From: Brucella daejeonensis
GTDB lineage: Bacteria > Pseudomonadota > Alphaproteobacteria > Rhizobiales > Rhizobiaceae
Assembly: GCF_014199265.1 (NCBI RefSeq)
Contig: NZ_JACIJG010000008.1
Span: 62,001 to 126,000 of the forward strand
DNA length: 64,000 nt
Reading direction: 5' to 3'
Shown here: piece after piece, positions 1 through 64,000 of the stretch
Layout: each line of letters opens with the position of its first letter
Numbering within the stretch: position 1 is the first letter of the stretch
Program-made: the position numbers and the translations under genes
The notes under the pieces: model-generated
What the model saw: only the letters and a program-made list of their open reading frames with translations
What the model was told of the DNA's origin: nothing
The model's database searches: none

Positions 1-2
1 GG

Positions 3-218
3 GCGGGCGGGCTTGCGCGGCTTCTCGATGCCGCCGAACGCTACGACGCTCCCGTCTTTCCGGTCACCGGCGGCGACCTTCTCGCACGCGGGATCGAGAA
101 GGGGCCGGGGCTTGGGAAAAGATTGCGGTCGCTCGAAACTTTCTGGATAGACTCCGGTTTTAGTCTTGACCGTGCCACACTTCTGGACAAGCTTGATCGC
201 GATAATATGAACGGCTGA
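3..218 (+). CDS. cca: CCA tRNA nucleotidyltransferase, C-terminal end (partial)
   Basis: The frame is open from the window edge to a TGA and gives 71 residues. The segment reads PVFPVTGGDLLARGIEKGPG, followed by a helix and the ending FWIDSGFSLDR. This is the usual C-terminal end of the alphaproteobacterial CCA-adding enzyme/poly(A) polymerase family, which completes the 3' CCA of tRNAs. The catalytic head lies outside the window, so activity cannot be judged. Identification rests on this short tail alone. Confidence 0.72.
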   Translation, partial: AGGLARLLDAAERYDAPVFPVTGGDLLARGIEKGPGLGKRLRSLETFWIDSGFSLDRATLLDKLDRDNMNG

Positions 219-300
219 CGGCTTGTTTGCAAATTTCTGCCGTAGTTTCATTGATTTATGGCTGAGAGCTTCTTGGCGCGCGTTTTGAAAGAGCAAGAAG

Positions 301-1137
301 ATGTCTAACCCCGATACTTCGATACAAGACAAGACCGGCTCCGAACCGCAGCAGAAATTCGGTACGGCGGGGATTGCGGCGATGGACCGTCCAAGCGCCA
401 TCACCCGCTTTTTCATGGGCATAGTCTCCTGGGCCGAGAGGCTCAATCTGAAATATGCCAGGCTCGGCAATCCGTCGGTCTACGATAATGCGACTTTTCC
501 ATGGGCTGCCGAGATCGAAAAGGAATGGCCCGCCATCCGCAAGGAGCTGGACACGATCCTGCTGCGCCAGAACGAGCTGCCCTCGTTTCAGGATATTTCG
601 ACCGATGTGAAGACGATTTCGACCGACAATCGCTGGAAGACCTTCTTCCTGCTCGGTTTCGGCTTGAAGTCGGAGCAGAATATCAAAGCCTGCCCGGAAA
701 CGTGGCGCATCGTCAACAAGATCCCCGGCCTGACGACGGCCATGTTCTCGATCTTCGAGCCGGGCAAGCATCTGCCGCCGCATCGCGGGCCTTATAATGG
801 CGTGCTGCGCCTGCATCTGGGTCTTATCGTGCCGGAGCCGAACGACAAGCTTGCCATCCGCGTGGACAGCCAAGTCTGCCACTGGCACGAAGGCAAGGTG
901 CTGATTTTCGACGATGCTTATGAACACGAGGCATGGAACCATTCCGACCATACGCGCGTGGTGCTGTTCGTCGATTTCGTGAAACCGCTGAAATTCCCGG
1001 CGCGCTTCATCAACTGGTGCCTGATGAACCTCGCGATCTTCACGCCTTTCATCAAGGAAGGGCTGGATAACCACAATGAGTGGGAAAAGAAGTTTTATGC
1101 GGAGGCTGAAAAGCTGCGTAATCAGCCAAAGATATGA
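301..1137 (+). CDS. Aspartyl/asparaginyl beta-hydroxylase family protein (LpxO/OlsC-like)
   Basis: This 278-residue protein belongs to the Fe(II)/2-oxoglutarate AspH family. In Gram-negative bacteria members such as LpxO and OlsC hydroxylate acyl chains of lipid A or ornithine lipids at the inner membrane. The probable iron ligands are His161 (in HRGPYNG) and His209 (in DDAYEHEAWNH), and Arg219 probably binds the 2-oxoglutarate carboxylate. Hydrophobic stretches near residues 34-44 and 234-248 suggest membrane association. AAGAAG lies directly upstream of the ATG and a strong terminator follows, so it is probably a single-gene unit. Whether the substrate is lipid A or ornithine lipid cannot be told from sequence. 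Confidence 0.82.
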   Translation: MSNPDTSIQDKTGSEPQQKFGTAGIAAMDRPSAITRFFMGIVSWAERLNLKYARLGNPSVYDNATFPWAAEIEKEWPAIRKELDTILLRQNELPSFQDISTDVKTISTDNRWKTFFLLGFGLKSEQNIKACPETWRIVNKIPGLTTAMFSIFEPGKHLPPHRGPYNGVLRLHLGLIVPEPNDKLAIRVDSQVCHWHEGKVLIFDDAYEHEAWNHSDHTRVVLFVDFVKPLKFPARFINWCLMNLAIFTPFIKEGLDNHNEWEKKFYAEAEKLRNQPKI

Positions 1138-1178
1138 CGCGGTTTGACTATCGGCAGGCATGATCTTAAATGAATGAA

Positions 1179-1205
1179 GGAGGGCCTGTCGCCCTCCTGT
1201 TTTTT
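1179..1205 (+). terminator. Intrinsic terminator of the hydroxylase gene
   Basis: GGAGGGC pairs with GCCCTCC across a five-base loop and is followed by a run of six T. It sits about 40 bases after the hydroxylase stop. Confidence 0.85.
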
Positions 1206-1300
1206 GGCCTCTGAACGAGGAATTGTTGATGCTGGAGATTGTAGGAAGCCTTTAATCGTTCCGAACGCGGTGATGGGCGCTGAGGGTGCCTGATCCGCTG

Positions 1301-1387
1301 ATGTTCAGGAACGGAAACGGCATTGGCCGTGGGCAGTTGGCTGTCCGCGAAGGCTGGTGCTTGTCTTGGTTTCCATCCAGGCATTAA
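1301..1387 (+). other. Possible 28-codon leader ORF upstream of topAI/yjhX
   Basis: An ATG-initiated 28-codon frame ends in TAA five bases before the yjhX start codon. No good Shine-Dalgarno sequence precedes its ATG, so translation is uncertain. It is listed because E. coli topAI-yjhQ is reported to be controlled through a translated leader (toiL); the similarity here is only in position. Confidence 0.25.
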
Positions 1388-1392
1388 CAACG

Positions 1393-1647
1393 ATGAATAT
1401 CTCACGCATGGAACAGCGCGTGTTGCACGTGCTGGCGCAGGGCGGTCACATCCGCCATCTGCGCGAAAACGGACGCATCTGCGAAATCGAATGCTACACC
1501 CGCGAGGGCCATTTGCTTTCCGATTGCACGATGGCAGTTTTCCAACAATTGCGCCGCAAGCGGCTGATCGAATCCCGTATGGGCAGTCCGTATCGCATCT
1601 CGCTGAAAGGGCGCGAAAATGTCCGCGCTCAGGCCAACAACCGGTGA
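1393..1647 (+). CDS. yjhX: TopAI/YjhX family protein (UPF0386), putative topoisomerase I inhibitor toxin
   Basis: The 84-residue product matches the YjhX/UPF0386 family along its length: [18 protein letters not shown] at the N-terminus, [14 protein letters not shown] in the middle and a C-terminal [10 protein letters not shown]. coli YjhX (TopAI, about 85 residues) binds and inhibits topoisomerase I and is toxic when overproduced. The start was chosen because the conserved family sequence begins there; an upstream in-frame ATG at 1357 would add 12 unrelated residues. The next gene, 11 bases downstream, encodes the YjhQ-type acetyltransferase, so the pair keeps the E. coli topAI-yjhQ order. 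No strong ribosome site is visible. Confidence 0.85.
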
Positions 1648-1658
1648 AGGAGGACGTC

Positions 1659-2153
1659 ATGCATATTCGCAGGGAAAGGCCTGAAGACGCCGCCGAAATT
1701 CGCCATCTGACCGACGAGGCGTTTCGGAGCGCGCCTTATAGCAACGGGAAGGAAGGCGAAATCGTCGATACGCTTCGCGCCGCAAAGGCACTCACCCTGT
1801 CTCTGGTTGCCGAAGACAAGGGCAGGATTCTCGGTCATGTCGCTTTTTCGCCGGTTCTGACCGGCGGCGAGAACAAGGGCTGGTACGGGCTTGGTCCCGT
1901 CTCGGTCCGTCCCGAGCGTCAGGGCGAGGGCATTGGCGGCGCGCTGATCCGGGAAGGGCTTGGCATCCTGCGGCGAGAAGGCGCGGGAGGCTGCGTTCTT
2001 CTTGGCGAACCCGGCTATTACGGGCGGTTCGGTTTCAGGGCCGATGCGCGGCTGAGATTGCCGGGTGTGCCAGTGGAATATTTCCAGTGTCTGGCTTTCG
2101 GGCCGGACATGCCGGAAGGCGAGGTCGCCTATCACTCCGCTTTCTATATATAA
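1659..2153 (+). CDS. GNAT N-acetyltransferase, YjhQ-like (putative antitoxin partner)
   Basis: This 164-residue single-domain GNAT protein has the acetyl-CoA binding core VSVRPERQGEGIGGALI (about residues 87-103, the R/Q-x-x-G-x-G/A loop) and a C-terminal YYGRFGF motif typical of the YjhQ branch. GAAGGAGG lies immediately upstream of the ATG, and the gene follows yjhX by 11 bases, so they are probably co-transcribed. In E. coli YjhQ is described as the antitoxin for YjhX/TopAI. Its substrate is unknown, and a general small-molecule acetyltransferase role is possible. Confidence 0.8.
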   Translation: MHIRRERPEDAAEIRHLTDEAFRSAPYSNGKEGEIVDTLRAAKALTLSLVAEDKGRILGHVAFSPVLTGGENKGWYGLGPVSVRPERQGEGIGGALIREGLGILRREGAGGCVLLGEPGYYGRFGFRADARLRLPGVPVEYFQCLAFGPDMPEGEVAYHSAFYI

Positions 2154-2160
2154 ATTAAGG

Positions 2161-2187
2161 AAAAGGGCCGGGAAACCGGCCCCTTTT
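2161..2187. terminator. Bidirectional terminator between yjhQ-like gene and hemF
   Basis: AAAAGGGCCGG, a GAAA tetraloop and CCGGCCCCTTTT form a hairpin with A and T tails on opposite sides. It serves two convergent genes. Confidence 0.85.
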
Positions 2188-2193
2188 ACTTTA

Positions 2194-3129
<936 letters not shown>

Positions 3130-3341
3130 TCAGGCGGGCATCCGCCGGTCTCGCGCGGCCAAGGTTAAATGGATGAACTATTATTGTCTGGCTTATCAAA
3201 GTCCTGCATCGGCGCAAAGCGTCAAGCGCGTTGCAGGAGGGCAGTATAGACCCTCTCCCCAAGAAAAGACTCGTCTTTGGGTTGCTGCTCTCCTATCTTT
3301 CTCCACAGTAAGTCCTGACCTTGGGGTTTGGAGGCAATCCT

Positions 3342-3614
3342 ATGGCAGCAGTACCGCCCGGTCCACCGCTCGAAGGCCTGCGCAAGCAGCTTGAGAAAAG
3401 CCGCGCCCAGAAAAGCACGAAGAAAAGCCGTATGCCGCGCGACGGATTTGTCCGCGAGACGTTCAGCCTGCCCAGGCAGGCTGCGCGCGAAAAGGCGCGC
3501 GAATGGTTCGAGACCTTTCCAAAGGCCGCCTATTGGACGGAGATCGAAAGCTGGTGCGAGCGGCCTGACGATGTGATCGAATTCACCATGCGCCGTCTGG
3601 CGACGGCGGATTAG
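3342..3614 (+). CDS. Conserved small hypothetical protein
   Basis: The 90-residue product is not recognised as a named family. It starts with a Pro/Gly-rich tail, then a basic stretch (residues about 15-35, rich in Lys/Arg), then FVRETFSLPRQAAREKAREWFETFPKAA and a C-terminal acidic/aromatic segment. TTTGGAGG lies eight bases before the ATG, which favours this start over an upstream in-frame TTG. There is no signal peptide or membrane span. The basic middle could contact nucleic acid, but that is only a guess. It diverges from hemF and is followed by a hairpin terminator. Confidence 0.7.
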   Translation: MAAVPPGPPLEGLRKQLEKSRAQKSTKKSRMPRDGFVRETFSLPRQAAREKAREWFETFPKAAYWTEIESWCERPDDVIEFTMRRLATAD

Positions 3615-3673
3615 TGAATTGGTTTATTCTGACTGCGTAAATCAATGAAACAAGACTCAGATTAGGGCTTGGT

Positions 3674-3708
3674 AAAAGTGCCCGTCGACGAAATCGACGA
3701 GCACTTTT
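3674..3708. terminator. Bidirectional hairpin terminator
   Basis: AAAAGTGC-CCGTCGA pairs with TCGACGA-GCACTTTT around a short CGAAA loop, with T tracts on both strands. It separates the convergent small gene and omptin gene. Confidence 0.75.
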
Positions 3709-3794
3709 ATTTCTGAATCGTTATATCGTTACCCGTTCGAGCCTCCGTTGAGAGCCTTATTTTTCAACGCAAGCGAGGCAACCGAAACAGAGTT

Positions 3795-4739
3795 CTAGAA
3801 TTTTATTTTCAGGCCGGCGGATACGGTTGCCGCTTCGAATGAAGCGCCGGCGCTGTTCGGATTGAAGCCGCTGGTGCCATTGGAGCGATTGAAAATCTGG
3901 GTGTCGCCTCTCATTTTCAGGTGTTTTTCAAGCCCGGCCGTCACATAAAGACTTGATTGCTCGTTGAACGAATAAGAAGCGCTGGCCTGAATTTCAAAAA
4001 AAGGCGCACTTTCAAATGATTCCATGAAACGTAGATCGCGCAGCCAGTGATCGTCGATGTCTTTGCCCGAAACAGTAACGCCGGCACGCCCGAGAGCGCT
4101 GAACGACCACCGTTCCAGATTTGTGGTCCATTCGGAGCCAATGAAAAGAGCCGGTAAACGCTGCTCGTAGCTTATTCCCTTTCCATTGGGAAGTGTTCCT
4201 TCATCGTCACGAAAATCTCTGACACTGTAGGTGTAACTTCCACCATAGGCCGTCCATTTTACATTCGTATATTTAAAGCCACCATGTATATTCAGCGTAT
4301 TCCGGGAGTTGATTATGAAATTATGCCCCAGAGCGACGTCAAAACTGACATAGCGGTCCAGATTCGTTTCGCTTAGAGAGTGATGGGTCCAGTCGTCGAA
4401 ATCATACCCTCTGAAGCCTCGGACGTTGGATAACCAGTCATAGTCGTGCAAATTTCCACTTCCAAGCAAACCGACTTTCAAATTTCCCAGGAAGACAAGA
4501 TCGGAACCGATATCCGCCGTTAATTTTCCAGTCAGAACTGGCATCTGGGACTTCCAGAAGAGATGGCTGACCCTGTTGTCTCGTCCGTAGACTATTTCAC
4601 CGGCTTTAACCCAGGAATATCCTATTCCCCCGGAAAATTGGTAGTTTATGCCTTTATAATCTTGTTTTGAAAACTCCGAAGAGTTGGCATTATTACAGCT
4701 TGCAGCATACAGAAATAATAAAAATGTTATCTTTTTCAT
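3795..4739 (-). CDS. Omptin family outer-membrane aspartyl protease
   Basis: This 314-residue protein aligns by motif with the OmpT/Pla/PgtE family, ten-stranded outer-membrane barrels that cleave between basic residues. The catalytic pairs are present: Asp99 and Asp101 in HDYDW (OmpT Asp83/Asp85), and Asp229 and His231 in KDIDDHW (OmpT Asp210/His212). Other family features are TAYGGSYTYSVRDFRDD, LPNGKGISYEQR and a C-terminal aromatic residue (KIKF). The N-terminal 20 residues look like a signal peptide; the AASC at 12-15 is a poor lipobox. The gene and its upstream region are clearly more AT-rich than the neighbours, which suggests horizontal acquisition. A perfect dyad lies about 75 bases upstream of the start. 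Confidence 0.9.
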   Translation of the reverse strand: MKKITFLLFLYAASCNNANSSEFSKQDYKGINYQFSGGIGYSWVKAGEIVYGRDNRVSHLFWKSQMPVLTGKLTADIGSDLVFLGNLKVGLLGSGNLHDYDWLSNVRGFRGYDFDDWTHHSLSETNLDRYVSFDVALGHNFIINSRNTLNIHGGFKYTNVKWTAYGGSYTYSVRDFRDDEGTLPNGKGISYEQRLPALFIGSEWTTNLERWSFSALGRAGVTVSGKDIDDHWLRDLRFMESFESAPFFEIQASASYSFNEQSSLYVTAGLEKHLKMRGDTQIFNRSNGTSGFNPNSAGASFEAATVSAGLKIKF

Positions 4740-4813
4740 TCTCTACCCCGTTCAATTTAATTGAAATCTGCAACGAGGTATTTTTTATTCGAAATATAAT
4801 CAATCGCAGGATC

Positions 4814-4848
4814 GAGCAGGCAATTATAAAATATAAAATTGCCTGCTC
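4814..4848. promoter_or_regulatory. Perfect 12-bp inverted repeat upstream of the omptin gene
   Basis: GAGCAGGCAATT is followed after 11 AT-only bases by AATTGCCTGCTC. The element lies 75-109 bases before the omptin ATG. There is no T tract after the stem on the minus strand, so it does not look like a terminator for the upstream gene. An operator or structured leader is more likely. Confidence 0.55.
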
Positions 4849-4973
4849 AATATCTGAATCAAAAAGCGGCCGGCCGCAGCGAAATGGTGCGTTTCATGGA
4901 CCGGAACGCGGGCCAATTTCCATTGACGGACCGGCATGGCGACTTTTGGAACAGACACTCAACGCCGTGAATG

Positions 4974-6011
4974 TTACTTTGCCGCAGTCTGCGGAGCCTT
5001 TTCCCAAGCCTGCCAGTTCCTGACGATGCTGTCGGCATAGGCCTTGCCGACGCGATAGGCGTTGGCCGTGGCGAGCGGAAAGCCGCCGGAATTAGCGGCA
5101 AGCGATTCGCTGGCGGTCTGGTCCTTGCCCTGCCGGTCGAAATTCGACGCGGTGCGCAAAAGGGCGATGCGGCTGAAATCGAGCTTGCCCGCATCTGCGG
5201 CGCGTTTCAACGCCGTCAAAGTGGCGTTGTCTTCCATCTGCGAGGTGCAATAATCGGCCTTGCCCTCGGTCAGAAGTTTCGACCATTCGGCCATCGCTTC
5301 GCCGAGTTTCGCGCCATGCCAGTAGGTGTCGCCCGAAGCGGTGTCGCAGATCGTGACCTTCGGCGCGCCGGTCGCGGCTTCCTCGCTATAATGCTTGCGA
5401 TATTCCTTCGCCGCGTCGCTGTCGAGAAGTTCGACGCCCCTGGTTGTCGCCAGGGCATAGTCGGCGAGCTTGCCGTTCAGTTCGAAGACTTCCGTGCCCG
5501 CGGCCCATTTAGGCTTTTCGCCGGGTCTGGCGGTGCCAAGACCGAAAAAGTCCGTCGGCCAGCCTTCCGGCGCTTCGCGGATGTCGATGCGGTGGCTCAG
5601 ATTGGCGTCGATGGAATATTTCGCCCAGTGGGCCGAGCCGAGCGTGCCGTGTTCGGGATCGACACCGGCGATGCCCGCGATCAGGAAATAGCTGTGCGAG
5701 AGGTCGAGCCTGTCGCTCAGCGCCATGGCGGCAACCGAGCTTGCGGCATTGGCGAAACCCATCGCCGTCGTCATGTGGCAGAGTCCCTCGGACGTGCAGT
5801 CGATCTCCGGATATTCCGCGTTGAGGCCCGGCAGCCTGATCTTCTGCGTGAATTTTTCGCCTTCAAGCCATGGCTTGGCTTCCTCGCCGAACATGGTGAT
5901 GACCATCACCTTCGGCGTGATGCGCTGAGGCTCCCTGGCAAGGGCGGGGGCGCTTGCCAGAAGCGAAATGGCGGAAGCGGCGAGCGCGATAGTACGAATG
6001 GACAGGTTCAT
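4974..6011 (-). CDS. Purine nucleoside permease family protein (NUP), exported
   Basis: This 345-residue protein belongs to the NUP family (Pfam PF06516), named after a Candida purine nucleoside permease and related in fold to nucleoside phosphorylases. A signal peptide (residues 1-25, cleavage after APALA) implies a periplasmic location. Family signatures are VMVITMFGEEAKPWL near residues 35-49, CHMTTAMGFANAASS near 78-92, YFLIAGIAGVDPEHG (about 108-122) and RTASNFDRQ in the C-terminal third. A role in nucleoside binding or cleavage in the periplasm is plausible, but bacterial members are poorly characterised. It is followed by the AT-rich omptin region. Confidence 0.83.
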   Translation of the reverse strand: MNLSIRTIALAASAISLLASAPALAREPQRITPKVMVITMFGEEAKPWLEGEKFTQKIRLPGLNAEYPEIDCTSEGLCHMTTAMGFANAASSVAAMALSDRLDLSHSYFLIAGIAGVDPEHGTLGSAHWAKYSIDANLSHRIDIREAPEGWPTDFFGLGTARPGEKPKWAAGTEVFELNGKLADYALATTRGVELLDSDAAKEYRKHYSEEAATGAPKVTICDTASGDTYWHGAKLGEAMAEWSKLLTEGKADYCTSQMEDNATLTALKRAADAGKLDFSRIALLRTASNFDRQGKDQTASESLAANSGGFPLATANAYRVGKAYADSIVRNWQAWEKAPQTAAK

Positions 6012-6065
6012 GGACGAAGCGAGCCTTTCAGACCGGACGGGGGAGATGCGGCCTTGCGAAACCGG

Positions 6066-6530
6066 TCATTTCGCGAGGCTTTTCCTTTGCCGCAGAGCTT
6101 CGCCCGCCGTCATGGCAACCGAAATCGCAAGATTTAGCGAGCGCGTGCCCGGCATCATCGGGATGAGGAGGCGCGCATCGGCGGCGTCATGCACATTATC
6201 GGGGACGCCGGAGGATTCGCGTCCGAACAGAAGAATGTCGTTTTCCTGAAACGCGTAGTCCGTATAAGGGATCGCCGCCCCGGTCGACAGAAGCACGAGG
6301 CGGCGTTTCGCGCCCCTGCGCCAGTCGTCGAAATGGCGCCAGTCGGCATGTCTCGTCAGTGCTGCCTGTTCCAGATAATCCATGCCGGCGCGCTTCAGGG
6401 AGCGGTCGGAAATATCGAACCCGGCAGGTTCGATCAGATCGACCGCGAAGCCGAGACAGGCGGCCATGCGCAGGATGGTTCCCGTATTGCCGGGAATATC
6501 GGGCTGGTAAAGGGCAACGCGCAGTTCCAT
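6066..6530 (-). CDS. trmL: tRNA (cytidine(34)-2'-O)-methyltransferase
   Basis: TrmL uses S-adenosylmethionine to methylate the 2'-O of the wobble nucleotide of tRNA-Leu isoacceptors. The 154-residue product has the SPOUT knot motifs: N-GNTGTILRMAACLG near residues 14-27, LLFGRESSGVP at about 99-109 and IPMMPGTRSLNLAISVA near 122-138. The ATG was chosen to match the family start (MELRVALYQPDIPGNTG). The gene diverges from the ABC exporter to its right. Confidence 0.92.
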   Translation of the reverse strand: MELRVALYQPDIPGNTGTILRMAACLGFAVDLIEPAGFDISDRSLKRAGMDYLEQAALTRHADWRHFDDWRRGAKRRLVLLSTGAAIPYTDYAFQENDILLFGRESSGVPDNVHDAADARLLIPMMPGTRSLNLAISVAMTAGEALRQRKSLAK

Positions 6531-6706
6531 ATGATGCGGGTAGCGTGAAATGCCGATGGTCGCAAGCGTCGAAAACGACCGCGGGCAGGGCATCAACAAT
6601 ATGAGGGGCGGCGCCAACACGCCACCCGGCGGCATGTGTCAGTTGATTCCTGTTTTGTTCCTGTTTCGCCTTTGCAATTTCCAAAGGCTCGCCTAAAAGG
6701 GGCACC

Positions 6707-8563
6707 ATGTTCAAATGGTTTGAAAATCGACTCGAAGCCTATCCCGAAGAACCGCCGCGCGAACCCCCGCGCGAGCTGGTGGCCTTCTGCCTTTATTACA
6801 CCCGCGGCGCCTGGCCGTGGATCATCGGCATGGCCATTTTCACGACGCTGATCGCCGTCATCGAGGTGTCGCTCTTCGCCTTTCTCGGCAATATCGTGGA
6901 CTGGCTTTCCAGCCAGTCGCGCGAGACTTTCCTGTCGAATGAGGGCTGGCGGCTGGCGCTGATCGCGGGCGTGGTGCTGATCGGCCTGCCGGGCGTGGTG
7001 CTGGTGCATTCGCTGCTCATCCACCAGACGCTGCTCGGCAATTATCCGATGCGCGTGCGCTGGCTGATGCACCGCTACCTGATACGCCAGTCGATGGCCT
7101 TCTTTCAGGACGAGTTCGCCGGACGCATCTCGACCAAGCTGATGCAGACCGCGCTCGCCGTGCGCGAGACGGTGATGAAGCTGCTCGACGTGCTCAACTA
7201 TGTCGTCGTCTATTTCGCGGGTACGCTGTTCATCGCGGCATCCGCCGATCTGCGGCTGATGATCCCGTTTGCAGTGTGGCTCGCCGCCTATATCGTGCTG
7301 CTGCGCATTTTCATTCCGCGCCTGCGCATCATTTCGGAAGAGCAGGCCGATGCACGCTCCACCATGACCGGGCGCATCGTGGACAGCTATACCAATATCG
7401 CGACCGTGAAACTGTTCTCGCATTCCAGCCGCGAGGAATCCTATGTTCGCGAGAGCCTCGACATCTTCATGGGCACGGTGCATCGCCAGATGCGGCTCGT
7501 GACGATGTTCCATCTCGCACTCTATTTGTCGAACTGCCTGCTGCTTTTCGCTGTCGGCGCGATCGGCATCGGCCTGTGGATGAACGAAGCCGTTTCGGTC
7601 GGCGCGGTGGCGGTCGGCATCGGCCTGGTGCTGCGTCTCAACGGTATGTCGCAGTGGATCATGTGGGAAATGTCCGCCCTGTTCGAGAATATCGGCACGG
7701 TGGAAGACGGGATCACGACGATTGCCCGCTCGCACGAGGTGGTTGACGTTCCGAACGCTCCGGCGCTCCATGTGACGAAGGGCGAGATGACCTTCGACAG
7801 GATCGGCTTCCATTACGGCAAGGGCAAGGGTGTGATCGAGGACCTTTCGCTCACGATTCCCGCCGGTCAGAAAGTCGGGCTGGTTGGGCGTTCGGGCGCG
7901 GGCAAGTCGACGCTCGTCAATCTGCTTCTGCGCTTCTACGATCTGGAAAAGGGCCGCATCCTGATAGACGGGCAGGATATTTCCGAGGTCGCGCAGGATT
8001 CGCTTCGCGCCAATATCGGCATGGTGACGCAGGACACGTCGCTGCTGCACCGCTCTGTGCGTGAAAACATCATGTACGGGCGTCCCGAGGCGACCGAGGA
8101 GATGTTGCGCCAGGCGATCCGTCTGGCGCAGGCCGACCAGTTCGTTCCGCTTTTGACCGATCCGAAGGGGCGGCAGGGGCTGGATGCGCATGTCGGCGAA
8201 CGCGGCGTCAAGCTTTCCGGCGGGCAGCGTCAGCGCATCGCCATCGCGCGCGTGATGCTGAAGGACGCGCCGATCCTCATTCTGGACGAGGCGACTTCGG
8301 CGCTCGATTCGGAAGTCGAAGCGGCAATCCAGGGCAGTCTCAACACGCTGATGGAAGGCAAGACGGTCATTGCCATCGCGCACCGCCTCTCCACCATCGC
8401 GGCGCTCGACCGCCTCGTGGTGGTGGACAAGGGGCGCATTGTCGAAGACGGCACGCATGAAGAACTTGTCGCGCTCGGCGGCATCTATGCAAGCCTGTGG
8501 GCGCGCCAGTCCGGCGGTTTCCTTGGCTTCGACGGGAATGCCGAGGACATGCTGGTCGGATAA
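6707..8563 (+). CDS. ABC exporter, fused permease and ATPase (MsbA/AtmA class)
   Basis: The 618-residue half-transporter has an N-terminal membrane domain with about six spans (residues about 40-330) and a C-terminal ATPase with all motifs intact: Walker A GRSGAGKST (about 394-402), signature LSGGQRQR (about 504) and Walker B ILILDEATSALD (about 524-535), followed by the H-loop in AIAHRLST. It probably works as a homodimer that exports a lipophilic compound across the inner membrane. The neighbours do not indicate a substrate. The intergenic space to trmL should hold two divergent promoters. Confidence 0.88.
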   Translation: MFKWFENRLEAYPEEPPREPPRELVAFCLYYTRGAWPWIIGMAIFTTLIAVIEVSLFAFLGNIVDWLSSQSRETFLSNEGWRLALIAGVVLIGLPGVVLVHSLLIHQTLLGNYPMRVRWLMHRYLIRQSMAFFQDEFAGRISTKLMQTALAVRETVMKLLDVLNYVVVYFAGTLFIAASADLRLMIPFAVWLAAYIVLLRIFIPRLRIISEEQADARSTMTGRIVDSYTNIATVKLFSHSSREESYVRESLDIFMGTVHRQMRLVTMFHLALYLSNCLLLFAVGAIGIGLWMNEAVSVGAVAVGIGLVLRLNGMSQWIMWEMSALFENIGTVEDGITTIARSHEVVDVPNAPALHVTKGEMTFDRIGFHYGKGKGVIEDLSLTIPAGQKVGLVGRSGAGKSTLVNLLLRFYDLEKGRILIDGQDISEVAQDSLRANIGMVTQDTSLLHRSVRENIMYGRPEATEEMLRQAIRLAQADQFVPLLTDPKGRQGLDAHVGERGVKLSGGQRQRIAIARVMLKDAPILILDEATSALDSEVEAAIQGSLNTLMEGKTVIAIAHRLSTIAALDRLVVVDKGRIVEDGTHEELVALGGIYASLWARQSGGFLGFDGNAEDMLVG

Positions 8564-8948
8564 GGACAGGATAATCGATGAAAGCGGCTCGGCGCGGGGC
8601 CGTGATTCGGCAGAATCGCCGCAAGTGCCCCCGGCGCCGCGCTGGCGCTCTCATCCGAAACCCCGCCGGTTTCCGACCCTGGAAGTCAAGCGGGAACCCT
8701 CGGCGTTTTCCCAAGCCTGAACTGTGCGGGGTTTTGTCCGTTCATTGAAATGAGCAGGCAAATCCGCCTGCGACATCGTGCCGTCATAAGGGCTTGGTGT
8801 CTGGACAAGGCTTTTTTACATGCATAAACCGTAGAATGAAATGGAGGGAATTTCGTCCTGTGAGCACTTGCGGGACTATTTTTGCGCAGGTGCAAAACGG
8901 ACGAGGGGAGAGTTCAATTGAACATGCAGGTTGAAAAGGAATTGGCAC
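8564..8948. other. Intergenic region upstream of petABC
   Basis: This 385-base stretch holds no convincing gene. A 56-codon ATG frame at 8578-8748 is very Arg-rich and looks accidental. The AT-rich part near 8790-8840 probably contains the petABC promoter, but no clear -35/-10 pair could be assigned. Confidence 0.5.
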
Positions 8949-9512
8949 GTGAGCGCACACGACACGGCTGAGCCGACACGGCGTGATTTTTTGTATATTG
9001 CGACGGGGATGGCCGGTGTCGTCGGAGCTGGCGGACTGGCATGGCCGTTTATCGACCAGATGCGTCCGGACGCTTCGACACTCGCGGCTGCTTCCATCGA
9101 AGTTGATGTTTCCTCGCTTGGCGAAGGCGCATCGTTAACCGTCAAATGGCGCGGCAAGCCGGTGTTCATCCGCAACCGCTCCGCCAAGGAAGTCGAAGAC
9201 GCCAAGGCGACCGCTCTCGGCGATCTGAAAGACCCGAACGCGCGCAATGCCAACCTTGCTTCGGACGCCGAGGCGACCGATCTTGCCCGCTCCGCCGGCG
9301 AGGGCAAGGAAAACTGGCTGGTCATGGTCGGCGTCTGCACCCATCTGGGCTGCGTGCCGCTCGGTGAAGCCGGTTCGTTCGGTGGCTGGTTCTGCCCATG
9401 CCATGGCTCGACCTACGACACGGCCGGTCGTATCCGCAGCGGCCCGGCGCCGGAAAACATGGCGATTCCGCAATATGCGTTCACTTCCGATACGGTCATC
9501 AGGATCGGCTAA
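8949..9512 (+). CDS. petA: Ubiquinol-cytochrome c reductase, Rieske iron-sulfur subunit
   Basis: This is the Rieske 2Fe-2S subunit of the cytochrome bc1 complex, which passes electrons from ubiquinol to cytochrome c1. The cluster motifs are complete: CTHLGC at 130-135 and CPCHGS at 149-154. A twin-arginine signal-anchor (R11 R12 DFL followed by a hydrophobic helix) inserts it from the cytoplasm by the Tat route. The GTG start is preceded by AAAAGGA at eight bases and gives the usual N-terminus; a TTG six codons earlier is less likely. It is the first gene of petABC. Confidence 0.95.
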
Positions 9513-9535
9513 AACAGGTCTTGGGGAGAGAGAAT

Positions 9536-10822
9536 ATGAGTGCTGGACACTCCACATATACGCCGAAGACCGGCATCGAGAAATGGGTGGACGATCGGCT
9601 TCCTCTGCCGCGTCTCGTCTATGATTCCTTCGTGGCCTATCCGACGCCGCGTAACCTGAACTATATGTACACCTTTGGTGGCATTCTGAGCTTCATGCTC
9701 ATTTCGCAGCTCATTACCGGCATCGTGCTGGCAATGCATTATGCCGCGGATACGGGTATCGCGTTCACTTCGGTCGAAAAGATCATGCGCGATGTCAATT
9801 CCGGCTGGCTGCTGCGCTACATGCACTCCAACGGTGCCTCCTTCTTCTTCATTGCCGTCTATATGCACATCGCCCGCGGCCTCTATTACGGCTCCTACAA
9901 GGCGCCGCGCGAGCTTCTGTGGATTCTCGGCGTGGTGATCTTCCTTCTCATGATGGCGACCGCCTTCATGGGCTATGTGCTGCCATGGGGCCAGATGTCC
10001 TTCTGGGGCGCGACCGTGATCACCGGCTTCTTCACGGCTTTCCCGATCATCGGCGAGCCGATCCAGCAGCTCCTGCTCGGCGGTTTCGCGGTCGATAATC
10101 CGACCCTCAACCGCTTCTTCTCGCTGCATTATCTGCTGCCGTTCATGATTGCGGGCGTTGTGATCCTGCACGTCTGGGCGCTGCATGTGACGGGCCAGAC
10201 CAATCCGACCGGCATCGAAGTGAAGTCGAAGACCGACACGCTTCCGTTCACGCCCTATGCGACCATCAAGGACGCTTTCGGCGCGCTCGTCTTCTTCGTG
10301 ATCTTCGCCTATTTCGTCTTCTACATGCCGAACTTCCTCGGCCACCCGGATAACTATATCCCGGCCGATTCCCTGAAGACGCCCGCTCACATCGTTCCTG
10401 AATGGTACTTCCTGCCGTTCTACGCGATGCTGCGCGCCATCACCTTCAACATCGGCCCGATCGACTCGAAGCTCGGCGGCGTTCTGACCATGTTCGGTTC
10501 GATTGCCATCCTCTTCCTGGTGCCGTGGCTCGACACGTCGAAGGTTCGTTCGGCTGTCTATCGTCCGTGGTTCAAGCTGTTCTTCTGGCTGTTCGTGATC
10601 AACGCCATCTTCCTCGGATGGCTGGGTTCGCGCCCGGCTGAAGGCTCCTACGTCTTCATGGCGCAGATGGGAACGCTCTACTACTTCGCGTTCTTCATCG
10701 TCATCATGCCGGTCATCGGCCTGATCGAAGCGCCGAAGCGCCTGCCGAACTCGATTACCGAGGCCGTGCTGGAAAAGAGCGAAGGCAAGGCCGAGATTGC
10801 CCCCGTGGAAATCAACGGCTGA
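9536..10822 (+). CDS. petB: Cytochrome b of the bc1 complex
   Basis: The 428-residue integral membrane protein carries the two b hemes and the ubiquinol oxidation and reduction sites. Eight hydrophobic spans are visible. Recognisable segments are [20 protein letters not shown] near residues 85-104, [12 protein letters not shown], the Qo-site [14 protein letters not shown] near 289-302 and [20 protein letters not shown] near 141-160. GGGGAGAGAG precedes the ATG, which lies 23 bases after petA. The length fits the separate cytochrome b of rhizobia, not a b-c1 fusion. Confidence 0.96.
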
Positions 10823-10850
10823 ACCGGCGAGAGATATGAAGGACGTAACG

Positions 10851-11738
10851 ATGAAAAACATCCTCAAGAACTTCGCTGCCTTCGGTATCGCTCCGCTGGT
10901 CGCGCTGGGTATCGCCATGGGCGGCACAATGGGCGGTGCCTCAGCGCAGGAGGGCGAACATGCGGCAGCGGAGCCGACGCATTTTCCGATCCACCATCCC
11001 AAGCAGGAATCGTGGAGCTTTGCCGGTCCGTTCGGCACCTATGACAAGGGACAGCTCCAGCGCGGCCTGAAGGTCTACAAGGAAGTCTGCTCGGCTTGTC
11101 ATTCGATGAACCTCGTGGCCTTCCGTACGCTGGAAGGCCTCGGTTACACGCCGGAACAGGTCAAGGCGCTCGCCGGCGAATATGAAGTGGAAGACGGCCC
11201 GAACGCCGACGGTGAGATGTTCACCCGCAAGGCCCTGCCGACGGATCACTTCCCGTCGCCATATCCGAACCCGGCTGCGGCCGCGGCGGCAAATAATGGC
11301 GCTGCTCCGCCCGACTTCTCGCTGATCGCCAAGGCGCGTGCGGTGGAGCGTGGGTTCCCGCAGTTCGTTTTCGATATATTCACCCAGTATAACGAAGGCG
11401 GACCGGATTATATCCATTCGCTGCTGACCGGCTTCGACGAACAGCCGCCTGCGGGTATGGAGATTGCCGAAGGTACGCATTACAATCCGTACTTCATTTC
11501 GGCAAAGGCTCTCGCAATGGCGCCGCCCCTGAGCGACGATCAGGTCACCTATGACGACGGTGCGCCGCAGACGGTGGATCAGTATGCGCGCGACGTTTCG
11601 GCTTTCCTGATGTGGGCAGCGGAACCGCACCTCGAAGATCGCAAGAGAACCGGTTTCCGGGTCATCATTTTCCTGATCCTCTTTGCGGGTCTGGTCTATG
11701 TCGCCAAGCGTTCGGTCTGGTCCAATGTGAAGCACTGA
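10851..11738 (+). CDS. petC: Cytochrome c1 of the bc1 complex
   Basis: The 295-residue membrane-anchored c-type cytochrome has the heme attachment site CSACH (80-84) and a probable axial Met223 in LAMAPPL. An N-terminal signal peptide (about 1-32, ending GGASA) sends it to the periplasm and a C-terminal helix (about 270-286) anchors it. AAGGAC lies eight bases before the chosen ATG; another in-frame ATG at 10836 would add five residues. It closes the petABC operon and is followed by a strong terminator. Confidence 0.95.
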   Translation: MKNILKNFAAFGIAPLVALGIAMGGTMGGASAQEGEHAAAEPTHFPIHHPKQESWSFAGPFGTYDKGQLQRGLKVYKEVCSACHSMNLVAFRTLEGLGYTPEQVKALAGEYEVEDGPNADGEMFTRKALPTDHFPSPYPNPAAAAAANNGAAPPDFSLIAKARAVERGFPQFVFDIFTQYNEGGPDYIHSLLTGFDEQPPAGMEIAEGTHYNPYFISAKALAMAPPLSDDQVTYDDGAPQTVDQYARDVSAFLMWAAEPHLEDRKRTGFRVIIFLILFAGLVYVAKRSVWSNVKH

Positions 11739-11753
11739 TCGCTGGATCAAGTT

Positions 11754-11787
11754 TGAAAAAATGGGCGCCTCCGGCGCCCATTTTTTT
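11754..11787 (+). terminator. Terminator of petABC
   Basis: AAAAAATGGGCGCC, a short TCC loop and GGCGCCCATTTTTTT make a perfect hairpin with a U tract 16 bases after petC. Confidence 0.92.
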
Positions 11788-12107
11788 GCGTGTCGCTTGC
11801 ACGGGAATCGTCGCAAACGTGCAAAATGAGGTGTTTGCCGCAAAAAAGCCATGAAATTGTCCGTCTTTCGCCACGAGTTTTATGGCAGAAACGGGCAGTT
11901 TTCTTTGCAATCGGCGCTTTTCCGGGTGTAAAGGATGCAGGCCGCGCATTTGCCTTAATTGCCCGGAGGGCGTTTCGATCCTGTTCGATCGGACCGCCGC
12001 TCCCCCTCTCTATCTCAACGCGCATCCTGCCCGAAAACCGTTTGGCGCTTTTCGGGATGCGCTCAAGACCGGCCCGTCGACGGCAGGCCGCTTCGAAAGG
12101 ACCGAAA
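11788..12107. other. Intergenic region between petC and apt
   Basis: This 320-base stretch has no supported gene. It presumably holds the apt promoter and leader. The apt frame remains open upstream to about 11790, but that upstream part lacks family sequence. Confidence 0.45.
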
Positions 12108-12653
12108 ATGGAATCCGGATTTAAAGCCAGTTTGAAGGATGCGATTCGCACCATTCCGGATTACCCGAAACCCGGCGTCCAGTTCCGCGACGTGACCACG
12201 CTGATGGGCGACCCGCAGGCATTCCGCCGCGCCGTGGACGAACTGGTCTATCCGTATGCGGGCAACCGGATCGACAAGGTCGCCGGTATCGAGGCGCGCG
12301 GCTTCATTCTGGGCGGCGCGATTGCGCACCAGCTTTCGGCGGGTTTCGTGCCTATTCGCAAGAAGGGCAAGCTGCCGCGCGATACGGTGCGCATCGCCTA
12401 TAGTCTCGAATACGGTATCGACGAGATGGAGATGCACCGCGACGCCATCGAAAAGGGCGAGCGTATCATTCTGGTTGACGATCTGATTGCGACCGGCGGA
12501 ACCGCGGAAGCCGCCGCCAAGCTCCTGCTCCAGATGGGGGCGGAGATCGTGGCCGCCTGCTTCATCATCGATTTGCCGGATCTGGGCGGCCGCAAGAGGC
12601 TGGAGGCGCTTGGCGTGCCAGTGCGCACGCTTGTCTCCTTTGAAGGCGACTGA
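12108..12653 (+). CDS. apt: Adenine phosphoribosyltransferase
   Basis: Apt joins adenine and PRPP to give AMP in purine salvage. The 181-residue protein has the PRPP-binding motif [13 protein letters not shown] (121-133), the family segment [17 protein letters not shown] (18-34) and [11 protein letters not shown] (60-70). The start is the ATG that gives the usual N-terminus; GAAAGGACC lies just upstream. Its substrate PRPP is made by Prs, encoded 7 kb downstream. Confidence 0.95.
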
Positions 12654-12671
12654 AGTCTTGAAACTGCCAGT

Positions 12672-12706
12672 AAAAAGCCCGGAGCATCGGCTCCGGGCTT
12701 TTTTTA
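12672..12706. terminator. Bidirectional terminator between apt and the MaoC genes
   Basis: AAAAAGCCCGGAGC, an ATC loop and GGCTCCGGGCTTTTTTT form a long hairpin with A and T tails. It overlaps the 3' end of the convergent MaoC gene. Confidence 0.9.
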
Positions 12707-13183
12707 TTCGGATTTCGGCGGCAGTTTCACCATCGCCGCATTGTCGAAGGACAGCACTTCCTCGCCATTCTGGTTATGGGCGGTCGACGTCATGGAGAGC
12801 ATCGACCAGCCGGGCCGGGAGGCGAGGGGGCGGATCGAGCGGACGACGCGCCGGTAGGTGATGGTGTCGCCTGCAAAGACTGGCTTCGACCATTTGAGGT
12901 TTTCGAAGCCGGGCGAGGGGCCGAAAGCCGGGGGCGTCTCGCCGCGCTCCAGCATCTCCTTCGTCGCCCGGACGATGGAGGCGACGTTGAGCTTCATGAA
13001 GACTGCGGTGGTATGCCAGCCGGAGGCACAAAGCCCGCCGAAGACGCTCTTCTTTGCTGCTTCGGCATCCAGATGGAACGGCTGCGGATCGTATTTCCTT
13101 GCGAATGCGATGATGTCGTCGGCGGTGAAGAGGTGGCTGCCGATGACGAGGTCTTGCCCGAGATTGTCTTCGAGAAAACTCAT
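12704..13183 (-). CDS. MaoC-like hot-dog dehydratase (second of a tandem pair)
   Basis: The 159-residue single-domain hot-dog protein has the hydratase motif YDPQPFHLDAEAAK (residues about 31-44), whose Asp and His are the usual catalytic pair, then GLCASGWHTTAVFM. MaoC-type enzymes hydrate trans-2-enoyl thioesters. Its ATG overlaps the stop of the upstream MaoC gene (ATGA), so they are translationally coupled and may form a heterodimer. No substrate can be assigned. Confidence 0.85.
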   Translation of the reverse strand: MSFLEDNLGQDLVIGSHLFTADDIIAFARKYDPQPFHLDAEAAKKSVFGGLCASGWHTTAVFMKLNVASIVRATKEMLERGETPPAFGPSPGFENLKWSKPVFAGDTITYRRVVRSIRPLASRPGWSMLSMTSTAHNQNGEEVLSFDNAAMVKLPPKSE

Positions 13184-13665
13184 GCTGCACCTCCCGCCGA
13201 TACGGACGGATCGCGGCGCAGCATCATGCAGGGGTGCTGCATTTCGCAGACGCTTTCGCCACGCTGATTGAACAGTTCGTGATGGAAGGTGACCAGTCCG
13301 ATTGCCGGGCGGGATTTCGAAACACGACGGTCCTTGACGGTCGTCACGCCGTTCAGCGTGTCGCCCGCCAGGACAGGCCGTTTCCAGCGCGTGAACTCGA
13401 CGCCGGGGCCGCCTTGCGAGGTGGAATTGGTGAGATAGGCATCGCAGACCAGCCGCATGATGAGTGACGCCGTGTGCCAGCCGGATGCCGCCAGCCCGCC
13501 AAGAACGCTCGCCTTGCCCGCTTCCTCGTCCAGATGAAAGGGCTGCGGATCGAACTGGCTGGCAAATTCGATGATCTCGTCCTTGCTGATCGTGTGAGGA
13601 CCGAAGGGAAGAGTCTTTCCCGGCTCCATGTCCTCATAGGCATATTTCGGCAGAGGCTCGCTCAC
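13180..13665 (-). CDS. MaoC-like hot-dog dehydratase (first of a tandem pair)
   Basis: The 161-residue product carries the same hydratase motif as its neighbour: FDPQPFHLDEEAGKASVLGG, then GLAASGWHTASLIMRL. A GTG start is chosen because GGAGGAG lies about eight bases upstream; an ATG 20 codons earlier lacks a site and runs back into the space after ychF. The two copies are clearly paralogous. The pair follows ychF on the same strand. Confidence 0.84.
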   Translation of the reverse strand: MSEPLPKYAYEDMEPGKTLPFGPHTISKDEIIEFASQFDPQPFHLDEEAGKASVLGGLAASGWHTASLIMRLVCDAYLTNSTSQGGPGVEFTRWKRPVLAGDTLNGVTTVKDRRVSKSRPAIGLVTFHHELFNQRGESVCEMQHPCMMLRRDPSVSAGGAA

Positions 13666-13729
13666 CCTCAATCTCCTCCAAATCTGTTTGAAAGCAAATG
13701 GGCCACCGTTTTGCGGTGGCCTCATCGTA

Positions 13730-14833
13730 TCAGGTGTTGAAGCGGAACAGCATCACATCGCCGTCCTGGACGACGTATTCCTTGCCTTCGTCCCTGGCCT
13801 TGCCGGCCTCTTTCGCACCCACTTCGCCATTATATTTGACGTAATCCTCATAGGCGATGGTCTGGGCGCGGATGAAGCCGCGCTCGAAATCGGTGTGGAT
13901 CACGCCTGCCGCCGCAGGGGCCTTGGTGCCGCGCTTGATGGTCCAGGCGCGGGTTTCCTTCGGTCCGGCGGTGAAATAGGTGATGAGGTCGAGAAGCGTG
14001 TAGCCAGCGCGGATCAGGCGGTCGAGGCCCGGTTCCTCAAGGTCCATGCTTTCCAGATATTCCCTGGCTTCCTCATCGGGAAGCTGGGCGACTTCAGCCT
14101 CAATGGCAGCGGAAATGATGACCGTCTGCGCACCCTGTTCCTCGGCCATCTTATCGACAGCGGCACTATATTCGTTGCCCTTGGCGGCATCGCTTTCGGC
14201 GACGTTGCACACATAGAGCACGGGCTTCGAGGTCAGAAGGTTGAGGCCCTTCAGCGTCAGCAGATCCTCGGGCGAAATATCCTTCAGCATCAGGCGCACG
14301 GGCTGGCCGTTCTGGAGCAGTTCGAGCGCGGCTTCCATCACCGGCAGGACGGTGAGGGCTTCCTTGTCCTTGCCGGTTGCGCGCTTGCGCATCTGCACGA
14401 TGCGGCGCTCGATGCTTTCGAGGTCGGACAGCATGAGTTCCGTTTCGACCGTCTGGGCGTCCGATACGGGATCGATGCGGCCTTCGACATGGGTGATGTC
14501 ATCGTCTTCGAAGCAGCGCAGCACATGCACGATGGCATCGACTTCGCGGATATTGGCGAGAAACTGGTTGCCCAGCCCTTCGCCCTTGGATGCGCCGCGC
14601 ACGAGGCCCGCAATGTCAACGAAGTTGATACGGGTCGGGATAATTTCCTTCGAGCCTGCAACGCGCGCCACGTCCGACTGGCGTGGATCGGGAACCGCCA
14701 CTTCGCCGGTATTCGGCTCGATGGTGCAAAAAGGATAGTTAGCGGCCTGTGCGGCGGCCGTCTTGGTCAGCGCGTTGAAAAGCGTCGACTTGCCAACATT
14801 GGGCAGGCCGACAATGCCGCATTTGAAACCCAT
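13730..14833 (-). CDS. ychF: Ribosome-binding ATPase/GTPase YchF
   Basis: YchF is a universal Obg-related P-loop ATPase that binds ribosomes and affects stress responses. The 367-residue protein has G1 GLPNVGKST (9-17), G3 DIAGLVRGA near 71-79 and, in place of the GTP-specific NKxD, the family hallmark NVAE (about residue 207), which explains the preference for ATP. A C-terminal TGS domain ends VMLFRFNT. The common rhizobial pth-ychF order is kept, with 89 bases between the genes. Confidence 0.95.
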   Translation of the reverse strand: MGFKCGIVGLPNVGKSTLFNALTKTAAAQAANYPFCTIEPNTGEVAVPDPRQSDVARVAGSKEIIPTRINFVDIAGLVRGASKGEGLGNQFLANIREVDAIVHVLRCFEDDDITHVEGRIDPVSDAQTVETELMLSDLESIERRIVQMRKRATGKDKEALTVLPVMEAALELLQNGQPVRLMLKDISPEDLLTLKGLNLLTSKPVLYVCNVAESDAAKGNEYSAAVDKMAEEQGAQTVIISAAIEAEVAQLPDEEAREYLESMDLEEPGLDRLIRAGYTLLDLITYFTAGPKETRAWTIKRGTKAPAAAGVIHTDFERGFIRAQTIAYEDYVKYNGEVGAKEAGKARDEGKEYVVQDGDVMLFRFNT

Positions 14834-14922
14834 GATCTTACCTGTCTCAATAAAATTCTGTTGTTGTGGCTATGCGTCATAGGACCATGAAGCGTCAAGA
14901 GGCGCGGGGAGGCCCCTTGCGC

Positions 14923-15675
14923 CTAATCCTTTTTGCCCAGGAGCTTTTTGAGCATTTCGGCCATTGGACCGCTTTCGGGAACCTTGACCTGCGGCTTGGC
15001 CGGACGCGCCTGCCTTATATGGCTTTGTGCCTTGGGCGGCGTCTTCTCTGGCGATGCCGGGCTGTTTTTGCTGCCATTCGGGCGCTGATTGCCATCGCCC
15101 ATGGCCAGCGCAACGCGGTTCATGAAGCCATTGTCGTCGCCCCTGGCGAGCATTCCGGCATTATCGGCGATTGCGCCCACAAGCATGTCCAGCCATTCGC
15201 CATCGACCTTGGCAAAATCGCCGAGCACATGGTTGTGCACGAGTTCCTTCGCGCCCGGATGGCCGATGCCGAGCCGCATGCGGCGATAATTCAGGCCGCC
15301 GGGGAAGGACTGCATATGGGCGTCGATGGATTTGATGCCGTTGTGGCCGCCGGAGCCGCCGCCGGTCTTTATGCGCAGCTTGCCGGGGTTGAGGTCCAGT
15401 TCGTCATAGATCACGACGAGATCGGCGGGCGTGAGCTTATAAAAGCGCATGGCCTCGCCTATTGCCTGGCCGGAGAGATTCATGAAGGTCTGCGGCTTGA
15501 CCAGCAGGACCTTTTCGCCGTCGATCACGCCATCGGCGATTTCGGCCTGAAATTTCTTCTGCCAGTTGGAAAAGCGATGGCGGCGGAATATTTCATCCGC
15601 CGCCATGAAACCGATATTGTGTCGGTTATGCGCATATTTGGAGCCCGGATTGCCAAGACCTGCGATGAGCAGCAT
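14923..15675 (-). CDS. pth: Peptidyl-tRNA hydrolase
   Basis: Pth cleaves the ester link of stalled peptidyl-tRNAs and recycles tRNA. The catalytic His19 lies in [10 protein letters not shown], with the substrate-binding asparagines in NPG (9-11) and TFMNLSGQA and the GGSGGHNG loop. At 250 residues it is longer than the typical 190; the extra tail, rich in Lys/Pro/Ser, is a low-complexity extension often seen in this bacterial group. It lies downstream of rplY on the same strand, 29 bases apart. Confidence 0.95.
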
Positions 15676-15704
15676 GGTTATTCAGCCCCCATATATGGCA
15701 AGGA

Positions 15705-16328
15705 TTATTCGCCGTCCTTGGCTTCTTCTTCGGCGCCTTCAGCGTTCTCTTCCGACTTCAGGCCGGCAGGGGCAGCGATGGTGGCGATGGTGAAGTCGCG
15801 ATCCTGGATGGCAGGCGTCACGCCCTTCGGCAGCTTGACGGCCGAAATATGGATCGAGTCGCCGACTTCATGGCCGGTCAGATCGATTTCGAGCGCTTCC
15901 GGGATTGCATTGGCCGGAACGATCAGTTCAACGTCGTGACGAACGACATTGAGAACGCCGCCGCGCTTGATGCCGGGAGCTGCTTCTTCGTTCTTGAAGT
16001 GAACCGGAACGTTGACATGAACGACCGACTTCGCGGAAACGCGTAGGAAATCCACATGCTGCGGGAAGTCGCGGACCGGATCGAGCTGGTAGTCCTTCGG
16101 GAGGACCTGAATCTTCTTGCCGTCTACTTCGATCGTGGCAACAGTGGTCTTGAAGCCGCCGCCATGGATCTTGTAGAAAATCTCCTTGTAGGAGACGGCG
16201 ATTACGAGGGGTTCCTGCTTGTCGCCATAGATGACTGCAGGAATCTGGCCGTTGCGACGCAGTTCGCGGGAGGACCCCTTACCAACCCGGGTACGCAGAT
16301 CGGCCTTGAGCACGTAAGACTGGCTCAT
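15705..16328 (-). CDS. rplY: 50S ribosomal protein L25/Ctc
   Basis: The 207-residue two-domain (Ctc/TL5-type) L25 binds 5S rRNA in the large subunit. The N-terminal domain has [20 protein letters not shown] (about 11-30) and [10 protein letters not shown]; the C-terminal domain covers about 95-185 and is followed by an acidic tail rich in Glu. AAAGGAAA sits just upstream of the chosen ATG; an upstream ATG would add 12 unconserved residues. It probably heads an rplY-pth unit. Confidence 0.94.
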
Positions 16329-16613
16329 GGCATTTCCTTTCAATGTTACTGGAGAGTTGCTCACACCGCGCTTGAGAGCTATGCGAACAACATGAAACGG
16401 CCCGTAATGCCTTCACCGGAGGGGAAGACCGGACTGCTTCATTCCACGTTGCCTCCAAGGGTGTCTACGCGGATGGCGGTGCTATAGAGCAAAGGAGGGG
16501 GAAACGCAAGCAACACGGGCGAGTTCTGTGGGCATCGCTCGTTACCGGGTGGCATTGGCGACGGCAAAAATGTTAAGCCGTGCCCGTTCAATCATTTTCC
16601 AAAGGGAAGCGAG

Positions 16614-18158
16614 ATGCAGGTCGGTATCGACATGGGTTCTGTTGCCGCAAGCGGTTCCGCCTCGGCGGCAGCTCTTGGGAGCGGCAAGCAGGCCATGCTT
16701 GATCTTGAAGAGCTTCTCGCCACGCGTCTGCTCGTGCAGGGCAATTCCGGGTCCGGCAAGTCGCATCTTCTGCGCCGTCTTCTGGAACAGAGCGCGCAAT
16801 GGGTGCAGCAATGCATCATTGACCCGGAAGGCGATTTCGTCACGCTTGCCGATCTTTACGGCCATGTGGTCGTCGATGCGGTGCGGTCGGAAGCGGAACT
16901 CACCCGCATTGCAGGGCGCATTCGCCAGCACCGCGTTTCGGTGGTGCTCAATCTGGAAGGGCTGGATGTCGAACAGCAGATGCGTTCGGCGGCGGCGTTT
17001 CTAGGCGGGCTTTTCGATGCGGAGCGCGATTACTGGTATCCGATGCTGGTGGTGGTGGACGAGGCGCAGCTTTTTGCGCCCGCCGCCGCAGGCGAGGTGT
17101 CGGACGAGGCGAGAAAACTCTCCTTGGGTGCGATGACCAATCTCATGTGCCGCGGGCGCAAGCGCGGTCTTGCGGGGGTTATCGCGACGCAGCGTCTGGC
17201 GAAGCTCGCCAAGAACGTGGCTGCGGAAGCTTCCAATTTCCTGATGGGGCGCACATTTCTCGACATCGACATGGCGCGCGCCGCCGATCTTCTCGGCATG
17301 GAGCGCAAGCAGGCCGAAATGTTCCGCGACTTGCAGCGCGGGCATTTCGTGGCGCTGGGACCGGCCTTGTCGCGCCGCCCGCTGCCGATAAAAATCGGCA
17401 AGGTCGAAACTTCTGCGCGCTCGTCTTCGCCAAAGCTGATGCCATTGCCCGACGCGCCGGAAGATGCGCGCGATCTGATTTTCACACCGGCACCGGAGGA
17501 AATCCGCACAGTCGTGCGCCGGACACCGCCACCACCGCCGCCGCCATCCACAGCGGAAATTCTGGCGCAGGTGGCCAAGCCCAAACCGGAGGTTGAACCG
17601 GCGGAAGCGCCGCTGTTTCCCGGCATCGTCGAAGCGGAGCGCGAGGGACTTCTGGAAAAGGTCATGCGCGAGATCGTGGACGACCCGGAAGCGTCGTTCC
17701 GCTCGGTCGCGGTGCTCTATCAGGATTTTCTGGTGCGCTGCCGCATTCATCGTGTTCCGGGCGAGCCACTGGCGTTGCCCGCGTTCCGCCGCAGATTGGC
17801 GGTGGCGCAGGCAAGCATGGAAAGCGATGCGGCGAACACTGAAATCTGGCAACAGGCGCTTGCGCTTTCGGAAAGCCTCACCGACGATGTGCAGGGCGTC
17901 TTCCTGATCGTGGCGCAGGCGGCGGTAACGGGCGCGCCCTGTCCGTCCGATGCGGCTTTGGCGCGCGCCTATGGCACGCATTCGTTCAGCCGCGCGCGGC
18001 GTCTCCTGACTTATTTCGAGGAACGCGGGCTTCTGGTGCTGCGCAACGATTTCAAAGGTATGCGCATCGTCAATTTTCCCGATCTGGGTTGCGAAACCGC
18101 GCCGGGCGATCCCAATGCACCGGACGATATGGCCGAAGAGGGCGCTGCGGCGGAATAA
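16614..18158 (+). CDS. HerA-like (FtsK-superfamily) ATPase, DUF87 type
   Basis: The 514-residue protein has a HerA/DUF87 ATPase core with Walker A GNSGSGKS (43-50), Walker B MLVVVDEAQ (about 144-152) and the downstream CRGRKRGLAGVIATQR segment (about 180-195) typical of HerA hexamers. A proline-rich linker (TPPPPPPPST, about 303-312) joins a C-terminal helical region of about 190 residues that resembles no domain I can name. HerA ATPases usually pump DNA or act with a nuclease such as NurA, but none is encoded next to this one. The gene faces away from rplY and precedes chrA. Confidence 0.8.
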   Translation: MQVGIDMGSVAASGSASAAALGSGKQAMLDLEELLATRLLVQGNSGSGKSHLLRRLLEQSAQWVQQCIIDPEGDFVTLADLYGHVVVDAVRSEAELTRIAGRIRQHRVSVVLNLEGLDVEQQMRSAAAFLGGLFDAERDYWYPMLVVVDEAQLFAPAAAGEVSDEARKLSLGAMTNLMCRGRKRGLAGVIATQRLAKLAKNVAAEASNFLMGRTFLDIDMARAADLLGMERKQAEMFRDLQRGHFVALGPALSRRPLPIKIGKVETSARSSSPKLMPLPDAPEDARDLIFTPAPEEIRTVVRRTPPPPPPPSTAEILAQVAKPKPEVEPAEAPLFPGIVEAEREGLLEKVMREIVDDPEASFRSVAVLYQDFLVRCRIHRVPGEPLALPAFRRRLAVAQASMESDAANTEIWQQALALSESLTDDVQGVFLIVAQAAVTGAPCPSDAALARAYGTHSFSRARRLLTYFEERGLLVLRNDFKGMRIVNFPDLGCETAPGDPNAPDDMAEEGAAAE

Positions 18159-18238
18159 GAAGTGCTTCTGTGCATTTTGTCATGAACCTGTAATGATCAT
18201 CGCGGACTTCTTGCGATGGAATCAATCAGGACGGTCAT

Positions 18239-19537
18239 GTGACAGAACCAGCAGAGCAGCCCGGTTTAGGGGAAGTTTTCACCACATTCGGCAAGATCGG
18301 GATACTGTCCTTTGGCGGCCCTGCGGCGCAGATCGCCATGTTGCAGCGCGTCATTGTGGACGAAAAGCAATGGATGAATCAGGAACGGCTGATCCATGCG
18401 CTCAATTTTTCCATGCTCCTGCCGGGGCCGGAGGCGATGCAGCTTGCGACTTATTGCGGCTGGGCCGTCAAAGGCTGGCGCGGCGCACTTCTGGCAGGGC
18501 TTCTGTTTGTGCTGCCGGGTGCCGCCGTCATGCTGGCGCTATCGGCGCTCTATATTGCCTTCGGGCACGTGGATATCGTGGCCGGATTGCTGTTCGGCCT
18601 GAAGGCTGCGGTGCTGGCCGTCGTGTTCGAGGCGCTCTATCGCATGGCGAAGCGTACGCTCGGTTCCGGCTTTTCCTATGCGGTGGCGATTGCCGCCTTC
18701 ATTGCGCTGGCGCTTTTGCAATTGCCATTCCCGCTTGTGGTGGTGCTTGCCGCATTTGCGGGCGGTTTACGTCATCGTCTTCTGGGCGGTGGCGAGACGA
18801 CAGCCATGGGTGAAGCGGTCCCCGGCGCGTTACGCGATTTCACGCGGCAGACCTTGATATGGGGCGGCCTCTGGCTCGTTCCGCTCGCAGCGCTTTATCT
18901 CGGCCTTGGCGGGGGGCATGTCTTCGCGCAGGAGGCCGCGTTCTTCTCGAAACTGGCGGCGGTGACATTTGGCGGGGCTTATGCCGCGCTTTCCTATACG
19001 GCGCAGCAGGCGGTTGACCATTTCGGCTGGATGAAGCCGGGCGAAATGCTGACCGGGCTGGGGCTTGCCGAAACCACGCCGGGGCCGCTGATCCTCGTGC
19101 TGGTCTTTGTCGGTTTTGTCGGGGCTGCGAACCTGTCCGGCCTGCCGCCGCTTGCTGGCGGGCTGATCGGCGGGGTGATCGCGCTGTGGTTCACTTTCGT
19201 GCCGTGTTTCCTATGGATATTGGCGGGCGCGCCCTTCGTGGAGCGGCTGCGGCAGGTGCGCTGGCTTTCGGCCATGCTGGGCGGCATCACCGCCGCCGTC
19301 GTCGGCGTCATCGCCAATCTGGCGTTGTGGTTTTCGCTGCATGTGATCTTTTCGCAGGTCGCGGAAAAGAGCGTCGGCCCCTTCACCCTGCCATTGCCGA
19401 TCTGGAGCACGATAGACAATGCCGCCGTCCTGATCGCAGGTGCGGCGGCATTTCTGCTTGTCGTTCTGAAGCTCAACATGCCGCTCGTGCTGTTGCTGGC
19501 GGCATGTTCGGGTATCGTTATGCGACTTTTCTTTTAA
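18239..19537 (+). CDS. chrA: Chromate efflux transporter
   Basis: The 432-residue membrane protein is a two-half CHR family transporter. Each half begins with the family signature: [19 protein letters not shown] (about 17-35) and [18 protein letters not shown] near 237-254, each followed by a PGP motif ([18 protein letters not shown]). It probably exports chromate from the cytoplasm using the proton motive force. The GTG start is used because the ATG two bases earlier runs straight into a stop. The last four bases overlap the end of convergent prs. Confidence 0.88.
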
Positions 19538-20466
19538 TCGAAAAGGCTCGAAACCGATTCTTCCGCCGCCGTGCGGGCGATGGCTTCACCGATCAGGTCG
19601 GAGATCGAGAGCACGCGGATGTTCGGCGCATCGTTGATGGCAGTCGTCGGCTGGATGGAATCGGTGATGACCAGTTCCTTCAGCTTGGAAGCGGCGATGC
19701 GGGCAACCGCGCCGCCGGACAGAACGCCGTGCGTGATATAGGCGGTGACGCTGTTCGCGCCCTTGGCCAGCAAGGCTTCGGCAGCGTTGCACAGCGTGCC
19801 GCCGGAATCGACGATGTCGTCGAACAGCAGGCAGTCCTTGCCGGTCACGTCGCCGATGACGTTCATGACTTCCGACTCTCCGGGACGCTCGCGGCGCTTG
19901 TCCACGATGGCAAGCTGCGCATCGATGCGCTTTGCCAGCGAACGGGCGCGCACCACGCCGCCGACGTCGGGCGAGACGACCATGCAGTTGCCGGTCGCAT
20001 AATTGGCCTTCACGTCGCGGGCGATGACCGGAACGGCATAGAGATTGTCGGTCGGAATATCGAAGAAACCCTGAATCTGACCGGCGTGAAGATCGAGTGT
20101 CAGGACGCGGTTCGCACCGGCTTCGGTGATGAGATTGGCGACGAGCTTGGCCGAGATCGGCGTGCGCGGGCCGGGCTTGCGGTCCTGACGGGCATAGCCG
20201 AAATAGGGCAGGACGGCGGTGATGCGGCGTGCGGAGGACCGGCGGAACGCATCGATCATGATGAGCAGTTCCATCAGGTGATCGTTCGTCGGGTAGGAGG
20301 TCGATTGCAGGACGAAAACGTCTTCGCCGCGAACGTTTTCCTGAATTTCCACGAAGATTTCCTGATCGGCGAAGCGGCGGACGCTGGCCTTGCCGAGCGG
20401 AATGTTGAGATATTGAGCAACGGATTCGGCAAGAACCCGGTTGGAGTTGCCTGCGAAAAGTTTCAT
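19534..20466 (-). CDS. prs: Ribose-phosphate pyrophosphokinase
   Basis: Prs transfers pyrophosphate from ATP to ribose 5-phosphate to make PRPP for purines, pyrimidines, His and Trp. The 310-residue protein starts [20 protein letters not shown], has [12 protein letters not shown], the catalytic flexible loop with [17 protein letters not shown], the divalent-ion segment [12 protein letters not shown] and the PRPP loop [12 protein letters not shown]. It has AGAGG near the start codon. The stop overlaps that of chrA, an unusually tight convergent arrangement for an essential gene. Confidence 0.96.
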
Positions 20467-20757
20467 TCTTTTGCCTCTGACGCCGATGCGATCACGGTTT
20501 GCAGTCTGGTTCTGTCGCAAAAGTCCGCCGTAGCGGACATAATCTCTTAAAAACTTTAAAGCCGCGCACTTTCTGTCAGCATCAAGTACAGCAGCTTATA
20601 AGGTCCTTTCGGATGCGGGGGCTATTGCAAAGACTCACCGCCATTGCAAGGCCCGTGGGAACACAATTGCTGTAAAAAGGCTGAAAACCGGCTTTCCCAC
20701 AACGGACAGACGATGATTCAGCAAAAGATTTCAGCCCTTTGCCGTCAAAGCACCTGC

Positions 20758-21387
20758 CTATGCGCGATTTGCCGCAAGCCAGCTCGAATATTCCTGCATG
20801 GTCCGGTCTGCGATGGCCTGCATCGCGGAGGCGGGAACGACGCTCCATGAGTCTGCCGCGGCGCCCGGCACTTTCTCCTGCCCCTGGATACGGTGGAGCC
20901 GGTTGCCGGAAGCGTCCAGCACGTCCCAGACATAAAGCACCGTGGTCTCGTTCGCTTCCGAAAGGACCGAGAAATACCCCTTCATCACATAGGCGGCGCC
21001 GGGATCGCTGTTCCCGGCAAGCGCGATGCCTAGCGCCTTGGCGTCGTCATTCATGCGATGGGTGAGGGGCGTCACGATATTGACGGGCGCGCCGACGATG
21101 GGCGCGATATGCAGCTTGCCCGGCTTCAGCGCCGCGCTGCGCGGGGGCGTGGTTTGTGCGGCCGGGGTTTGGGTGGCCAGAGTCTGGGTTGTCGGTGTCT
21201 GGGTGGTTGGGGTCTGTGCAGGCGGAGTCTGCGTGCCTGCCGGTTGCACGGGAGCGACATTGGTCGATGCGGCGGGTTGACCCGATCCCTGAACGTTCAG
21301 AGCGGACTCGGTGCTGTTGCAGGCGGCAAGCAGGCTTGTAAGCGCTCCGGCAAGCAACAGCTTCGTCGAAAGATGTGCCTTGTTCAT
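20758..21387 (-). CDS. Lipoprotein with TQTP repeats
   Basis: The 209-residue product has a clear lipobox: signal helix then LLAAC with the acylated Cys at 23. A linker (about 45-85) contains repeated TQTP(T/A) units, followed by a globular part with LKPGKLHIAPIVGAPVNIV and GKLHIAPIVG-type strands. I do not recognise the C-terminal domain; it recalls conserved rhizobial lipoproteins of unknown role. Its upstream region overlaps the 3' end of the M24 gene, so it may be the last gene of that leftward unit. Confidence 0.75.
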   Translation of the reverse strand: MNKAHLSTKLLLAGALTSLLAACNSTESALNVQGSGQPAASTNVAPVQPAGTQTPPAQTPTTQTPTTQTLATQTPAAQTTPPRSAALKPGKLHIAPIVGAPVNIVTPLTHRMNDDAKALGIALAGNSDPGAAYVMKGYFSVLSEANETTVLYVWDVLDASGNRLHRIQGQEKVPGAAADSWSVVPASAMQAIADRTMQEYSSWLAANRA

Positions 21388-21442
21388 GTTCGGCTTCACA
21401 CTTTTCAGGATACGCTGTGGCAGCTTTATCGCCGATTGCGCC

Positions 21443-22594
21443 TCATTTGACAATCATATCAAGAGAATGGCGGGATAATGGCTGGGCGGCGCCATTTGTC
21501 GTCAGATATGTCCGGCCGAGCGTCATAGCCGTCTGCGTGTCGGAATCCATGATGATCATATGGGCGAAAAGCGTCATGTCGGGCTGGATGGTTTCCGGGT
21601 TCCCGGCATAGAACATCTGCGGGTCCATCCATGACGGCGTGAAGCGCGCGCCGACGGAATAGCCGCAGGCATTGAGACGGTGGCGGGTGAGGCCGTGCGC
21701 CTCCATCGTCCTGGCATGGGCGTCGAACACGTCGCCAAAGGTGGAGGCGGGCGTCATTGCCGCTTCCACCGCCTCAAGGGCTTCGCGGGCGGCTTCGTAG
21801 AGTTCCATGTGATGGCTGGTCGGCTTGCCCACGATGAGGGTGCGCATCATCGGCGCATGGTAATGGCGGAAAACGCCGGACCATTCCAGCGTGAGCTGGT
21901 CGTTTCCGTCCAGCTTGCGACGCCCCGACTTATAGCGGCAGAGCAGCGCGTCCGCGCCGGAGCCGATGATATATTCATTGGCCGGATAGTCTCCGTCGCC
22001 AGCGAAATTGGCACTCATCATGGCGGCCAGAATATCCGCCTCGTTCGCCCCGGCCCTGGTCAGCTTGACCGCGGCATCGAGCGCATCGTCGCCAAGTTCG
22101 GCGGCGCGCCTGGCATAGGCGATTTCCGCGGGGCTTTTGAGAAGGCGCAGCCGGTCCACCATGCCGGAGGCATCGTAAAGCTTGGCGAAGCTCTGCAATT
22201 GCTCGTCGAGCCTGCGGGCATTGGCCCCGGTCAGGCCGTGCGTCTGGTATTCGATGCCGATCCGGGCGCCGAGCAGGTCCTGCTCCGTCAGGATATTGCG
22301 CAGGTCAGCCGCCGGATTGGCATTATCGCGGTCCGCCCACACGACGATGTTTTCTATATTGGAGGTCTGGCGCGCCTGCCGCAGATCGGCGGAGCGCGTC
22401 ATCAGCACCATCGAGCCATCGGCCTTCACCACAAGACACTGGAAGAAGCAGAAGCCGAACGTGTCATAGCCCGTCAGCCAGTACATGCTCTCCTGCGCGA
22501 ACAGGAGAAGCGCATCCAGCTTTTCCTCTTCCATCTTCAGGATCAGGCGGTCGCGGCGTGCGGCGAATTCTTCCGGCTCGAAGTGAAGGGCCAT
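21443..22594 (-). CDS. M24 (creatinase/aminopeptidase P fold) family protein lacking metal ligands
   Basis: The 383-residue protein has the creatinase N-terminal domain (about 5-150) and pita-bread catalytic fold (about 160-380). The five metal ligands of Xaa-Pro peptidases are not kept: the segment LEWSGVFRHYHAPMMRT replaces the usual DxG...SDxTR, and FAHMIIMDS and LGRTYLTT replace the two glutamate motifs. This resembles metal-free relatives such as creatinase and the ectoine hydrolases DoeA/EutD. No eutE/doeB-type partner is nearby, so the substrate is open. It follows pgeF by 10 bases. Confidence 0.78.
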   Translation of the reverse strand: MALHFEPEEFAARRDRLILKMEEEKLDALLLFAQESMYWLTGYDTFGFCFFQCLVVKADGSMVLMTRSADLRQARQTSNIENIVVWADRDNANPAADLRNILTEQDLLGARIGIEYQTHGLTGANARRLDEQLQSFAKLYDASGMVDRLRLLKSPAEIAYARRAAELGDDALDAAVKLTRAGANEADILAAMMSANFAGDGDYPANEYIIGSGADALLCRYKSGRRKLDGNDQLTLEWSGVFRHYHAPMMRTLIVGKPTSHHMELYEAAREALEAVEAAMTPASTFGDVFDAHARTMEAHGLTRHRLNACGYSVGARFTPSWMDPQMFYAGNPETIQPDMTLFAHMIIMDSDTQTAMTLGRTYLTTNGAAQPLSRHSLDMIVK

Positions 22595-22604
22595 GCGTGT
22601 CTCC

Positions 22605-23402
22605 CTATTCCTTGATGATGGCTATCGCTGCGATCTGGCGTCCATAGTCGGGTTCCCTGCGATGCGTCGTGCGCCGGTAGGAATAGAACCGGTCCTCGTC
22701 GGCATAGGTGCACTGGCGCAGCGCTTCGGCCTGAACGCCCGCACCGGCCAGCCGGTCGGTGATGAACGTCCACAGATCGAACAGCTTGTGATCGGGCTTG
22801 TCCGACGGGCGGAAATAGGCGGTATAGGCCGGGTCCCTGCCGATGAATTCGGCATGGAATTCCGGGCCGACCTCATAGTTTTCAGGGCCGATTGCGGGTC
22901 CCAAAACCGCGACGATATTCTCGCGTCTGGCACCGAGGCCGATCATGGCTTCGACGGTGTTTTCCAGAACGCCGCCAAACGCGCCGCGCCAGCCCGCATG
23001 GGCCGAACCGATGACGCCCGCTTCGTGGTCTGCGAAAAGAACCGGGCCGCAATCGGCGGAAAGCGCGCCAAGCGCAATGCCGGGAACATTCGTCACCATG
23101 GCGTCGGCCTTCGGGCGCGGGCCTTGCAGGGGTTCGGTGACATGGATGACATCGGGCGAATGGACCTGATGGACGGTCATGAGGCGATCGGGCGCGACGC
23201 CGAGGCTTTCCGCGACGCGGCGGCGATTTTCCACCACCTTTTCCGGCACATCGTTCGAGCCGCTGCCGACATTCAATCCGGCATAGATGCCGTCCGACAC
23301 GCCGCCCTTACGGGTGAAAAAGCCGTGCGCGATCCTTGTCCCGCCTTGTCCGGCGGGCTTGTCCAGAAGGAGCGAACGGATCGGCTGCGGCATGTCTGTC
23401 AT
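22605..23402 (-). CDS. pgeF: Peptidoglycan editing factor PgeF (laccase-domain, YfiH)
   Basis: The 265-residue protein belongs to the YfiH/DUF152 family. E. coli PgeF removes misincorporated L-Ser from muropeptide precursors; other members are reported as purine nucleoside phosphorylases. The Zn/Cu ligand motifs are present: TVHQVHS, LSADCGPVLFAD and GSAHAGWRGAFGGVLENT. The chosen ATG matches the family N-terminus. It lies between midA and the M24 gene in one leftward unit. Confidence 0.9.
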   Translation of the reverse strand: MTDMPQPIRSLLLDKPAGQGGTRIAHGFFTRKGGVSDGIYAGLNVGSGSNDVPEKVVENRRRVAESLGVAPDRLMTVHQVHSPDVIHVTEPLQGPRPKADAMVTNVPGIALGALSADCGPVLFADHEAGVIGSAHAGWRGAFGGVLENTVEAMIGLGARRENIVAVLGPAIGPENYEVGPEFHAEFIGRDPAYTAYFRPSDKPDHKLFDLWTFITDRLAGAGVQAEALRQCTYADEDRFYSYRRTTHRREPDYGRQIAAIAIIKE

Positions 23403-23471
23403 CTTGCTGGCTTTCGTAAACGGCGGGATGGTGGGGGAGGCGGGGCGGCTTGTCAATCGAAGCTTTCGCCG

Positions 23472-24575
23472 TCATGGAGCGGCAAAAGGAATGAGTTTTG
23501 TGTCGCAATCGCTGATGGCCAGCACCTTGAACAGCGTTCCCATCTGGTCGGGCGCGGCCAGTCGCTCGACATCGGCGCGGATTTTTTCCTGAAATTCCGC
23601 ATCGCGGCCAGCGCCGAGCCTTCCGGCGCGGTCGAGCAGGCCCATGGCAAGCAGGAAATCGCCCTGCGTCATGGTTCCGGTCTTGCAGCCGCTGGCCTGC
23701 GCGGTCTTTTCCAGGGCATCGAAATCGACATGGCTGGTGAGGTCGGCCACGCCCGGATGGGCGAACACGTCGTCGAAGCTGTGTTTCAGCATGGCTTGCA
23801 GCGTATCGCCGAAACCGGCTTCGAGATGGCCGTAATCGATATTGATCGCCGCGCCGTGATTGGCCGCGATATGGCTGGCGATTTCCTGCATCAGCGCGGT
23901 GCGCGCAGGTGCTGCTTCGAAAATGCTGCCTTCCTGCGCGTTCGTGTGGCCTGCGGGCAGGAGGGTCGGATCGATGCCGCCCGCGCCGCTCACGAAACGG
24001 AACGCGTCCTTTTCGTCGAGCGCGACCAGCCGTTCCATGAAACCTCCGCCGGTCTTGACGAATTGCCGGAACGGGATGGCGTCGAACAGTTCATTGGTGA
24101 CAAGGATCAGCGGACCTGCGGGCGTTTTCGCGGGAATATCGGAAAAGCGTTCGAACCATTCCACGGTCGCGGGTGCATCGGCCAGTTTTTCCTTTTGCCT
24201 TTCGACAAGGCGCGGGCTGGTTTCCACCATGGCAATGCTGGCGGCGCCAAGCATCTGCGGGGAAAGCCTGCCGATGGTGCGCAGCATGTCGCTCATCAGC
24301 GTGCCGCGACCGGGGCCGATCTCGCAAAGCACGAACGCGTCCGGGCGTCCGAGCGCTTCCCATTCGCTGACGCACCAGATGCCGATCAGTTCGCCGAACA
24401 TCTGGCTCACTTCCGGCGCGGTGACGAAATCGCCCTCGCGCCCGAAGGGTTCGCGGGTGGTGTAATAGCCCGCCTCGCGGTCGCCGAGGCAGGCTGCCAT
24501 ATAGTCGGCGACGCTGATCGGCCCGGTGGTGGCGATCATGCGTTTCAGCCGGTCTTCGAGTGTCGTCTCAGGCAT
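23472..24575 (-). CDS. SAM-dependent methyltransferase, NDUFAF7/MidA family
   Basis: The 367-residue protein has the MidA signature: N-terminal [19 protein letters not shown] (about 20-38), the SAM site [16 protein letters not shown] (about 83-98) and [14 protein letters not shown] (about 155-168). The eukaryotic homologue methylates an arginine of a complex I subunit. The start overlaps the lgt stop by eight bases, so it is translationally coupled to lgt. Confidence 0.9.
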
Positions 24576-25413
24576 TCTTTGCCGCGGCCCGGTTCGCCCG
24601 CCACATTGCCCAGAGGCCGATCAGCACCATCGGCACCGAAAGCACCATGCCCATGGTGAGCCATCCGCCGAAGAGATAGCCGAGCTGCGCATCCGGCTCG
24701 CGGAAGAATTCCACCGCGATGCGGCTGAGGCCGTAGCCGGTGACGAAGGCCCCGGCAATGAAGCCCGGCTTCTTCAGCTTGCGCCCGACCCGGATGAGCA
24801 GGAACAGCACGAAGAACAGCACCAGCCCTTCGAGAAAGGCTTCATAGATCTGGCTCGGATGGCGCGGCAGCGGCCCACCATTGGGGAAATAGACGGCCCA
24901 TGGAACATCCGAGACGCGACCCCACAGTTCGGAATTGATGAAATTGGCAATGCGCACCACGCCAAGCCCGACCGGCACGCCGGCGGCAATCGTATCGAAC
25001 ATGCTCCACACCCGGATGCCGCGCGAGCGGGCGAAAAGGATCATGGCGAGCGTGGTGCCCAGAATGCCGCCATGGAACGACATGCCGCCGTCCCATACCG
25101 CCGGAATGGCGAGCGGGTTGGAGAGATAATAGGACAGATTATAGAAGAGCACATAGCCGATGCGCCCGCCGAGCACGACGCCGAGCGCGGCCCATATGAC
25201 GAAATCGTCCAGCGCTTCGGGCGCCATCGGCGGCTGGTTGTTGGCCCACAGGCGGTGGCTTCGCAGAAGCTTCTTGCCGTACCACCATGCGAACATGATG
25301 CCGACGACATAGCCCAGGCCGTACCAGTGTACCGCCAGCGGCCCGACCGAGAAGATCACCGGATCGATGTTGGGAAAGGCGAGCGCCGATGCGGGCAGCA
25401 ACGTCGAAATCAT
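24568..25413 (-). CDS. lgt: Prolipoprotein diacylglyceryl transferase
   Basis: Lgt transfers diacylglycerol from phosphatidylglycerol to the lipobox cysteine of prolipoproteins in the inner membrane. The 281-residue protein has seven predicted spans and the family motifs [10 protein letters not shown] near 98-107, [11 protein letters not shown] near 75-86, and [21 protein letters not shown] (about 142-162). It heads the leftward run lgt-midA-pgeF-M24. Several lipoproteins elsewhere in the window depend on this enzyme. Confidence 0.96.
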
Positions 25414-25475
25414 GAAATCACTCCATTTTGTGACGGAACATGCTGGACGAAGTTTCGGCGGTCAAGCCGTGATGG

Positions 25476-25749
25476 GATCAGGGTCAGGACTTATTATTTT
25501 GATGAAAATGGCACCTGAAATGACAAGAACTGCAAGGAAAGACGCGAAAAACGGGGTGGTTCCCCCGGTTGAGCGGCTTGACGCCGCAGATCACCAGTCA
25601 TTTCGGTGTCCGAAGGATGTGGTCCATCCGCCCGGCTACAGCGTTGAAAAGTCTCGAAAATGAACCACATTTCCTTCGCCTTTTCTCCTCGTATCCAGAC
25701 GGATGGCCTCACACCATTTCCACCAAAATAATAAGTCCTGACCCTAATC
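25476..25749. mobile_element. MITE-like element with 36-bp terminal inverted repeats
   Basis: The outer 36 bases (25476-25511 and 25714-25749) are inverted copies matching at 33 of 36 positions; the core is AGGGTCAGGACTTATTATTT. The 274-base element contains no long credible ORF and no transposase, so it looks like a non-autonomous miniature element. It lies between lgt and ubiK. No clear target duplication could be read at its flanks. Confidence 0.65.
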
Positions 25750-25843
25750 ACGATTGCAGGCTCGCGCTTGCATCGCAATCGCGACGGCCCTATTTCAAAT
25801 GCAGCTTTTTCAACAGCTTCATGCGGAAACAGGGAAGATTGCC

Positions 25844-26164
25844 ATGACCAGCGGACAAAACCGGGTTCTCGATGAACTCGCCAAGCTTGTGACGGATGCG
25901 GCAGGCGCCGCGCAGGGCGTGCGCCGCGAAGTGGAGACAGCGCTGCGCTCGCAGAGCGAACGCGTTCTCAATACGCTCGATGTGGTGCAGCGCGAGGACT
26001 TCGAAGCCGTTCGCGAAATGGCCATCAAGGCGCGCGCGGAAAACAGCGCGCTTTTGGCAAGAATCGAGGCTCTGGAAGCGCGTCTTGCCAAATTCGAAGG
26101 CGATTCCGGGAGCAAAACGGCAAAATCCGCATCGTCTTCGGCAAAATCCAAAAATAATCCCTGA
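25844..26164 (+). CDS. ubiK: Ubiquinone biosynthesis accessory factor UbiK / membrane fusogenic protein BMFP
   Basis: The 106-residue protein is a short coiled-coil member of the BMFP/YqiC family (DUF526). The Brucella protein has membrane fusogenic activity in vitro, and the E. coli homologue UbiK assists ubiquinone assembly. It starts MTSGQNRVLDELAKLVTDA (amphipathic helix, 1-30) and has a Leu-zipper-like helix about 60-85 before a Ser/Lys-rich tail. AGGGAAG precedes the ATG. Confidence 0.88.
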   Translation: MTSGQNRVLDELAKLVTDAAGAAQGVRREVETALRSQSERVLNTLDVVQREDFEAVREMAIKARAENSALLARIEALEARLAKFEGDSGSKTAKSASSSAKSKNNP

Positions 26165-26591
26165 ATATTTATTAACAGGCCGCAGGCGCTAAAAACCCTT
26201 GTCTTAGAATCCCTTAAGGCAAGGGGCGCGGCCGGGCCTCCATATATTTCCACATGCTTTCATGTCTCTTTTTTGAAAAGGGGCTGGCGTTCAGATTCAG
26301 CATCAATAGACTGAAAACACTACATGATTCGTAATGCGGTCATGTGGGCGGCGGCGAGAGGCCGAGTGTCGGGTTTCGCGTCTTTCAGGCTGCTTTCCAG
26401 TATCAGTTGCGTATGTGCGTGTGCCATTGAGGCGCTTGCATACTGTCAAGTATGCCAGTTCCTCAACCGATCAATTCGTGCCTTTTTCCTGCGCGCACCG
26501 TTGCGCGCTGGCGGGTACGGGCGGGCAGATTGTTGCGCGCCGGGAATTAGGAAGCATCTGGGGCAGATGTTTCCCAGAACAGGAAACGGAC
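26165..26591. other. Intergenic region between ubiK and the YbjN-like gene
   Basis: This 427-base stretch has no gene I can support. The frame of the next gene is open back to 26334, but the upstream part is Cys/Arg-rich without family sequence. It probably holds the promoter of the YbjN-like gene. Confidence 0.4.
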
Positions 26592-27092
26592 ATGGGCCTT
26601 CTTGAGCTTGAATTCGCGCGTGAGGCGCATCCTGTGGATGTGATCGAGCAGGTCGCGCATTCAAACGACTGGACGTTCGAGCGCACTGGCGACGATGAAA
26701 TCGCAATCTCGGTTGCGGGCAACTGGTCTGACTATCATATCTCGTTTTCGTGGATGGAGGATTTCGAGGCCCTGCATCTGGCCTGCGCGTTCGACATCAA
26801 GGTGGCCGAACCGCGCGTCAACGAGGTAATGCGGCTGCTCTCGCTGATCAACGAAAAGCTCCTGATGGGGCATTTCGATCTCTGGCAGCAGGAAGGCGCG
26901 ATCATGTACCGGCAGTCGCTGCTGCTGGCGGGCGGCGCGGAGCCGACCAGCCGCCAGGTGGAAGTGCTGCTGTCGGCGGCTCTCGAGGCCTGCGAGGCCT
27001 ATTTCCAGGCTTTCCAGTTCGTGGTCTGGTCGGGTGTCAGCGCGCGCGAGGCGCTGGAAAGTGTGGTGTTCGAGACAGTCGGTCGCGCCTGA
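26592..27092 (+). CDS. YbjN domain-containing protein
   Basis: The 166-residue protein matches the YbjN family (putative sensory/type III-chaperone-like fold). It starts MGLLELEFAREAHPVDVIEQ, has ISFSWMEDFEALHLACAFD and MGHFDLWQQEGAIMYRQ. AGGAAACG precedes the ATG. Its TGA is immediately joined to one of the palindromic repeats: the last two stop-codon bases merge with the repeat end. Function is unknown; the fold is linked to motility and exopolysaccharide regulation in E. coli. Confidence 0.82.
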   Translation: MGLLELEFAREAHPVDVIEQVAHSNDWTFERTGDDEIAISVAGNWSDYHISFSWMEDFEALHLACAFDIKVAEPRVNEVMRLLSLINEKLLMGHFDLWQQEGAIMYRQSLLLAGGAEPTSRQVEVLLSAALEACEAYFQAFQFVVWSGVSAREALESVVFETVGRA

Positions 27093-27236
27093 GAGCCTGT
27101 TCCAAAAGTCGTCCTGTGCGGCTGCAAATGGCAATTTGTCTGCGTTCCGGTGCTCATGTACCCAAAAGTACATTGCGCTCCGGTACTCGAAAATCACCAT
27201 TTTCGCACACACATGCCGCTTTTGAATTCAGGCTCT
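27092..27236. repeat. 145-bp palindromic repeat, copy A
   Basis: The element begins AGAGCCTGTTCCAAAAGTCG and ends TTCAGGCTCT, so its ends are an 8-bp inverted repeat. Near-full copies are at 35283 and 36470. It starts inside the stop codon of the YbjN-like gene. It may belong to the Brucella palindromic repeats (Bru-RS), but that is from memory. Confidence 0.85.
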
Positions 27237-27270
27237 CATCCGATAGTGAATGAGTGAGGGGGACGAGAAA

Positions 27271-27618
27271 ATGAGCGAAGCCACGACGATAAGCTGGGCG
27301 GATTTCGAAAAAGTCGACATCCGCAGCGGGACCATCGTGGAAGCGGTGCCCTTTCCCGAAGCGCGCAAGCCTGCCTACAAGCTGAAAATCGACTTTGGCG
27401 AAAAGATCGGCATCAGGAAGTCGTCGGCCCAGATCACCAAACGCTACGCGGCGGAAGAACTCGTTGGCAAGCAGGTGATGGCGGTGGTTAATTTTCCGCC
27501 ACGCCAGATCGGCCCGTTCATGTCGGAGGTGCTGACGCTCGGTATGCCGGATGAAAATGGCGACGTGGTCCTCGCAGCCATCGACAAGCCTGTCCCGAAC
27601 GGCGGCAAGCTCTATTAG
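27271..27618 (+). CDS. csaA: tRNA-binding protein CsaA
   Basis: The 115-residue OB-fold protein is CsaA, a dimeric tRNA-binding and chaperone-like protein first seen in Bacillus secretion studies. It has the segments FEKVDIRSGTIVEAVPFPEA (about 10-29), YKLKIDFGEKIGIRKSSAQI and NFPPRQIGPFMSEVLTLGM. GAGGGGGACGAG lies just before the ATG, which decides the start over a GTG/ATG a few codons earlier. It follows repeat copy A by 34 bases, and the repeat cluster starts after it. Confidence 0.92.
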   Translation: MSEATTISWADFEKVDIRSGTIVEAVPFPEARKPAYKLKIDFGEKIGIRKSSAQITKRYAAEELVGKQVMAVVNFPPRQIGPFMSEVLTLGMPDENGDVVLAAIDKPVPNGGKLY

Positions 27619-27657
27619 AGCGTGGTTTTTGGGTAAACAAGCAGCGGTATCCTTTAC

Positions 27658-27712
27658 CCTCGTCCTTCGAGACGGTTCCTTCGCAAGCTCAGGAACCTCC
27701 TCAGGATGAGGG
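27658..27712. repeat. REP-type imperfect palindrome
   Basis: CCCTCGTCCTTCGAGACGG and its imperfect inverse TCCTCAGGATGAGGG flank a short GCAAGCTC centre. This is a widespread alphaproteobacterial intergenic palindrome. Confidence 0.75.
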
Positions 27713-27720
27713 GGCGGGCT

Positions 27721-27762
27721 TAAAGCGTGTCGCATTCAATCATACTCAGGCGACACGCTTTA
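27721..27762. repeat. 13-bp perfect inverted repeat (TAAAGCGTGTCGC)
   Basis: TAAAGCGTGTCGC and GCGACACGCTTTA are separated by 16 bases. It could act as a terminator-like hairpin or be one module of a mosaic intergenic repeat. Confidence 0.7.
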
Positions 27763-27779
27763 AGCTTTTGTTTTTACGC

Positions 27780-27870
27780 ATGTCTTTATCCCATCGAAGC
27801 GGGACTAGAAATCAGTCCAGTGGACTGATTTCCCCGCGTAGGCGGTCCCCACTTTTGGGAGACATGCTTT
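27780..27870. repeat. RIME-like mosaic palindrome
   Basis: GCATGTCT near the left edge is inverted at the right edge (AGACATGC). A perfect 23-bp palindrome, AAATCAGTCCA-G-TGGACTGATTT, sits inside at 27809-27831. Similar GCATGTCT/TTTTGGGA modules are common in rhizobial mosaic repeats. Confidence 0.6.
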
Positions 27871-28300
27871 AGTGCTTTTCCGAGAGCAAGGCCGTTTCAC
27901 GCTTTTGCTGGAAAAGCTCCAGTTGCTCGAAAACGGCCAGATATTCCATGAGTGCGAGATCGCGCAGGTTTTTGGCTTCGTCCACGGATAGCCACTTCAG
28001 CTCGGTATGCTCGTTGTTGGCGATTTCAGGCTCTCGGTCCCACCTGCTGACGATATAAATGTGATAGGTGACCGCTTGCGAAACGGGGTCGCTTATCTGC
28101 ATCAGGAACTCGAAGCTTTGGGGCCTTGTGTTCAGTTCTTCTTCCGTTTCACGAACGAGGGCTTCTTCGAGGGTCTCGTTCTCTTCGACGTGACCTCCGG
28201 GAAAGCTCCACAAACCGGGATAGGCCTTTTTATGTTGGCTTCGGCGGGCAAGAAGTATTCCCTTCGGCCCTAAAAAAGTGGCGTTGACGATGTTCGCCAT
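27869..28300 (-). CDS. Nudix hydrolase
   Basis: The 143-residue protein has the Nudix box GGHVEENETLEEALVR continuing ETEEEL (about residues 35-56); the usual Gly near the end is Asn (EEELNT), a mild deviation. Such enzymes cleave nucleoside diphosphates linked to another group. The start ATG gives the normal short N-terminal strand (MANIVNATFLGPKGILL). It is the last gene after the regulator and sensor kinase on this strand, 19 bases from the kinase stop, so it may be part of the same transcript. Confidence 0.85.
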   Translation of the reverse strand: MANIVNATFLGPKGILLARRSQHKKAYPGLWSFPGGHVEENETLEEALVRETEEELNTRPQSFEFLMQISDPVSQAVTYHIYIVSRWDREPEIANNEHTELKWLSVDEAKNLRDLALMEYLAVFEQLELFQQKRETALLSEKH

Positions 28301-28319
28301 GTCGGAATAGGTCCTTTCG

Positions 28320-29663
28320 TTACGCCGGAATATGGATGATTGCGCGCAGGCCGCCCGTGGGAGAATCCTCCAGTGCGATGTCGCCGCCGTGGCTTCGCGC
28401 AATGTCGCGCGCGATGGCAAGGCCAAGCCCGCCCGTGCCGCCGGAGTCCTGCGTCCGCGCCTCATCCAGCCGGACGAAGGGCTTGAACACGTCTTCGCGA
28501 CGGTCTTCCGGAATGCCCGGACCGTCGTCGTCCACGATCACCTTCAGCCAGCCATCGGCATGGGAAACCGAAAGCTCCACATTCCGCGCATGGCGGAAGG
28601 CGTTGGAAACCAGATTGCTGACAAGCCGTGAGAAGGCGTTCGGACGCACATTGATCTCGCTGTCGCCCACGATGCGGTATTTGAAGCCGCGTTCGCGCAG
28701 GCGCGCCTCGTTTTCCAGCTTTTCGCAGAGCTTCGTGACATCAACGTTCGCCGTTTCCTCCGAACCTTCGCCGCGCGCAAAGGCCAGATAGCCTTCCAGC
28801 ATGGTCTGCATGTCGGCAATATCCTGATTGAGCGGTTCGGTGTCGATGGACTGTCCGGCGAGCGCAAGTTGCAGCTTGAAACGGGTCAGGATGGTGCGCA
28901 GGTCGTGGCTGACGCCGGATAGCATGGCGGTGCGCTGTTCGATCTGGCGCTCGATGCGCGAGCGCATCTGGATGAAGGCAATGCCCGCGCGCCGCACTTC
29001 CTCCGCCCCGCGCGGGTGAAAACCTTCCGGCATGGGGCGCCCCTTGCCGAAACTTTCGGCGGCCTGCGCAAGCTGCTGGATCGGCTTGATCTGGTTGCGC
29101 AAGAAGGCGATGGCAATGATGAGCAGGACAAGCGCCGTGCCGACCATCCATGTCAGGAAGATGCCGGTATTGGAGGCATAGGCCTGGCTGCGGCGGGCAA
29201 AGACGCGCAGTACCTTGTCCTCCAGCTTGATGCGGATTTCGATCAGGTCGGAATCGCCCACCGTGTCCACCCAGAAGGGGCGGTTGATCTGGCGCGTGAT
29301 TTCCTCGCTCAGGAAGTAATCGAGGATGGCGAAGAACGGTTTCGGTCCGGGCGGCGGCAGCGGGTCGGGCGGCAGGATGGAAATATTGAGCGCCAGCCGC
29401 TGCTGCGCGATGCGGATCAGGTTATCGTAGCCCGGCTCCTGCGGATAGGTCTCCAGAATGTCGATAATGCCCGCAATGTCGCGCACGACAGCGGTGGAAA
29501 GGCGCTCCGTCACCATCTGCCAGTGCCGTTCCATGAACACATAGGCGATCACGGATTGCAGCAGGACCATCGGCGCGATGATGATGATCAGCGAACGCGC
29601 ATAAAGCCCCTTGGGCATCGTGCGGGCCAGCCAGCGGGAGAATTTTCTCAAGGGCGATTTCAT
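28320..29663 (-). CDS. Membrane sensor histidine kinase (CenK/EnvZ-like)
   Basis: The 447-residue kinase has a transmembrane helix near 23-44, a periplasmic domain (about 45-165), a second helix at 168-188, a HAMP domain (about 190-242), the phosphoacceptor His253 in GVSHDLRTILTR and a HATPase domain with N, G1 (DDDGPGIP) and G2 (GGTGGLGLAIA) boxes. The usual proline after HDLRT is Ile here. It lies 157 bases after the OmpR-type regulator on the same strand, so the two are probably a pair. Assignment as CenK is by gene order and partner. Confidence 0.88.
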   Translation of the reverse strand: MKSPLRKFSRWLARTMPKGLYARSLIIIIAPMVLLQSVIAYVFMERHWQMVTERLSTAVVRDIAGIIDILETYPQEPGYDNLIRIAQQRLALNISILPPDPLPPPGPKPFFAILDYFLSEEITRQINRPFWVDTVGDSDLIEIRIKLEDKVLRVFARRSQAYASNTGIFLTWMVGTALVLLIIAIAFLRNQIKPIQQLAQAAESFGKGRPMPEGFHPRGAEEVRRAGIAFIQMRSRIERQIEQRTAMLSGVSHDLRTILTRFKLQLALAGQSIDTEPLNQDIADMQTMLEGYLAFARGEGSEETANVDVTKLCEKLENEARLRERGFKYRIVGDSEINVRPNAFSRLVSNLVSNAFRHARNVELSVSHADGWLKVIVDDDGPGIPEDRREDVFKPFVRLDEARTQDSGGTGGLGLAIARDIARSHGGDIALEDSPTGGLRAIIHIPA

Positions 29664-29820
29664 CGTGCCAGGCCCACGCCGGTTGCTTCAAAGGAAAGAT
29701 CGTTGCGACATGCGCATGGCATTTTCCACGTCCGGCCCAGCCGATATACTGTTTGTACATCGCGCTCCGCGTTATGGGAAAACACCATCTCCAATCGCAC
29801 CGTCCCGGCTCTGTCGGTTG

Positions 29821-30528
29821 CTATTCGATGCTGAGCTTGTAGCCGATGCCGCGCACGGTCTGGAGCCAGACCGGATTGGCCGGGTCCTGTTCGATCTTGC
29901 GGCGCAGACGGTTGATCTGAACGTCGATGGTGCGCTCGCCGACATCGCCGTCCTGACCGGTCAGTTCGTGGCGCGGGATGGTTTCGCCCGCGCGTTCGGC
30001 GAAGATGGCCATGATGTCCTGTTCGCGGTCCGTCAGCTTGATGGTTTCCACGCCCTTCTTCAATTCGCGGCGCGGAATGAAGAACGTATAGGGGCCGAAA
30101 ACGATCTGCTCGATCTTCGGCTGTGCGGCGGGCGCGCCGCGGCGCAGGATGTTGTTGATGCGCAGCGTCAGCTCGCGCGGGTCGAAGGGCTTCGGCAGAT
30201 AGTCGTCCGCGCCGGCGGCCAGTCCGTCGATGCGGCTGTCGGTTTCCGACAGGGCCGTCAGCATGAGGATCGGCACATTCTTCTGCTCGCGCAGCGACCG
30301 GGTCAGAGAAACGCCGGTTTCGCCGGGCATCATGATGTCGAGGACCAGAAGGTCGAAATCGATGCCTTCCAGCTTGCGGCGCGCTTCGGCGGCGCTTCCG
30401 GCCACCGTGACGCGAAACCCGCTATTGGTCAGGTATTGCGACAGAAGGCTGCGGATACGCGTGTCGTCATCCACGACAAGGAGATGCGGCGCGTCGTCCG
30501 ATAGCGTCTTTTCTTCTTCTGCTGCCAT
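29821..30528 (-). CDS. OmpR-family response regulator (CenR-like)
   Basis: The 235-residue protein has a receiver domain with acidic Asp20/Asp21, phosphoacceptor Asp64 in LLVLDIMMPGE and Lys in LPKPFDPREL, then a winged-helix DNA-binding domain with VGERTIDVQINRLRRKIE and RGIGYKL. The N-terminus APHLLVVDDDTRIRSLL fits alphaproteobacterial CenR, an envelope-stress regulator. An ATG six codons upstream is also possible; the shorter start fits homologues as I recall them. The adjacent kinase is its likely partner. Confidence 0.87.
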   Translation of the reverse strand: MAAEEEKTLSDDAPHLLVVDDDTRIRSLLSQYLTNSGFRVTVAGSAAEARRKLEGIDFDLLVLDIMMPGETGVSLTRSLREQKNVPILMLTALSETDSRIDGLAAGADDYLPKPFDPRELTLRINNILRRGAPAAQPKIEQIVFGPYTFFIPRRELKKGVETIKLTDREQDIMAIFAERAGETIPRHELTGQDGDVGERTIDVQINRLRRKIEQDPANPVWLQTVRGIGYKLSIE

Positions 30529-30564
30529 GGCGTGTCTTGATCCCATTTCGATAATTTCGCTTCT

Positions 30565-30671
30565 AAGCCTGTTCCAAAAGTCGCCATGAGCGGCTGCAAA
30601 TGCCAGTTCGACTCAAGGTCCGACGCTCGAAAATCACCAGTTTCGCGCGCATGTCGCTTTTCTTCAGCTCT
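30565..30671. repeat. Palindromic repeat, shortened copy B
   Basis: The copy keeps AAGCCTGTTCCAAAAGTCG at one end and GCTTTTCTTCAGCTCT at the other. Part of the middle is missing or diverged, which leaves 107 bases. It lies just upstream of the CenR-like gene. Confidence 0.7.
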
Positions 30672-30812
30672 CAGGACCACGGGCTTTTGCCCGATATCCC
30701 GGCGCGCATATTACCGGCTCGATTGCGGCACGTCCATGTGCTGGTTTAAAGGATGCGTTTTTATGCAAGCACTTACTGCTACAGTGCGTAATGCTTCTGC
30801 CGGAAATGGCTC

Positions 30813-31328
30813 TCAGGCGAGGGGATCGCCCTTGCCTGAAAATTCATCGATCTGCGTCCGGCGCTCGGGATTGACCATATTATAAAGAAAACGTTCGATC
30901 ACTTCGCGATCCTGCGGCGCGCAGTCTTCCAGCGCCCGCGCAATGCGCCGCGACTGGGGCAGCGCAAGGGCGAGGGTGAGCTGGCGCCCGCTCTTGGTCG
31001 GATAGAGCTTGCGGTGGCGGCGGTCATGCAGGCCGGTCGCCTGCACGACATGGCCGGTATCGATCAATTGCTTGAGCACACGCGAAAGGCTCTGCTTGGT
31101 GATGCGCAGGACTTCCAGAAGCTCCGCGACCGTCATGCCCGGCTTGCGGTTGATGAAGTAGAGCACACGGTGGTGCGCGCGGCCGAATCCTATCTTTTCA
31201 AGGATAAGGTCGGGGTCGGCGGTGAAATCGCGATAGGAAAAAAACAACAGCTCGATGACGTTGAGGTCGGCAGCCTCTCCCGCCGTCAACGGATTGCTTA
31301 TATAATTCATATCGTTCGTCGAATTCAC
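30813..31328 (-). CDS. MarR-family transcriptional regulator
   Basis: The 171-residue protein has a MarR winged helix: RAHHRVLYFINRKPGMTVAE, the recognition helix ITKQSLSRVLKQLIDTGHV and the wing DRRHRKLYPT. A GTG start is preferred because GGAG lies seven bases upstream; an ATG six codons later is the alternative. It is divergent from ilvE across 430 bases. A perfect 7-bp inverted repeat lies 28 bases upstream, a likely autoregulatory operator. The ligand is unknown. Confidence 0.88.
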   Translation of the reverse strand: MNSTNDMNYISNPLTAGEAADLNVIELLFFSYRDFTADPDLILEKIGFGRAHHRVLYFINRKPGMTVAELLEVLRITKQSLSRVLKQLIDTGHVVQATGLHDRRHRKLYPTKSGRQLTLALALPQSRRIARALEDCAPQDREVIERFLYNMVNPERRTQIDEFSGKGDPLA

Positions 31329-31355
31329 GTCGGTGCTCCGTTCTGCTGCGCTGAA

Positions 31356-31376
31356 TATGTCAGTATTGTTGACATA
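31356..31376. promoter_or_regulatory. Probable MarR operator palindrome
   Basis: TATGTCA and TGACATA are separated by seven bases. The element lies 28-48 bases upstream of the marR start, where a self-binding MarR dimer would block its promoter. Confidence 0.55.
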
Positions 31377-31758
31377 ATTCAATCGCCCAGATAATTTTCG
31401 ATAAGCGTAAGCTGGTTTTTTTGGAACAATGTTCGTGCGTGATGCGTGTTGGAGGAGAGATAATTTCGTCGCCTTCATTTCCGCCGCCTTTAAAAAAGCG
31501 GGGCGGCAGGATGAAGACGCCGCAGTTTTCCGGCCTTTGGGAGAATTATTTTCCTTCCATGCGTCCGTTGGCGAGGGGCCGCGCAATATGTTCGCGTGGT
31601 TCCCGGTACATTTCGTTCAAAAGGCCGGCGATTACGCGAAACAGGTCGCCATCTTGCCAGTTCTGCCGATTTGACCGGCGAAGATGGGCCGCGGAAGAGT
31701 TTGCCCGACCTGCAACCGGATCGAGACAGCGCCGCGACAAATATTGAGGAGCAATAAA
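31377..31758. other. Intergenic region between marR and ilvE
   Basis: About 380 bases without a convincing gene. It should hold the ilvE promoter and leader. A rightward 81-codon frame at 31429-31674 has no ribosome site or family sequence. Confidence 0.4.
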
Positions 31759-32649
31759 ATGGCTGCGATTCCATTCGATCAACGGGACGGATTTATCTGG
31801 CTGGACGGAGAATTCGTCGACTGGAAAGACGCGAAGATTCACGTCCTGACCCATGGGCTGCATTATGCCAGCGCCGTGTTCGAGGGCGAGCGCGCTTATG
31901 GCGGCGAGATTTTCAAGCTCGACGAGCATACGAAGCGTCTGCATGAATCCGCGCATATTCTCGGTTTTGAAATTCCCTACAGCGTGGCCGAAATCAACGA
32001 TGCCTGCCGCGCGCTTCTCAAGAAGCAGGGTTTTGAGGATGCCTATGTCCGCCCGATCGCGTGGCGCGGCTCGGACTCGCTTGGCGTTTCGGCGCAGAAC
32101 AACCGCATTCATCTTGCCATCGCCATCTGGCAATGGCCGAGCTATTTCTCGCCGGAAGAGAAGATGAAGGGCATCCGGCTCGATATTGCCGAATATCGCC
32201 GTCCCGATCCGCGCACCGCGCCATCGCGCTCGAAGGCTTCGGGGCTCTACATGATCTGCACGATCTCCAAACATGCCGCCGAGGCCAAGGGCTATGCGGA
32301 TGCGCTGATGCTCGACTGGCGCGGCCAGGTGGCCGAAGCAACCGGCGCGAATGTCTTCTTCGTGAAGGACGGCGCGCTGCATACGCCGACGCCGGATTGC
32401 TTCCTCGACGGCATCACGCGGCGCACGGTCATCGATCTCGCCAGACGCCGCGGCATTGAAGTCGTCGAACGGGTGATCATGCCTGAGGAACTGGCGGACT
32501 TCTCGGAGTGCTTCCTGTGCGGTACGGCCGCGGAAGTGACGCCGGTTTCGGAAGTCGTCCAGTATCGATTCAAGCCCGCCGAAATCACCAACGCCCTGAT
32601 GAATGACTATTCGGCGGAAGTTCTGGCCAGACGCGCGGCAGCAGAATGA
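31759..32649 (+). CDS. ilvE: Branched-chain amino acid aminotransferase
   Basis: IlvE interconverts Leu, Ile and Val with their 2-oxo acids using PLP and glutamate. The 296-residue class IV protein has the PLP lysine Lys159 in SRSKASGLYM, the segment LTHGLHYASAVFEGERAY (about 30-47) and EATGANVFFVKDG. GAGGAGC sits before the ATG. It is divergent from a MarR gene that may regulate it, and a terminator follows. A D-amino acid transaminase role is a remote alternative for class IV enzymes. Confidence 0.93.
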   Translation: MAAIPFDQRDGFIWLDGEFVDWKDAKIHVLTHGLHYASAVFEGERAYGGEIFKLDEHTKRLHESAHILGFEIPYSVAEINDACRALLKKQGFEDAYVRPIAWRGSDSLGVSAQNNRIHLAIAIWQWPSYFSPEEKMKGIRLDIAEYRRPDPRTAPSRSKASGLYMICTISKHAAEAKGYADALMLDWRGQVAEATGANVFFVKDGALHTPTPDCFLDGITRRTVIDLARRRGIEVVERVIMPEELADFSECFLCGTAAEVTPVSEVVQYRFKPAEITNALMNDYSAEVLARRAAAE

Positions 32650-32665
32650 TCGGGTTTTAAACAGA

Positions 32666-32693
32666 AAAAGAGCGGTTTTCGGGCCGCTTTTTT
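32666..32693 (+). terminator. Terminator of ilvE
   Basis: AGCGG and CCGCT enclose a TTTTCGGG loop and are followed by six T. Confidence 0.75.
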
Positions 32694-32795
32694 GTCATTT
32701 CATCTGTTATTGTTTGACATTGGAGGGTTTCGGTTCAACATTTCTTGGGCCGGAATAGCGCTATTCCGGTACAACACTCAGACGGGGTGACAATT

Positions 32796-33077
32796 ATGGA
32801 AGCTTTACTACCTCTCATTCTCCAGCTTGTCGCTGGCGCGGTCGGCGGCAACATTGCCGGCGCTGCAAAGAATATCAGTTTGGGTACTACGGGTAATACG
32901 GTGGCTGGCGGCATCGGTGGCGTCATCCTCGGCCAGTTGCTTCCGATGCTGTCCGGTGGCGGTCTCGATTCCGTTCTCAACGGCGTCGTGGGCCAGCTTG
33001 CCGGCGGCGGCGTTGGCGGCATCGTCCTCACGGCCATCGTTGGCCTGATCAAAAACGCGATGGCCTCCAAGGCCTGA
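32796..33077 (+). CDS. Small glycine-rich hydrophobic protein
   Basis: The 93-residue product is not recognised. It is almost entirely hydrophobic and Gly-rich, with three or four GxxxG-like stretches (GAVGGNIAGAA, GGIGGVILGQ, GGGVGGIVLTA) that could form packed membrane helices. The ATG fits the start of the hydrophobic part. It is flanked by terminators and so is a single-gene unit. Conserved small proteins like this occur in related genomes, with no known role. Confidence 0.7.
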   Translation: MEALLPLILQLVAGAVGGNIAGAAKNISLGTTGNTVAGGIGGVILGQLLPMLSGGGLDSVLNGVVGQLAGGGVGGIVLTAIVGLIKNAMASKA

Positions 33078-33125
33078 GTCCACGCGGCACTGACGCAACC
33101 GGCAAGACGAACTGCCGGAGAGGGA

Positions 33126-33155
33126 AAAACGGGCGGCTGATAGCCGTCCGTTTTT
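33126..33155 (+). terminator. Terminator of the glycine-rich protein gene
   Basis: AAAAACGGGCGGCT, GAT and AGCCGTCCGTTTTTG form a hairpin with a T tract. Confidence 0.8.
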
Positions 33156-33237
33156 GTTTTTAACGCTTCACCAAAGGGGCTGGGGGGATTAATTGTGTCG
33201 GAAACCAGCTTTCCGGCTGCGCGTCAAAACAAATAGA

Positions 33238-33278
33238 TAGAGCGCCGCTCCGATCCAATCGGATCGAAACGCGCTCTA
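33238..33278. repeat. Nested palindrome (TAGAGCGC ... GCGCTCTA)
   Basis: TAGAGCGC is inverted as GCGCTCTA, with an inner CGATCC/GGATCG dyad. A related sequence occurs at 36631-36667, so this is a dispersed intergenic module. Confidence 0.6.
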
Positions 33279-33296
33279 CCCGAGTGGAGTAAGACC

Positions 33297-33938
33297 ATGG
33301 GGCAATTGCAAGCCATCATCGTTCCCGTCACGCCTTTCCAGCAGAATTGCACCATTCTGTTCGACAGCGAGACGAAGAAAGGGGTGGTGATCGACCCGGG
33401 CGGCGATCTCGCCCGCATCAGGGAGGCGATTGAATCCCAGGCGATCGACGTCGAGGCGATCTGGATCACCCATGGGCATATCGACCACGCGGCTGCCGCG
33501 CTCGACCTCAAGGAAGCGCTGGGCGTGGAGATTATCGGTCCGCACAGGGACGACAAATTCCTGCTCGACAATCTTGAGGCAACGGGGCTGAAATACGGCA
33601 TTACCGAAGGCGTGCGCAATGTGACGCCGGATCGCTGGCTCGACGAGGGCGACAAGGTTTCGGTGGCGGGGCATGAGTTCGATGTCTTCCACACGCCCGG
33701 TCATGCACCGGGGCATGTCGTCTTCTTCAATCCTGAAGCGCGGTTCGCAATCGTTGGCGATGTGCTTTTCAACGGCTCGGTCGGGCGCACGGACCTGCCC
33801 GGCAGCGATCATGCCGCGCTGATGAACTCTATCAAGGAAAAGCTGCTGCCGCTTGGCGACGATATCGGCTTCATCTGCGGCCACGGGCCGGGCGGGCGTT
33901 TCGGCGAAGAGCGCCGCTCCAACCCGTTTCTGACCTGA
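33297..33938 (+). CDS. Metallo-beta-lactamase fold hydrolase (glyoxalase II-like)
   Basis: The 213-residue protein has the binuclear zinc motif HGHIDH (His59, His61, Asp63, His64 numbering the THGHIDH segment), HTPGHAPGHVVFF, VGDVLFNGSVGRTD and a final CGHGPG. This set is typical of the YcbL-like glyoxalase II branch, which hydrolyses S-lactoylglutathione-type thioesters. The ATG follows GTGGAGT by about nine bases. The substrate is not proven. Confidence 0.86.
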   Translation: MGQLQAIIVPVTPFQQNCTILFDSETKKGVVIDPGGDLARIREAIESQAIDVEAIWITHGHIDHAAAALDLKEALGVEIIGPHRDDKFLLDNLEATGLKYGITEGVRNVTPDRWLDEGDKVSVAGHEFDVFHTPGHAPGHVVFFNPEARFAIVGDVLFNGSVGRTDLPGSDHAALMNSIKEKLLPLGDDIGFICGHGPGGRFGEERRSNPFLT

Positions 33939-33959
33939 CCCTCGAACAAAAAACGCCTG

Positions 33960-33992
33960 TAGAGCGGTTCCTGTTTTGGCGGAACCGCTCTA
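33960..33992. repeat. 12-bp perfect inverted repeat (TAGAGCGGTTCC)
   Basis: TAGAGCGGTTCC and GGAACCGCTCTA flank nine bases, 22 bases after the MBL gene. It may double as a transcription stop, although no T run follows. Confidence 0.65.
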
Positions 33993-34009
33993 TCTGTTCG
34001 TTTCCATGA

Positions 34010-34048
34010 CATTTCCGGCAAAAGCGTGAAGCGGTTTTGCCGGAAATG
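34010..34048. repeat. 14-bp perfect inverted repeat (CATTTCCGGCAAAA)
   Basis: CATTTCCGGCAAAA and TTTTGCCGGAAATG flank 11 bases. It lies just after the BA14k gene stop on the minus strand. Confidence 0.65.
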
Positions 34049-34053
34049 CCTTA

Positions 34054-34506
34054 TCAGTTGGCGGAGCAGAAGTGATCGCGTCCGTCATAGCCGCGATAGG
34101 TGCCGGTGTTCGGGTTGAACGACCGGTAGCGGTCCGCGCAATACTGATACCAGCCGCGCGTCCATGGCTCATAGCTGGAGCGATAGTAGGTAACCCTACG
34201 GGCCGGCGCTGCCGGGTAATAGGCGGGCGGCGGCGGAGGCGGCGCATAGACCGGTGCGGGCTGCACATAGGTTGGCTGCGGCTGGCTCAGCGCGCTGCCG
34301 ATGAGGGCGCCTGCGGCCAGACCGATCACGCCCGCCGCGACGGCATCGCCATGATTGCGATGGCGCTCGCGGTAATAGGGACGGTCCCAGCCGCCGCGGT
34401 GCCAGCCGTGCCGGCCCCAGGAATCCGCCGATGCCGAGGCAAGCGGTGCGGCGATGGCCGCAAGGGATGCAATGCCCAGAATGGCTGTTTTCGCAAATCG
34501 GTTCAT
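34054..34506 (-). CDS. BA14k family protein
   Basis: The 150-residue exported protein has a signal peptide (about 1-27, ending ASASADSW), an Ala/Gly-rich hydrophobic stretch (about 54-71), a Pro/Tyr-rich linker (PPPPPPAYYP) and the C-terminal BA14k domain: WYQYCADRYRSFNPNTGTY then GYDGRDHFC. The Brucella 14-kDa protein is an immunoreactive, lectin-like protein. The chosen ATG lies after GGAGCG and starts the signal peptide. Confidence 0.9.
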   Translation of the reverse strand: MNRFAKTAILGIASLAAIAAPLASASADSWGRHGWHRGGWDRPYYRERHRNHGDAVAAGVIGLAAGALIGSALSQPQPTYVQPAPVYAPPPPPPAYYPAAPARRVTYYRSSYEPWTRGWYQYCADRYRSFNPNTGTYRGYDGRDHFCSAN

Positions 34507-34699
34507 TTTTCGCTCCTTCAGAAGCCCGACGATAATCCACTGATTAACGTTTTCGACATGAATGGAGGCTGAATGATGGACGGAGCGGGGCAGGCATCGT
34601 TTTCCCCGGTAAATTAGCTGCACCGACTGTAATATTTCGCGCCTCAACCCGGTCCCGGCAGGGCCTGCCGCGTAACGGGAGAAAGGCGCGCAAGGGCAA

Positions 34700-34724
34700 T
34701 AAAAAACCCCGGCAAAAGCCGGGG
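34700..34724 (-). terminator. Terminator of the upstream csp gene
   Basis: On the minus strand CCCCGGC, a TTTT loop and GCCGGGG are followed by TTTTTT. Confidence 0.88.
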
Positions 34725-34750
34725 CAAAGGTAGGTTATTTTTGTAAACGA

Positions 34751-34966
34751 TCAGCCGGTAACGGTGATGTTTACGGCCTTGGGGCCCTTGCCGCGACGAT
34801 CCGGCTCCGTCTCATAGGAAACCTTCTGATTGTCAGCGAGGCCCGTAAGGCCCGATGCCTGTACAGCAGAGATATGTACGAAAATGTCCGCGCCACCGTC
34901 GTCAGGCTTGATGAAACCGAAGCCTTTTTCGGTATTGAAGAATTTGACCAGTCCGGTCTGTGCCAT
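34751..34966 (-). CDS. Cold shock domain protein (CspA family)
   Basis: The 71-residue single cold-shock domain binds single-stranded nucleic acids through RNP1 (KGFGFIKP, about 14-21) and RNP2 (DIFVHISAV, about 27-35). It differs from the second csp at 58.3 kb in its N-terminus (MAQTGLVKFFNTEKG). It has a strong terminator. The role of the long upstream region is not known. Confidence 0.94.
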   Translation of the reverse strand: MAQTGLVKFFNTEKGFGFIKPDDGGADIFVHISAVQASGLTGLADNQKVSYETEPDRRGKGPKAVNITVTG

Positions 34967-35282
34967 GGGATCCGTTCCTTTTCCTTGGCGCCACCGCTCC
35001 TTCAGGGGGCGGTGGAATTACAACTTCTGCCAAGCGCACCACACACCCGGCAGAGGGTCATGCAGGCAGTTCTCGACATTGGGAAGGAACCGATCATTGC
35101 CAAAGGTGCACCTCCGGCCCGGAACTTATAGCGGCCCCGGCACGCCGTTCTTCCAGTCTTCCATTTGTTCGCTGAATGCCCGAACACGGGGAGACTGATC
35201 GAAGATGCGGTATTTGGCAAGCAAATTCTTTTGGCAGGCAGATGATTAGTAATCTTTATATCTTAATCGCGCCGATTCTTTA
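34967..35282. other. Intergenic region upstream of csp
   Basis: About 316 bases lie between the csp start and repeat copy C. They should contain the csp promoter and leader. GCGCCACCGCTCC and GGGGGCGGTGG can pair just upstream of csp. No gene is supported. Confidence 0.4.
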
Positions 35283-35427
35283 AGAGCTTGTTCCAAAAGT
35301 CGTCATGAGCGGCTGTAAATGGCAATTTTTTGCGCTCCGGTGCTCATGTACCTTTTGTACTACTCAAGCTCCGGTACTCGAAAATCACCATTTTCGCACG
35401 CACATGCCGCTTTTTGATTCAGGCTCT
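35283..35427. repeat. 145-bp palindromic repeat, copy C
   Basis: The copy begins AGAGCTTGTTCCAAAAGTCG and ends TTCAGGCTCT. Its right end overlaps the stop codon (TAG on the minus strand) of the lytic transglycosylase gene. Confidence 0.85.
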
Positions 35428-36325
35428 AACGATTTCGGGAGACTATGCAGGCGCCGCCGGCCGCGCGCAGCTTCGCGCAGATGCCGTTTGCTTCGGCGCG
35501 GCTGTTCGCGCCGATCCGCACTGCGTAGATTCCGCGCCTGCCGATCGGTGTGCGTATGCGGCTGATGACCGGGGCGTGGCCTGCAAGCACCGTGCCGAAC
35601 TGCCTGCGCAGGCGGTTCCACTGGTTGACGGCGGCGCTGCGGCGAAAATTGCCCGCAACCTGTATCCCCCACGGCTTGGGCTTTACGCGGGACATGGGAA
35701 TGGTTGCGCTGCGCACGATGGGCAGTCTGCGGCAGGCCGCACCAAAATCGAGCTTGGGGTCGAGGGGACGATTCGCTACTTCTTTTCCGGCAGCGAAATC
35801 GTCGGCGGGCGCGCCGGTGATATCGAGCACATAGTCCTCGGTTTCGAGCGGCAGGAAGCCGCCGGACCGCATCCAGCCGGAGACGCGCCCCGCCCCGGCA
35901 TTATAGGCGGCGGCTGCTAGTCCCCAATTGCCGAATGCCTGTTTCAGATCGCGCAGGAAACTCGCCGAAGCCGGGATGGCCTGTTCGATGTCGAAGGGAT
36001 CGGATAGCCCGCGCTCCTTTGCCGTATAGGGCATGAACTGGGCAATGCCCTCTGCCCCGACAGGGCTGACGGCATTATGGTCGAAGCGGCTTTCCTTCCA
36101 GATTAGACGTGCGAAAAAGTCCCTGGGAATACCGTGGGTCTCGGCATTGTCGCCGATCAGCTCGCATATGCGGTTGATGGTGGGGGCTTTTGCGGCGGGC
36201 GGCAGGGGCGGGCCATAGACGGGCGGGTTCGGCCCGACTGCGGCCCATGCCATCTGGGGACCGGACGACAGCAAAAGAAGCTGCGAAACGATCAAGATTG
36301 CCATGCCTGTCCCGTAACGCTTCAT
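35426..36325 (-). CDS. Lytic transglycosylase with C-terminal SPOR-like domain
   Basis: The 299-residue exported protein has a signal peptide (about 1-29, ending AWAA), an SLT domain with catalytic Glu78 in IWKESRFDHNAVS, then GAEGIAQFMP and AAAYNAGAGRVSGW. The C-terminal 80 residues (PWGIQVAGNF... YAVRIGANSRAEAN...) look like a SPOR domain, which binds denuded septal peptidoglycan. It should cleave glycan strands in the periplasm. The stop codon is shared with the end of repeat copy C. Confidence 0.88.
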   Translation of the reverse strand: MKRYGTGMAILIVSQLLLLSSGPQMAWAAVGPNPPVYGPPLPPAAKAPTINRICELIGDNAETHGIPRDFFARLIWKESRFDHNAVSPVGAEGIAQFMPYTAKERGLSDPFDIEQAIPASASFLRDLKQAFGNWGLAAAAYNAGAGRVSGWMRSGGFLPLETEDYVLDITGAPADDFAAGKEVANRPLDPKLDFGAACRRLPIVRSATIPMSRVKPKPWGIQVAGNFRRSAAVNQWNRLRRQFGTVLAGHAPVISRIRTPIGRRGIYAVRIGANSRAEANGICAKLRAAGGACIVSRNR

Positions 36326-36469
36326 GCCACCTGTTCCGCCCACCCGTGCCGTCGCCAAGGTAACCTAACTTTGGGCATTGTCGATACGATGCTTGTGATT
36401 TTGCGCCTGGTAATCAGAATAAAACATAGCCCGGGCCGATTGAAACAAGGTTCTATAAGGTTATGCTTA
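36326..36469. other. Intergenic region after the transglycosylase start
   Basis: About 140 bases carry no gene; this is the probable transglycosylase promoter region. Confidence 0.4.
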
Positions 36470-36613
36470 AGAGCCTGTTCCAAAAGTCGTCATGAGCGGC
36501 TGCAAATGGTAATTTTCTGCGCTCCGGTGCTCATGTACCCAAAAGTACACTCCGCTCCTGTACTCGAAAATCACCATTTTCGCACGCACATGCCGCTTTT
36601 TGTTTCAGGCCCT
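36470..36613. repeat. Palindromic repeat, copy D
   Basis: It begins AGAGCCTGTTCCAAAAGTCG and ends TTTCAGGCCCT, and is nearly identical to copies A and C. It lies upstream of the Kazal lipoprotein gene, not beside a stop codon. Confidence 0.85.
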
Positions 36614-36630
36614 AAGACATAATAGGAAGG

Positions 36631-36667
36631 AGCGCCGACCCGATCGAACCAGATCGAAGCGCGCGCT
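36631..36667. repeat. Dispersed palindrome module (AGCGCC...GCGCGCT)
   Basis: AGCGCCGACCCGATCGAACC and AGATCGAAGCGCGCGCT resemble the module at 33238-33278 with the inner CGATC dyad partly kept. Confidence 0.45.
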
Positions 36668-36729
36668 GACAGGACCTGCCCTTACTATCCGCATTTCTAT
36701 CGGAAACCGGGTTCATCATGGAGAGGAAA

Positions 36730-37185
36730 ATGCCGTTACATTCATTGATAAGATGGAGTGTCGTCGCGGGTGCCCTGGTGCTGGCGGGCTGCGTCGCGGA
36801 GGGCGGGTCGGGCTATCGCCCGCCGGTAAAGCCGGGACCGTCGCAACCGCAAATGTGTCCGATGATCTACGCGCCGGTCTGCGCCGAGCGCGGCGGTTCG
36901 CGCAAGACTTTCGGCAATTCCTGCCAGGCGAGAGCGGACGGCTACCGGGTCGTTTCAAACGGCCAGTGCGGATCGCGACCCGGCTCCGGCTGGGGCGGAC
37001 CGGGTGTCGGGCCGGTGCGCCCGCCGCATCAGGGCAACAAGCCGGGCAGGCCGGGAGCGGGCGCCTGCACCCGCGAATATATGCCGGTCTGCGCACGGCG
37101 TGGAAACGACCGGCGCACCTTCGCCAATCGTTGCGAAGCGGAGCGCGCGGGTTACCGAATCACCAATGGCGGTCAGTGCCGCTGA
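36730..37185 (+). CDS. Lipoprotein with two Kazal-type inhibitor domains
   Basis: The 151-residue product has a signal peptide with lipobox LVLAGC (mature Cys near residue 21) and two Kazal-like domains of about 40 residues. Each has the CPMIYAPVC/CTREYMPVC start, a C near the middle and a C-terminal NGQC. Kazal domains block serine proteases with a convex loop. A Gly/Pro-rich linker (about 82-110) joins them. The start is uncertain: an ATG four codons upstream is also possible, and GGAGAGG lies between the two. It could protect the envelope against host or predator proteases, which is inference. Confidence 0.85.
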   Translation: MPLHSLIRWSVVAGALVLAGCVAEGGSGYRPPVKPGPSQPQMCPMIYAPVCAERGGSRKTFGNSCQARADGYRVVSNGQCGSRPGSGWGGPGVGPVRPPHQGNKPGRPGAGACTREYMPVCARRGNDRRTFANRCEAERAGYRITNGGQCR

Positions 37186-37218
37186 ACCGCATTCTGGTGA
37201 TTTGAGCTTTTTGGGATG

Positions 37219-37287
37219 AATCTATAGGAATAGATTTGGACATTTCGCCTCAAGGGCAGCCATGCAAATTTGCAAGAGGCGAGATGT
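37219..37287 (+). promoter_or_regulatory. Structured upstream element of the dCTP deaminase gene
   Basis: Two dyads are visible. AATCTA/TAGATT at 37219-37236 is a short stem. ACATTTCGCCTC (37240-37251) pairs with GAGGCGAGATGT (37276-37287) through 12 positions, one a G-U pair, with a 24-base loop that holds the perfect palindrome TGCAAATTTGCA. It is 44 bases before the deaminase ATG. It could be a leader, an operator or a small RNA. Confidence 0.5.
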
Positions 37288-37330
37288 TGGATAAGTATTG
37301 CAGCGAATTATGCAAAGTGCATGGTGATCT

Positions 37331-38860
37331 ATGATCTTTTTTGGGGGGGGCAAAGTGGGAGCAAAATCAATAAAGTATGCTGATAGTGTGCTCAGCGAAA
37401 ATGATGAAATAGAGGCGCGGAGCAGTGAGGAGGTAGCGCCTGCGGAATTACGTTTCACTCAAGAGTTGGTTTTCGGTATTGTTGCCCCGATTGGCTCTGG
37501 AGCTACGACGGTCGCGAAAATTCTCAAGCAAAAGATCGAAGAGAATTTTGGCTATAAAGCCGATGTTATTAAAATAAGCGAAATTATCAATGAGCGTGCA
37601 GAAAGTGTTGGTGAGAACTCTGTAGCTGCTAAAGCTCTTGATCGTGTTGAACGCCTTCAAAGTATGGGAAATAAACTTCGCGAAAAACATTCTAATGATG
37701 TTTTATCTATTCTCAGTATTGACAAAATAAATCGATCTCGTACGAATTCGGAAAATGGCGAAGACCGGCGCTTTTGTACGATTATAGATTCATTAAAGAA
37801 TCCAGAAGAGGTAGCTATTCTCAGGAAGGTATACGGTGATTTATTTTGGCTCGTCGGGGTCTTTTCTCCCGAGCACAAAAGGATAGCACGACTAGAGAAA
37901 CAAATATCAAGCTCCTCTTATTTGGCTAAAATTAAAGATGCTGACTATGACGAAGGTTCCAATTCGGGTCAATCTGTTCGAAAGACAATGAATTATGCGG
38001 ATGTTTTCTTTCGGAATGACGACGATAATTTGGATCGAATTGAAGGGTCCGCAGATCGTTTTTTGAACTTGGTGTTTGGTATCGGGGTGCAAACTCCAAC
38101 CCGCGAAGAATATGCTATGCAGGCTGCGTCCGGAGTTTCCTTAAACTCGGCGTGCCTCTCAAGGCAAGTGGGTGCAGTTATTGTTTCAGAAGCAGGGGAA
38201 ATCATTGGCCAGGGAGCTAATGATGTGCCTAAGTTTGGTGGCGGAGCCTATAGAGTTGATGATGGAAGCGGCGATCATCGTTGCCACAAATGGCAAGCAT
38301 GCCAGTGCTGGAACGATCATTATAAAGAGAAATTGTTCGATCAAATAGAAACGAAGCTTGCCCCTGATGGGAATGGTCGAATTAAGGACGATTTAAAGAA
38401 GACTGACGTTAAGAACCTGATCGAATTTTCAAGAGCGGTTCATGCTGAGATGGAGGCAATCATTTCGGTAGCAAGGCAGGGAAAAGGTGGCATCATTGGT
38501 TCCAAGCTTTTCACGACAACCTTTCCTTGTCACAGTTGCGCTCGTCATATTGTCGCTTCCGGGATACAGTCTGTAGTCTATATAGAGCCCTATCCCAAGA
38601 GTTTGGCTCTTACCTTACATTCTGACTCTATCACCACTAACCCGCAAGAAAGCGGAAAGGTTTCCTTCCTACAATATGAGGGAATTTCACCGTCAAGTTT
38701 CTCGCGGGTTTATGGATCAAAGCTTGAACGCAAAGAATCAGGTAAGATGAAGAAGAATGCCCCTAAAGAGGCACGTCCTTTAGCGTCACCGCCGTTAGAT
38801 TCGCTGGTATCACGTGAACAGCTTGTTCTGCTGTCGGTCTTAGAGAAGGAGGGAATGTAG
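37331..38860 (+). CDS. Anti-phage dCTP deaminase (AvcD family)
   Basis: The 509-residue protein has an N-terminal P-loop-like domain and a C-terminal deoxycytidylate deaminase. The N-terminal segment LVFGIVAPIGSGATTVAKIL (about 47-64) lacks the Walker A lysine. The deaminase zinc motifs are intact: His371-Ala-Glu373 (HAEMEAI) and PCHSC (Cys400, Cys403), followed by VYIEPYPKSLALTLH. A Cys/His cluster (DHRCHKWQACQCWNDH, about 315-330) precedes the active site. AvcD-type proteins deplete dCTP/dCMP after phage infection, and an RNA (AvcI) restrains the V. cholerae one. The gene is markedly AT-rich and sits between a Kazal lipoprotein and uvrB. A GTG start at 37355 is possible; a T6G8 tract lies between the two starts. 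Confidence 0.9.
   Translation: MIFFGGGKVGAKSIKYADSVLSENDEIEARSSEEVAPAELRFTQELVFGIVAPIGSGATTVAKILKQKIEENFGYKADVIKISEIINERAESVGENSVAAKALDRVERLQSMGNKLREKHSNDVLSILSIDKINRSRTNSENGEDRRFCTIIDSLKNPEEVAILRKVYGDLFWLVGVFSPEHKRIARLEKQISSSSYLAKIKDADYDEGSNSGQSVRKTMNYADVFFRNDDDNLDRIEGSADRFLNLVFGIGVQTPTREEYAMQAASGVSLNSACLSRQVGAVIVSEAGEIIGQGANDVPKFGGGAYRVDDGSGDHRCHKWQACQCWNDHYKEKLFDQIETKLAPDGNGRIKDDLKKTDVKNLIEFSRAVHAEMEAIISVARQGKGGIIGSKLFTTTFPCHSCARHIVASGIQSVVYIEPYPKSLALTLHSDSITTNPQESGKVSFLQYEGISPSSFSRVYGSKLERKESGKMKKNAPKEARPLASPPLDSLVSREQLVLLSVLEKEGM
37337..37350 (+). promoter_or_regulatory. T6G8 homopolymer tract at the deaminase start
   Basis: Six T and eight G lie three codons into the frame from ATG 37331 and just upstream of GTG 37355. 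Slippage of the G tract would shift the ATG frame; alternatively the G run may serve as the ribosome site for the GTG. Confidence 0.5.
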
Positions 38861-39036
38861 TGGCTCGAAGCGAAAGGCAGATGAGTTTTTTGCTGCCCAT
38901 AGGAGGGGCTGTACATTCGGCTAACTCACCGAAGGGGCCTAATCAAAATTCAAAAATGAATGATGAAGCAGCACAAAAACGGTATGAGCAGATTAAAAAA
39001 TCCCTTCAAAATAAGGGTTTGTTGAAATCCCAGTGA
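38860..39036 (+). CDS. Coupled micro-gene after the dCTP deaminase (58 residues)
   Basis: The GTG start overlaps the deaminase stop by one base, and GAGAAGGAGGG lies about seven bases upstream, a near-ideal ribosome site. The product begins VARSERQMSFLLPIGGAVHS, has a polar Asn/Ser centre and ends in a Lys-rich helix (AAQKRYEQIKKSLQNKGLL). An internal ATG at 38881 gives a 51-residue alternative. No family is recognised. The AT-rich base use matches the deaminase gene. It could be a partner, inhibitor or trigger of the deaminase, which is inference. Confidence 0.65.
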   Translation: MARSERQMSFLLPIGGAVHSANSPKGPNQNSKMNDEAAQKRYEQIKKSLQNKGLLKSQ

Positions 39037-39067
39037 GAGATTGCAACAATCTTTCGGGCATTGAACT

Positions 39068-41902
39068 TTAGCGCCCCGGTCGGCCCGTCTTGCCGGGGCG
39101 GCGCTTTTTGCGGGCGGTGTCCGCCGGGTCCTCGTAGGAGCCGATACCGGCGCGTTCGCGGCGGATCGGCGCTTCGCCGCCCGCCGGAATTTCGGTGCGC
39201 TTCACCGTCATCTCGTCCAGCGTATTCTTGCGGAACTTCGTCTCCGGCGCCGCAGGCAGGGGGCCTTCATGGCGCGGCTTCGCCATGTCGGTGCCCGGTC
39301 CCATATTGTCGAGCGTCGGCTTCTGGAACAGCGACGACCTGCCGCCCGCGTCATCGACGGTGCGGTGCGCCTTGCGCCCGGCATTGTGGCGGCCCTTGGT
39401 GCGCCCAGTGACGGGGCTTTCCAGTTCCACTTCGCGCGCCAGCGGATCGTCGGCAATGGCCAGTTCCGTCTCGCGCAGCCGCTTGATCTCGTCGCGCAGG
39501 CGCGCCGCCTTTTCGAAGTCGAGATCGGCGGCGGCGTCGCGCATCTGCTTTTCCAGATATTCCAGATGGGCGGTGAGATTGTTGCCCATCATCGCGCCCT
39601 CTTCGGCAAAGCCGGAAATATCGGCGCGAACATGGTCGCGTTCGTAGACCGAATCCAGAATGTCCGAAATATTCTTCTTCACCGAGGCCGGCGTGATGCC
39701 GTGCTCTTCATTATAGGCTTCCTGCTTCTCGCGGCGGCGACTGGTTTCGTCCATCGCGCGCTGCATCGAGCCGGTGATGTTGTCGGCGTAGAGAATGACC
39801 TTGCCGTCGACGTTACGCGCCGCACGGCCAATCGTCTGGATGAGTGAGGTTTCGGAACGCAGGAAACCTTCCTTGTCGGCGTCGAGGATGGCGACGAAAC
39901 CGCATTCGGGAATGTCGAGACCCTCGCGCAGCAGGTTGATGCCAACCAGCACGTCGAAAGCGCCAAGCCGCAAGTCGCGGATGATCTCGATGCGCTCCAG
40001 CGTGTCGATGTCGGAATGCATGTAGCGCACACGCACGCCTTGCTCGTGCAGATATTCGGTGAGGTCTTCGGCCATGCGCTTGGTCAGCACCGTGACCAGC
40101 GTGCGGTAGCCCTTCGTGGCCGTGTCGCGGATTTCGCCCAGCACGTCGTCGACCTGACTTTTGGCGGGACGGATTTCCACCGGCGGGTCGATCAGGCCGG
40201 TCGGGCGAATGACCTGTTCGGCAAAGACACCGCCCGCTTCTTCCATTTCCCAGCCGCCGGGCGTCGCCGAAACCGCGATGGTCTGCGGACGCATGGCGTC
40301 CCATTCCTCGAAGCGCAGCGGGCGGTTATCCATGCAGGACGGCAGGCGGAAGCCATATTCGGCCAGCGTGGCCTTGCGGCGGAAGTCGCCGCGATACATG
40401 CCGCCGATCTGTGGTACGGTGACATGGCTTTCATCGATGAAGACGAGGGCATTGTCGGGGATATATTCGAAAAGCGTTGGCGGCGGCTCGCCGGGATTGC
40501 GCCCGGTCAGATAGCGCGAATAGTTTTCGATGCCAGCGCAGGAGCCGGTGGCCTCCAGCATTTCGAGGTCGAAGGTCGTGCGCTGGTCGAGGCGCTGCGC
40601 TTCCAGCAACCGTCCGGCACGGGTCAGTTCGTCAAGGCGGTGCTTCAGCTCTTCCTTGATCGACTTGATCGCCTGATTGAGCGTCGGGCGCGGCGTGACA
40701 TAGTGCGAATTGGCGTAGATCTTGACCGATTTCAGGTCGCCGGTTTTCTGGCCGGTGAGCGGGTCGAATTCGGTGATGGTTTCGATCTCGTCGCCAAACA
40801 GCGAAATGCGCCAGGCCCGGTCCTCAAGGTGAGCCGGGAACAATTCGATCGTATCGCCGCGCACGCGGAACGAGCCGCGCACGAAATTGATGTCCTGCCG
40901 CTTGTATTGCTGCGCCACCAGATCGGCCAGAAGCTGGCGCTGGTCGAGCCGGTCGCCGATCTTCATCTCGAAGGTCATGGCGGTATAGGTCTCGACCGAG
41001 CCGATACCGTAGATGCACGACACGGAAGCGACGATGATCACATCGTCGCGTTCGAGCAGCGCGCGGGTGGCCGAGTGGCGCATCCGGTCGATCTGTTCGT
41101 TGATCGAGGATTCCTTCTCGATATAGGTGTCCGAGCGCGGCACATAGGCTTCGGGCTGGTAGTAGTCATAGTAGGAGACGAAATACTCGACCGCATTGTT
41201 CGGAAAGAAGCTCTTGAACTCGCCATAGAGCTGCGCCGCAAGCGTCTTGTTCGGCGCGAGGATGAGCGCCGGGCGCTGCGTCTGCTCGATCACCTTGGCC
41301 ATGGTGAAGGTCTTGCCCGAACCCGTCACGCCGAGAAGAACCTGCGTGCGGTCCTGATTTTCCAGCCCTTCCGCCAGATCGCGAATGGCCGTCGGCTGGT
41401 CACCGGACGGCTCGAAACTAGTTTCCATCTCGATGGCGATGCCGCCTTCGGATTTTTCGGGCCGGACCGGGCGATGAGGCGTCCAGAGTTCGCCGTTCTT
41501 GAACAGCGGATTGCCGGAAGCGATCAGGTCCGAGAGGGCCTGAACCGTCGCCGTCGCACCGGAGGGGTTGAGCCCGGCGGCGTCTTCGAGGCTGATGTCG
41601 AGGCCAGCAACCGGGTTAAGCCCGGCCGCCGCGCGTTCCTTCGCCGAAGCCGCGCCGCCCATGGAGGTGCCGCGTCCTGTGCGCGACGCTTCCTTGCTGC
41701 GCTCGGGTATCTTCTTTGGTGTCTTGGGGGCCGTTCGGGAAGCCTTGGCGCGGGGCTTTGCCGCCTCGTCACCGATTTCCTTCGCCCAGTCGGCGATCGA
41801 GCCGGAAAGCGGCGTGCCGGAAAATTCAGCCTGTGGCGCTTCACCGAAGCCGCCAGCCCTGTCGTGCGAATCCCGGGAGTGTTTGTCTTTTGAGGAAGCC
41901 AT
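39068..41902 (-). CDS. uvrB: Excinuclease ABC subunit B
   Basis: UvrB is the damage-verifying helicase-like core of nucleotide excision repair. The 944-residue product is longer than the usual 670: about 155 extra N-terminal residues (Ser/Ala/Lys-rich) and about 90 C-terminal residues. The core begins at [14 protein letters not shown] (about 163), with Walker A GVTGSGKT (191-198), [12 protein letters not shown] (beta-hairpin region), [19 protein letters not shown] and a C-terminal UVR motif. The 3' end faces the deaminase island. The N-terminal extension is common in this bacterial group. Confidence 0.95.
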
Positions 41903-41933
41903 GGTCCCAATATGGAATTTCGGCGGGCAAATG

Positions 41934-41964
41934 AAAAGAGCGCGCCGTGGAAATCCGGCGCGCT
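41934..41964 (-). terminator. Terminator of the SH3 protein gene
   Basis: On the minus strand AGCGCGCC and GGCGCGCT pair and are followed by TTTT, 54 bases after the SH3 protein stop. Confidence 0.6.
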
Positions 41965-42017
41965 GTCGTGTCTCTGTGATGTTCCTCCTGACAGGAGGCT
42001 GTCAGGAGGGTGGCGCG

Positions 42018-42569
42018 TCAGCGGCGCTCGCGCACAAGCCTGTGGTCGCGACGGAAGTTGTTTGGACGATGGAAATCCGGGTGGTCGTTCCAGCGCGGGC
42101 CCGGTCCCCGGCGATAGGATCGGCAATTGCGACCGATGCAGCCATTGTTGATGACGGTCGGACCACGGCCCCAGCCACCCCGATCGTAGCGGTCGTAATA
42201 ACGGGGTCCGCTATTGGCGACGGCCGCACCGATGGCCATGCCCGCGATCAGCGGTATGCCGACAGAGGCGGCGGTGGAGCCGAAATTGTCGTCGTTCGTG
42301 TACGCGCCGCCGGTTGTCTGGATCGCGATATAGCGCGAGGAAGCCCAGCCGGACAATCCGCCATAGCTGACCTGACACCAACCGTAGCCATCCGAGCAGC
42401 CGGCGACTGAAACGCCGACGCCATTGGGAATGCTGCCCAGGCTTCCATATTGGGTTCCCGGCCCGGAACGCAGGTTTACCGTCGTTGTTACGATGGCATT
42501 TGCCGCTTCGGCATTCGTTGCAAATAGAATTGCTAATGTAGCAACTGCTGATTTAATTATATTCCGCAT
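42018..42569 (-). CDS. Exported bacterial SH3 domain protein
   Basis: The 183-residue protein has a signal peptide (about 1-24, ending AEAANA), a bacterial SH3 (SH3b) domain at about 25-85 with TTTVNLRSGPGTQYGSLG and GWCQVSYGGLSGWASSRYI, then a short hydrophobic stretch and a basic Arg/Tyr-rich tail (about 120-183). Such domains bind peptidoglycan or glycans outside the cytoplasm. It follows uvrB upstream on the same strand. Confidence 0.85.
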   Translation of the reverse strand: MRNIIKSAVATLAILFATNAEAANAIVTTTVNLRSGPGTQYGSLGSIPNGVGVSVAGCSDGYGWCQVSYGGLSGWASSRYIAIQTTGGAYTNDDNFGSTAASVGIPLIAGMAIGAAVANSGPRYYDRYDRGGWGRGPTVINNGCIGRNCRSYRRGPGPRWNDHPDFHRPNNFRRDHRLVRERR

Positions 42570-42823
42570 TATGTTGACCCCAGTTACATCGACCTCGATG
42601 CATGAATATCATGGGTTTGTCCGTATTTCTTCAAATTTATTTGCGCGATGTTGTTATGATTAATAGGTCTCAAGCAAAGTTTCGTAAATGACTAGCGATC
42701 CAGGATCGAAGGACAAGCTCTTTTCATCGCCGCGAGCCTGTTACATACTCCGAAGCGACTCTCTCGTGTCTGTTCCGGTGCCTGCCGGTTTTGAAGTCAG
42801 ACACTCAAACGTTGAAGGAACCC
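42570..42823. other. Intergenic region between SH3 gene and thioesterase
   Basis: About 250 bases lie between divergent genes. No gene is seen; promoters for both are expected here. Confidence 0.4.
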
Positions 42824-43216
42824 ATGTCGATGAGTAGCGATGGTACGCCGAAGGGTATGCTGACATTGCGCGTGCCGGCCATGCCGAAGGACGCGAATGC
42901 GGCATTCGATATTTTCGGCGGCTGGGTTATGGCGCAGATGGACTCCGCTTCCGGCATTCGCGCCGCGGAGCGCGCCAGGGGCCGCGTGGTTACGGCGGCG
43001 GTCCGGGAAATGTCTTTTGCCAAGCCAGTGAAGATCGGCGATGCGCTTTGCGTCTATACGGAGATCACGCGTGTGGGCCGCAGCTCCATCACCTTGCGCG
43101 TCGAGGCGTGGGCGCAGCGCTATCTGACCCAGCAGATGGACCTCGTTACCCATGGCGAATTCGTCATGGTGGCGCTGGATGACGAGGGCAAGCCGACGCC
43201 GGTGCCGGAAGAGTGA
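42824..43216 (+). CDS. Acyl-CoA thioesterase, YciA-like hot-dog protein
   Basis: The 130-residue hot-dog protein matches the YciA/acyl-CoA thioesterase family: LRVPAMPKDANAAFDIFGGW (about 14-33), MDSASGIRAAERARGRVVT and VTHGEFVMVALDDEGKP. It hydrolyses acyl-CoA esters. GAAGGAA lies four bases before the chosen ATG; another ATG two codons later is also possible. It is convergent with the extensin-like gene. Confidence 0.88.
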   Translation: MSMSSDGTPKGMLTLRVPAMPKDANAAFDIFGGWVMAQMDSASGIRAAERARGRVVTAAVREMSFAKPVKIGDALCVYTEITRVGRSSITLRVEAWAQRYLTQQMDLVTHGEFVMVALDDEGKPTPVPEE

Positions 43217-43227
43217 AAACCGCTTTC

Positions 43228-43247
43228 AGGCCCGGCTCCCGCCGGGC
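43228..43247. terminator. Short hairpin between thioesterase and extensin-like gene
   Basis: AGGCCCGGC, TCCC and GCCGGGCT-type pairing (CCCGGC/GCCGGG) form a stable hairpin between two convergent genes; a T run is weak. Confidence 0.5.
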
Positions 43248-44165
43248 TTATTTGCAGGCGCGGTAGCCGCTGCGTCTTTGCATCAGGTCGAAATGGAAGT
43301 GGTCGGCATGTTCGCGGTTATAGCCGGGGCCGAGCACCGTCGTGAAATAGCCGCAGGCGTCGGATCGCACCGTGTTCAGCAGGCCCTTTTCGCGAAAGGC
43401 GAAGAAGCCGGGCCTGCGAACCGTTATATCCTTGCCGTTGTTGAGAACGATACGGGTGACGTCGATGGCGTTGCCGCGTGAATGTTCCGACATTTTCGCG
43501 CCGCGACGATTGTTCATCGTGCGGCAGGAATAGCCGCCCGCATTGTAGATCGTGTTCACGCCGGAGAGATAGCGCAGGCGCGCGGCGGGCTGGAGATCGC
43601 CCTTGATCCAGCGGGCGAAGGTTTCCGTCACCTGACAGTTGAGCGTTGCCGCCGGTTTGAAGGCGATGGAGCCGCTGTTGAAGCCGGATACCTCGATCGG
43701 ATTTTCGATGTGGCAGGAGCTGCTGCGATAGATCGCCGGTTTTTCCGTGAAGACGACGCCGAGCCGCTTGAGGCGGGTTCGGCAGGCGGCTTCCGAATTG
43801 GACATGGCGTAGATGTTTTCAGCCGCGGTCACGGGGTTCTGGACCGGGGCCGCGAAACCGTAATCCTCCGAATATCGAGGCTGGCTGCGCGGCAGGGATT
43901 GCGCGACGTGGTTTTCCTCCTCCTCGGCAAGACCGACGATGCGGTCTTCCTCCGGCGCGGCCGGGGCGCTTGCAACCTGCGCGACGGGCGCGCTCGGAAC
44001 CATGATGTCCGAACTGCCGACATCGGCCTGCGGGCGCGGCGCGCGCTCGCCGGAGCAGCCGGACAGAAGCGCCAGCAACAACAGGGACGGCGCGAGGCGC
44101 GACAGGCGCCGAGGGTGTTTTCCGGCGCGGGCGGGGCGATTTTTGGAACAGGCTTTGAAACTCAT
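43248..44165 (-). CDS. Extensin-like domain lipoprotein (PF06904)
   Basis: The 305-residue product has a basic N-terminus, a signal helix ending LLSGC (mature Cys near 37) and a C-terminal extensin-like domain with SGFNSGSIAFKPAATLNCQV, HSRGNAIDVTRI and a final HADHFHFDL. The HSRGNAID and HADHFHFD segments resemble a zinc site of D-Ala-D-Ala carboxypeptidases. The N-terminal codons lie in a fragment of the palindromic repeat (encoding KACSKNR). GAAGAGG lies seven bases before the chosen ATG; an ATG two codons upstream also fits. Confidence 0.85.
   Translation of the reverse strand: MSFKACSKNRPARAGKHPRRLSRLAPSLLLLALLSGCSGERAPRPQADVGSSDIMVPSAPVAQVASAPAAPEEDRIVGLAEEEENHVAQSLPRSQPRYSEDYGFAAPVQNPVTAAENIYAMSNSEAACRTRLKRLGVVFTEKPAIYRSSSCHIENPIEVSGFNSGSIAFKPAATLNCQVTETFARWIKGDLQPAARLRYLSGVNTIYNAGGYSCRTMNNRRGAKMSEHSRGNAIDVTRIVLNNGKDITVRRPGFFAFREKGLLNTVRSDACGYFTTVLGPGYNREHADHFHFDLMQRRSGYRACK
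44137..44155. repeat. Fragment of the palindromic repeat inside the extensin-like gene
   Basis: CGATTTTTGGAACAGGCTT is the inverse of the repeat end AAGCCTGTTCCAAAAGTCG with one mismatch. It lies just inside the coding start, so the first residues appear to derive from a repeat. Confidence 0.65.
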
Positions 44166-44439
44166 GCCCATGCCTCTTCTTCAGGGGGGCCAGACCGGCG
44201 GAATTGACGGTTTTCCGGCATATTAGCGGCCAAGCGTAAAGGAAGAGTCAGTGGCCCGGTTAAGGACTGTGGCACAATGGAGGCGGCGGTGAGAGCCTGA
44301 ATCAAAGGGCGCGGATGCGGACTGATGCGAAGGCCCAATTACAGAATTGGCAAAATCCCGCCTTTGTTCTATGTCGCTTGCAGCGGCTGAGGGCCAGGCC
44401 GCCGACAGCGCCATCCTCCCGGTCCCCAAAGTCGCTTCC

Positions 44440-44790
44440 ATGTCAGCACTGATTTCACCAAGCGTCCTGCCGATCCTGCTTCTCATCGGCTCCAACGTCT
44501 TCATGACCTTTGCCTGGTACGGGCATCTGAAATTCACCAACACGCCGCTGGTGATGATTATTTTCATCAGTTGGGGCATTGCGCTGATCGAATATTGCAT
44601 GGCCGTCCCGGCCAATCGCATCGGACACGCGGTCTATTCGGCGGCGCAGCTCAAGACCATGCAGGAAGTCGTCACGCTGGTGATCTTCAGCCTGTTCTCG
44701 GTGTTCTATCTCAAGGAAGCCTTCACCTGGCATCACCTGCTGGGCTTTGCCCTGATCGCAGGAGGCGCGGCACTGATCTTCAAGGGCTGA
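44440..44790 (+). CDS. DMT-like small membrane protein (DUF486)
   Basis: The 116-residue protein has four hydrophobic spans and matches DUF486: LLLIGSNVFMTFAWYGHLKF (about 6-25), SWGIALIEYCMAVPANRIG (about 37-55) and QLKTMQEVVTLVIFSLFSVF. Such proteins resemble half-size drug/metabolite transporters. The start was chosen by family length; no good ribosome site is visible, and an ATG 23 codons upstream is the alternative. It is convergent with the EamA gene. Confidence 0.78.
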   Translation: MSALISPSVLPILLLIGSNVFMTFAWYGHLKFTNTPLVMIIFISWGIALIEYCMAVPANRIGHAVYSAAQLKTMQEVVTLVIFSLFSVFYLKEAFTWHHLLGFALIAGGAALIFKG

Positions 44791-44794
44791 AAGC

Positions 44795-45703
44795 CTACTC
44801 CATCGCCTCAGCCACCCGCTCCATTCCGGGCCTGGGCTTCCAGAACATGGGAACCAGCTCGACCGCAAGCATGGCGGTGAAAAGCAGGCTGCAACCGACA
44901 AATCCGGTGAAGGTGAGGCGGTCGCCAAGGAAGATCGCGCCGAAAAGCGCGGCAAAAAGCGCTTCCGAAGACAGGAAGATCGCGGCCTGCGCCGAGGTGG
45001 TGTAACGCTGCCCGATGGCCTGTAGCGTGAAGGCGATGCCGGACGAAAAGACGCCTGTGAACAGGATTTCCTTCCAGGTGAGCGTGATGGCGCTCCAGTT
45101 GAAATCCTCGACCATGGAAGCGATGAGGAGACCGGCGGCGGCGCTTGTGGCGAACTGGACGCAGCTCAGCGTGACGGGACGTCCGGCGCGGTTGGCCCGG
45201 CCGATCAGGACGACCTGCAAGGCCCAGAAGACCGCGCCGCCGATGACGAGCCAGTCGCCCTGCCTGAGCGCGGTCAGGGCGCCGCCCGAAAGCAGGAATA
45301 TCCCCGCCAGACATGCCGCCGCGCTTGGCCACACCACCGGATGCGGCCAGTTGCGGAACAGGACGATGCCGATGACCGGCACCATCACCACGTAAAGCCC
45401 CGTCAGAAAACCTGCATTGGTGACGGATGTGGTGATGAGGCCGATCTGCTGGAGCGCCAGCCCGGTAAACAGCGCGAGACCGATCACCATGAAATAGAGA
45501 TAATCCGACCGGCGGAGGCGGCTGGAGGCCTGACGCCCTTCGGCAACGGCCCAGGGCAGGACCGTAAGGGAGGCGATGGCGGAACGGACGCCAATGAACA
45601 GAAACGGGCCGATGCTGGCCATGGCGGTGGACTGCGCCACGAAGCCCATGCCCCAGATGACGCCCGCCAGAAGGAGCAGTAGGTTGGCCTGTACGCGGGT
45701 CAT
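44795..45703 (-). CDS. EamA/DMT family transporter
   Basis: The 302-residue protein has ten predicted spans in two EamA halves. The first half begins ANLLLLLAGVIWGMGFVAQS and the second has LVIGGAVFWALQVVLIGRANR. It probably exports a small metabolite or amino acid by proton exchange. ATG 45703 is preferred over the adjacent 45706 because GAGG lies five bases before it. Confidence 0.85.
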   Translation of the reverse strand: MTRVQANLLLLLAGVIWGMGFVAQSTAMASIGPFLFIGVRSAIASLTVLPWAVAEGRQASSRLRRSDYLYFMVIGLALFTGLALQQIGLITTSVTNAGFLTGLYVVMVPVIGIVLFRNWPHPVVWPSAAACLAGIFLLSGGALTALRQGDWLVIGGAVFWALQVVLIGRANRAGRPVTLSCVQFATSAAAGLLIASMVEDFNWSAITLTWKEILFTGVFSSGIAFTLQAIGQRYTTSAQAAIFLSSEALFAALFGAIFLGDRLTFTGFVGCSLLFTAMLAVELVPMFWKPRPGMERVAEAME

Positions 45704-46108
45704 CATTGCCTCGTTTTGCAGTGCGTCTTTGCGGGAAATGCCTGAAAATCTATAGTCAATATTGCCGGAAAGCGGCAAGAGGCCATTCCATCGTGCGACG
45801 TTGAGAGCCAGGGCCAATCGCCGTTCAGGGTCTGGAGCGTGCCGCGCCCGAACTCCAATTCTCAACAGGCCTTAATTTTTCCGAGTGAAATACGTTACGG
45901 AAATGCTATAGTTCCATGAAGGGTTATTCGAACGGTTCCGAGGCGGATGCTTCGGTGACCGTTTTCTTTTTGTGTCTCGAGGGCCGTGTCGCCTTCGAAA
46001 AGCGCCTCGCACAATCCAAGCATCGCGCGAGGTGAGGCGGGCAAACCAAACTGCCGGCGCGGCTGGCCTCCGGGTGAGGCGAGCGCCGGGCGAAGGAAAG
46101 GACTGGGT
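45704..46108. other. Intergenic region upstream of greA
   Basis: About 400 bases contain no convincing gene. The region near 45880-45915 is AT-rich and ends TGCTATAG, which could be a -10 element for greA. The GC-rich segment 45985-46100 can fold into hairpins. Confidence 0.4.
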
Positions 46109-46582
46109 ATGGAAAAGTTCCCTATGACCCCTGGCGGTTTCGAAAAGCTCAAGGAAGAGCTGCGCTGGCGTCAGCAGTCGGAGCGTCCTCGGATCATCGA
46201 GGCAATCGCTGAGGCGCGCGCGCATGGCGATCTGTCGGAAAATGCCGAATATCACGCCGCGAAAGAAGCCCAGAGCCTCAATGAAGGCCGTATCAACGAA
46301 CTGGAAGATCTGGTCGCGCGCGCCGAGGTGATCGACGTTTCGAAGCTGACCGGCGACAGGATCAAGTTCGGCGCGACGGTCACGATGATCGACGAAGATA
46401 CGGAAGAAGAGAAAATCTACCAGATCGTCGGCGACCAGGAAGCCGATGTGAAACAAGGCCGCATTTCCATTTCGTCCCCGATCGCCCGCGCGCTGATCGG
46501 CAAGGGCGAAGGCGACACGATCGAAGTCAATGCGCCCGGCGGTTCGCGCTCCTATGAAATCGTCGCACTGAAATTCGTCTGA
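46109..46582 (+). CDS. greA: Transcription elongation factor GreA
   Basis: GreA stimulates cleavage of backtracked RNA in RNA polymerase. The 157-residue protein has the N-terminal coiled coil (about 1-75) with the tip [15 protein letters not shown] (Asp-x-x-x-x-x-Glu acidic tip) and a C-terminal FKBP-like domain ending [17 protein letters not shown] precedes the ATG. Five bases separate it from wadC. Confidence 0.96.
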
Positions 46583-46587
46583 TTTCC

Positions 46588-47652
46588 GTGACATCCTCCA
46601 GACAGGTTCCGGTTCAGGACGTCGAAGTGGTGGCGCCCAATTTCAAGCGCCGCCTTTCAGGCGTTACATCGACGATCGTTCAACTGATCCCGCTGCAACG
46701 CGCGAAGGGACTGAACATCGCCACGGTGGGGCCGGGCCTGCCCGACACGCTTCCGCATCTCGGATGGGGTGCGCTGCTGTCTTTCTGGTCGAAGCCGAAG
46801 ACAAAACCGTTCCGCATCTGGCACGCCCGGCGCAATATCGAAATGCTTGCCGGTATTTTCCTGCGCGACGTCATGCGGATGAAACTGCGGCTGATCTTCA
46901 CGTCGGCCGCGCAGCGTCATCACAAGCCTTTCACCAAATGGCTGATCCGCCGCATGAATGCGGTGATCGCCACGAGCGGGCGCTCGGGAAGTTTTCTCGA
47001 AGTGCCGCATCAGGTGATCATGCATGGCGTGGACCTGCAGAGGTTTCATCCGCCTGTCGCGGAAGAGGACGGTTATGCCGCTTCCGGCCTGCCGGGGCAG
47101 TATGCCGTCGGCTGTTTCGGCCGGGTACGCGATTCCAAGGGCACGGACCTTTTCGTCGATGCGATGATCGCGCTCCTGCCGGAATATCCGGAATGGACCG
47201 CCATCGTCGCGGGGCGCACGACCGCAGAGCACCAGTCTTTCGAAGACGGGCTGAAGACCCGGATCGCCGCCGCCGGCTTGCAGGACCGCATTCTCATTCT
47301 CGGAGAGGTGCCGGACATCCGCGTCTGGTATCGCCGCCTGACGCTTTATGTTGCGCCGTCGCGCAACGAGGGCTTCGGACTAACGCCGCTCGAAGCCATG
47401 GCGTCGCGCACGGCGGTCGTCGCCAGCGATGCGGGCGCTTATGCCGAGATGATCGTGGACGGCACGGGGCGGTCGGTCCCGGCCGGAGACGGCGAAGCGC
47501 TGCGCAAAGCCATCGAACCCTATCTGGCGGACCCGGCCTTTGCCGGGCGCGAGGGTGAAAACGCGCTCGCTCATGTTCGCGCCGCTTTTCCGCTCGAAAA
47601 GGAGGCGGATGCGATCAGCGGCGTCTACGAGCGGGTTTTTGCGGGCAGGTAA
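46588..47652 (+). CDS. wadC: LPS core mannosyltransferase (WadC/LpcC-like)
   Basis: The 354-residue GT4-type glycosyltransferase fits the rhizobial LpcC/Brucella WadC core mannosyltransferase. It has a C-terminal nucleotide-sugar domain with FGRVRDSKGTDLFVDAM (about 173-189) and the retaining E-x7-E motif in RNEGFGLTPLEAMA. WadC adds mannose to the lateral branch of the Brucella LPS core. The gene starts at a GTG five bases after greA, as in Brucella where greA, wadC, lrp, trxB and vtlR cluster (from memory). It is convergent with lrp (three bases between stops). Confidence 0.85.
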   Translation: MTSSRQVPVQDVEVVAPNFKRRLSGVTSTIVQLIPLQRAKGLNIATVGPGLPDTLPHLGWGALLSFWSKPKTKPFRIWHARRNIEMLAGIFLRDVMRMKLRLIFTSAAQRHHKPFTKWLIRRMNAVIATSGRSGSFLEVPHQVIMHGVDLQRFHPPVAEEDGYAASGLPGQYAVGCFGRVRDSKGTDLFVDAMIALLPEYPEWTAIVAGRTTAEHQSFEDGLKTRIAAAGLQDRILILGEVPDIRVWYRRLTLYVAPSRNEGFGLTPLEAMASRTAVVASDAGAYAEMIVDGTGRSVPAGDGEALRKAIEPYLADPAFAGREGENALAHVRAAFPLEKEADAISGVYERVFAGR

Positions 47653-47655
47653 TTT

Positions 47656-48126
47656 TCAGAGGATCATCAGCGGTTCGTCCTTGACCGGACGGATGGTGAG
47701 CGCGGTACGGACCGAATCCACGTTCGGGGCGGCCGTCAGTTCCTCGATCACGAAGGTCTGGAACGTGTTGAGGTCGCGCGCGACGCAATGGAGCAGGAAG
47801 TCGGATTCGCCCGAAACCATCCAGGCGCGGCGTACCAGCGGCCATTGCTTGGTCTTTTCGGCAAAAGCCTTCAGATCGGCGTCCGCCTGACGGTGCAGGC
47901 CGACCGAGCAGAATGCCACCAGGTCCTGCCCCAGCGCATTGCCGTTGAGAATGGCGCGATAGCCGCGAATAACGCCGTTTTCCTCAAGTTTGCGCACCCG
48001 GCGCAGGCACGGCGGGGCCGATATGCCGACGCGCTCGGCCAGTTCGACATTGGTGATGCGCCCGTTGTTCTGGAGTTCCCGAAGGATTTTCCAATCGATT
48101 TCATCCAGGTCAGCCTTGATCGGCAT
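47656..48126 (-). CDS. Lrp/AsnC family regulator
   Basis: The 156-residue protein has the Lrp helix-turn-helix (DEIDWKILRELQNNGRITNV, then ELAERVGISAPPCLRRVRKLE) and a C-terminal ligand-binding RAM domain (about 75-150). It is probably a leucine-responsive or amino acid regulator. GGAG lies six bases before the chosen ATG. It is divergent from trxB. Confidence 0.92.
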   Translation of the reverse strand: MPIKADLDEIDWKILRELQNNGRITNVELAERVGISAPPCLRRVRKLEENGVIRGYRAILNGNALGQDLVAFCSVGLHRQADADLKAFAEKTKQWPLVRRAWMVSGESDFLLHCVARDLNTFQTFVIEELTAAPNVDSVRTALTIRPVKDEPLMIL

Positions 48127-48550
48127 GTATAACTCCGCGCGCAAGGAAATTTCATTCAGGGGTAATTATAGAACATTCGTCGCCGTCGTGGCGCAATCTA
48201 TTCGTGCTCATATCAAATGAAGCAGGCGAATGTAAACCGTCTGATGCCGCGCCGGAGCACCCAAAACGCCCGTGTGAACAGAATATGCACCGTAACGGGC
48301 CTCGCGCGTCCGGCCAGCTTCGAGGAAGGCTTTGGGCGCGAGATCGGGTCGCGCGCAACGCCCTTGCAACATCCGGGGGCACAAGCTGTGGCTAAAGCGC
48401 CGCCGATACCTGACAAACCTTGCAAACATTCGGGGGCAGACCTACCTTGGCCAGAGTATCCGTGGCATTGGTGAAACAGAGCGCGCAGGCGATTCTTTCG
48501 AGCCAGAATTCCGCGGCTTTGAATCGATTAAAGGACCGGAGAGAAACTTC
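48127..48550. other. Intergenic region between lrp and trxB
   Basis: About 420 bases between divergent genes carry no supported gene; the long open frame before trxB lacks family sequence. Promoters for both genes are expected here. Confidence 0.4.
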
Positions 48551-49525
48551 ATGTCACAGCGTCACGCGCCAGTCATCGTCATCGGCTCTGGTCCTGCTGG
48601 TTATACGGCGGCGATTTACGCCGCCCGCGCCATGCTGAAACCGCTGGTCATTGCCGGTCTGCAACAGGGCGGCCAGCTGATGATCACCACGGATGTCGAA
48701 AACTATCCGGGCTATGCCGATCCGGTGCAGGGGCCGTGGATGATGGAACAGATGGCGGCGCAGGCGCAGAATGTCGGCGCCGAGATCGTGCATGACATCA
48801 TCACCGGGGTTGAAACGACTTCGCGCCCGTTTCGCCTGACGGGTGATTCGGGAACCGTCTATACCTGCGATGCACTGATCATCGCCACCGGCGCGCAGGC
48901 CAAGTGGCTCGGTCTCGACAGCGAGCAGACCTTCATGGGCGGCGGCGTTTCGGCCTGCGCAACCTGCGACGGTTTCTTCTATCGCGGCAAGGACGTGGTT
49001 GTGGTCGGCGGCGGCAATACGGCCGTGGAAGAAGCGCTTTACCTCTCGCATATCGCAAAGAGCGTGACGATCGTGCACCGCCGCGACGCTTTCCGCGCGG
49101 AAAAGATCATGCAGGACCGTCTTCTTTCCCGGCAGAATGTCTCCGTGGTCTGGGACAGCGTCATCGATGAAATTCTCGGCACCGAGGCAAAGCCGCCGAT
49201 GGGGGCGACCGTAACCGGCGTGCGCCTGAAAAATGTCGTGACCGGCGAAACGCAGGAACTCGACACGCATGGCGTTTTCGTCGCCATCGGTCACGCACCG
49301 GCGGTCTCCCTGTTCGAGGGCAAACTCAAGCAGAAGCCGAATGGCTATCTCTGGACCGCGCCCGATTCGACGGCGACCGACGTTCCGGGCATCTTTGCCG
49401 CAGGCGACGTTACGGACGATATCTACCGGCAGGCCGTGACTGCCGCCGGTCTGGGTTGCATGGCGGCTCTTGAGGCCGAACGCTGGCTTGCCGCACAGGA
49501 ACCGCTGCACGAAGCTGCGGAGTAA
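48551..49525 (+). CDS. trxB: Thioredoxin-disulfide reductase
   Basis: TrxB reduces thioredoxin using NADPH. The 324-residue flavoprotein has the FAD-binding GSGPAGYTAAIYAARA (about 12-27), the redox motif CATC (136-139), the NADPH-binding VVGGGNTAVEEALYL and the C-terminal GIFAAGDVTDD. The chosen ATG follows AGAGAAACTTC. The lsrB/vtlR gene starts 15 bases after it, so they are probably co-transcribed. Confidence 0.96.
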   Translation: MSQRHAPVIVIGSGPAGYTAAIYAARAMLKPLVIAGLQQGGQLMITTDVENYPGYADPVQGPWMMEQMAAQAQNVGAEIVHDIITGVETTSRPFRLTGDSGTVYTCDALIIATGAQAKWLGLDSEQTFMGGGVSACATCDGFFYRGKDVVVVGGGNTAVEEALYLSHIAKSVTIVHRRDAFRAEKIMQDRLLSRQNVSVVWDSVIDEILGTEAKPPMGATVTGVRLKNVVTGETQELDTHGVFVAIGHAPAVSLFEGKLKQKPNGYLWTAPDSTATDVPGIFAAGDVTDDIYRQAVTAAGLGCMAALEAERWLAAQEPLHEAAE

Positions 49526-49540
49526 CGAGAGGGGAAAACC

Positions 49541-50446
49541 GTGGTCGCACCGCTCGACTGGGATAAACTGCGCATATTTCATGCCGCGGCTGAAGCAGGT
49601 TCGTTTACCCACGCAGCCCAGACACTGCATCTGTCGCAATCGGCCATTTCGCGTCAGGTGAGCGCGCTGGAACAGGATGTTGGTGTGCCGCTGTTTCATC
49701 GTCATGCCCGCGGACTGATCCTGACGGAACAGGGCGAGACCCTGTACCGCACCGCGCACGATGTGCTGATGAAGCTCGAAAGTGTCCGGTCGAAGCTTGC
49801 CGAGAGCAAGGAAAAGCCGACGGGGCGCCTTCGCGTGACGACGACGGTCGGCCTCGGTTCCGGCTGGCTGGTCGAGCGTATTCAGGAATTCGTCGAGCTT
49901 TATCCCGACATCCAGCTCCAGCTCATTCTCGACAATGAGGAACTGGACCTGACCATGCGGCACGCGGACTGCGCGGTGCGGCTGCGCCAGCCGCAGCAAC
50001 CCGACCTCATCCAGCGCCGCCTGTTCACCGTCCACATGCATGTCTATGCGTCGGCGGGTTACGTGTCGAAATATGGCAAGCTGAACTCGGTCGACGAGAT
50101 CGACCAGCATCGCATCGTGACCTTCGGCGAGCCTGCGCCGAGCTATCTGACCGGGCTGAACTGGCTGGAAAGCGCCGGACGCACCGATGGCAGTTCGCGG
50201 ATACCGGTGTTGCAGGTGAACAATCTTCTCTCCGTCCGCCGTGCCGTGCAGCGCGGTGTCGGCATTGCCGTCCTGCCCGATTATATGGCGGACAAGGAAG
50301 CCGGTCTGGTGCAGCTTCTGCCTGAACTGGAGGAAATCCCTTCCTTCGATACGTTCTTCTGCTACCCGGAAGCTTTGAAGAATTCCGCGAAATTGCATGC
50401 CTTCCGCGACTTCCTGTTCTCCAAGGCGCGCAACTGGTCCTATTGA
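49541..50446 (+). CDS. vtlR: LysR-type regulator (VtlR/LsrB)
   Basis: The 301-residue LysR protein has an N-terminal winged helix (LRIFHAAAEAGSFTHAAQTL, SQSAISRQVSALEQDVGVPL) and a substrate domain. Position after trxB fits Brucella VtlR and S. meliloti LsrB, which control virulence, redox and small-RNA genes (VtlR activates abcR2). The GTG start follows AGAGGGGAAAACC. In this window an AbcR-type small RNA lies 5.5 kb downstream. Confidence 0.85.
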   Translation: MVAPLDWDKLRIFHAAAEAGSFTHAAQTLHLSQSAISRQVSALEQDVGVPLFHRHARGLILTEQGETLYRTAHDVLMKLESVRSKLAESKEKPTGRLRVTTTVGLGSGWLVERIQEFVELYPDIQLQLILDNEELDLTMRHADCAVRLRQPQQPDLIQRRLFTVHMHVYASAGYVSKYGKLNSVDEIDQHRIVTFGEPAPSYLTGLNWLESAGRTDGSSRIPVLQVNNLLSVRRAVQRGVGIAVLPDYMADKEAGLVQLLPELEEIPSFDTFFCYPEALKNSAKLHAFRDFLFSKARNWSY

Positions 50447-50466
50447 TCGTATCTTGCAGTTTGTGA

Positions 50467-50497
50467 AAAGGCCGCGCTGATTGCCAGCGCGGCCTTT
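50467..50497. terminator. Bidirectional terminator after vtlR
   Basis: AAAGGCCGCGCT and AGCGCGGCCTTT form a 12-bp stem around seven bases; it lies between convergent vtlR and the Ugp-like operon. Confidence 0.85.
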
Positions 50498-50539
50498 ATC
50501 GTAGGGCCGTCCCGCACCTCAGGGCGAGGGCGTCGGCTG

Positions 50540-51805
50540 TTACTTGCGCGGCAGCAGGCGCTGGACTTCCTTCGCGGCATCGGCGAGAGCATCTTCCGGC
50601 GTTGCGGACTGCTCGACCACGCGGGACAGATTATCCACGATGGTCTGCGTGACCTTGACGCCGTTCGAGCCGGGGAAGGCGTACCACGGGATCATCCGGT
50701 CCATCTGGCTGAGGCCTGCCTTGAAGAGCGGATTTTCCTCGTAGAACTTGCCCAGATAGTCGTCCGACTTCGCGGCCAGTTCGTTGTTGGGCACATAGCC
50801 GGTGCCGGGAACGACGACGGAAGCGCCGTAGGGACCGGCGGCAAACTTGGCGAATTTCCAGGCCGCATCGAGCTTGGACCGGTCTTCGGTCAGGATCACG
50901 ACGGCATTGCCGCCGGTCGGCAGATGGCCTTTTTCAGAGTTGATGAGCGGGATTTTCGCCGTTCGCAGATCGAATTTGTCACCGACATTCTTGATCGTGT
51001 TGCGCAGCGCGCCGGTCGTCTGGAACTCGAAGCCGACCTTGCCGGCGGCGAAAGCCTGTTCGCCCGCGGCCTTGGTCAGGACCGGCATACCGCCTTCCTT
51101 CACCATGCGGTCAACCATCTTGAAGGCTTCGAGCCCTTCCGGCCCGTCGAAGGCGACCTTCTTTTCATCTTCGGACAGCATGGTGCCGCCAGCGCCGAAC
51201 AGAAGCGCGGAGAACATCCAGTCGTCGCCCTGCCAGCGGAAGTCTATGCCTTCATTGCCGTCGCCGAGCGCTTTGATCTTGCCGCCAAGCGCGATCACTT
51301 CGTCCCAGGTCGTGGGCGGCGTATCGGGATTGCCGCCAGCCGCGCGCACCAGATCGGCATTGTAATACATGATCGGGTTGGAAGTCGCGAAAGCAAGACC
51401 AACCTGACGGTCGCCGACGCGGGCGAGGCTCAGAAGGTGATCGGTGAAGCCCTGGGCTTCCATATCGGTTTCTTTTTCGACCAGCGGCTTCATGTCCACG
51501 CCGATATTGCGCTCGGCAAGTACGCGCAGACGGTTGAGGCCGGTGAAGGTGATGTCCGGCATTTCCGACGTGCCGGCCTGACGCATGATCGTCTGGATGC
51601 CTTCTTCGTAAGTGGCCGAAGGGCTGACGAAGTTGATCTTGATGTCCGGGTTCTCTTCCTCGAACTTCTTCGAGATGTCGGCCATGACATCCTTGAAGAA
51701 GCCGGGCATCGGATAATGCACGTTCAGCGTCGTGTCGGCAAAGGCAGGCGAGCCGAGGCCGGTTGCGACCGCAAGGGCGGCGAGGGCGCTTTTGAGGCGT
51801 TTCAT
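50540..51805 (-). CDS. ABC importer substrate-binding protein (UgpB-like)
   Basis: The 421-residue periplasmic binding protein (family 1 solute-binding) has a signal peptide (about 1-23, ending SPAFA), an N-terminal TTLNVHYPMPGFFKDVM segment and SNPIMYYNADLVRAAG. It resembles UgpB-type binders of phosphorylated or carbohydrate ligands. It is the last gene of a leftward operon with two permeases, an ATPase and a metallophosphoesterase. The ligand is not fixed by sequence. Confidence 0.86.
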   Translation of the reverse strand: MKRLKSALAALAVATGLGSPAFADTTLNVHYPMPGFFKDVMADISKKFEEENPDIKINFVSPSATYEEGIQTIMRQAGTSEMPDITFTGLNRLRVLAERNIGVDMKPLVEKETDMEAQGFTDHLLSLARVGDRQVGLAFATSNPIMYYNADLVRAAGGNPDTPPTTWDEVIALGGKIKALGDGNEGIDFRWQGDDWMFSALLFGAGGTMLSEDEKKVAFDGPEGLEAFKMVDRMVKEGGMPVLTKAAGEQAFAAGKVGFEFQTTGALRNTIKNVGDKFDLRTAKIPLINSEKGHLPTGGNAVVILTEDRSKLDAAWKFAKFAAGPYGASVVVPGTGYVPNNELAAKSDDYLGKFYEENPLFKAGLSQMDRMIPWYAFPGSNGVKVTQTIVDNLSRVVEQSATPEDALADAAKEVQRLLPRK

Positions 51806-51837
51806 GAGTTACTCCTGAGTATGGACGAGGTGAAAAG

Positions 51838-52659
51838 TCAGCCCTTGAGGCCGGTGAGGGTGATGCCTTCGATGAAGCGGCGCTGCGCGGCCAGAAATGC
51901 CAGCAGCAGCGGCAGGGTGATGATCAGGGTCGCAGCCATCAGCGCGCCGTAATCGTCGCCTGCTTCCGCGGCGCGGAAATAGAGCAGGCCCAGCGGGGGC
52001 GTGGCGCGCTCCATGCCGTTGATGACGATCAGCGGCCAGAACAGGTCGTTCCAGTGCGCGACGACCGAAAAGATCGAGAAGGCGGTGATGGCGGGCCATG
52101 CATTGGGAACGATCACCCGCGTGACGATACCGGCTTCCGACATGCCGTCGAGGCGCGCCGCGCTGATGAGATCATCGGGCATGGCGCGGAAGAACTGGAG
52201 AAACAGAAATATGCCGAAAACCGAGATGAAGAAGGGCGCGCCGAGCGCAAAATAGCTGTTGAGCACACCGAGCCGGTTGAAGCCGACATAGAAGGGCAGC
52301 GCCGTGGCGTGGATCGGCACCAGAAGGCCGAGCATGACCATCATCATCATTGTGCGCTGGCCGCGAAATTTCAGCTTCGCCATGGCATAGGCGCAGGGGA
52401 TGGCGATCACCACCTGCACGACGAGGACGAGCGCGCAGACGACGACGCCATTGAACAGCAGAAGCCCCATCGGAACACGGGTCAGGGCCTTGGCGAGATT
52501 GTCCCAGAGCGCCCAGTTTCGCGGTATCAGCGACAGGGAGGACGAGAAAATGTCCTGCTGCGACTTTGCCGCCGTGGAAAGCATGAAGATATAGGGTGCT
52601 AGGAAAATGAGCGCTCCCAGCGAGAGGAGGCCGAGACGGAACGAACGGGCGAAAGACAT
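51838..52659 (-). CDS. ABC importer permease (UgpE-like)
   Basis: The 273-residue permease has six spans and the EAA loop (EAGIVTRVIVPNAWPAI, about 168-184) that contacts the ATPase. It pairs with the UgpA-like permease, whose stop lies ten bases upstream on this strand. Together they form the membrane channel of the importer. Confidence 0.86.
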   Translation of the reverse strand: MSFARSFRLGLLSLGALIFLAPYIFMLSTAAKSQQDIFSSSLSLIPRNWALWDNLAKALTRVPMGLLLFNGVVVCALVLVVQVVIAIPCAYAMAKLKFRGQRTMMMMVMLGLLVPIHATALPFYVGFNRLGVLNSYFALGAPFFISVFGIFLFLQFFRAMPDDLISAARLDGMSEAGIVTRVIVPNAWPAITAFSIFSVVAHWNDLFWPLIVINGMERATPPLGLLYFRAAEAGDDYGALMAATLIITLPLLLAFLAAQRRFIEGITLTGLKG

Positions 52660-52669
52660 ACCGGTTTCC

Positions 52670-53602
52670 TCAATAGTGGGTGCGGCGGTCCAGCACGCGG
52701 AACTGCAACATCATCAGGACCACGAGAACCGCGAGAAAGATCACGGTCATGGCCGAGGCGTAGCCGACGCGCAGATAGACGAAGCCTTCCTGATAGATGG
52801 TCCAGAGCAGAACCTCGGAGGCCTTGTTCGGACCGCCCTCGGTCAGCGTCTTGACCGTTTCGAAGACCTTGACCGCATTGATGATGCTGATCGTCGTGAC
52901 GAAAAGCGTGGTCGGGCCGAGCAGGGGCCATGTGACCAAGCGGAAACGCTCCCAGCTACTCTTCACCCCGTCCACTTCGGCAGCGGAATAAAGCTCGCGC
53001 GGGATGGCGGTGAGACCGGCCAGAAACAGCACCATGTTGAAGCCGACGCTCTGCCATACGCCGATGAGCGCGAGGCTGAACAGCACCGTATCGCTGGAGC
53101 CAAGCCAGTTCGGACCGGCGATGCCGACCATGCCGAGCATTGCGTTGACAGGGCCGAGGGTGGGATGCAGCAGATATTGCCAGACGGTTGCCATGGCGAC
53201 CAGAAGCGAGGCGACGGGCAGGAAATAGACCGTGCGGAAGAAGGATTTTCCGCGCACTTCGCTTTCGATGAGAAGCGCGACACCCAGACCGAGAAAGACG
53301 GAAGCGGGCGCGACGATTGCCGTATAGAGAGCCGTGTTCTTAAGCGAGACGAGGAACGTGCGGTCGCTGAACAGTTCGGCATAGTTTTCCAGTCCGATGA
53401 ATTCGAAGCCGTCATAGCCGAGTTCGAAATTCGTCAGGCTCCAGAAGATGACCGCCGCCGTGGGAAGAAGGATCAGCAGCACCGTCAGGATGATTGCCGG
53501 GGCGGCGAGTTTCCATGCAAGCCGCTCCTCACGGCGCCGGGCTTCGTCGGCGGCGGAGCGCGCGCCGGCGGCGGGGATACCGGATAGGGTGATGTCAGAC
53601 AT
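52670..53602 (-). CDS. ABC importer permease (UgpA-like)
   Basis: The 310-residue permease has six spans and an EAA-type loop (AAEVDGVKSSWERFRLVTWP). The chosen ATG follows the ugpC-like gene and overlaps it by eight bases, so it is coupled. An upstream extension to 53701 has no signal or family sequence. Confidence 0.86.
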   Translation of the reverse strand: MSDITLSGIPAAGARSAADEARRREERLAWKLAAPAIILTVLLILLPTAAVIFWSLTNFELGYDGFEFIGLENYAELFSDRTFLVSLKNTALYTAIVAPASVFLGLGVALLIESEVRGKSFFRTVYFLPVASLLVAMATVWQYLLHPTLGPVNAMLGMVGIAGPNWLGSSDTVLFSLALIGVWQSVGFNMVLFLAGLTAIPRELYSAAEVDGVKSSWERFRLVTWPLLGPTTLFVTTISIINAVKVFETVKTLTEGGPNKASEVLLWTIYQEGFVYLRVGYASAMTVIFLAVLVVLMMLQFRVLDRRTHY

Positions 53603-54773
53603 GAGCGGATGCCTTTGCCGGCGATGCGGTCTTGACGATGTTTCCGGCGGGCTGACGCAGACGCAGGCCGTCTTCACCGAAGAGATAGGCGTCGCCCGCA
53701 TCGAAATGCAGTCCGACCGGCATTCCGATGCCGATGTCGCGGGCCTGCGCGGGGTCGAGCTTTACGGTCAGATCCTGCGAGGCGCCGGGCGCCTTGAGAT
53801 AGACCAGGACTTCGGAACCGAGAAACTCGATCCGCGAAACGGTCCCGGAAATGCCGGATTTGTCATGCGGCCTGAACTGGAAATGTTCGGGGCGGATGCC
53901 GATGCGGATCTGGGCGCCGGAATGGGCGGCAACGTCCTGCAGGATGGCGCGGCCAGCAAAATGCACCACGCCGTTATCGCTGACCAGCGCGTCCAGAATA
54001 TTGATGCGCGGTGTGCCGATGAACTGTGCGACCTCGATATGGCGCGGATCGTTATAGATGGCGGTCGGTGTGTCGATCTGGAGCAGTTTGCCGCCCATCA
54101 TCACCGCAACACGGTCGGCCATGCTGAGCGCTTCGGCCTGATCGTGCGTCACATAGATGGTCGGCACCCCGGCGCGGCGGTGCAGATCGACGATTTCGGC
54201 ACGTGTGTGAACGCGCAGATTGGCATCGAGGTTGGACAGAGGCTCATCCATCAGGAATGCGCCGGGCTGGCGCACGAGCGCGCGGGCGAGCGCCACGCGC
54301 TGGCGCTGGCCGCCCGACATCTGGCCCGGCTTGCGGTCGAGGAGATGGTCGATCCTGAGGCTGGTTGCGGTTGCCTTGACCTGTTGCTGGATGGCAGCGC
54401 GTTTGCTGCGCTGACCGGGCATAAAACGACCGATCAGCGGCAGGCGCTCCACGGTGGCGAGGTCGCGCATGGCGAGCGGCACGGCGATGTTCTGTGCCGC
54501 CGTCAGATGGGGATAGAGCGCGTAGGATTGGAACACCATGGCGATGTTGCGGTCGGCGGGATGCGCGCCGGTTATGTCGCGCCCGGCAAGCTCGACGCTC
54601 CCCTCATCGGCATGGTCGAGACCGGCGAGGATGCGCAGCAATGTGCTCTTGCCGCAGCCCGACGGCCCGACAAGGGCGATGAATTCACCCTCCGCCGCTT
54701 CGATGGATATGCCGTCCAGAATGCGGTTGCTGCCATAGGATTTGCCGATATCGCGGATGACGAGCGTGCTCAC
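53595..54773 (-). CDS. ABC importer ATPase (UgpC/MalK-like)
   Basis: The 392-residue ATPase has Walker A GPSGCGKST (about 36-44), the signature SGGQRQRVALARAL, Walker B FLMDEPLSNLDA and a C-terminal OB-like regulatory domain. It powers the UgpAE-like channel. Its start overlaps the stop of the metallophosphoesterase gene (ATGA), which joins the two functionally. Confidence 0.92.
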   Translation of the reverse strand: MSTLVIRDIGKSYGSNRILDGISIEAAEGEFIALVGPSGCGKSTLLRILAGLDHADEGSVELAGRDITGAHPADRNIAMVFQSYALYPHLTAAQNIAVPLAMRDLATVERLPLIGRFMPGQRSKRAAIQQQVKATATSLRIDHLLDRKPGQMSGGQRQRVALARALVRQPGAFLMDEPLSNLDANLRVHTRAEIVDLHRRAGVPTIYVTHDQAEALSMADRVAVMMGGKLLQIDTPTAIYNDPRHIEVAQFIGTPRINILDALVSDNGVVHFAGRAILQDVAAHSGAQIRIGIRPEHFQFRPHDKSGISGTVSRIEFLGSEVLVYLKAPGASQDLTVKLDPAQARDIGIGMPVGLHFDAGDAYLFGEDGLRLRQPAGNIVKTASPAKASAHV

Positions 54774-55615
54774 TGGCTTGTCTCCTCGGCTACCTTCTCG
54801 CCGTCGCCGCTGTGATGCGGATAGACCTCGTGCACCACGTCATCGATGACATGAGGGGTCAGGTCGTCAATGCGCACGATGCGGCTGGTGGCGACTTCGT
54901 CCAGATCGTGGACGACCGCCCCCAGAATGCGTTCGCCGGGCAGGTCGCGTTCCATCGGGCCGACGATGAAGGCGGCGGCGGGCGCCCAGACATAATTTGT
55001 GCCGAAAGCTTCGCCCGACCATGCGCGATGAAGATGGCCGCTGGCGTGAAGCTGGACGTTATATTGCGCGAAGAGATCGTAGAGACGCTGGCGCGGGGCA
55101 GGGCGGATGCCCCAATAGCCGCTGTCGCCTTCATCCGGGTCGTCCACGAAAACCGGCTTGTGCGCGAAAACGGCGACCGGCTTGCCATCGCTGTTCTTCA
55201 GTTCTTCTTCAAGCCAGACGAACTGTTCGGCCTCTTCTGCGTCGCCCGCGCCGATGACGAGGCTGTTGAGGCCGATGATGCGCCAGTCGCCGAAATTTTC
55301 CGCCCAGCGATCAGGGCCGAAATGGCGACGCCAGCGCATCAGGCGCTGCGGATTGACCGGCTGGTGGCTTTCGGGAAGGTGCCCGATATCGTGATTGCCC
55401 GGAAGGCTGAGAACACGCGCGGGAAGATCGTTCAGGCAAGCCTGACAAAACAGAAGGTCGGCCTCCACGTCGGCGCCATCGACCGACAGGTCGCCGGTAT
55501 GGATGATGAGGTCGGGTCGCTGCTGGTCAATCCAGGCGACGAGCGGTTCCCAGTTGCGGTTGAAGTGCGGCTTGATGGGGCTGAGATGGGTATCGGTAAT
55601 CTGAACGATCCGCAC
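54770..55615 (-). CDS. Calcineurin-like metallophosphoesterase (GpdQ/CpdA-like)
   Basis: The 281-residue phosphodiesterase has the metal-site motifs ITDTHLS (about 6-12), HTGDLS (39-44), GNHD (72-75) and GHLHR (about 192-196). The branch resembles glycerophosphodiesterase GpdQ and cAMP phosphodiesterase CpdA. It heads an operon with a Ugp-like importer, so a role in cleaving an imported phosphodiester such as a glycerophosphodiester is plausible, though a cyclic nucleotide role is not excluded. It lacks a signal peptide and is cytoplasmic. Confidence 0.88.
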   Translation of the reverse strand: MRIVQITDTHLSPIKPHFNRNWEPLVAWIDQQRPDLIIHTGDLSVDGADVEADLLFCQACLNDLPARVLSLPGNHDIGHLPESHQPVNPQRLMRWRRHFGPDRWAENFGDWRIIGLNSLVIGAGDAEEAEQFVWLEEELKNSDGKPVAVFAHKPVFVDDPDEGDSGYWGIRPAPRQRLYDLFAQYNVQLHASGHLHRAWSGEAFGTNYVWAPAAAFIVGPMERDLPGERILGAVVHDLDEVATSRIVRIDDLTPHVIDDVVHEVYPHHSGDGEKVAEETSQ

Positions 55616-55827
55616 GGGGACGCTCCTTCTCGGATAGTTTGCATCTGTCGCAGCGACTTTTCACGACTGCGCTGCCGCCGGGCGCTTTTGCACGGGCGGT
55701 CTCGCGGGGGCTTTTAGGCTCGTTCTGTGACAGGCCGACTGCACTGCAATGACAGTCGCATGACATCTGCGATGGCGACTCAGCGAGGAGTGATTTGCCG
55801 TTTCTGGAGGCAGTGCTTCGGTTCATG

Positions 55828-55852
55828 TGCCCGCAGTTTGGGCAGCTTTTTT
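55828..55852 (+). terminator. Possible intrinsic terminator
   Basis: TGCCC, a seven-base loop and GGGCA are followed by GC and six T. Which transcript it would end is not known; another small RNA is possible. Confidence 0.4.
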
Positions 55853-55968
55853 ATATGTAATGGAGTTCTAATGCAGAGCGGATTTCTATAACTCTTTGTT
55901 TTTTGAAGTACTTTTTTGTCGAATTGAGTCATGCGTAAAATGCATGGCTGCATTGCGCTAAAGTTGCA

Positions 55969-55999
55969 TTGCAAAAAGAATGGGCACAGGGCATATAAA
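55969..55999 (+). promoter_or_regulatory. Probable promoter of the AbcR-type RNA
   Basis: TTGCAA and TATAAA are 19 bases apart and precede the RNA start by about six bases. Direct TGCAT repeats just upstream could be a LysR-type site, but this is inference. Confidence 0.4.
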
Positions 56000-56003
56000 G
56001 ATC

Positions 56004-56118
56004 ATCTCAGCGCTGCGTTTCCTCCTCCCATTTGCGCAGGCTGAGTGTTCCCCTCTGGAGGTTTGCCTCAAAGGCACCTTCAAAACTCAAAGCCAGACAT
56101 TTGTCTGGCTTTTTTTTT
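56004..56118 (+). ncRNA. AbcR-type (alpha-r15) trans-acting small RNA
   Basis: The RNA of about 115 bases has a 5' hairpin: CTCAGC and CTGCG pair with CGCAG and GCTGAG. Its loop carries the exposed anti-Shine-Dalgarno sequence CCTCCTCCC (56021-56029). A terminator (GCCAGACA/TGTCTGGC plus nine T) ends it. This combination is the hallmark of Hfq-dependent AbcR RNAs, which repress ABC transporter mRNAs. It lies beside aspB, upstream of an ABC importer, and 5.5 kb from vtlR, an AbcR activator in Brucella. The exact 5' end is estimated. Confidence 0.82.
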
Positions 56119-56152
56119 GGCTTTACGCCTTTCACCATCGTCCGGGGATATG

Positions 56153-56175
56153 AAAAAGGGGCCTTTCGGCCCCTT
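56153..56175 (-). terminator. Terminator of aspB
   Basis: On the minus strand GGGGCC, a GAAA loop and GGCCCC are followed by five T. Confidence 0.88.
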
Positions 56176-56198
56176 GAATAGTCAGATTGTTTGGATGA

Positions 56199-57699
<1,501 letters not shown>

Positions 57700-58182
57700 A
57701 TGACGACGAGTTTCCAACTGCTTGTTCTGCTGACGGCATGGGGAAGCGCCATAACGGGCGGAATCTTCTATGCCTTTTCAAGTTTCGTGATGGCGGCGCT
57801 GGCACGCATACCGGCCAATGCAGGCATAACGGCGATGCAATCGATCAATATCACCGTCATCAACGGCACGTTCTTTGCCGCCTTTTTCGGGACCGGATTA
57901 TTGTGTCTGGCAATTATCGTGTTGGGTCTGATGGGTTTTGGCGGCCTGTCCAGATGGGCGATGATCGGCGCCGCCGTCTATCTTGTCGGCAGTATCGGCG
58001 TCACGATGGCCCTGAACGTGCCGCTGAACAACCAGCTTGCGGTGATGGACGCCAATGCCGCTACGTCGGCGGAAGGCTGGCTCGCTTATGTGCGCGACTG
58101 GACCATATGGAACCATGTCCGCACCGTCGCCTCGCTGGTCGCGGCCCTTATTCTGGGGGCGAGCGTGCTGGCAAAAGCCTGA
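57700..58182 (+). CDS. DUF1772 (anthrone oxygenase-like) membrane protein
   Basis: The 160-residue protein has four hydrophobic spans and family sequence: TAWGSAITGGIFYAFSSFVM near 12-31, a conserved SINITVINGTFFAAFFG and NVPLNNQLAVMDAN. Anthrone oxygenase-like proteins are heme-free cofactor-less enzymes in fungi, but bacterial DUF1772 roles are unknown. GGGAGAAAC precedes the ATG. Its TGA is fused to a deletion derivative of the palindromic repeat. Confidence 0.8.
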   Translation: MTTSFQLLVLLTAWGSAITGGIFYAFSSFVMAALARIPANAGITAMQSINITVINGTFFAAFFGTGLLCLAIIVLGLMGFGGLSRWAMIGAAVYLVGSIGVTMALNVPLNNQLAVMDANAATSAEGWLAYVRDWTIWNHVRTVASLVAALILGASVLAKA

Positions 58183-58220
58183 GAGCCTGTTCCAGCATGC
58201 CGCTTTTTGATTCAGGCTCT
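58182..58220. repeat. Deletion derivative of the palindromic repeat, copy F
   Basis: It keeps the left end AGAGCCTGTTCCA and right end GCATGCCGCTTTTTGATT-CAGGCTCT but lacks about 106 internal bases. It begins inside the stop codon TGA of the DUF1772-like gene. Confidence 0.75.
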
Positions 58221-58247
58221 AGTGATATGGAATGGAAGACAGGCCAA

Positions 58248-58276
58248 CAAAAAAGGCGGGTCCGGGGACCCGCCTT
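58248..58276 (-). terminator. Terminator of the second csp gene
   Basis: On the minus strand GGCGGGTCC and GGACCCGCC form a hairpin followed by six T. Confidence 0.88.
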
Positions 58277-58295
58277 TTCCGTTTTATTCTGACGA

Positions 58296-58505
58296 TCAGG
58301 CTGCGACGAGATTGTCTGCAGACGAACGGCCGGAACGACGGTCCTGCACGATCTCGTAGGAGACCTTCTGACCTTCGTCGAGCGTGGTCAGGCCAGCGCG
58401 CTGAACGGCAGAGATGTGGACGAAAACGTCCGTGCCGCCCTGATCAGGCTGGATGAAGCCGAAGCCCTTGGTCGTGTTGAACCATTTAACTGTTCCCGTA
58501 GCCAT
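58296..58505 (-). CDS. Cold shock domain protein (CspA family)
   Basis: The 69-residue single-domain protein has RNP1 KGFGFIQP and RNP2 DVFVHISAV and starts [17 protein letters not shown]. It binds single-stranded RNA and DNA. It differs from the csp at 34.8 kb by its tail ([10 protein letters not shown]). It is divergent from the ABC protein at 58.96 kb. Confidence 0.95.
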
Positions 58506-58955
58506 GGGAATGTCCTTTGTAACAAAGTAATCTTAAGTCCGTATGCTTCGCACACGTTCCCGTGAATCGAATTTATGGACAGGAGATCGTCAGGAAGCAC
58601 GGCGGGCCGTACGGGTCGCAAAGTCACTCGACCGAAAAATCGATGCTATAAGTATATGCGACAAATTTGACCAATACAAGACGGCTCACCGGGTGGATTT
58701 GAAGTTCCTGCCATTGTCGGCGATACAACTTCTGATCGTTAAATTTCACTAATATCAATGTGTTGCCCTTGCTCCCGGTATCCGTCGCCCGACATTGCGC
58801 GCATAAGGGCTTTATCGATGGGGCGACCAATTCGCCTTTGCGAAAAGCGTGATGATCTCCTTTCCTTGACTTCCGCGAGACGTAGATATTGAGCATGTTT
58901 CTGGAATATCCGCGGATGGAGCGGAGGATTCGCAGCGACGGCAGCGAGGCAGGAT
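58506..58955. other. Intergenic region between csp and the BacA-like ABC gene
   Basis: About 450 bases between divergent genes. No gene is supported. The AT-rich part near 58720-58760 and the region next to csp may hold promoters and a csp leader. Confidence 0.4.
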
Positions 58956-60827
58956 ATGACGCCCGGACCGGAACAGGACAAGACGAAGCAGAGCGCATCG
59001 AAAAACGAGCGCCGTCGCAGGAAACCCAGGCGCGGCGTCGGTGAGCGCTGGCGCAAAGGTTCGGCAAAGCTGCTTGGCGGCACACCCGGCCGTGACGGCA
59101 CCGATCTTTTCTCGCAGGTCTCGATGATGGTCGGGGCGTTTCTGGTTTCTCCGGTGCGCAACAGGCTGCTTGCGCTTGGCTTCGGCATTTTTGCCCTCAT
59201 CGTCCTGATCGCCATCGGGCAGGTCGCCATCAATCGCTGGAATGAGCCGTTCTACGATGCGCTCGCCCGGCGGGATATGCAGGCGTTCTTCCACCAGTTG
59301 ATGGTTTTCTTCAGCATTGCGGGTAGCCTGCTCGTGCTCAATGTGTCGCAGACCTGGCTCAACCAGATGTTCAAGCTGAAGATGCGCGAGGGGTTGGCGC
59401 GCGACCTCGTCGGGCAATGGCTGGCGCCGGGTAGGGCGTTCCGTCTGGCCAATGCGGGCGAAATCGGCATCAATCCCGACCAGCGCCTGCATGAAGATGC
59501 GCGCCATTTTGCCGAGATGTCGTGCGATCTCGGTATCAACCTGCTTCAATCGACCGTGATTCTGGTGAGTTTCGTCGGCGTGTTGTGGTCGCTGTCGAGC
59601 GGTTTCGTGTTCCATGTCGCCGGTTACAGTTTCTCGATACCGGGCTATATGGTCTGGGCGGTCATCATCTATGCCGCTTCCGCATCCTGGCTGACTTGGA
59701 TCGTCGGGCGGAGCCTCGTCAACATCAACGCCAATCGTTATGCGCGCGAGGCGGATTTCCGCGCGTCCCTGATGCGGGTGAACGAACATCTGGACGCGAT
59801 CACGCTGTCGCGCGGCGAGGCGGATGAGAAGCGGCGGCTCAATCTGGATATCGACGCGGTTCTGGCCGCAATTCGCAAGATCGTCTATGCGACGACGCGG
59901 CTGACCTGGGTAACCGCCGGTTATGGCTGGTTGACCATCGTCGCTCCCATCCTCGTGGCGGCTCCGGTCTATTTCGGCGGCGGGCTGACATTCGGCGGGC
60001 TGATGATGGCGGTCGGCGCGTTTTCGCAGGTGCACAATTCGTTGCGCTGGTTTGTCGATAATTTCGGCGCAATCGCCGACTGGCGCGCAACGCTGCTGCG
60101 CGTGGCGAGCTTCCGTCAGGCCGTGCTGCATATGGACGAACTCGGCCGTCTCGACCGGCAGATCGACCTTGCCGTCAACGATGACGAGGCGCTCACGCTG
60201 GATGGCGTTTCCATCGCGACGCCGGAACAGTGCCTGAAGCTTTCGCGAAGGACGTTTGCGGTGAAGGCTGGAGAGCGTGTGCTTGTCACCGGCGGGACCG
60301 AGACGCAGAGAACCCTGTTGTTCCGGGCGCTGGGCGGGCTATGGCAGTGGGGCGAGGGCCGGATCGGGATGCCGGCGGGCGACGGCGTCGCCTTCATGCC
60401 GCGTGCGCCCTATTTCCCACCGGGGAACCTCAAGAGCATGATCGCCTATCCGCTCGATATAAAGAAGTTTTCCGACGAGGCGCTGGAAAATCTCCTGCAA
60501 CGGGCCGGATTGGGGCGGCTTTCGGCAAGCCTCGACCGTGTTGCGCGCTGGGATCGCGCCCTGACGGATGACGAAAGGCAATGCCTCGCCTTCGCGCGTC
60601 TCATTCTGCAACAGCCGAAATGGATCGTCATCGACGGTGCGCTCGACGGCCTCGATGCCGAGGCTTATGAGCGGATACGCGATATGCTGAACGGTGAACT
60701 GAAAGACGCCGCCATCGTCCATCTGGGCAAGCCGCATCTGCATGAAGGACTTTTTACCCAGCAGGTCCAGCTGGAAGACGATCCAAACCACAAGCCGCTG
60801 GAACTGCCCGCGCTGAAGACGGCATGA
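58956..60827 (+). CDS. BacA/SbmA-like ABC protein with a degenerate ATPase domain
   Basis: The 623-residue protein combines an SbmA/BacA-type membrane domain (about 50-400; NRWNEPFYDALARRDMQAF, then a YARE ADFR segment) with a C-terminal ABC ATPase-like domain in which every catalytic motif has changed. The P-loop is GGTETQRTLL (446-455), without GK[ST]. The signature is LTDDERQ (536-542). Walker B is VIDGALDGLD, with Gly561 in place of the catalytic Glu, and the H-loop His is not kept. It may work without ATP or act as a regulatory subunit. BacA-type proteins import peptides and matter in host persistence. Confidence 0.82.
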   Translation: MTPGPEQDKTKQSASKNERRRRKPRRGVGERWRKGSAKLLGGTPGRDGTDLFSQVSMMVGAFLVSPVRNRLLALGFGIFALIVLIAIGQVAINRWNEPFYDALARRDMQAFFHQLMVFFSIAGSLLVLNVSQTWLNQMFKLKMREGLARDLVGQWLAPGRAFRLANAGEIGINPDQRLHEDARHFAEMSCDLGINLLQSTVILVSFVGVLWSLSSGFVFHVAGYSFSIPGYMVWAVIIYAASASWLTWIVGRSLVNINANRYAREADFRASLMRVNEHLDAITLSRGEADEKRRLNLDIDAVLAAIRKIVYATTRLTWVTAGYGWLTIVAPILVAAPVYFGGGLTFGGLMMAVGAFSQVHNSLRWFVDNFGAIADWRATLLRVASFRQAVLHMDELGRLDRQIDLAVNDDEALTLDGVSIATPEQCLKLSRRTFAVKAGERVLVTGGTETQRTLLFRALGGLWQWGEGRIGMPAGDGVAFMPRAPYFPPGNLKSMIAYPLDIKKFSDEALENLLQRAGLGRLSASLDRVARWDRALTDDERQCLAFARLILQQPKWIVIDGALDGLDAEAYERIRDMLNGELKDAAIVHLGKPHLHEGLFTQQVQLEDDPNHKPLELPALKTA

Positions 60828-60853
60828 AAAAAGCCGCCGGAATGTCCGGCGGC
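60827..60853 (-). terminator. Terminator of carB
   Basis: On the minus strand GCCGCCGGA and TCCGGCGGC pair and are followed by six T. It touches the stop codon of the convergent ABC gene. Confidence 0.9.
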
Positions 60854-60880
60854 TTCAATCTGTTCATACGGATACGACGA

Positions 60881-64000
<3,120 letters not shown>

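What the first reader, a model, noticed from the sequence alone, without database searches (positions are those of the whole stretch)
37186..39060. AT-rich anti-phage dCTP deaminase island between a Kazal lipoprotein and uvrB
The sequence shows a two-domain protein with intact deaminase zinc motifs (HAE, PCHSC) and a P-loop-like N-terminus without lysine, in a block much more AT-rich than its neighbours. Established knowledge: AvcD-type dCTP deaminases defend against phages by depleting cytosine nucleotides. Inference: this is an acquired defence module at an intergenic insertion site in a housekeeping region.
Basis: partly seen in the sequence, partly recalled or inferred. Interest (0 to 1): 0.75.

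Follow-up and report, generated by a model that had tools for sequence, protein, structure and literature searches.

The report
Phage-defence deaminase with clamp-motif partner
The block holds an acquired anti-phage enzyme gene of a known family, followed by a tiny overlooked partner gene whose relatives carry the short motif that many proteins use to grip the DNA-replication clamp, which suggests that this kind of defence is wired to the replication machinery.

Summary
The AT-rich ORF (window 37355-38860) is an AvcD-type anti-phage dCTP deaminase: NCBIfam NF041025 474 bits, cut-off 400; PADLOC dCTPase 543 bits. A real copy is in 1 of 35 genomes of the genus. The Kazal-uvrB interval differs widely among the 28 congeners read and holds avcD in none; two have a reverse transcriptase there, Drt2 in the one scored.

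Missed: a second gene, 58 codons (38860-39036), overlapping the avcD stop and preceded by AGGAGG, over no family's cut-off. Similar small ORFs follow avcD in 25 of 25 members of its AvcD clade and 8 of 8 of a second clade; a third clade has a larger, different partner in 11 of 12. Both partner kinds mostly carry an N-terminal motif like that of DnaN-clamp ligands. The published clamp consensus occurs downstream of avcD in 7 of 22 independently fetched viral-contig loci, against 1 and 2 of 22 in controls. The window's own copy, QMSFLL, departs from the strict consensus. Clamp binding and control of AvcD by the partner are inferred, not shown.

The parts
36718..37185 (+).
   Evidence: DNA match in 31 of 35 genus genomes, G004 only 44 bp
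37186..37354 (+). AT-rich leader (GC 43%) with a 13-bp hairpin and a G8 tract (37343-37350) just before the probable start; no sign found of a conserved AvcI-like RNA
37355..38860 (+). avcD: anti-phage dCTP deaminase, 501 aa from GTG 37355 (509 aa if ATG 37331 is used)
37475..37513 (+). P-loop-like GIVAPIGSGATTV; no lysine at the Walker position, here or in the other 20 AvcD rows of alignment A3
38441..38449 (+). HAE zinc/catalytic motif
38525..38539 (+). PCHSC zinc motif
38847..38852 (+). AGGAGG, ribosome-binding-like site inside the avcD end, before the second gene
38860..39036 (+). Partner gene, 58 aa, GTG start overlapping the avcD stop; relatives follow the other avcD genes of its clade
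38878..38895 (+). QMSFLL: the window's version of the N-terminal clamp-binding-like motif (M at position 2 and F at 4 depart from the published consensus)
39068..41902 (-).

Best explanation
An acquired two-gene anti-phage operon at a variable, defence-prone site beside uvrB. Gene 1 is an AvcD-type deaminase that, when switched on during infection, turns dCTP/dCMP into dUTP/dUMP and starves phage DNA synthesis (family knowledge). Gene 2 is a translationally coupled 58-aa partner with a short N-terminal motif that most likely docks on the DNA sliding clamp (host or phage DnaN), and a C-terminal helix that may hold AvcD. My reading is that the partner is the regulator/sensor of this AvcD lineage: it ties the deaminase's state or place to the replication clamp, in the role that the AvcI RNA plays in the Vibrio systems. 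Shown: AvcD family, variable site, reality and AvcD-linkage of the partner, enrichment of the motif in its family. Inferred: clamp binding, AvcD binding, direction of control.
For: AvcD: NF041025 474 bits, PADLOC dCTPase 2.8e-163; the model matches dCMP deaminases and an adenylate-kinase-related protein. Partner is a real gene: verified ORFs start within -20 to +94 nt of the avcD stop in 19 first-set loci; its HMM also found L004 and L105, and L157 has a motif ORF. Four pairs, three of them among L105, L106 and L134, show pS 0.69-0.91 against pN 0.19-0.40. Linkage: the partner profile hits 6 of 397 order genomes, all beside an AvcD of its clade, one (G922) not in the alignment (at most 15 candidates per genome were scored); next best hit in the own genome E 0.24. 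Lineage: 25/25 and 8/8 in two clades. Motif: published clamp consensus (PMC13254535, passages) within 60 aa in 7/19 A partners and 4/10 B partners, against 0.29 and 0.22 expected in shuffles and 27/416 natural ORFs; exact QL[SD]LF in 3/10 B and 0/416. By position: first set 11 of 67 loci against 1 and 0 in controls; out of sample 7 of 22 against 1 and 2. B partners are fused to a TIR domain in L087 and L163, as fits a sensing module. An Hda-like protein of the genome (103 bits, under the cut-off of 194.8) has QIPLNL near its N-terminus. The genome holds three dnaN genes, one beside phage-type SSB and exonuclease genes.
Against: The window's own motif QMSFLL fails the strict published consensus, as do 12 of 19 A partners (window included) and 6 of 10 B partners. 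The loose pattern was read off the data and also turns up in chance frames (12.7% of control ORFs; L196 and L199). No binding, expression, activity or phage test exists here. The model of L105, where AvcD and partner share one frame, gave a disordered motif and a helix at about 70, with no docking information. The motif could serve AvcD binding instead. 13 of 14 AvcDs of the group with the E. coli, Klebsiella and Photobacterium plasmid copies have no motif ORF found, nor do the 21 'O' and 6 'C' AvcDs of the first tree, so the feature is not family-wide.
Confidence: 0.55

Rival explanations
1. The shared N-terminal motif is a docking peptide for AvcD itself, not for the clamp; A and B partners share it because both bind AvcD. 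The partner is then a plain protein antitoxin (type II-like).
For: Strong profile hits of both partner kinds lie only beside AvcD. The 16 weak hits of the B profile, none with AvcD within its 1.5-kb flanks, lack the published consensus in their first 110 residues, though three have a loose match (L165, L170, L178).
Against: Three B partners carry exact QL[SD]LF, absent from 416 control ORFs; several viral-contig partners match the clamp consensus (QLELDF, QLDLDF, QLSLDF). 13 of 14 AvcDs of the plasmid-copy group have no motif ORF found downstream.
Confidence: 0.2
2. The partner is a second effector: like SocB of Caulobacter it occupies the clamp pocket and blocks replication while AvcD drains dCTP.
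For: SocB is a toxin that binds the clamp through a clamp-binding motif (PMC9690074, passages); the partner is small with an N-terminal motif.
Against: A C-terminal L...G is also partly conserved (consensus); in B the motif heads a larger domain, twice fused to TIR, which looks like sensing rather than simple blocking.
Confidence: 0.12
3. An ordinary AvcID type III system: an RNA antitoxin in the 169-nt leader controls AvcD and the small ORF is incidental.
For: Leader forms a 13-bp hairpin; AvcI lies next to avcD in Vibrio (PMC10511110 and PMC12409362, passages).
Against: No Rfam match over its gathering score (I do not know that Rfam holds AvcI); z only -1.46; leader not visibly conserved in L003; the small ORF is under purifying selection and clade-wide.
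Confidence: 0.08
4. A nucleotide-salvage dCMP/dCTP deaminase without a defence role.
For: The deaminase domain is shared with dCMP deaminases.
Against: Two-domain anti-phage family score; patchy presence at a variable site.
Confidence: 0.03

Closest known systems
AvcD / anti-phage dCTP deaminase (AvcID of Vibrio; NF041025; PADLOC dCTPase)
   Same: Deaminase with N-terminal P-loop-like domain, intact zinc motifs, patchy defence gene.
   Different: Has a downstream coupled protein partner; no sign found in the window of the AvcI RNA. The partner matches no NCBIfam or PADLOC model.
Sliding-clamp ligands (Hda, MutS, RecB, polymerases) with a clamp-binding motif
   Same: Short Q-x-x-hydrophobic-x-hydrophobic motif near the N-terminus, disordered in the L105 model; an Hda-like protein of the genome has QIPLNL near its N-terminus.
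   Different: The window's copy is off-consensus; no binding shown; 58 aa with no recognised domain.
SocAB toxin-antitoxin (SocB binds DnaN)
   Same: Clamp-binding motif in a toxin-antitoxin setting in an alphaproteobacterium.
   Different: No homology test made; here the motif protein accompanies a deaminase effector.
DUF488
   Same: The B profile's weak hits include DUF488 proteins (3 of 3 tested by Pfam; profile E 1.8e-7 to 6.7e-6), so B is distantly DUF488-like.
   Different: Pfam reports DUF488 under its cut-off in one B partner (L164, E 0.016) and not at all in six others tested; B partners have the motif and sit beside avcD.

Membership tests
Anti-phage dCTP deaminase (AvcD) | Score over the curated cut-off of NF041025 (400 bits) | tested here: met
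   474.3 bits, profile 1-437 of 437; PADLOC dCTPase 543 bits
Anti-phage dCTP deaminase (AvcD) | Intact HxE and PCxxC zinc site | tested here: met
Anti-phage dCTP deaminase (AvcD) | N-terminal P-loop-kinase-like domain joined to a deaminase domain | tested here: met
   Foldseek: dCMP deaminases and adenylate-kinase-related 3lw7 among the best hits (model pLDDT 79.7); the Walker lysine is absent in all 21 AvcD rows of A3
Anti-phage dCTP deaminase (AvcD) | dC-nucleotide deamination and phage protection | not testable with these tools
   needs assays
AvcID type III toxin-antitoxin | Inhibitory RNA AvcI next to avcD | tested here: inconclusive
   No Rfam match over its gathering score, weak fold, leader not conserved with L003; no AvcI model built; no Vibrio AvcD placed on the trees
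Sliding-clamp ligand | Published consensus Q-phi-x-[L/M][F/L] or Q-phi-x-[L/M]-x-[F/L] in the window's own partner | tested here: not met
   QMSFLL (consensus)
Sliding-clamp ligand | Same consensus in the partner's relatives, above chance | tested here: met
   7/19 A and 4/10 B; 7/22 viral-contig loci, controls 1/22 and 2/22; first set 11/67, controls 1 and 0
Sliding-clamp ligand | Binding to DnaN | not testable with these tools
   no complex prediction offered
SocB | Sequence homology to SocB | not tested
   SocB was not fetched
Defence hotspot | Same flanks, different defence cargo in relatives | tested here: met
   28 congeners read; Drt2 in L051, its 77%-identical twin in L068; five other avcD loci beside uvrB

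The most novel reading that the evidence does not exclude
A large part of the AvcD family is coupled to replication: three AvcD lineages each encode, downstream of avcD, a protein with a DnaN-clamp-binding motif, from two partner families with no detectable kinship, one of them sometimes fused to a TIR effector. The clamp, host or phage-encoded, would be the trigger or the docking site of dCTP-depletion immunity, with the protein in place of the AvcI RNA (absence of an RNA was looked at only in the window).
Probability: 0.4. Interest if true: 0.85.

Novelty: new variant of a known kind. Interest (0 to 1): 0.7.

Why it matters
AvcD is known as an RNA-controlled toxin switched on by transcription shut-off. 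If whole lineages instead use a protein partner that reads or rides the replication clamp, dCTP-depletion immunity gains a second, replication-based control principle. The defence and protein-family models used here (PADLOC, NCBIfam, Pfam, PHROGs) do not describe the partner. The claim can be tested with short peptides and DnaN. In the held library 0 papers hold both 'AvcD' and 'sliding clamp'; the broader searches showed capped lists with none on this. The library is partial and the founding 2022 AvcD paper is not held, so priority is not established.

Tried and rejected
AvcI-like RNA in the leader: Rfam gave only a sub-threshold Twister-sister match near the uvrB end on the other strand; z -1.46; no visible conservation with L003; the only other genome match of the leader is 25 bases at E 0.09. 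I did not build a covariance model.

A viral-contig scan with P0001 alone found nothing; with the clade alignment it found 22 loci.

Until then I had noted it as an exception.

A mixed alignment of AvcD and partners for a fold of the L105 frame placed the partner rows wrongly and was dropped; the fold without them gave no docking information.

Homology of the small partners with the upstream ORF of the plasmid-copy group was tested and not shown (hhalign probability 6% or less), nor with B partners (4%); A partners against the viral-contig partners reached 88%.

A third, W..W-type small partner (6 loci) carries no such motif and was not pursued. Identification of the genus by plasmid similarity was inconclusive.

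Rows dropped: 10 of 75 from the first tree (fragments and repeats of one genome or near-identical plasmid). The second tree used 67 rows, leaving out most of the no-partner and W..W rows.

Full report
WHAT IS THERE. Between a Kazal-type lipoprotein gene and convergent uvrB lies a 1.88-kb AT-rich block. avcD is 44.4% GC, against 59.4% for the window, 67.7% for the Kazal gene and 63.0% for uvrB. It holds two genes, not one. The first (37331-38860 by the longest ORF) probably starts at GTG 37355, just after a G8 tract; this gives 501 aa, as in the nearest relative, L003 of Neorhizobium vignae. The second, 38860-39036, begins with a GTG that shares a base with the avcD stop and is preceded by AGGAGG inside the avcD end.

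GENE 1. NCBIfam NF041025 'anti-phage dCTP deaminase' scores 474 bits over the full profile (cut-off 400), PADLOC dCTPase 543 bits. Deaminase Pfam models match within 258-426. HAE and PCHSC are invariant in the 20 rows of A4. The P-loop-like segment lacks the lysine in all 21 AvcD rows of A3, so this is a clade trait and not decay. The AlphaFold model (pLDDT 79.7) matches dCMP deaminases and an adenylate-kinase-related protein. Catalysis and phage protection rest on family knowledge (AvcID: PMC10511110, passages; PMC12409362, passages).

SITE. In the genus 2 of 35 genomes match P0001 at E 0.001, but the second (G011, 20 bits, stops inside) is not an AvcD. I read the Kazal-uvrB interval in 28 of the 34 congeners; G009, G017, G026 and G028 had no Kazal match, G004 only 44 bp of it, and G022 (short contig) was not fetched. 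Contents (gene names without a call are recalled): 8 nearly empty (22-198 bp); 12 with a quinone-oxidoreductase-like gene, in 8 of them with an HxlR-like regulator printed (HxlR by Pfam on the first 90 residues of one); 2 AT-rich loci with a 491-aa reverse transcriptase (L051: PADLOC Drt2 1.4e-129; L068 is 77% identical to it); 3 with LysR-, aldo-keto-reductase- and SDR-like genes; 1 cupin-like; 1 with an unknown 567-aa protein (no PADLOC or Pfam hit); 1 with an unknown 164-aa protein. Beyond the genus avcD is again convergent with uvrB in 5 of 96 other AvcD-bearing stretches, repeats of one genome and short flanks included (count): L003 (356 nt), L004 (134), L010 (761 to the aligned part), L152 (21) and L114 (17), the last two with AvcDs of a distant group. 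AvcDs over the family cut-off are in 14 of 385 class genomes and 16 of 297 family genomes, own genome included in both.

GENE 2 IS REAL. No hit over a cut-off in Pfam (best: Myb-like, 14.6 bits, cut-off 27), and none listed in PADLOC, NCBIfam or PHROGs. In the first 45 relatives examined, 13 had a short ORF at the avcD stop with an N-terminal Q-x-x-hydrophobic-x-hydrophobic motif; one search added five (three seen by eye) and a possible sixth (Pantoea L157). The HMM built from 19 loci then found it in L004, which I had taken for an exception, and in L105, where the partner shares one open frame with a seemingly frame-shifted avcD end. Selection: pS/pN 0.80/0.40, 0.69/0.20, 0.79/0.19, 0.91/0.22 in four pairs (three share members), 0.86/0.57 in a fifth, more distant one. 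A profile search of 397 genomes of the order gave 6 hits, all next to AvcDs of this clade; five were in the alignment, one (G922) was not; at most 15 candidates a genome were scored. Its best other hit in the own genome is E 0.24.

SECOND PARTNER KIND. A separate AvcD clade has a downstream protein of mostly 150-200 aa with an N-terminal motif: QLSLF twice, QLDLF, QLSFRF, QLSFPY, QLALPY, QGELEL; L084 lacks it. The profile's four strong hits in 397 genomes all lie directly after avcD; two, G556 (7e-18, QASLF) and G1079 (1.6e-11, QHSLF), were not in the alignment; a third newcomer is L087 (QSNLF). The 16 weak hits have no AvcD in their 1.5-kb flanks and no published-consensus motif in the first 110 residues; three have a loose match. 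Three of them tested are DUF488 by Pfam. The B partners themselves are only distantly so: Pfam lists DUF488 for one (L164, E 0.016, under cut-off) and not for six others. In L163 and L087 the partner is fused to a TIR domain (TIR_2 1.9e-18 and 1.7e-21).

THE MOTIF. A review gives QL(S/D)LF and names SocB and Hda as clamp binders (PMC9690074, passages); a newer paper gives Q-phi-x-[L/M][F/L] and Q-phi-x-[L/M]-x-[F/L] (PMC13254535, passages). By that rule, in the first 60 residues: 7 of 19 A partners and 4 of 10 B partners, against 0.29 and 0.22 expected after shuffling and 27 of 416 natural control ORFs (several of the 27 are copies of one orthologue); exact QL[SD]LF 3 of 10 B and 0 of 416. The looser pattern (19/19 and 9/10, 53/416 in controls) was read off these data and is not independent. 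The window's QMSFLL, with M2 and F4, does not meet the strict rule. By position alone (open frames starting -130 to +150 of the avcD stop): first set 11 of 67 loci, antisense control 1, further-downstream control 0; out of sample, 22 IMG/VR loci found by AvcD alone, 7 of 22 against 1 and 2. By the looser view, partly by eye, 12 of 22 have a motif ORF; chance loose matches also occur in other frames, for example in L196 and L199. An Hda-like protein of the genome (under the Hda cut-off) carries QIPLNL near its N-terminus.

LINEAGES. Tree of 65 AvcDs: partner labels need 6 changes, shuffled mean 35.7. With the viral loci (67 rows, quick tree, labels by the looser view): small motif partner in 25/25 of the window's clade (five viral loci unused in any profile), 8/8 in a second clade, B partner in 11/12, and 13/14 of the group holding the E. 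coli, Klebsiella and Photobacterium plasmid copies without one (L203 is the exception). I call that group gamma-type; no Vibrio AvcD was placed on the tree, so its tie to AvcI is assumed. The 21 'O' and 6 'C' rows of the first tree have no motif partner found, so this is not a feature of the whole family.

MECHANISM. Most likely the partner links AvcD to the replication clamp and controls it; the TIR fusions of the B kind suggest sensing. Of three dnaN genes in the genome, one lies beside phage-type SSB and exonuclease genes and one beside a phage-family protein of unknown function, so this host meets foreign clamps, a conceivable trigger. These steps are inference. The main rival is that the motif binds AvcD.

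Noticed in passing
L154, L155, L156, L158, L160, L196, L199, L205, L212 (within 345 nt before avcD): All 9 gamma-type loci examined upstream (8 distinct; five avcD starts chosen by me) have a small ORF ending in W-stop just before avcD, next to avcD as AvcI is, which is described as non-coding; it may code for a conserved peptide.
   Followed up: partly
L051 and L068 (Kazal-uvrB interval): AT-rich reverse-transcriptase islands (L051 Drt2 by PADLOC; twins 77% identical) with a roughly 400-nt leader at the same site in two congeners.
   Followed up: partly
L072 and L047 (Kazal-uvrB interval): Unknown 567-aa gene (no PADLOC or Pfam hit) and 164-aa gene (PADLOC Csm2 at E 0.015 only) at the same site: candidates for new defence genes. 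L047 seems by eye to carry a second copy of the uvrB 3' end.
   Followed up: partly
L087, L163 (downstream of avcD): B-type motif partner fused to a TIR domain.
   Followed up: partly
L078, L082, L083, L085, L116, L015 (downstream of avcD): A third small partner family with a W..W core, 49-67 aa, without the clamp-like motif.
   Followed up: no
Own genome C1:210726, C15:30480, C2:14121: Three dnaN genes; the C2 copy lies beside phage-type SSB and Cas4-like exonuclease genes, the C15 copy beside a phage-family protein of unknown function.
   Followed up: partly
window 27092-27236, 35280-35429, 36467-36615: Three copies of a repeat of about 145 bp, 86-92% alike, one just before the Kazal gene.
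   Followed up: no
window 37343-37350: G8 tract directly before the probable avcD start; its length could affect translation.
   Followed up: no
window 22439-22533: ARAGORN reports an odd tRNA-like element without a clear anticodon.
   Followed up: no
L105 1390-3084: avcD and partner in one open frame of 565 codons from its ATG; the avcD end looks frame-shifted.
   Followed up: partly

What the first reader, a model, noticed from the sequence alone, without database searches (positions are those of the whole stretch)
37186..39060. AT-rich anti-phage dCTP deaminase island between a Kazal lipoprotein and uvrB
The sequence shows a two-domain protein with intact deaminase zinc motifs (HAE, PCHSC) and a P-loop-like N-terminus without lysine, in a block much more AT-rich than its neighbours. 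Established knowledge: AvcD-type dCTP deaminases defend against phages by depleting cytosine nucleotides. Inference: this is an acquired defence module at an intergenic insertion site in a housekeeping region.
Basis: partly seen in the sequence, partly recalled or inferred. Interest (0 to 1): 0.75.

Follow-up and report, generated by a model that had tools for sequence, protein, structure and literature searches.

The report
Phage-defence deaminase with hidden small partner
A foreign-looking, AT-rich insert carries a known kind of phage-defence enzyme that destroys a DNA building block, plus an overlooked tiny gene whose relatives sit beside many such enzymes and often carry what looks like a docking tag for the DNA-replication clamp.

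Summary
Window 37331-38860 (+) encodes an anti-phage dCTP deaminase (NCBIfam NF041025, 474 bits, cut-off 400; PADLOC dCTPase, 543 bits). It lies in the lowest-GC 1.5 kb of the window. One of 35 sampled genus genomes has it, in a Kazal-uvrB interval whose content varies: no gene in 8 of 29 others, an AT-rich 491-aa reverse-transcriptase-like ORF in 2 (the one scanned matches DRT2). The lysine-less P-loop is normal for the family.

Related small ORFs were recognised beside 63 of 95 deaminase genes (42 by profile model, 21 by eye or annotation): downstream in alpha- and betaproteobacteria and others, mostly upstream in gammaproteobacteria, where published work places the AvcI RNA antitoxin. Many downstream ones carry a Q-L-x-L-x-[LF] peptide like the sliding-clamp-binding motif (QLSLPL of Hda); the strict motif is in 15 of 179 unselected downstream ORFs and 7 of 7612 control ORFs. 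Twenty-one aligned members matched no Pfam, NCBIfam or PHROGs family convincingly.

Verdict: known defence enzyme, new two-gene variant. Clamp binding and a regulatory role are inferred, not shown.

The parts
37355..38860 (+). anti-phage dCTP deaminase (AvcD-like), 501 aa from GTG 37355; 509 aa if ATG 37331 is used
   Evidence: NF041025 474 bits, cut-off 400; PADLOC dCTPase 543 bits; relatives start next to codon 9 of the longer ORF
38860..39036 (+). 58-aa companion protein, GTG start sharing one base with the deaminase stop (TAGTG), preceded by AAGGAGGG at 38846-38853; N-terminal QMSFLL, predicted C-terminal helix
   Evidence: sequence
37186..37354 (+). leader between the Kazal gene and the deaminase; can form a 13-pair stem but is not unusually stable (z = -1.44); single copy in the genome
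36718..37185 (+). Kazal-like lipoprotein gene, left border of the variable interval
   Evidence: ORF; match in 31 of 35 genus genomes
39068..41902 (-). uvrB, right border of the variable interval

Best explanation
The block is a horizontally acquired two-gene anti-phage module. The deaminase turns dCTP/dCMP into dUTP/dUMP during infection and starves phage DNA synthesis (published for homologues; inferred here). The 58-aa protein is probably translated from the same message, because its start overlaps the deaminase stop. It is a conserved partner with an N-terminal peptide that most likely docks on the host beta sliding clamp and a C-terminal helix that most likely binds the deaminase. Its most likely job is to hold the deaminase inactive at the host replisome and release it when a phage shuts off host gene expression or dismantles the host fork. 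Shown here: deaminase family, variable AT-rich location, small gene conserved beside the deaminase, coding-type change in relatives, motif enrichment, clade-wide linkage. Inferred: clamp binding (about 0.55), binding to the deaminase (about 0.6), inhibitory role (about 0.4).
For: Family calls. Variable site. Two profile models of small ORFs beside 85 deaminase genes match 22 and 23 of 471 neighbouring ORFs and 0 of 7612 control ORFs at E < 0.01; leave-one-out keeps 22 of 22 and 21 of 23. Motif QLxLx[LF]: 15 of 179 downstream and 2 of 292 upstream ORFs, not selected by profile, against 7 of 7612 controls; near against control Fisher p = 1.8e-16. The Q is invariant in 21 of 21 aligned small proteins. 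In 385 class genomes, 17 have the deaminase and 2 have a small-protein match, both beside a deaminase. Among loci not used for training, companions pass E < 0.01 in 5 (L152, L153, L170, L171, L172; L170's sequence is identical to a training one) and none of 1069 control ORFs does. dN/dS of small ORFs: 0.12 in one alpha pair, 0.11-0.62 in six gamma pairs. Hda's QLSLPL is required for clamp binding in vitro (PMC3836487, passages); consensus Q-L-x-L-F (PMC4549789, passages).
Against: No binding or activity data. The clamp motif is short, and the window copy (QMSFLL) departs from the strict consensus. No ORF of the gamma clade showed the strict motif; the two upstream hits are from an Acidobacteriia and a Flavobacteriaceae genome, and the latter is not the ORF I counted as companion. 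Where the system was studied, the neighbour is described as a non-coding RNA that binds and inhibits AvcD (PMC10511110, introduction). In gamma pairs the 150 bp upstream of the ORF are often about as conserved as the ORF itself (0.92 against 0.94, 0.78 against 0.75, 0.66 against 0.63), which an RNA role would also explain. In 32 of 95 loci no companion was recognised. The genome-wide small-protein search missed companions that local models found (L153), so '2 of 385' is a lower bound.
Confidence: 0.6

Rival explanations
1. Targeting subunit: the small protein tethers the active deaminase to the sliding clamp so that dCTP is destroyed at the fork, and it does not inhibit the enzyme.
For: Clamp-like motif plus predicted helix; [quoted passage not shown]
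Against: dCTP diffuses freely, so local depletion would gain little (inference); the studied homologues lower the cell's dC nucleotide pool (PMC10511110, passages).
Confidence: 0.25
2. The small protein is itself an effector that blocks the clamp, as the toxins SocB and RipA do, next to an independent deaminase.
For: Clamp-targeting toxins exist (PMC12795458, passages).
Against: Presence and position follow deaminase clades; the only 2 matches in 385 class genomes sit beside deaminases.
Confidence: 0.1
3. Ordinary dCTP deaminase with an RNA antitoxin in its leader; the downstream ORF is an unrelated hitchhiker.
For: AvcI is described as RNA (PMC10511110, introduction); the window leader can form a long stem.
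Against: A small ORF was recognised downstream in 29 of 29 rows of the clade that holds the window (21 by model, 8 by eye); leader fold z is only -1.44, and leaders of the two nearest relatives look unrelated by eye.
Confidence: 0.15

Closest known systems
AvcID (AvcD deaminase with AvcI RNA antitoxin) / anti-phage dCTP deaminase
   Same: Same deaminase family with the same zinc motifs and lysine-less P-loop domain; gamma relatives have a small ORF upstream, where AvcI is placed.
   Different: Here the companion is a downstream protein gene overlapping the deaminase stop, with a clamp-like motif; no RNA antitoxin could be recognised.
SocB and RipA, toxins that act on the sliding clamp (seen in passages of PMC12795458)
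   Same: Members of two-gene systems that touch the replication clamp.
   Different: No sequence comparison was made; here the enzyme is a nucleotide deaminase and the clamp-like motif is on the partner.
Hda / HdaA N-terminal clamp-binding peptide (PMC3836487)
   Same: N-terminal QLSLPL-type peptide.
   Different: Hda is a much larger protein (recalled: AAA+); the companion has a short tail and one predicted helix.

Membership tests
anti-phage dCTP deaminase (NF041025, PADLOC dCTPase) | score above the curated cut-off over the whole model | tested here: met
   474.3 bits against 400, model positions 1-437 of 437
anti-phage dCTP deaminase (NF041025, PADLOC dCTPase) | zinc-deaminase motifs HAE and PCxxC intact | tested here: met
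   H371, E373, C400, C403 invariant in 20 of 20
anti-phage dCTP deaminase (NF041025, PADLOC dCTPase) | N-terminal P-loop-type domain | tested here: met
   AF2 model pLDDT 78, pTM 0.77; Foldseek matches to adenylate-kinase-related 3lw7 and to dCMP deaminases
anti-phage dCTP deaminase (NF041025, PADLOC dCTPase) | deaminates dCTP and protects against phage | not testable with these tools
   needs assays
AvcID type III toxin-antitoxin | RNA antitoxin AvcI next to avcD | tested here: inconclusive
   no Rfam match reaches its gathering score in 36300-39400; leader fold z -1.44
beta-clamp-binding proteins | QLxLF or QLxLPL-type peptide in an unstructured segment | tested here: inconclusive
   window copy QMSFLL is near-consensus; strict motif enriched in relatives; residues 1-33 without secondary structure in a model of low overall confidence (pLDDT 73, pTM 0.36)
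beta-clamp-binding proteins | binds DnaN | not testable with these tools
   no complex prediction or assay available

The most novel reading that the evidence does not exclude
The published AvcI 'RNA antitoxin' region encodes a conserved small protein, and the dCTP-deaminase defence of the large clade is in general a protein pair whose small partner gauges the state of the host replisome through the sliding clamp. In gammaproteobacteria the gene lies upstream and in most others downstream of the deaminase. The reported minimum functional AvcI of about 171 bases (PMC10511110, passage) is close to the length of these ORFs (171 to 189 bases with stop in the seven annotated ones).
Probability: 0.3. 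Interest if true: 0.85.

Novelty: new variant of a known kind. Interest (0 to 1): 0.6.

Why it matters
It would turn a 'single enzyme' or 'enzyme plus RNA' defence into a protein-regulated pair, suggest how the enzyme senses infection (through the host replication clamp), and show that a studied antitoxin locus may have been read as RNA only. It also gives a short, testable peptide motif.

Tried and rejected
Rejected: nucleotide-salvage enzyme (ComEB 51 bits against a cut-off of 219, TadA 13 against 150). Rejected: the missing lysine as a sign of decay (no lysine in 20 of 20 relatives). Rejected for the window: integration that leaves a repeat of the uvrB end, since no such direct repeat was found, although one sister genome shows one. 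Rejected: deaminase C-terminal QPALF-type tails in L067-L069 as separate clamp motifs; as I read it they are another frame of the DNA that encodes the start of the small ORF. Searched for fusions of the small protein among 120 deaminase proteins (one is the window's own) and found no convincing one; model A did match an inner helix of a few deaminases weakly (best P0075, E 6.6e-4, residues 316-341), which I cannot explain. Rfam gave only matches below gathering score.

Results against my reading, and limits: model members were chosen by position and then by profile, so their E-values are flattering; leave-one-out, controls and new loci are the fair tests. Control ORFs are plus-strand ORFs more than 1.5 kb away plus every minus-strand ORF of the same loci. 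The tree is a quick FastTree with long branches flagged. In one search, of the seven best-scoring new loci, L169 had no companion, L154's was not significant (E 0.024 and 0.26) and L170 repeats a training sequence; 3 of the 29 new loci could not be examined for lack of the catalytic pattern. dN/dS values rest on 53-61 codons; most alpha pairs were saturated, the alpha value of 0.12 has dS 1.92, and the two extreme gamma values rest on 3 and 10 differences.

Full report
OBSERVATION. The ORF at 37331-38860 (+) is real and complete. It scores 474 bits against NCBIfam NF041025, anti-phage dCTP deaminase (cut-off 400), over the whole model, and 543 bits against PADLOC dCTPase; Pfam sees the cytidine/deoxycytidylate deaminase zinc region. 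The closest full-length relatives are 70-78% identical by local alignment; those with a name are from Rhizobium/Neorhizobium. Seven of eight start opposite codon 10, next to GTG 37355. An AlphaFold2 model (pLDDT 78, pTM 0.77) matches dCMP deaminases and adenylate-kinase-related P-loop proteins in the PDB. By sequence, the five PDB matches at E <= 0.001 are dCMP-type deaminases; none is of this two-domain family.

LOCATION. GC3 of the deaminase is 0.40 against 0.75-0.79 for its neighbours. A full-length copy occurs in 1 of 35 genus genomes. Of 100 genomes searched (own included), one other of the family has a 35%-identical one, and two further hits are partial and weak. The own genome has one copy. 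The Kazal gene was found in 31 of 35 genus genomes. I read the Kazal-uvrB interval in 29 of the 30 others (G013 was not fetched; the four genus genomes without a Kazal match were not examined). It is 22-198 bp without an ORF of 100 aa in 8. It holds a regulator plus oxidoreductase pair in 12 (one with an extra acetyltransferase-like gene), a regulator/oxidoreductase/dehydrogenase set in 4, a cupin-like gene in 1, and AT-rich single ORFs in 4: 491 aa in 2, 567 aa in 1, 164 aa in 1. These gene names are my reading of the sequences, not a scan. One of the two 491-aa proteins (L044) was scanned: PADLOC DRT2, 431 bits, and Pfam RVT_1. So this is a variable site that has taken up AT-rich genes more than once, at least two kinds of them defence-related.

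THE MISSED GENE. The deaminase stop (38858-38860) overlaps GTG 38860 of a 58-aa ORF that is preceded by AAGGAGGG. It matches a protein named hypothetical in the Brucella/Ochrobactrum group (91% identical). Downstream of distant deaminase genes there are ORFs of similar size and layout. Two profile models were grown from 5 and 7 seeds over 471 ORFs next to 85 deaminase genes. They matched 22 and 23 ORFs (42 loci in all, 3 of them by both models) at E < 0.01, against 0 of 7612 control ORFs of the same loci. Leave-one-out kept 22 of 22 and 21 of 23. A profile search of a very large protein set gave 67 proteins of 58-72 aa at E <= 0.01 among 173 candidates, two of them already in the query and none with a Pfam domain listed; I looked at 13 of the 67. 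Scans of the 21 aligned members gave nothing convincing in NCBIfam, Pfam or PHROGs (best E 0.021, 0.0075 and 0.062); PADLOC was tried for the window copy only and had none. The gamma-type small ORFs were not scanned against these libraries.

MOTIF. The N-terminal peptides read QLSLPL, QLYLPL, QLQLPF, QLSLPF, QLTLDF, QLRLSL and looser forms (QMSFLL in the window). Hda's QLSLPL is needed for clamp binding in vitro (PMC3836487, passages seen), and Q-L-x-L-F is the usual consensus (PMC4549789, passages seen). Counting all nearby ORFs without profile selection, the strict pattern QLxLx[LF] in the first 45 residues occurs in 15 of 179 downstream, 2 of 292 upstream and 7 of 7612 control ORFs. The Q and one leucine are the only invariant residues of 21 aligned small proteins. 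The predicted structure is a tail without secondary structure (1-33) and one helix (34-51) that is confident in its middle; overall confidence is low (pLDDT 73, pTM 0.36).

PHYLOGENY AND POSITION. On a FastTree of 95 deaminases, companions were recognised downstream in 29 of 29 rows of the alpha/betaproteobacterial clade that holds the window (21 by model, 8 by eye) and upstream in 18 of 18 rows of a clade of gammaproteobacteria plus one phage-labelled scaffold (9 by model, 9 by eye or annotation). None was recognised in a 23-row clade or in 9 further rows. Overall 63 of 95 rows have one. In the gamma clade the ORF often ends in Trp and is annotated as a hypothetical protein in seven of the records fetched, including a plasmid of E. 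coli ETEC H10407. Published work places the RNA AvcI upstream of avcD (PMC9455884, passage seen), describes it as non-coding (PMC10511110, introduction read) and names an ETEC system among those studied (passages); whether it is this strain's I do not know. The gamma ORFs show coding-type change: dN/dS 0.27, 0.27, 0.29, 0.41, 0.11 and 0.62 in six pairs, the last two on 3 and 10 differences. An alpha pair gives 0.12 at dS 1.92. The 150 bp upstream of the gamma ORFs are in three of six pairs about as conserved as the ORF, so an RNA function beside the protein is not excluded.

INDEPENDENT LOCI. In 385 class genomes, 17 carry a deaminase at E <= 1e-40 and 2 carry a small-protein match (the window genome and G324); both are beside the deaminase. 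The own genome has one small-protein match, this one. Of 398 phylum genomes, 14 had a deaminase at E <= 1e-60. Of the 29 deaminase loci of the two searches other than the window's own, 26 could be examined. Companions at E < 0.01 were found in L152, L153, L170 (same sequence as a training one), L171 and L172; L154 is borderline; L169 and the lower-scoring rest had none. Control ORFs at E < 0.01: 0 of 1069. So companions go with one large part of the deaminase family and not with the whole.

LITERATURE. In the listings of searches I saw no paper that links a small protein or the sliding clamp to dCTP deaminase. The two founding papers (Hsueh 2022, Tal 2022) are not held. My recollection that the avcI ORF was tested by changing its start codon is unverified and counts against the boldest reading.

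MECHANISM. From the anatomy I commit to a regulatory pair: coupled translation, a helix for the deaminase, and a peptide for the clamp. The steps shown and inferred are marked in the best explanation.

Noticed in passing
window 37343-37350: A run of eight G after six T lies between the ATG 37331 and GTG 37355 start candidates; if the ATG is used, slippage there would switch the deaminase on and off.
   Followed up: no
L054 12790-12819 and 13529-13558: In genome G024 the AT-rich insert at the same site is bordered by a 30-nt repeat (97% alike) of the uvrB 3' end, as site-specific integration could leave.
   Followed up: partly
L044 and L047, Kazal-uvrB interval: Two sister species carry an AT-rich 491-aa reverse-transcriptase-like ORF at the site that holds the deaminase in the window; L044's matches DRT2.
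   Followed up: partly
L049, Kazal-uvrB interval: AT-rich 567-aa ORF on the opposite strand with no match in Pfam or PADLOC at E 0.1.
   Followed up: no
L060 and L079: The deaminase tail runs in a shifted frame into the small ORF, suggesting a frameshift in the deaminase with the small ORF still readable.
   Followed up: no
window 37186-37354: The leader can form a stem of 13 pairs (about 37238-37290), single copy in the genome; role unknown.
   Followed up: partly
deaminase proteins such as P0075, residues 316-341: The helix of the small-protein model weakly matches an inner helix of some deaminases (E 6.6e-4 at best); possible mimicry or chance.
   Followed up: no
window near 3401-5100: A second low-GC stretch (about 0.47 over 1.5 kb), not examined.
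   Followed up: no
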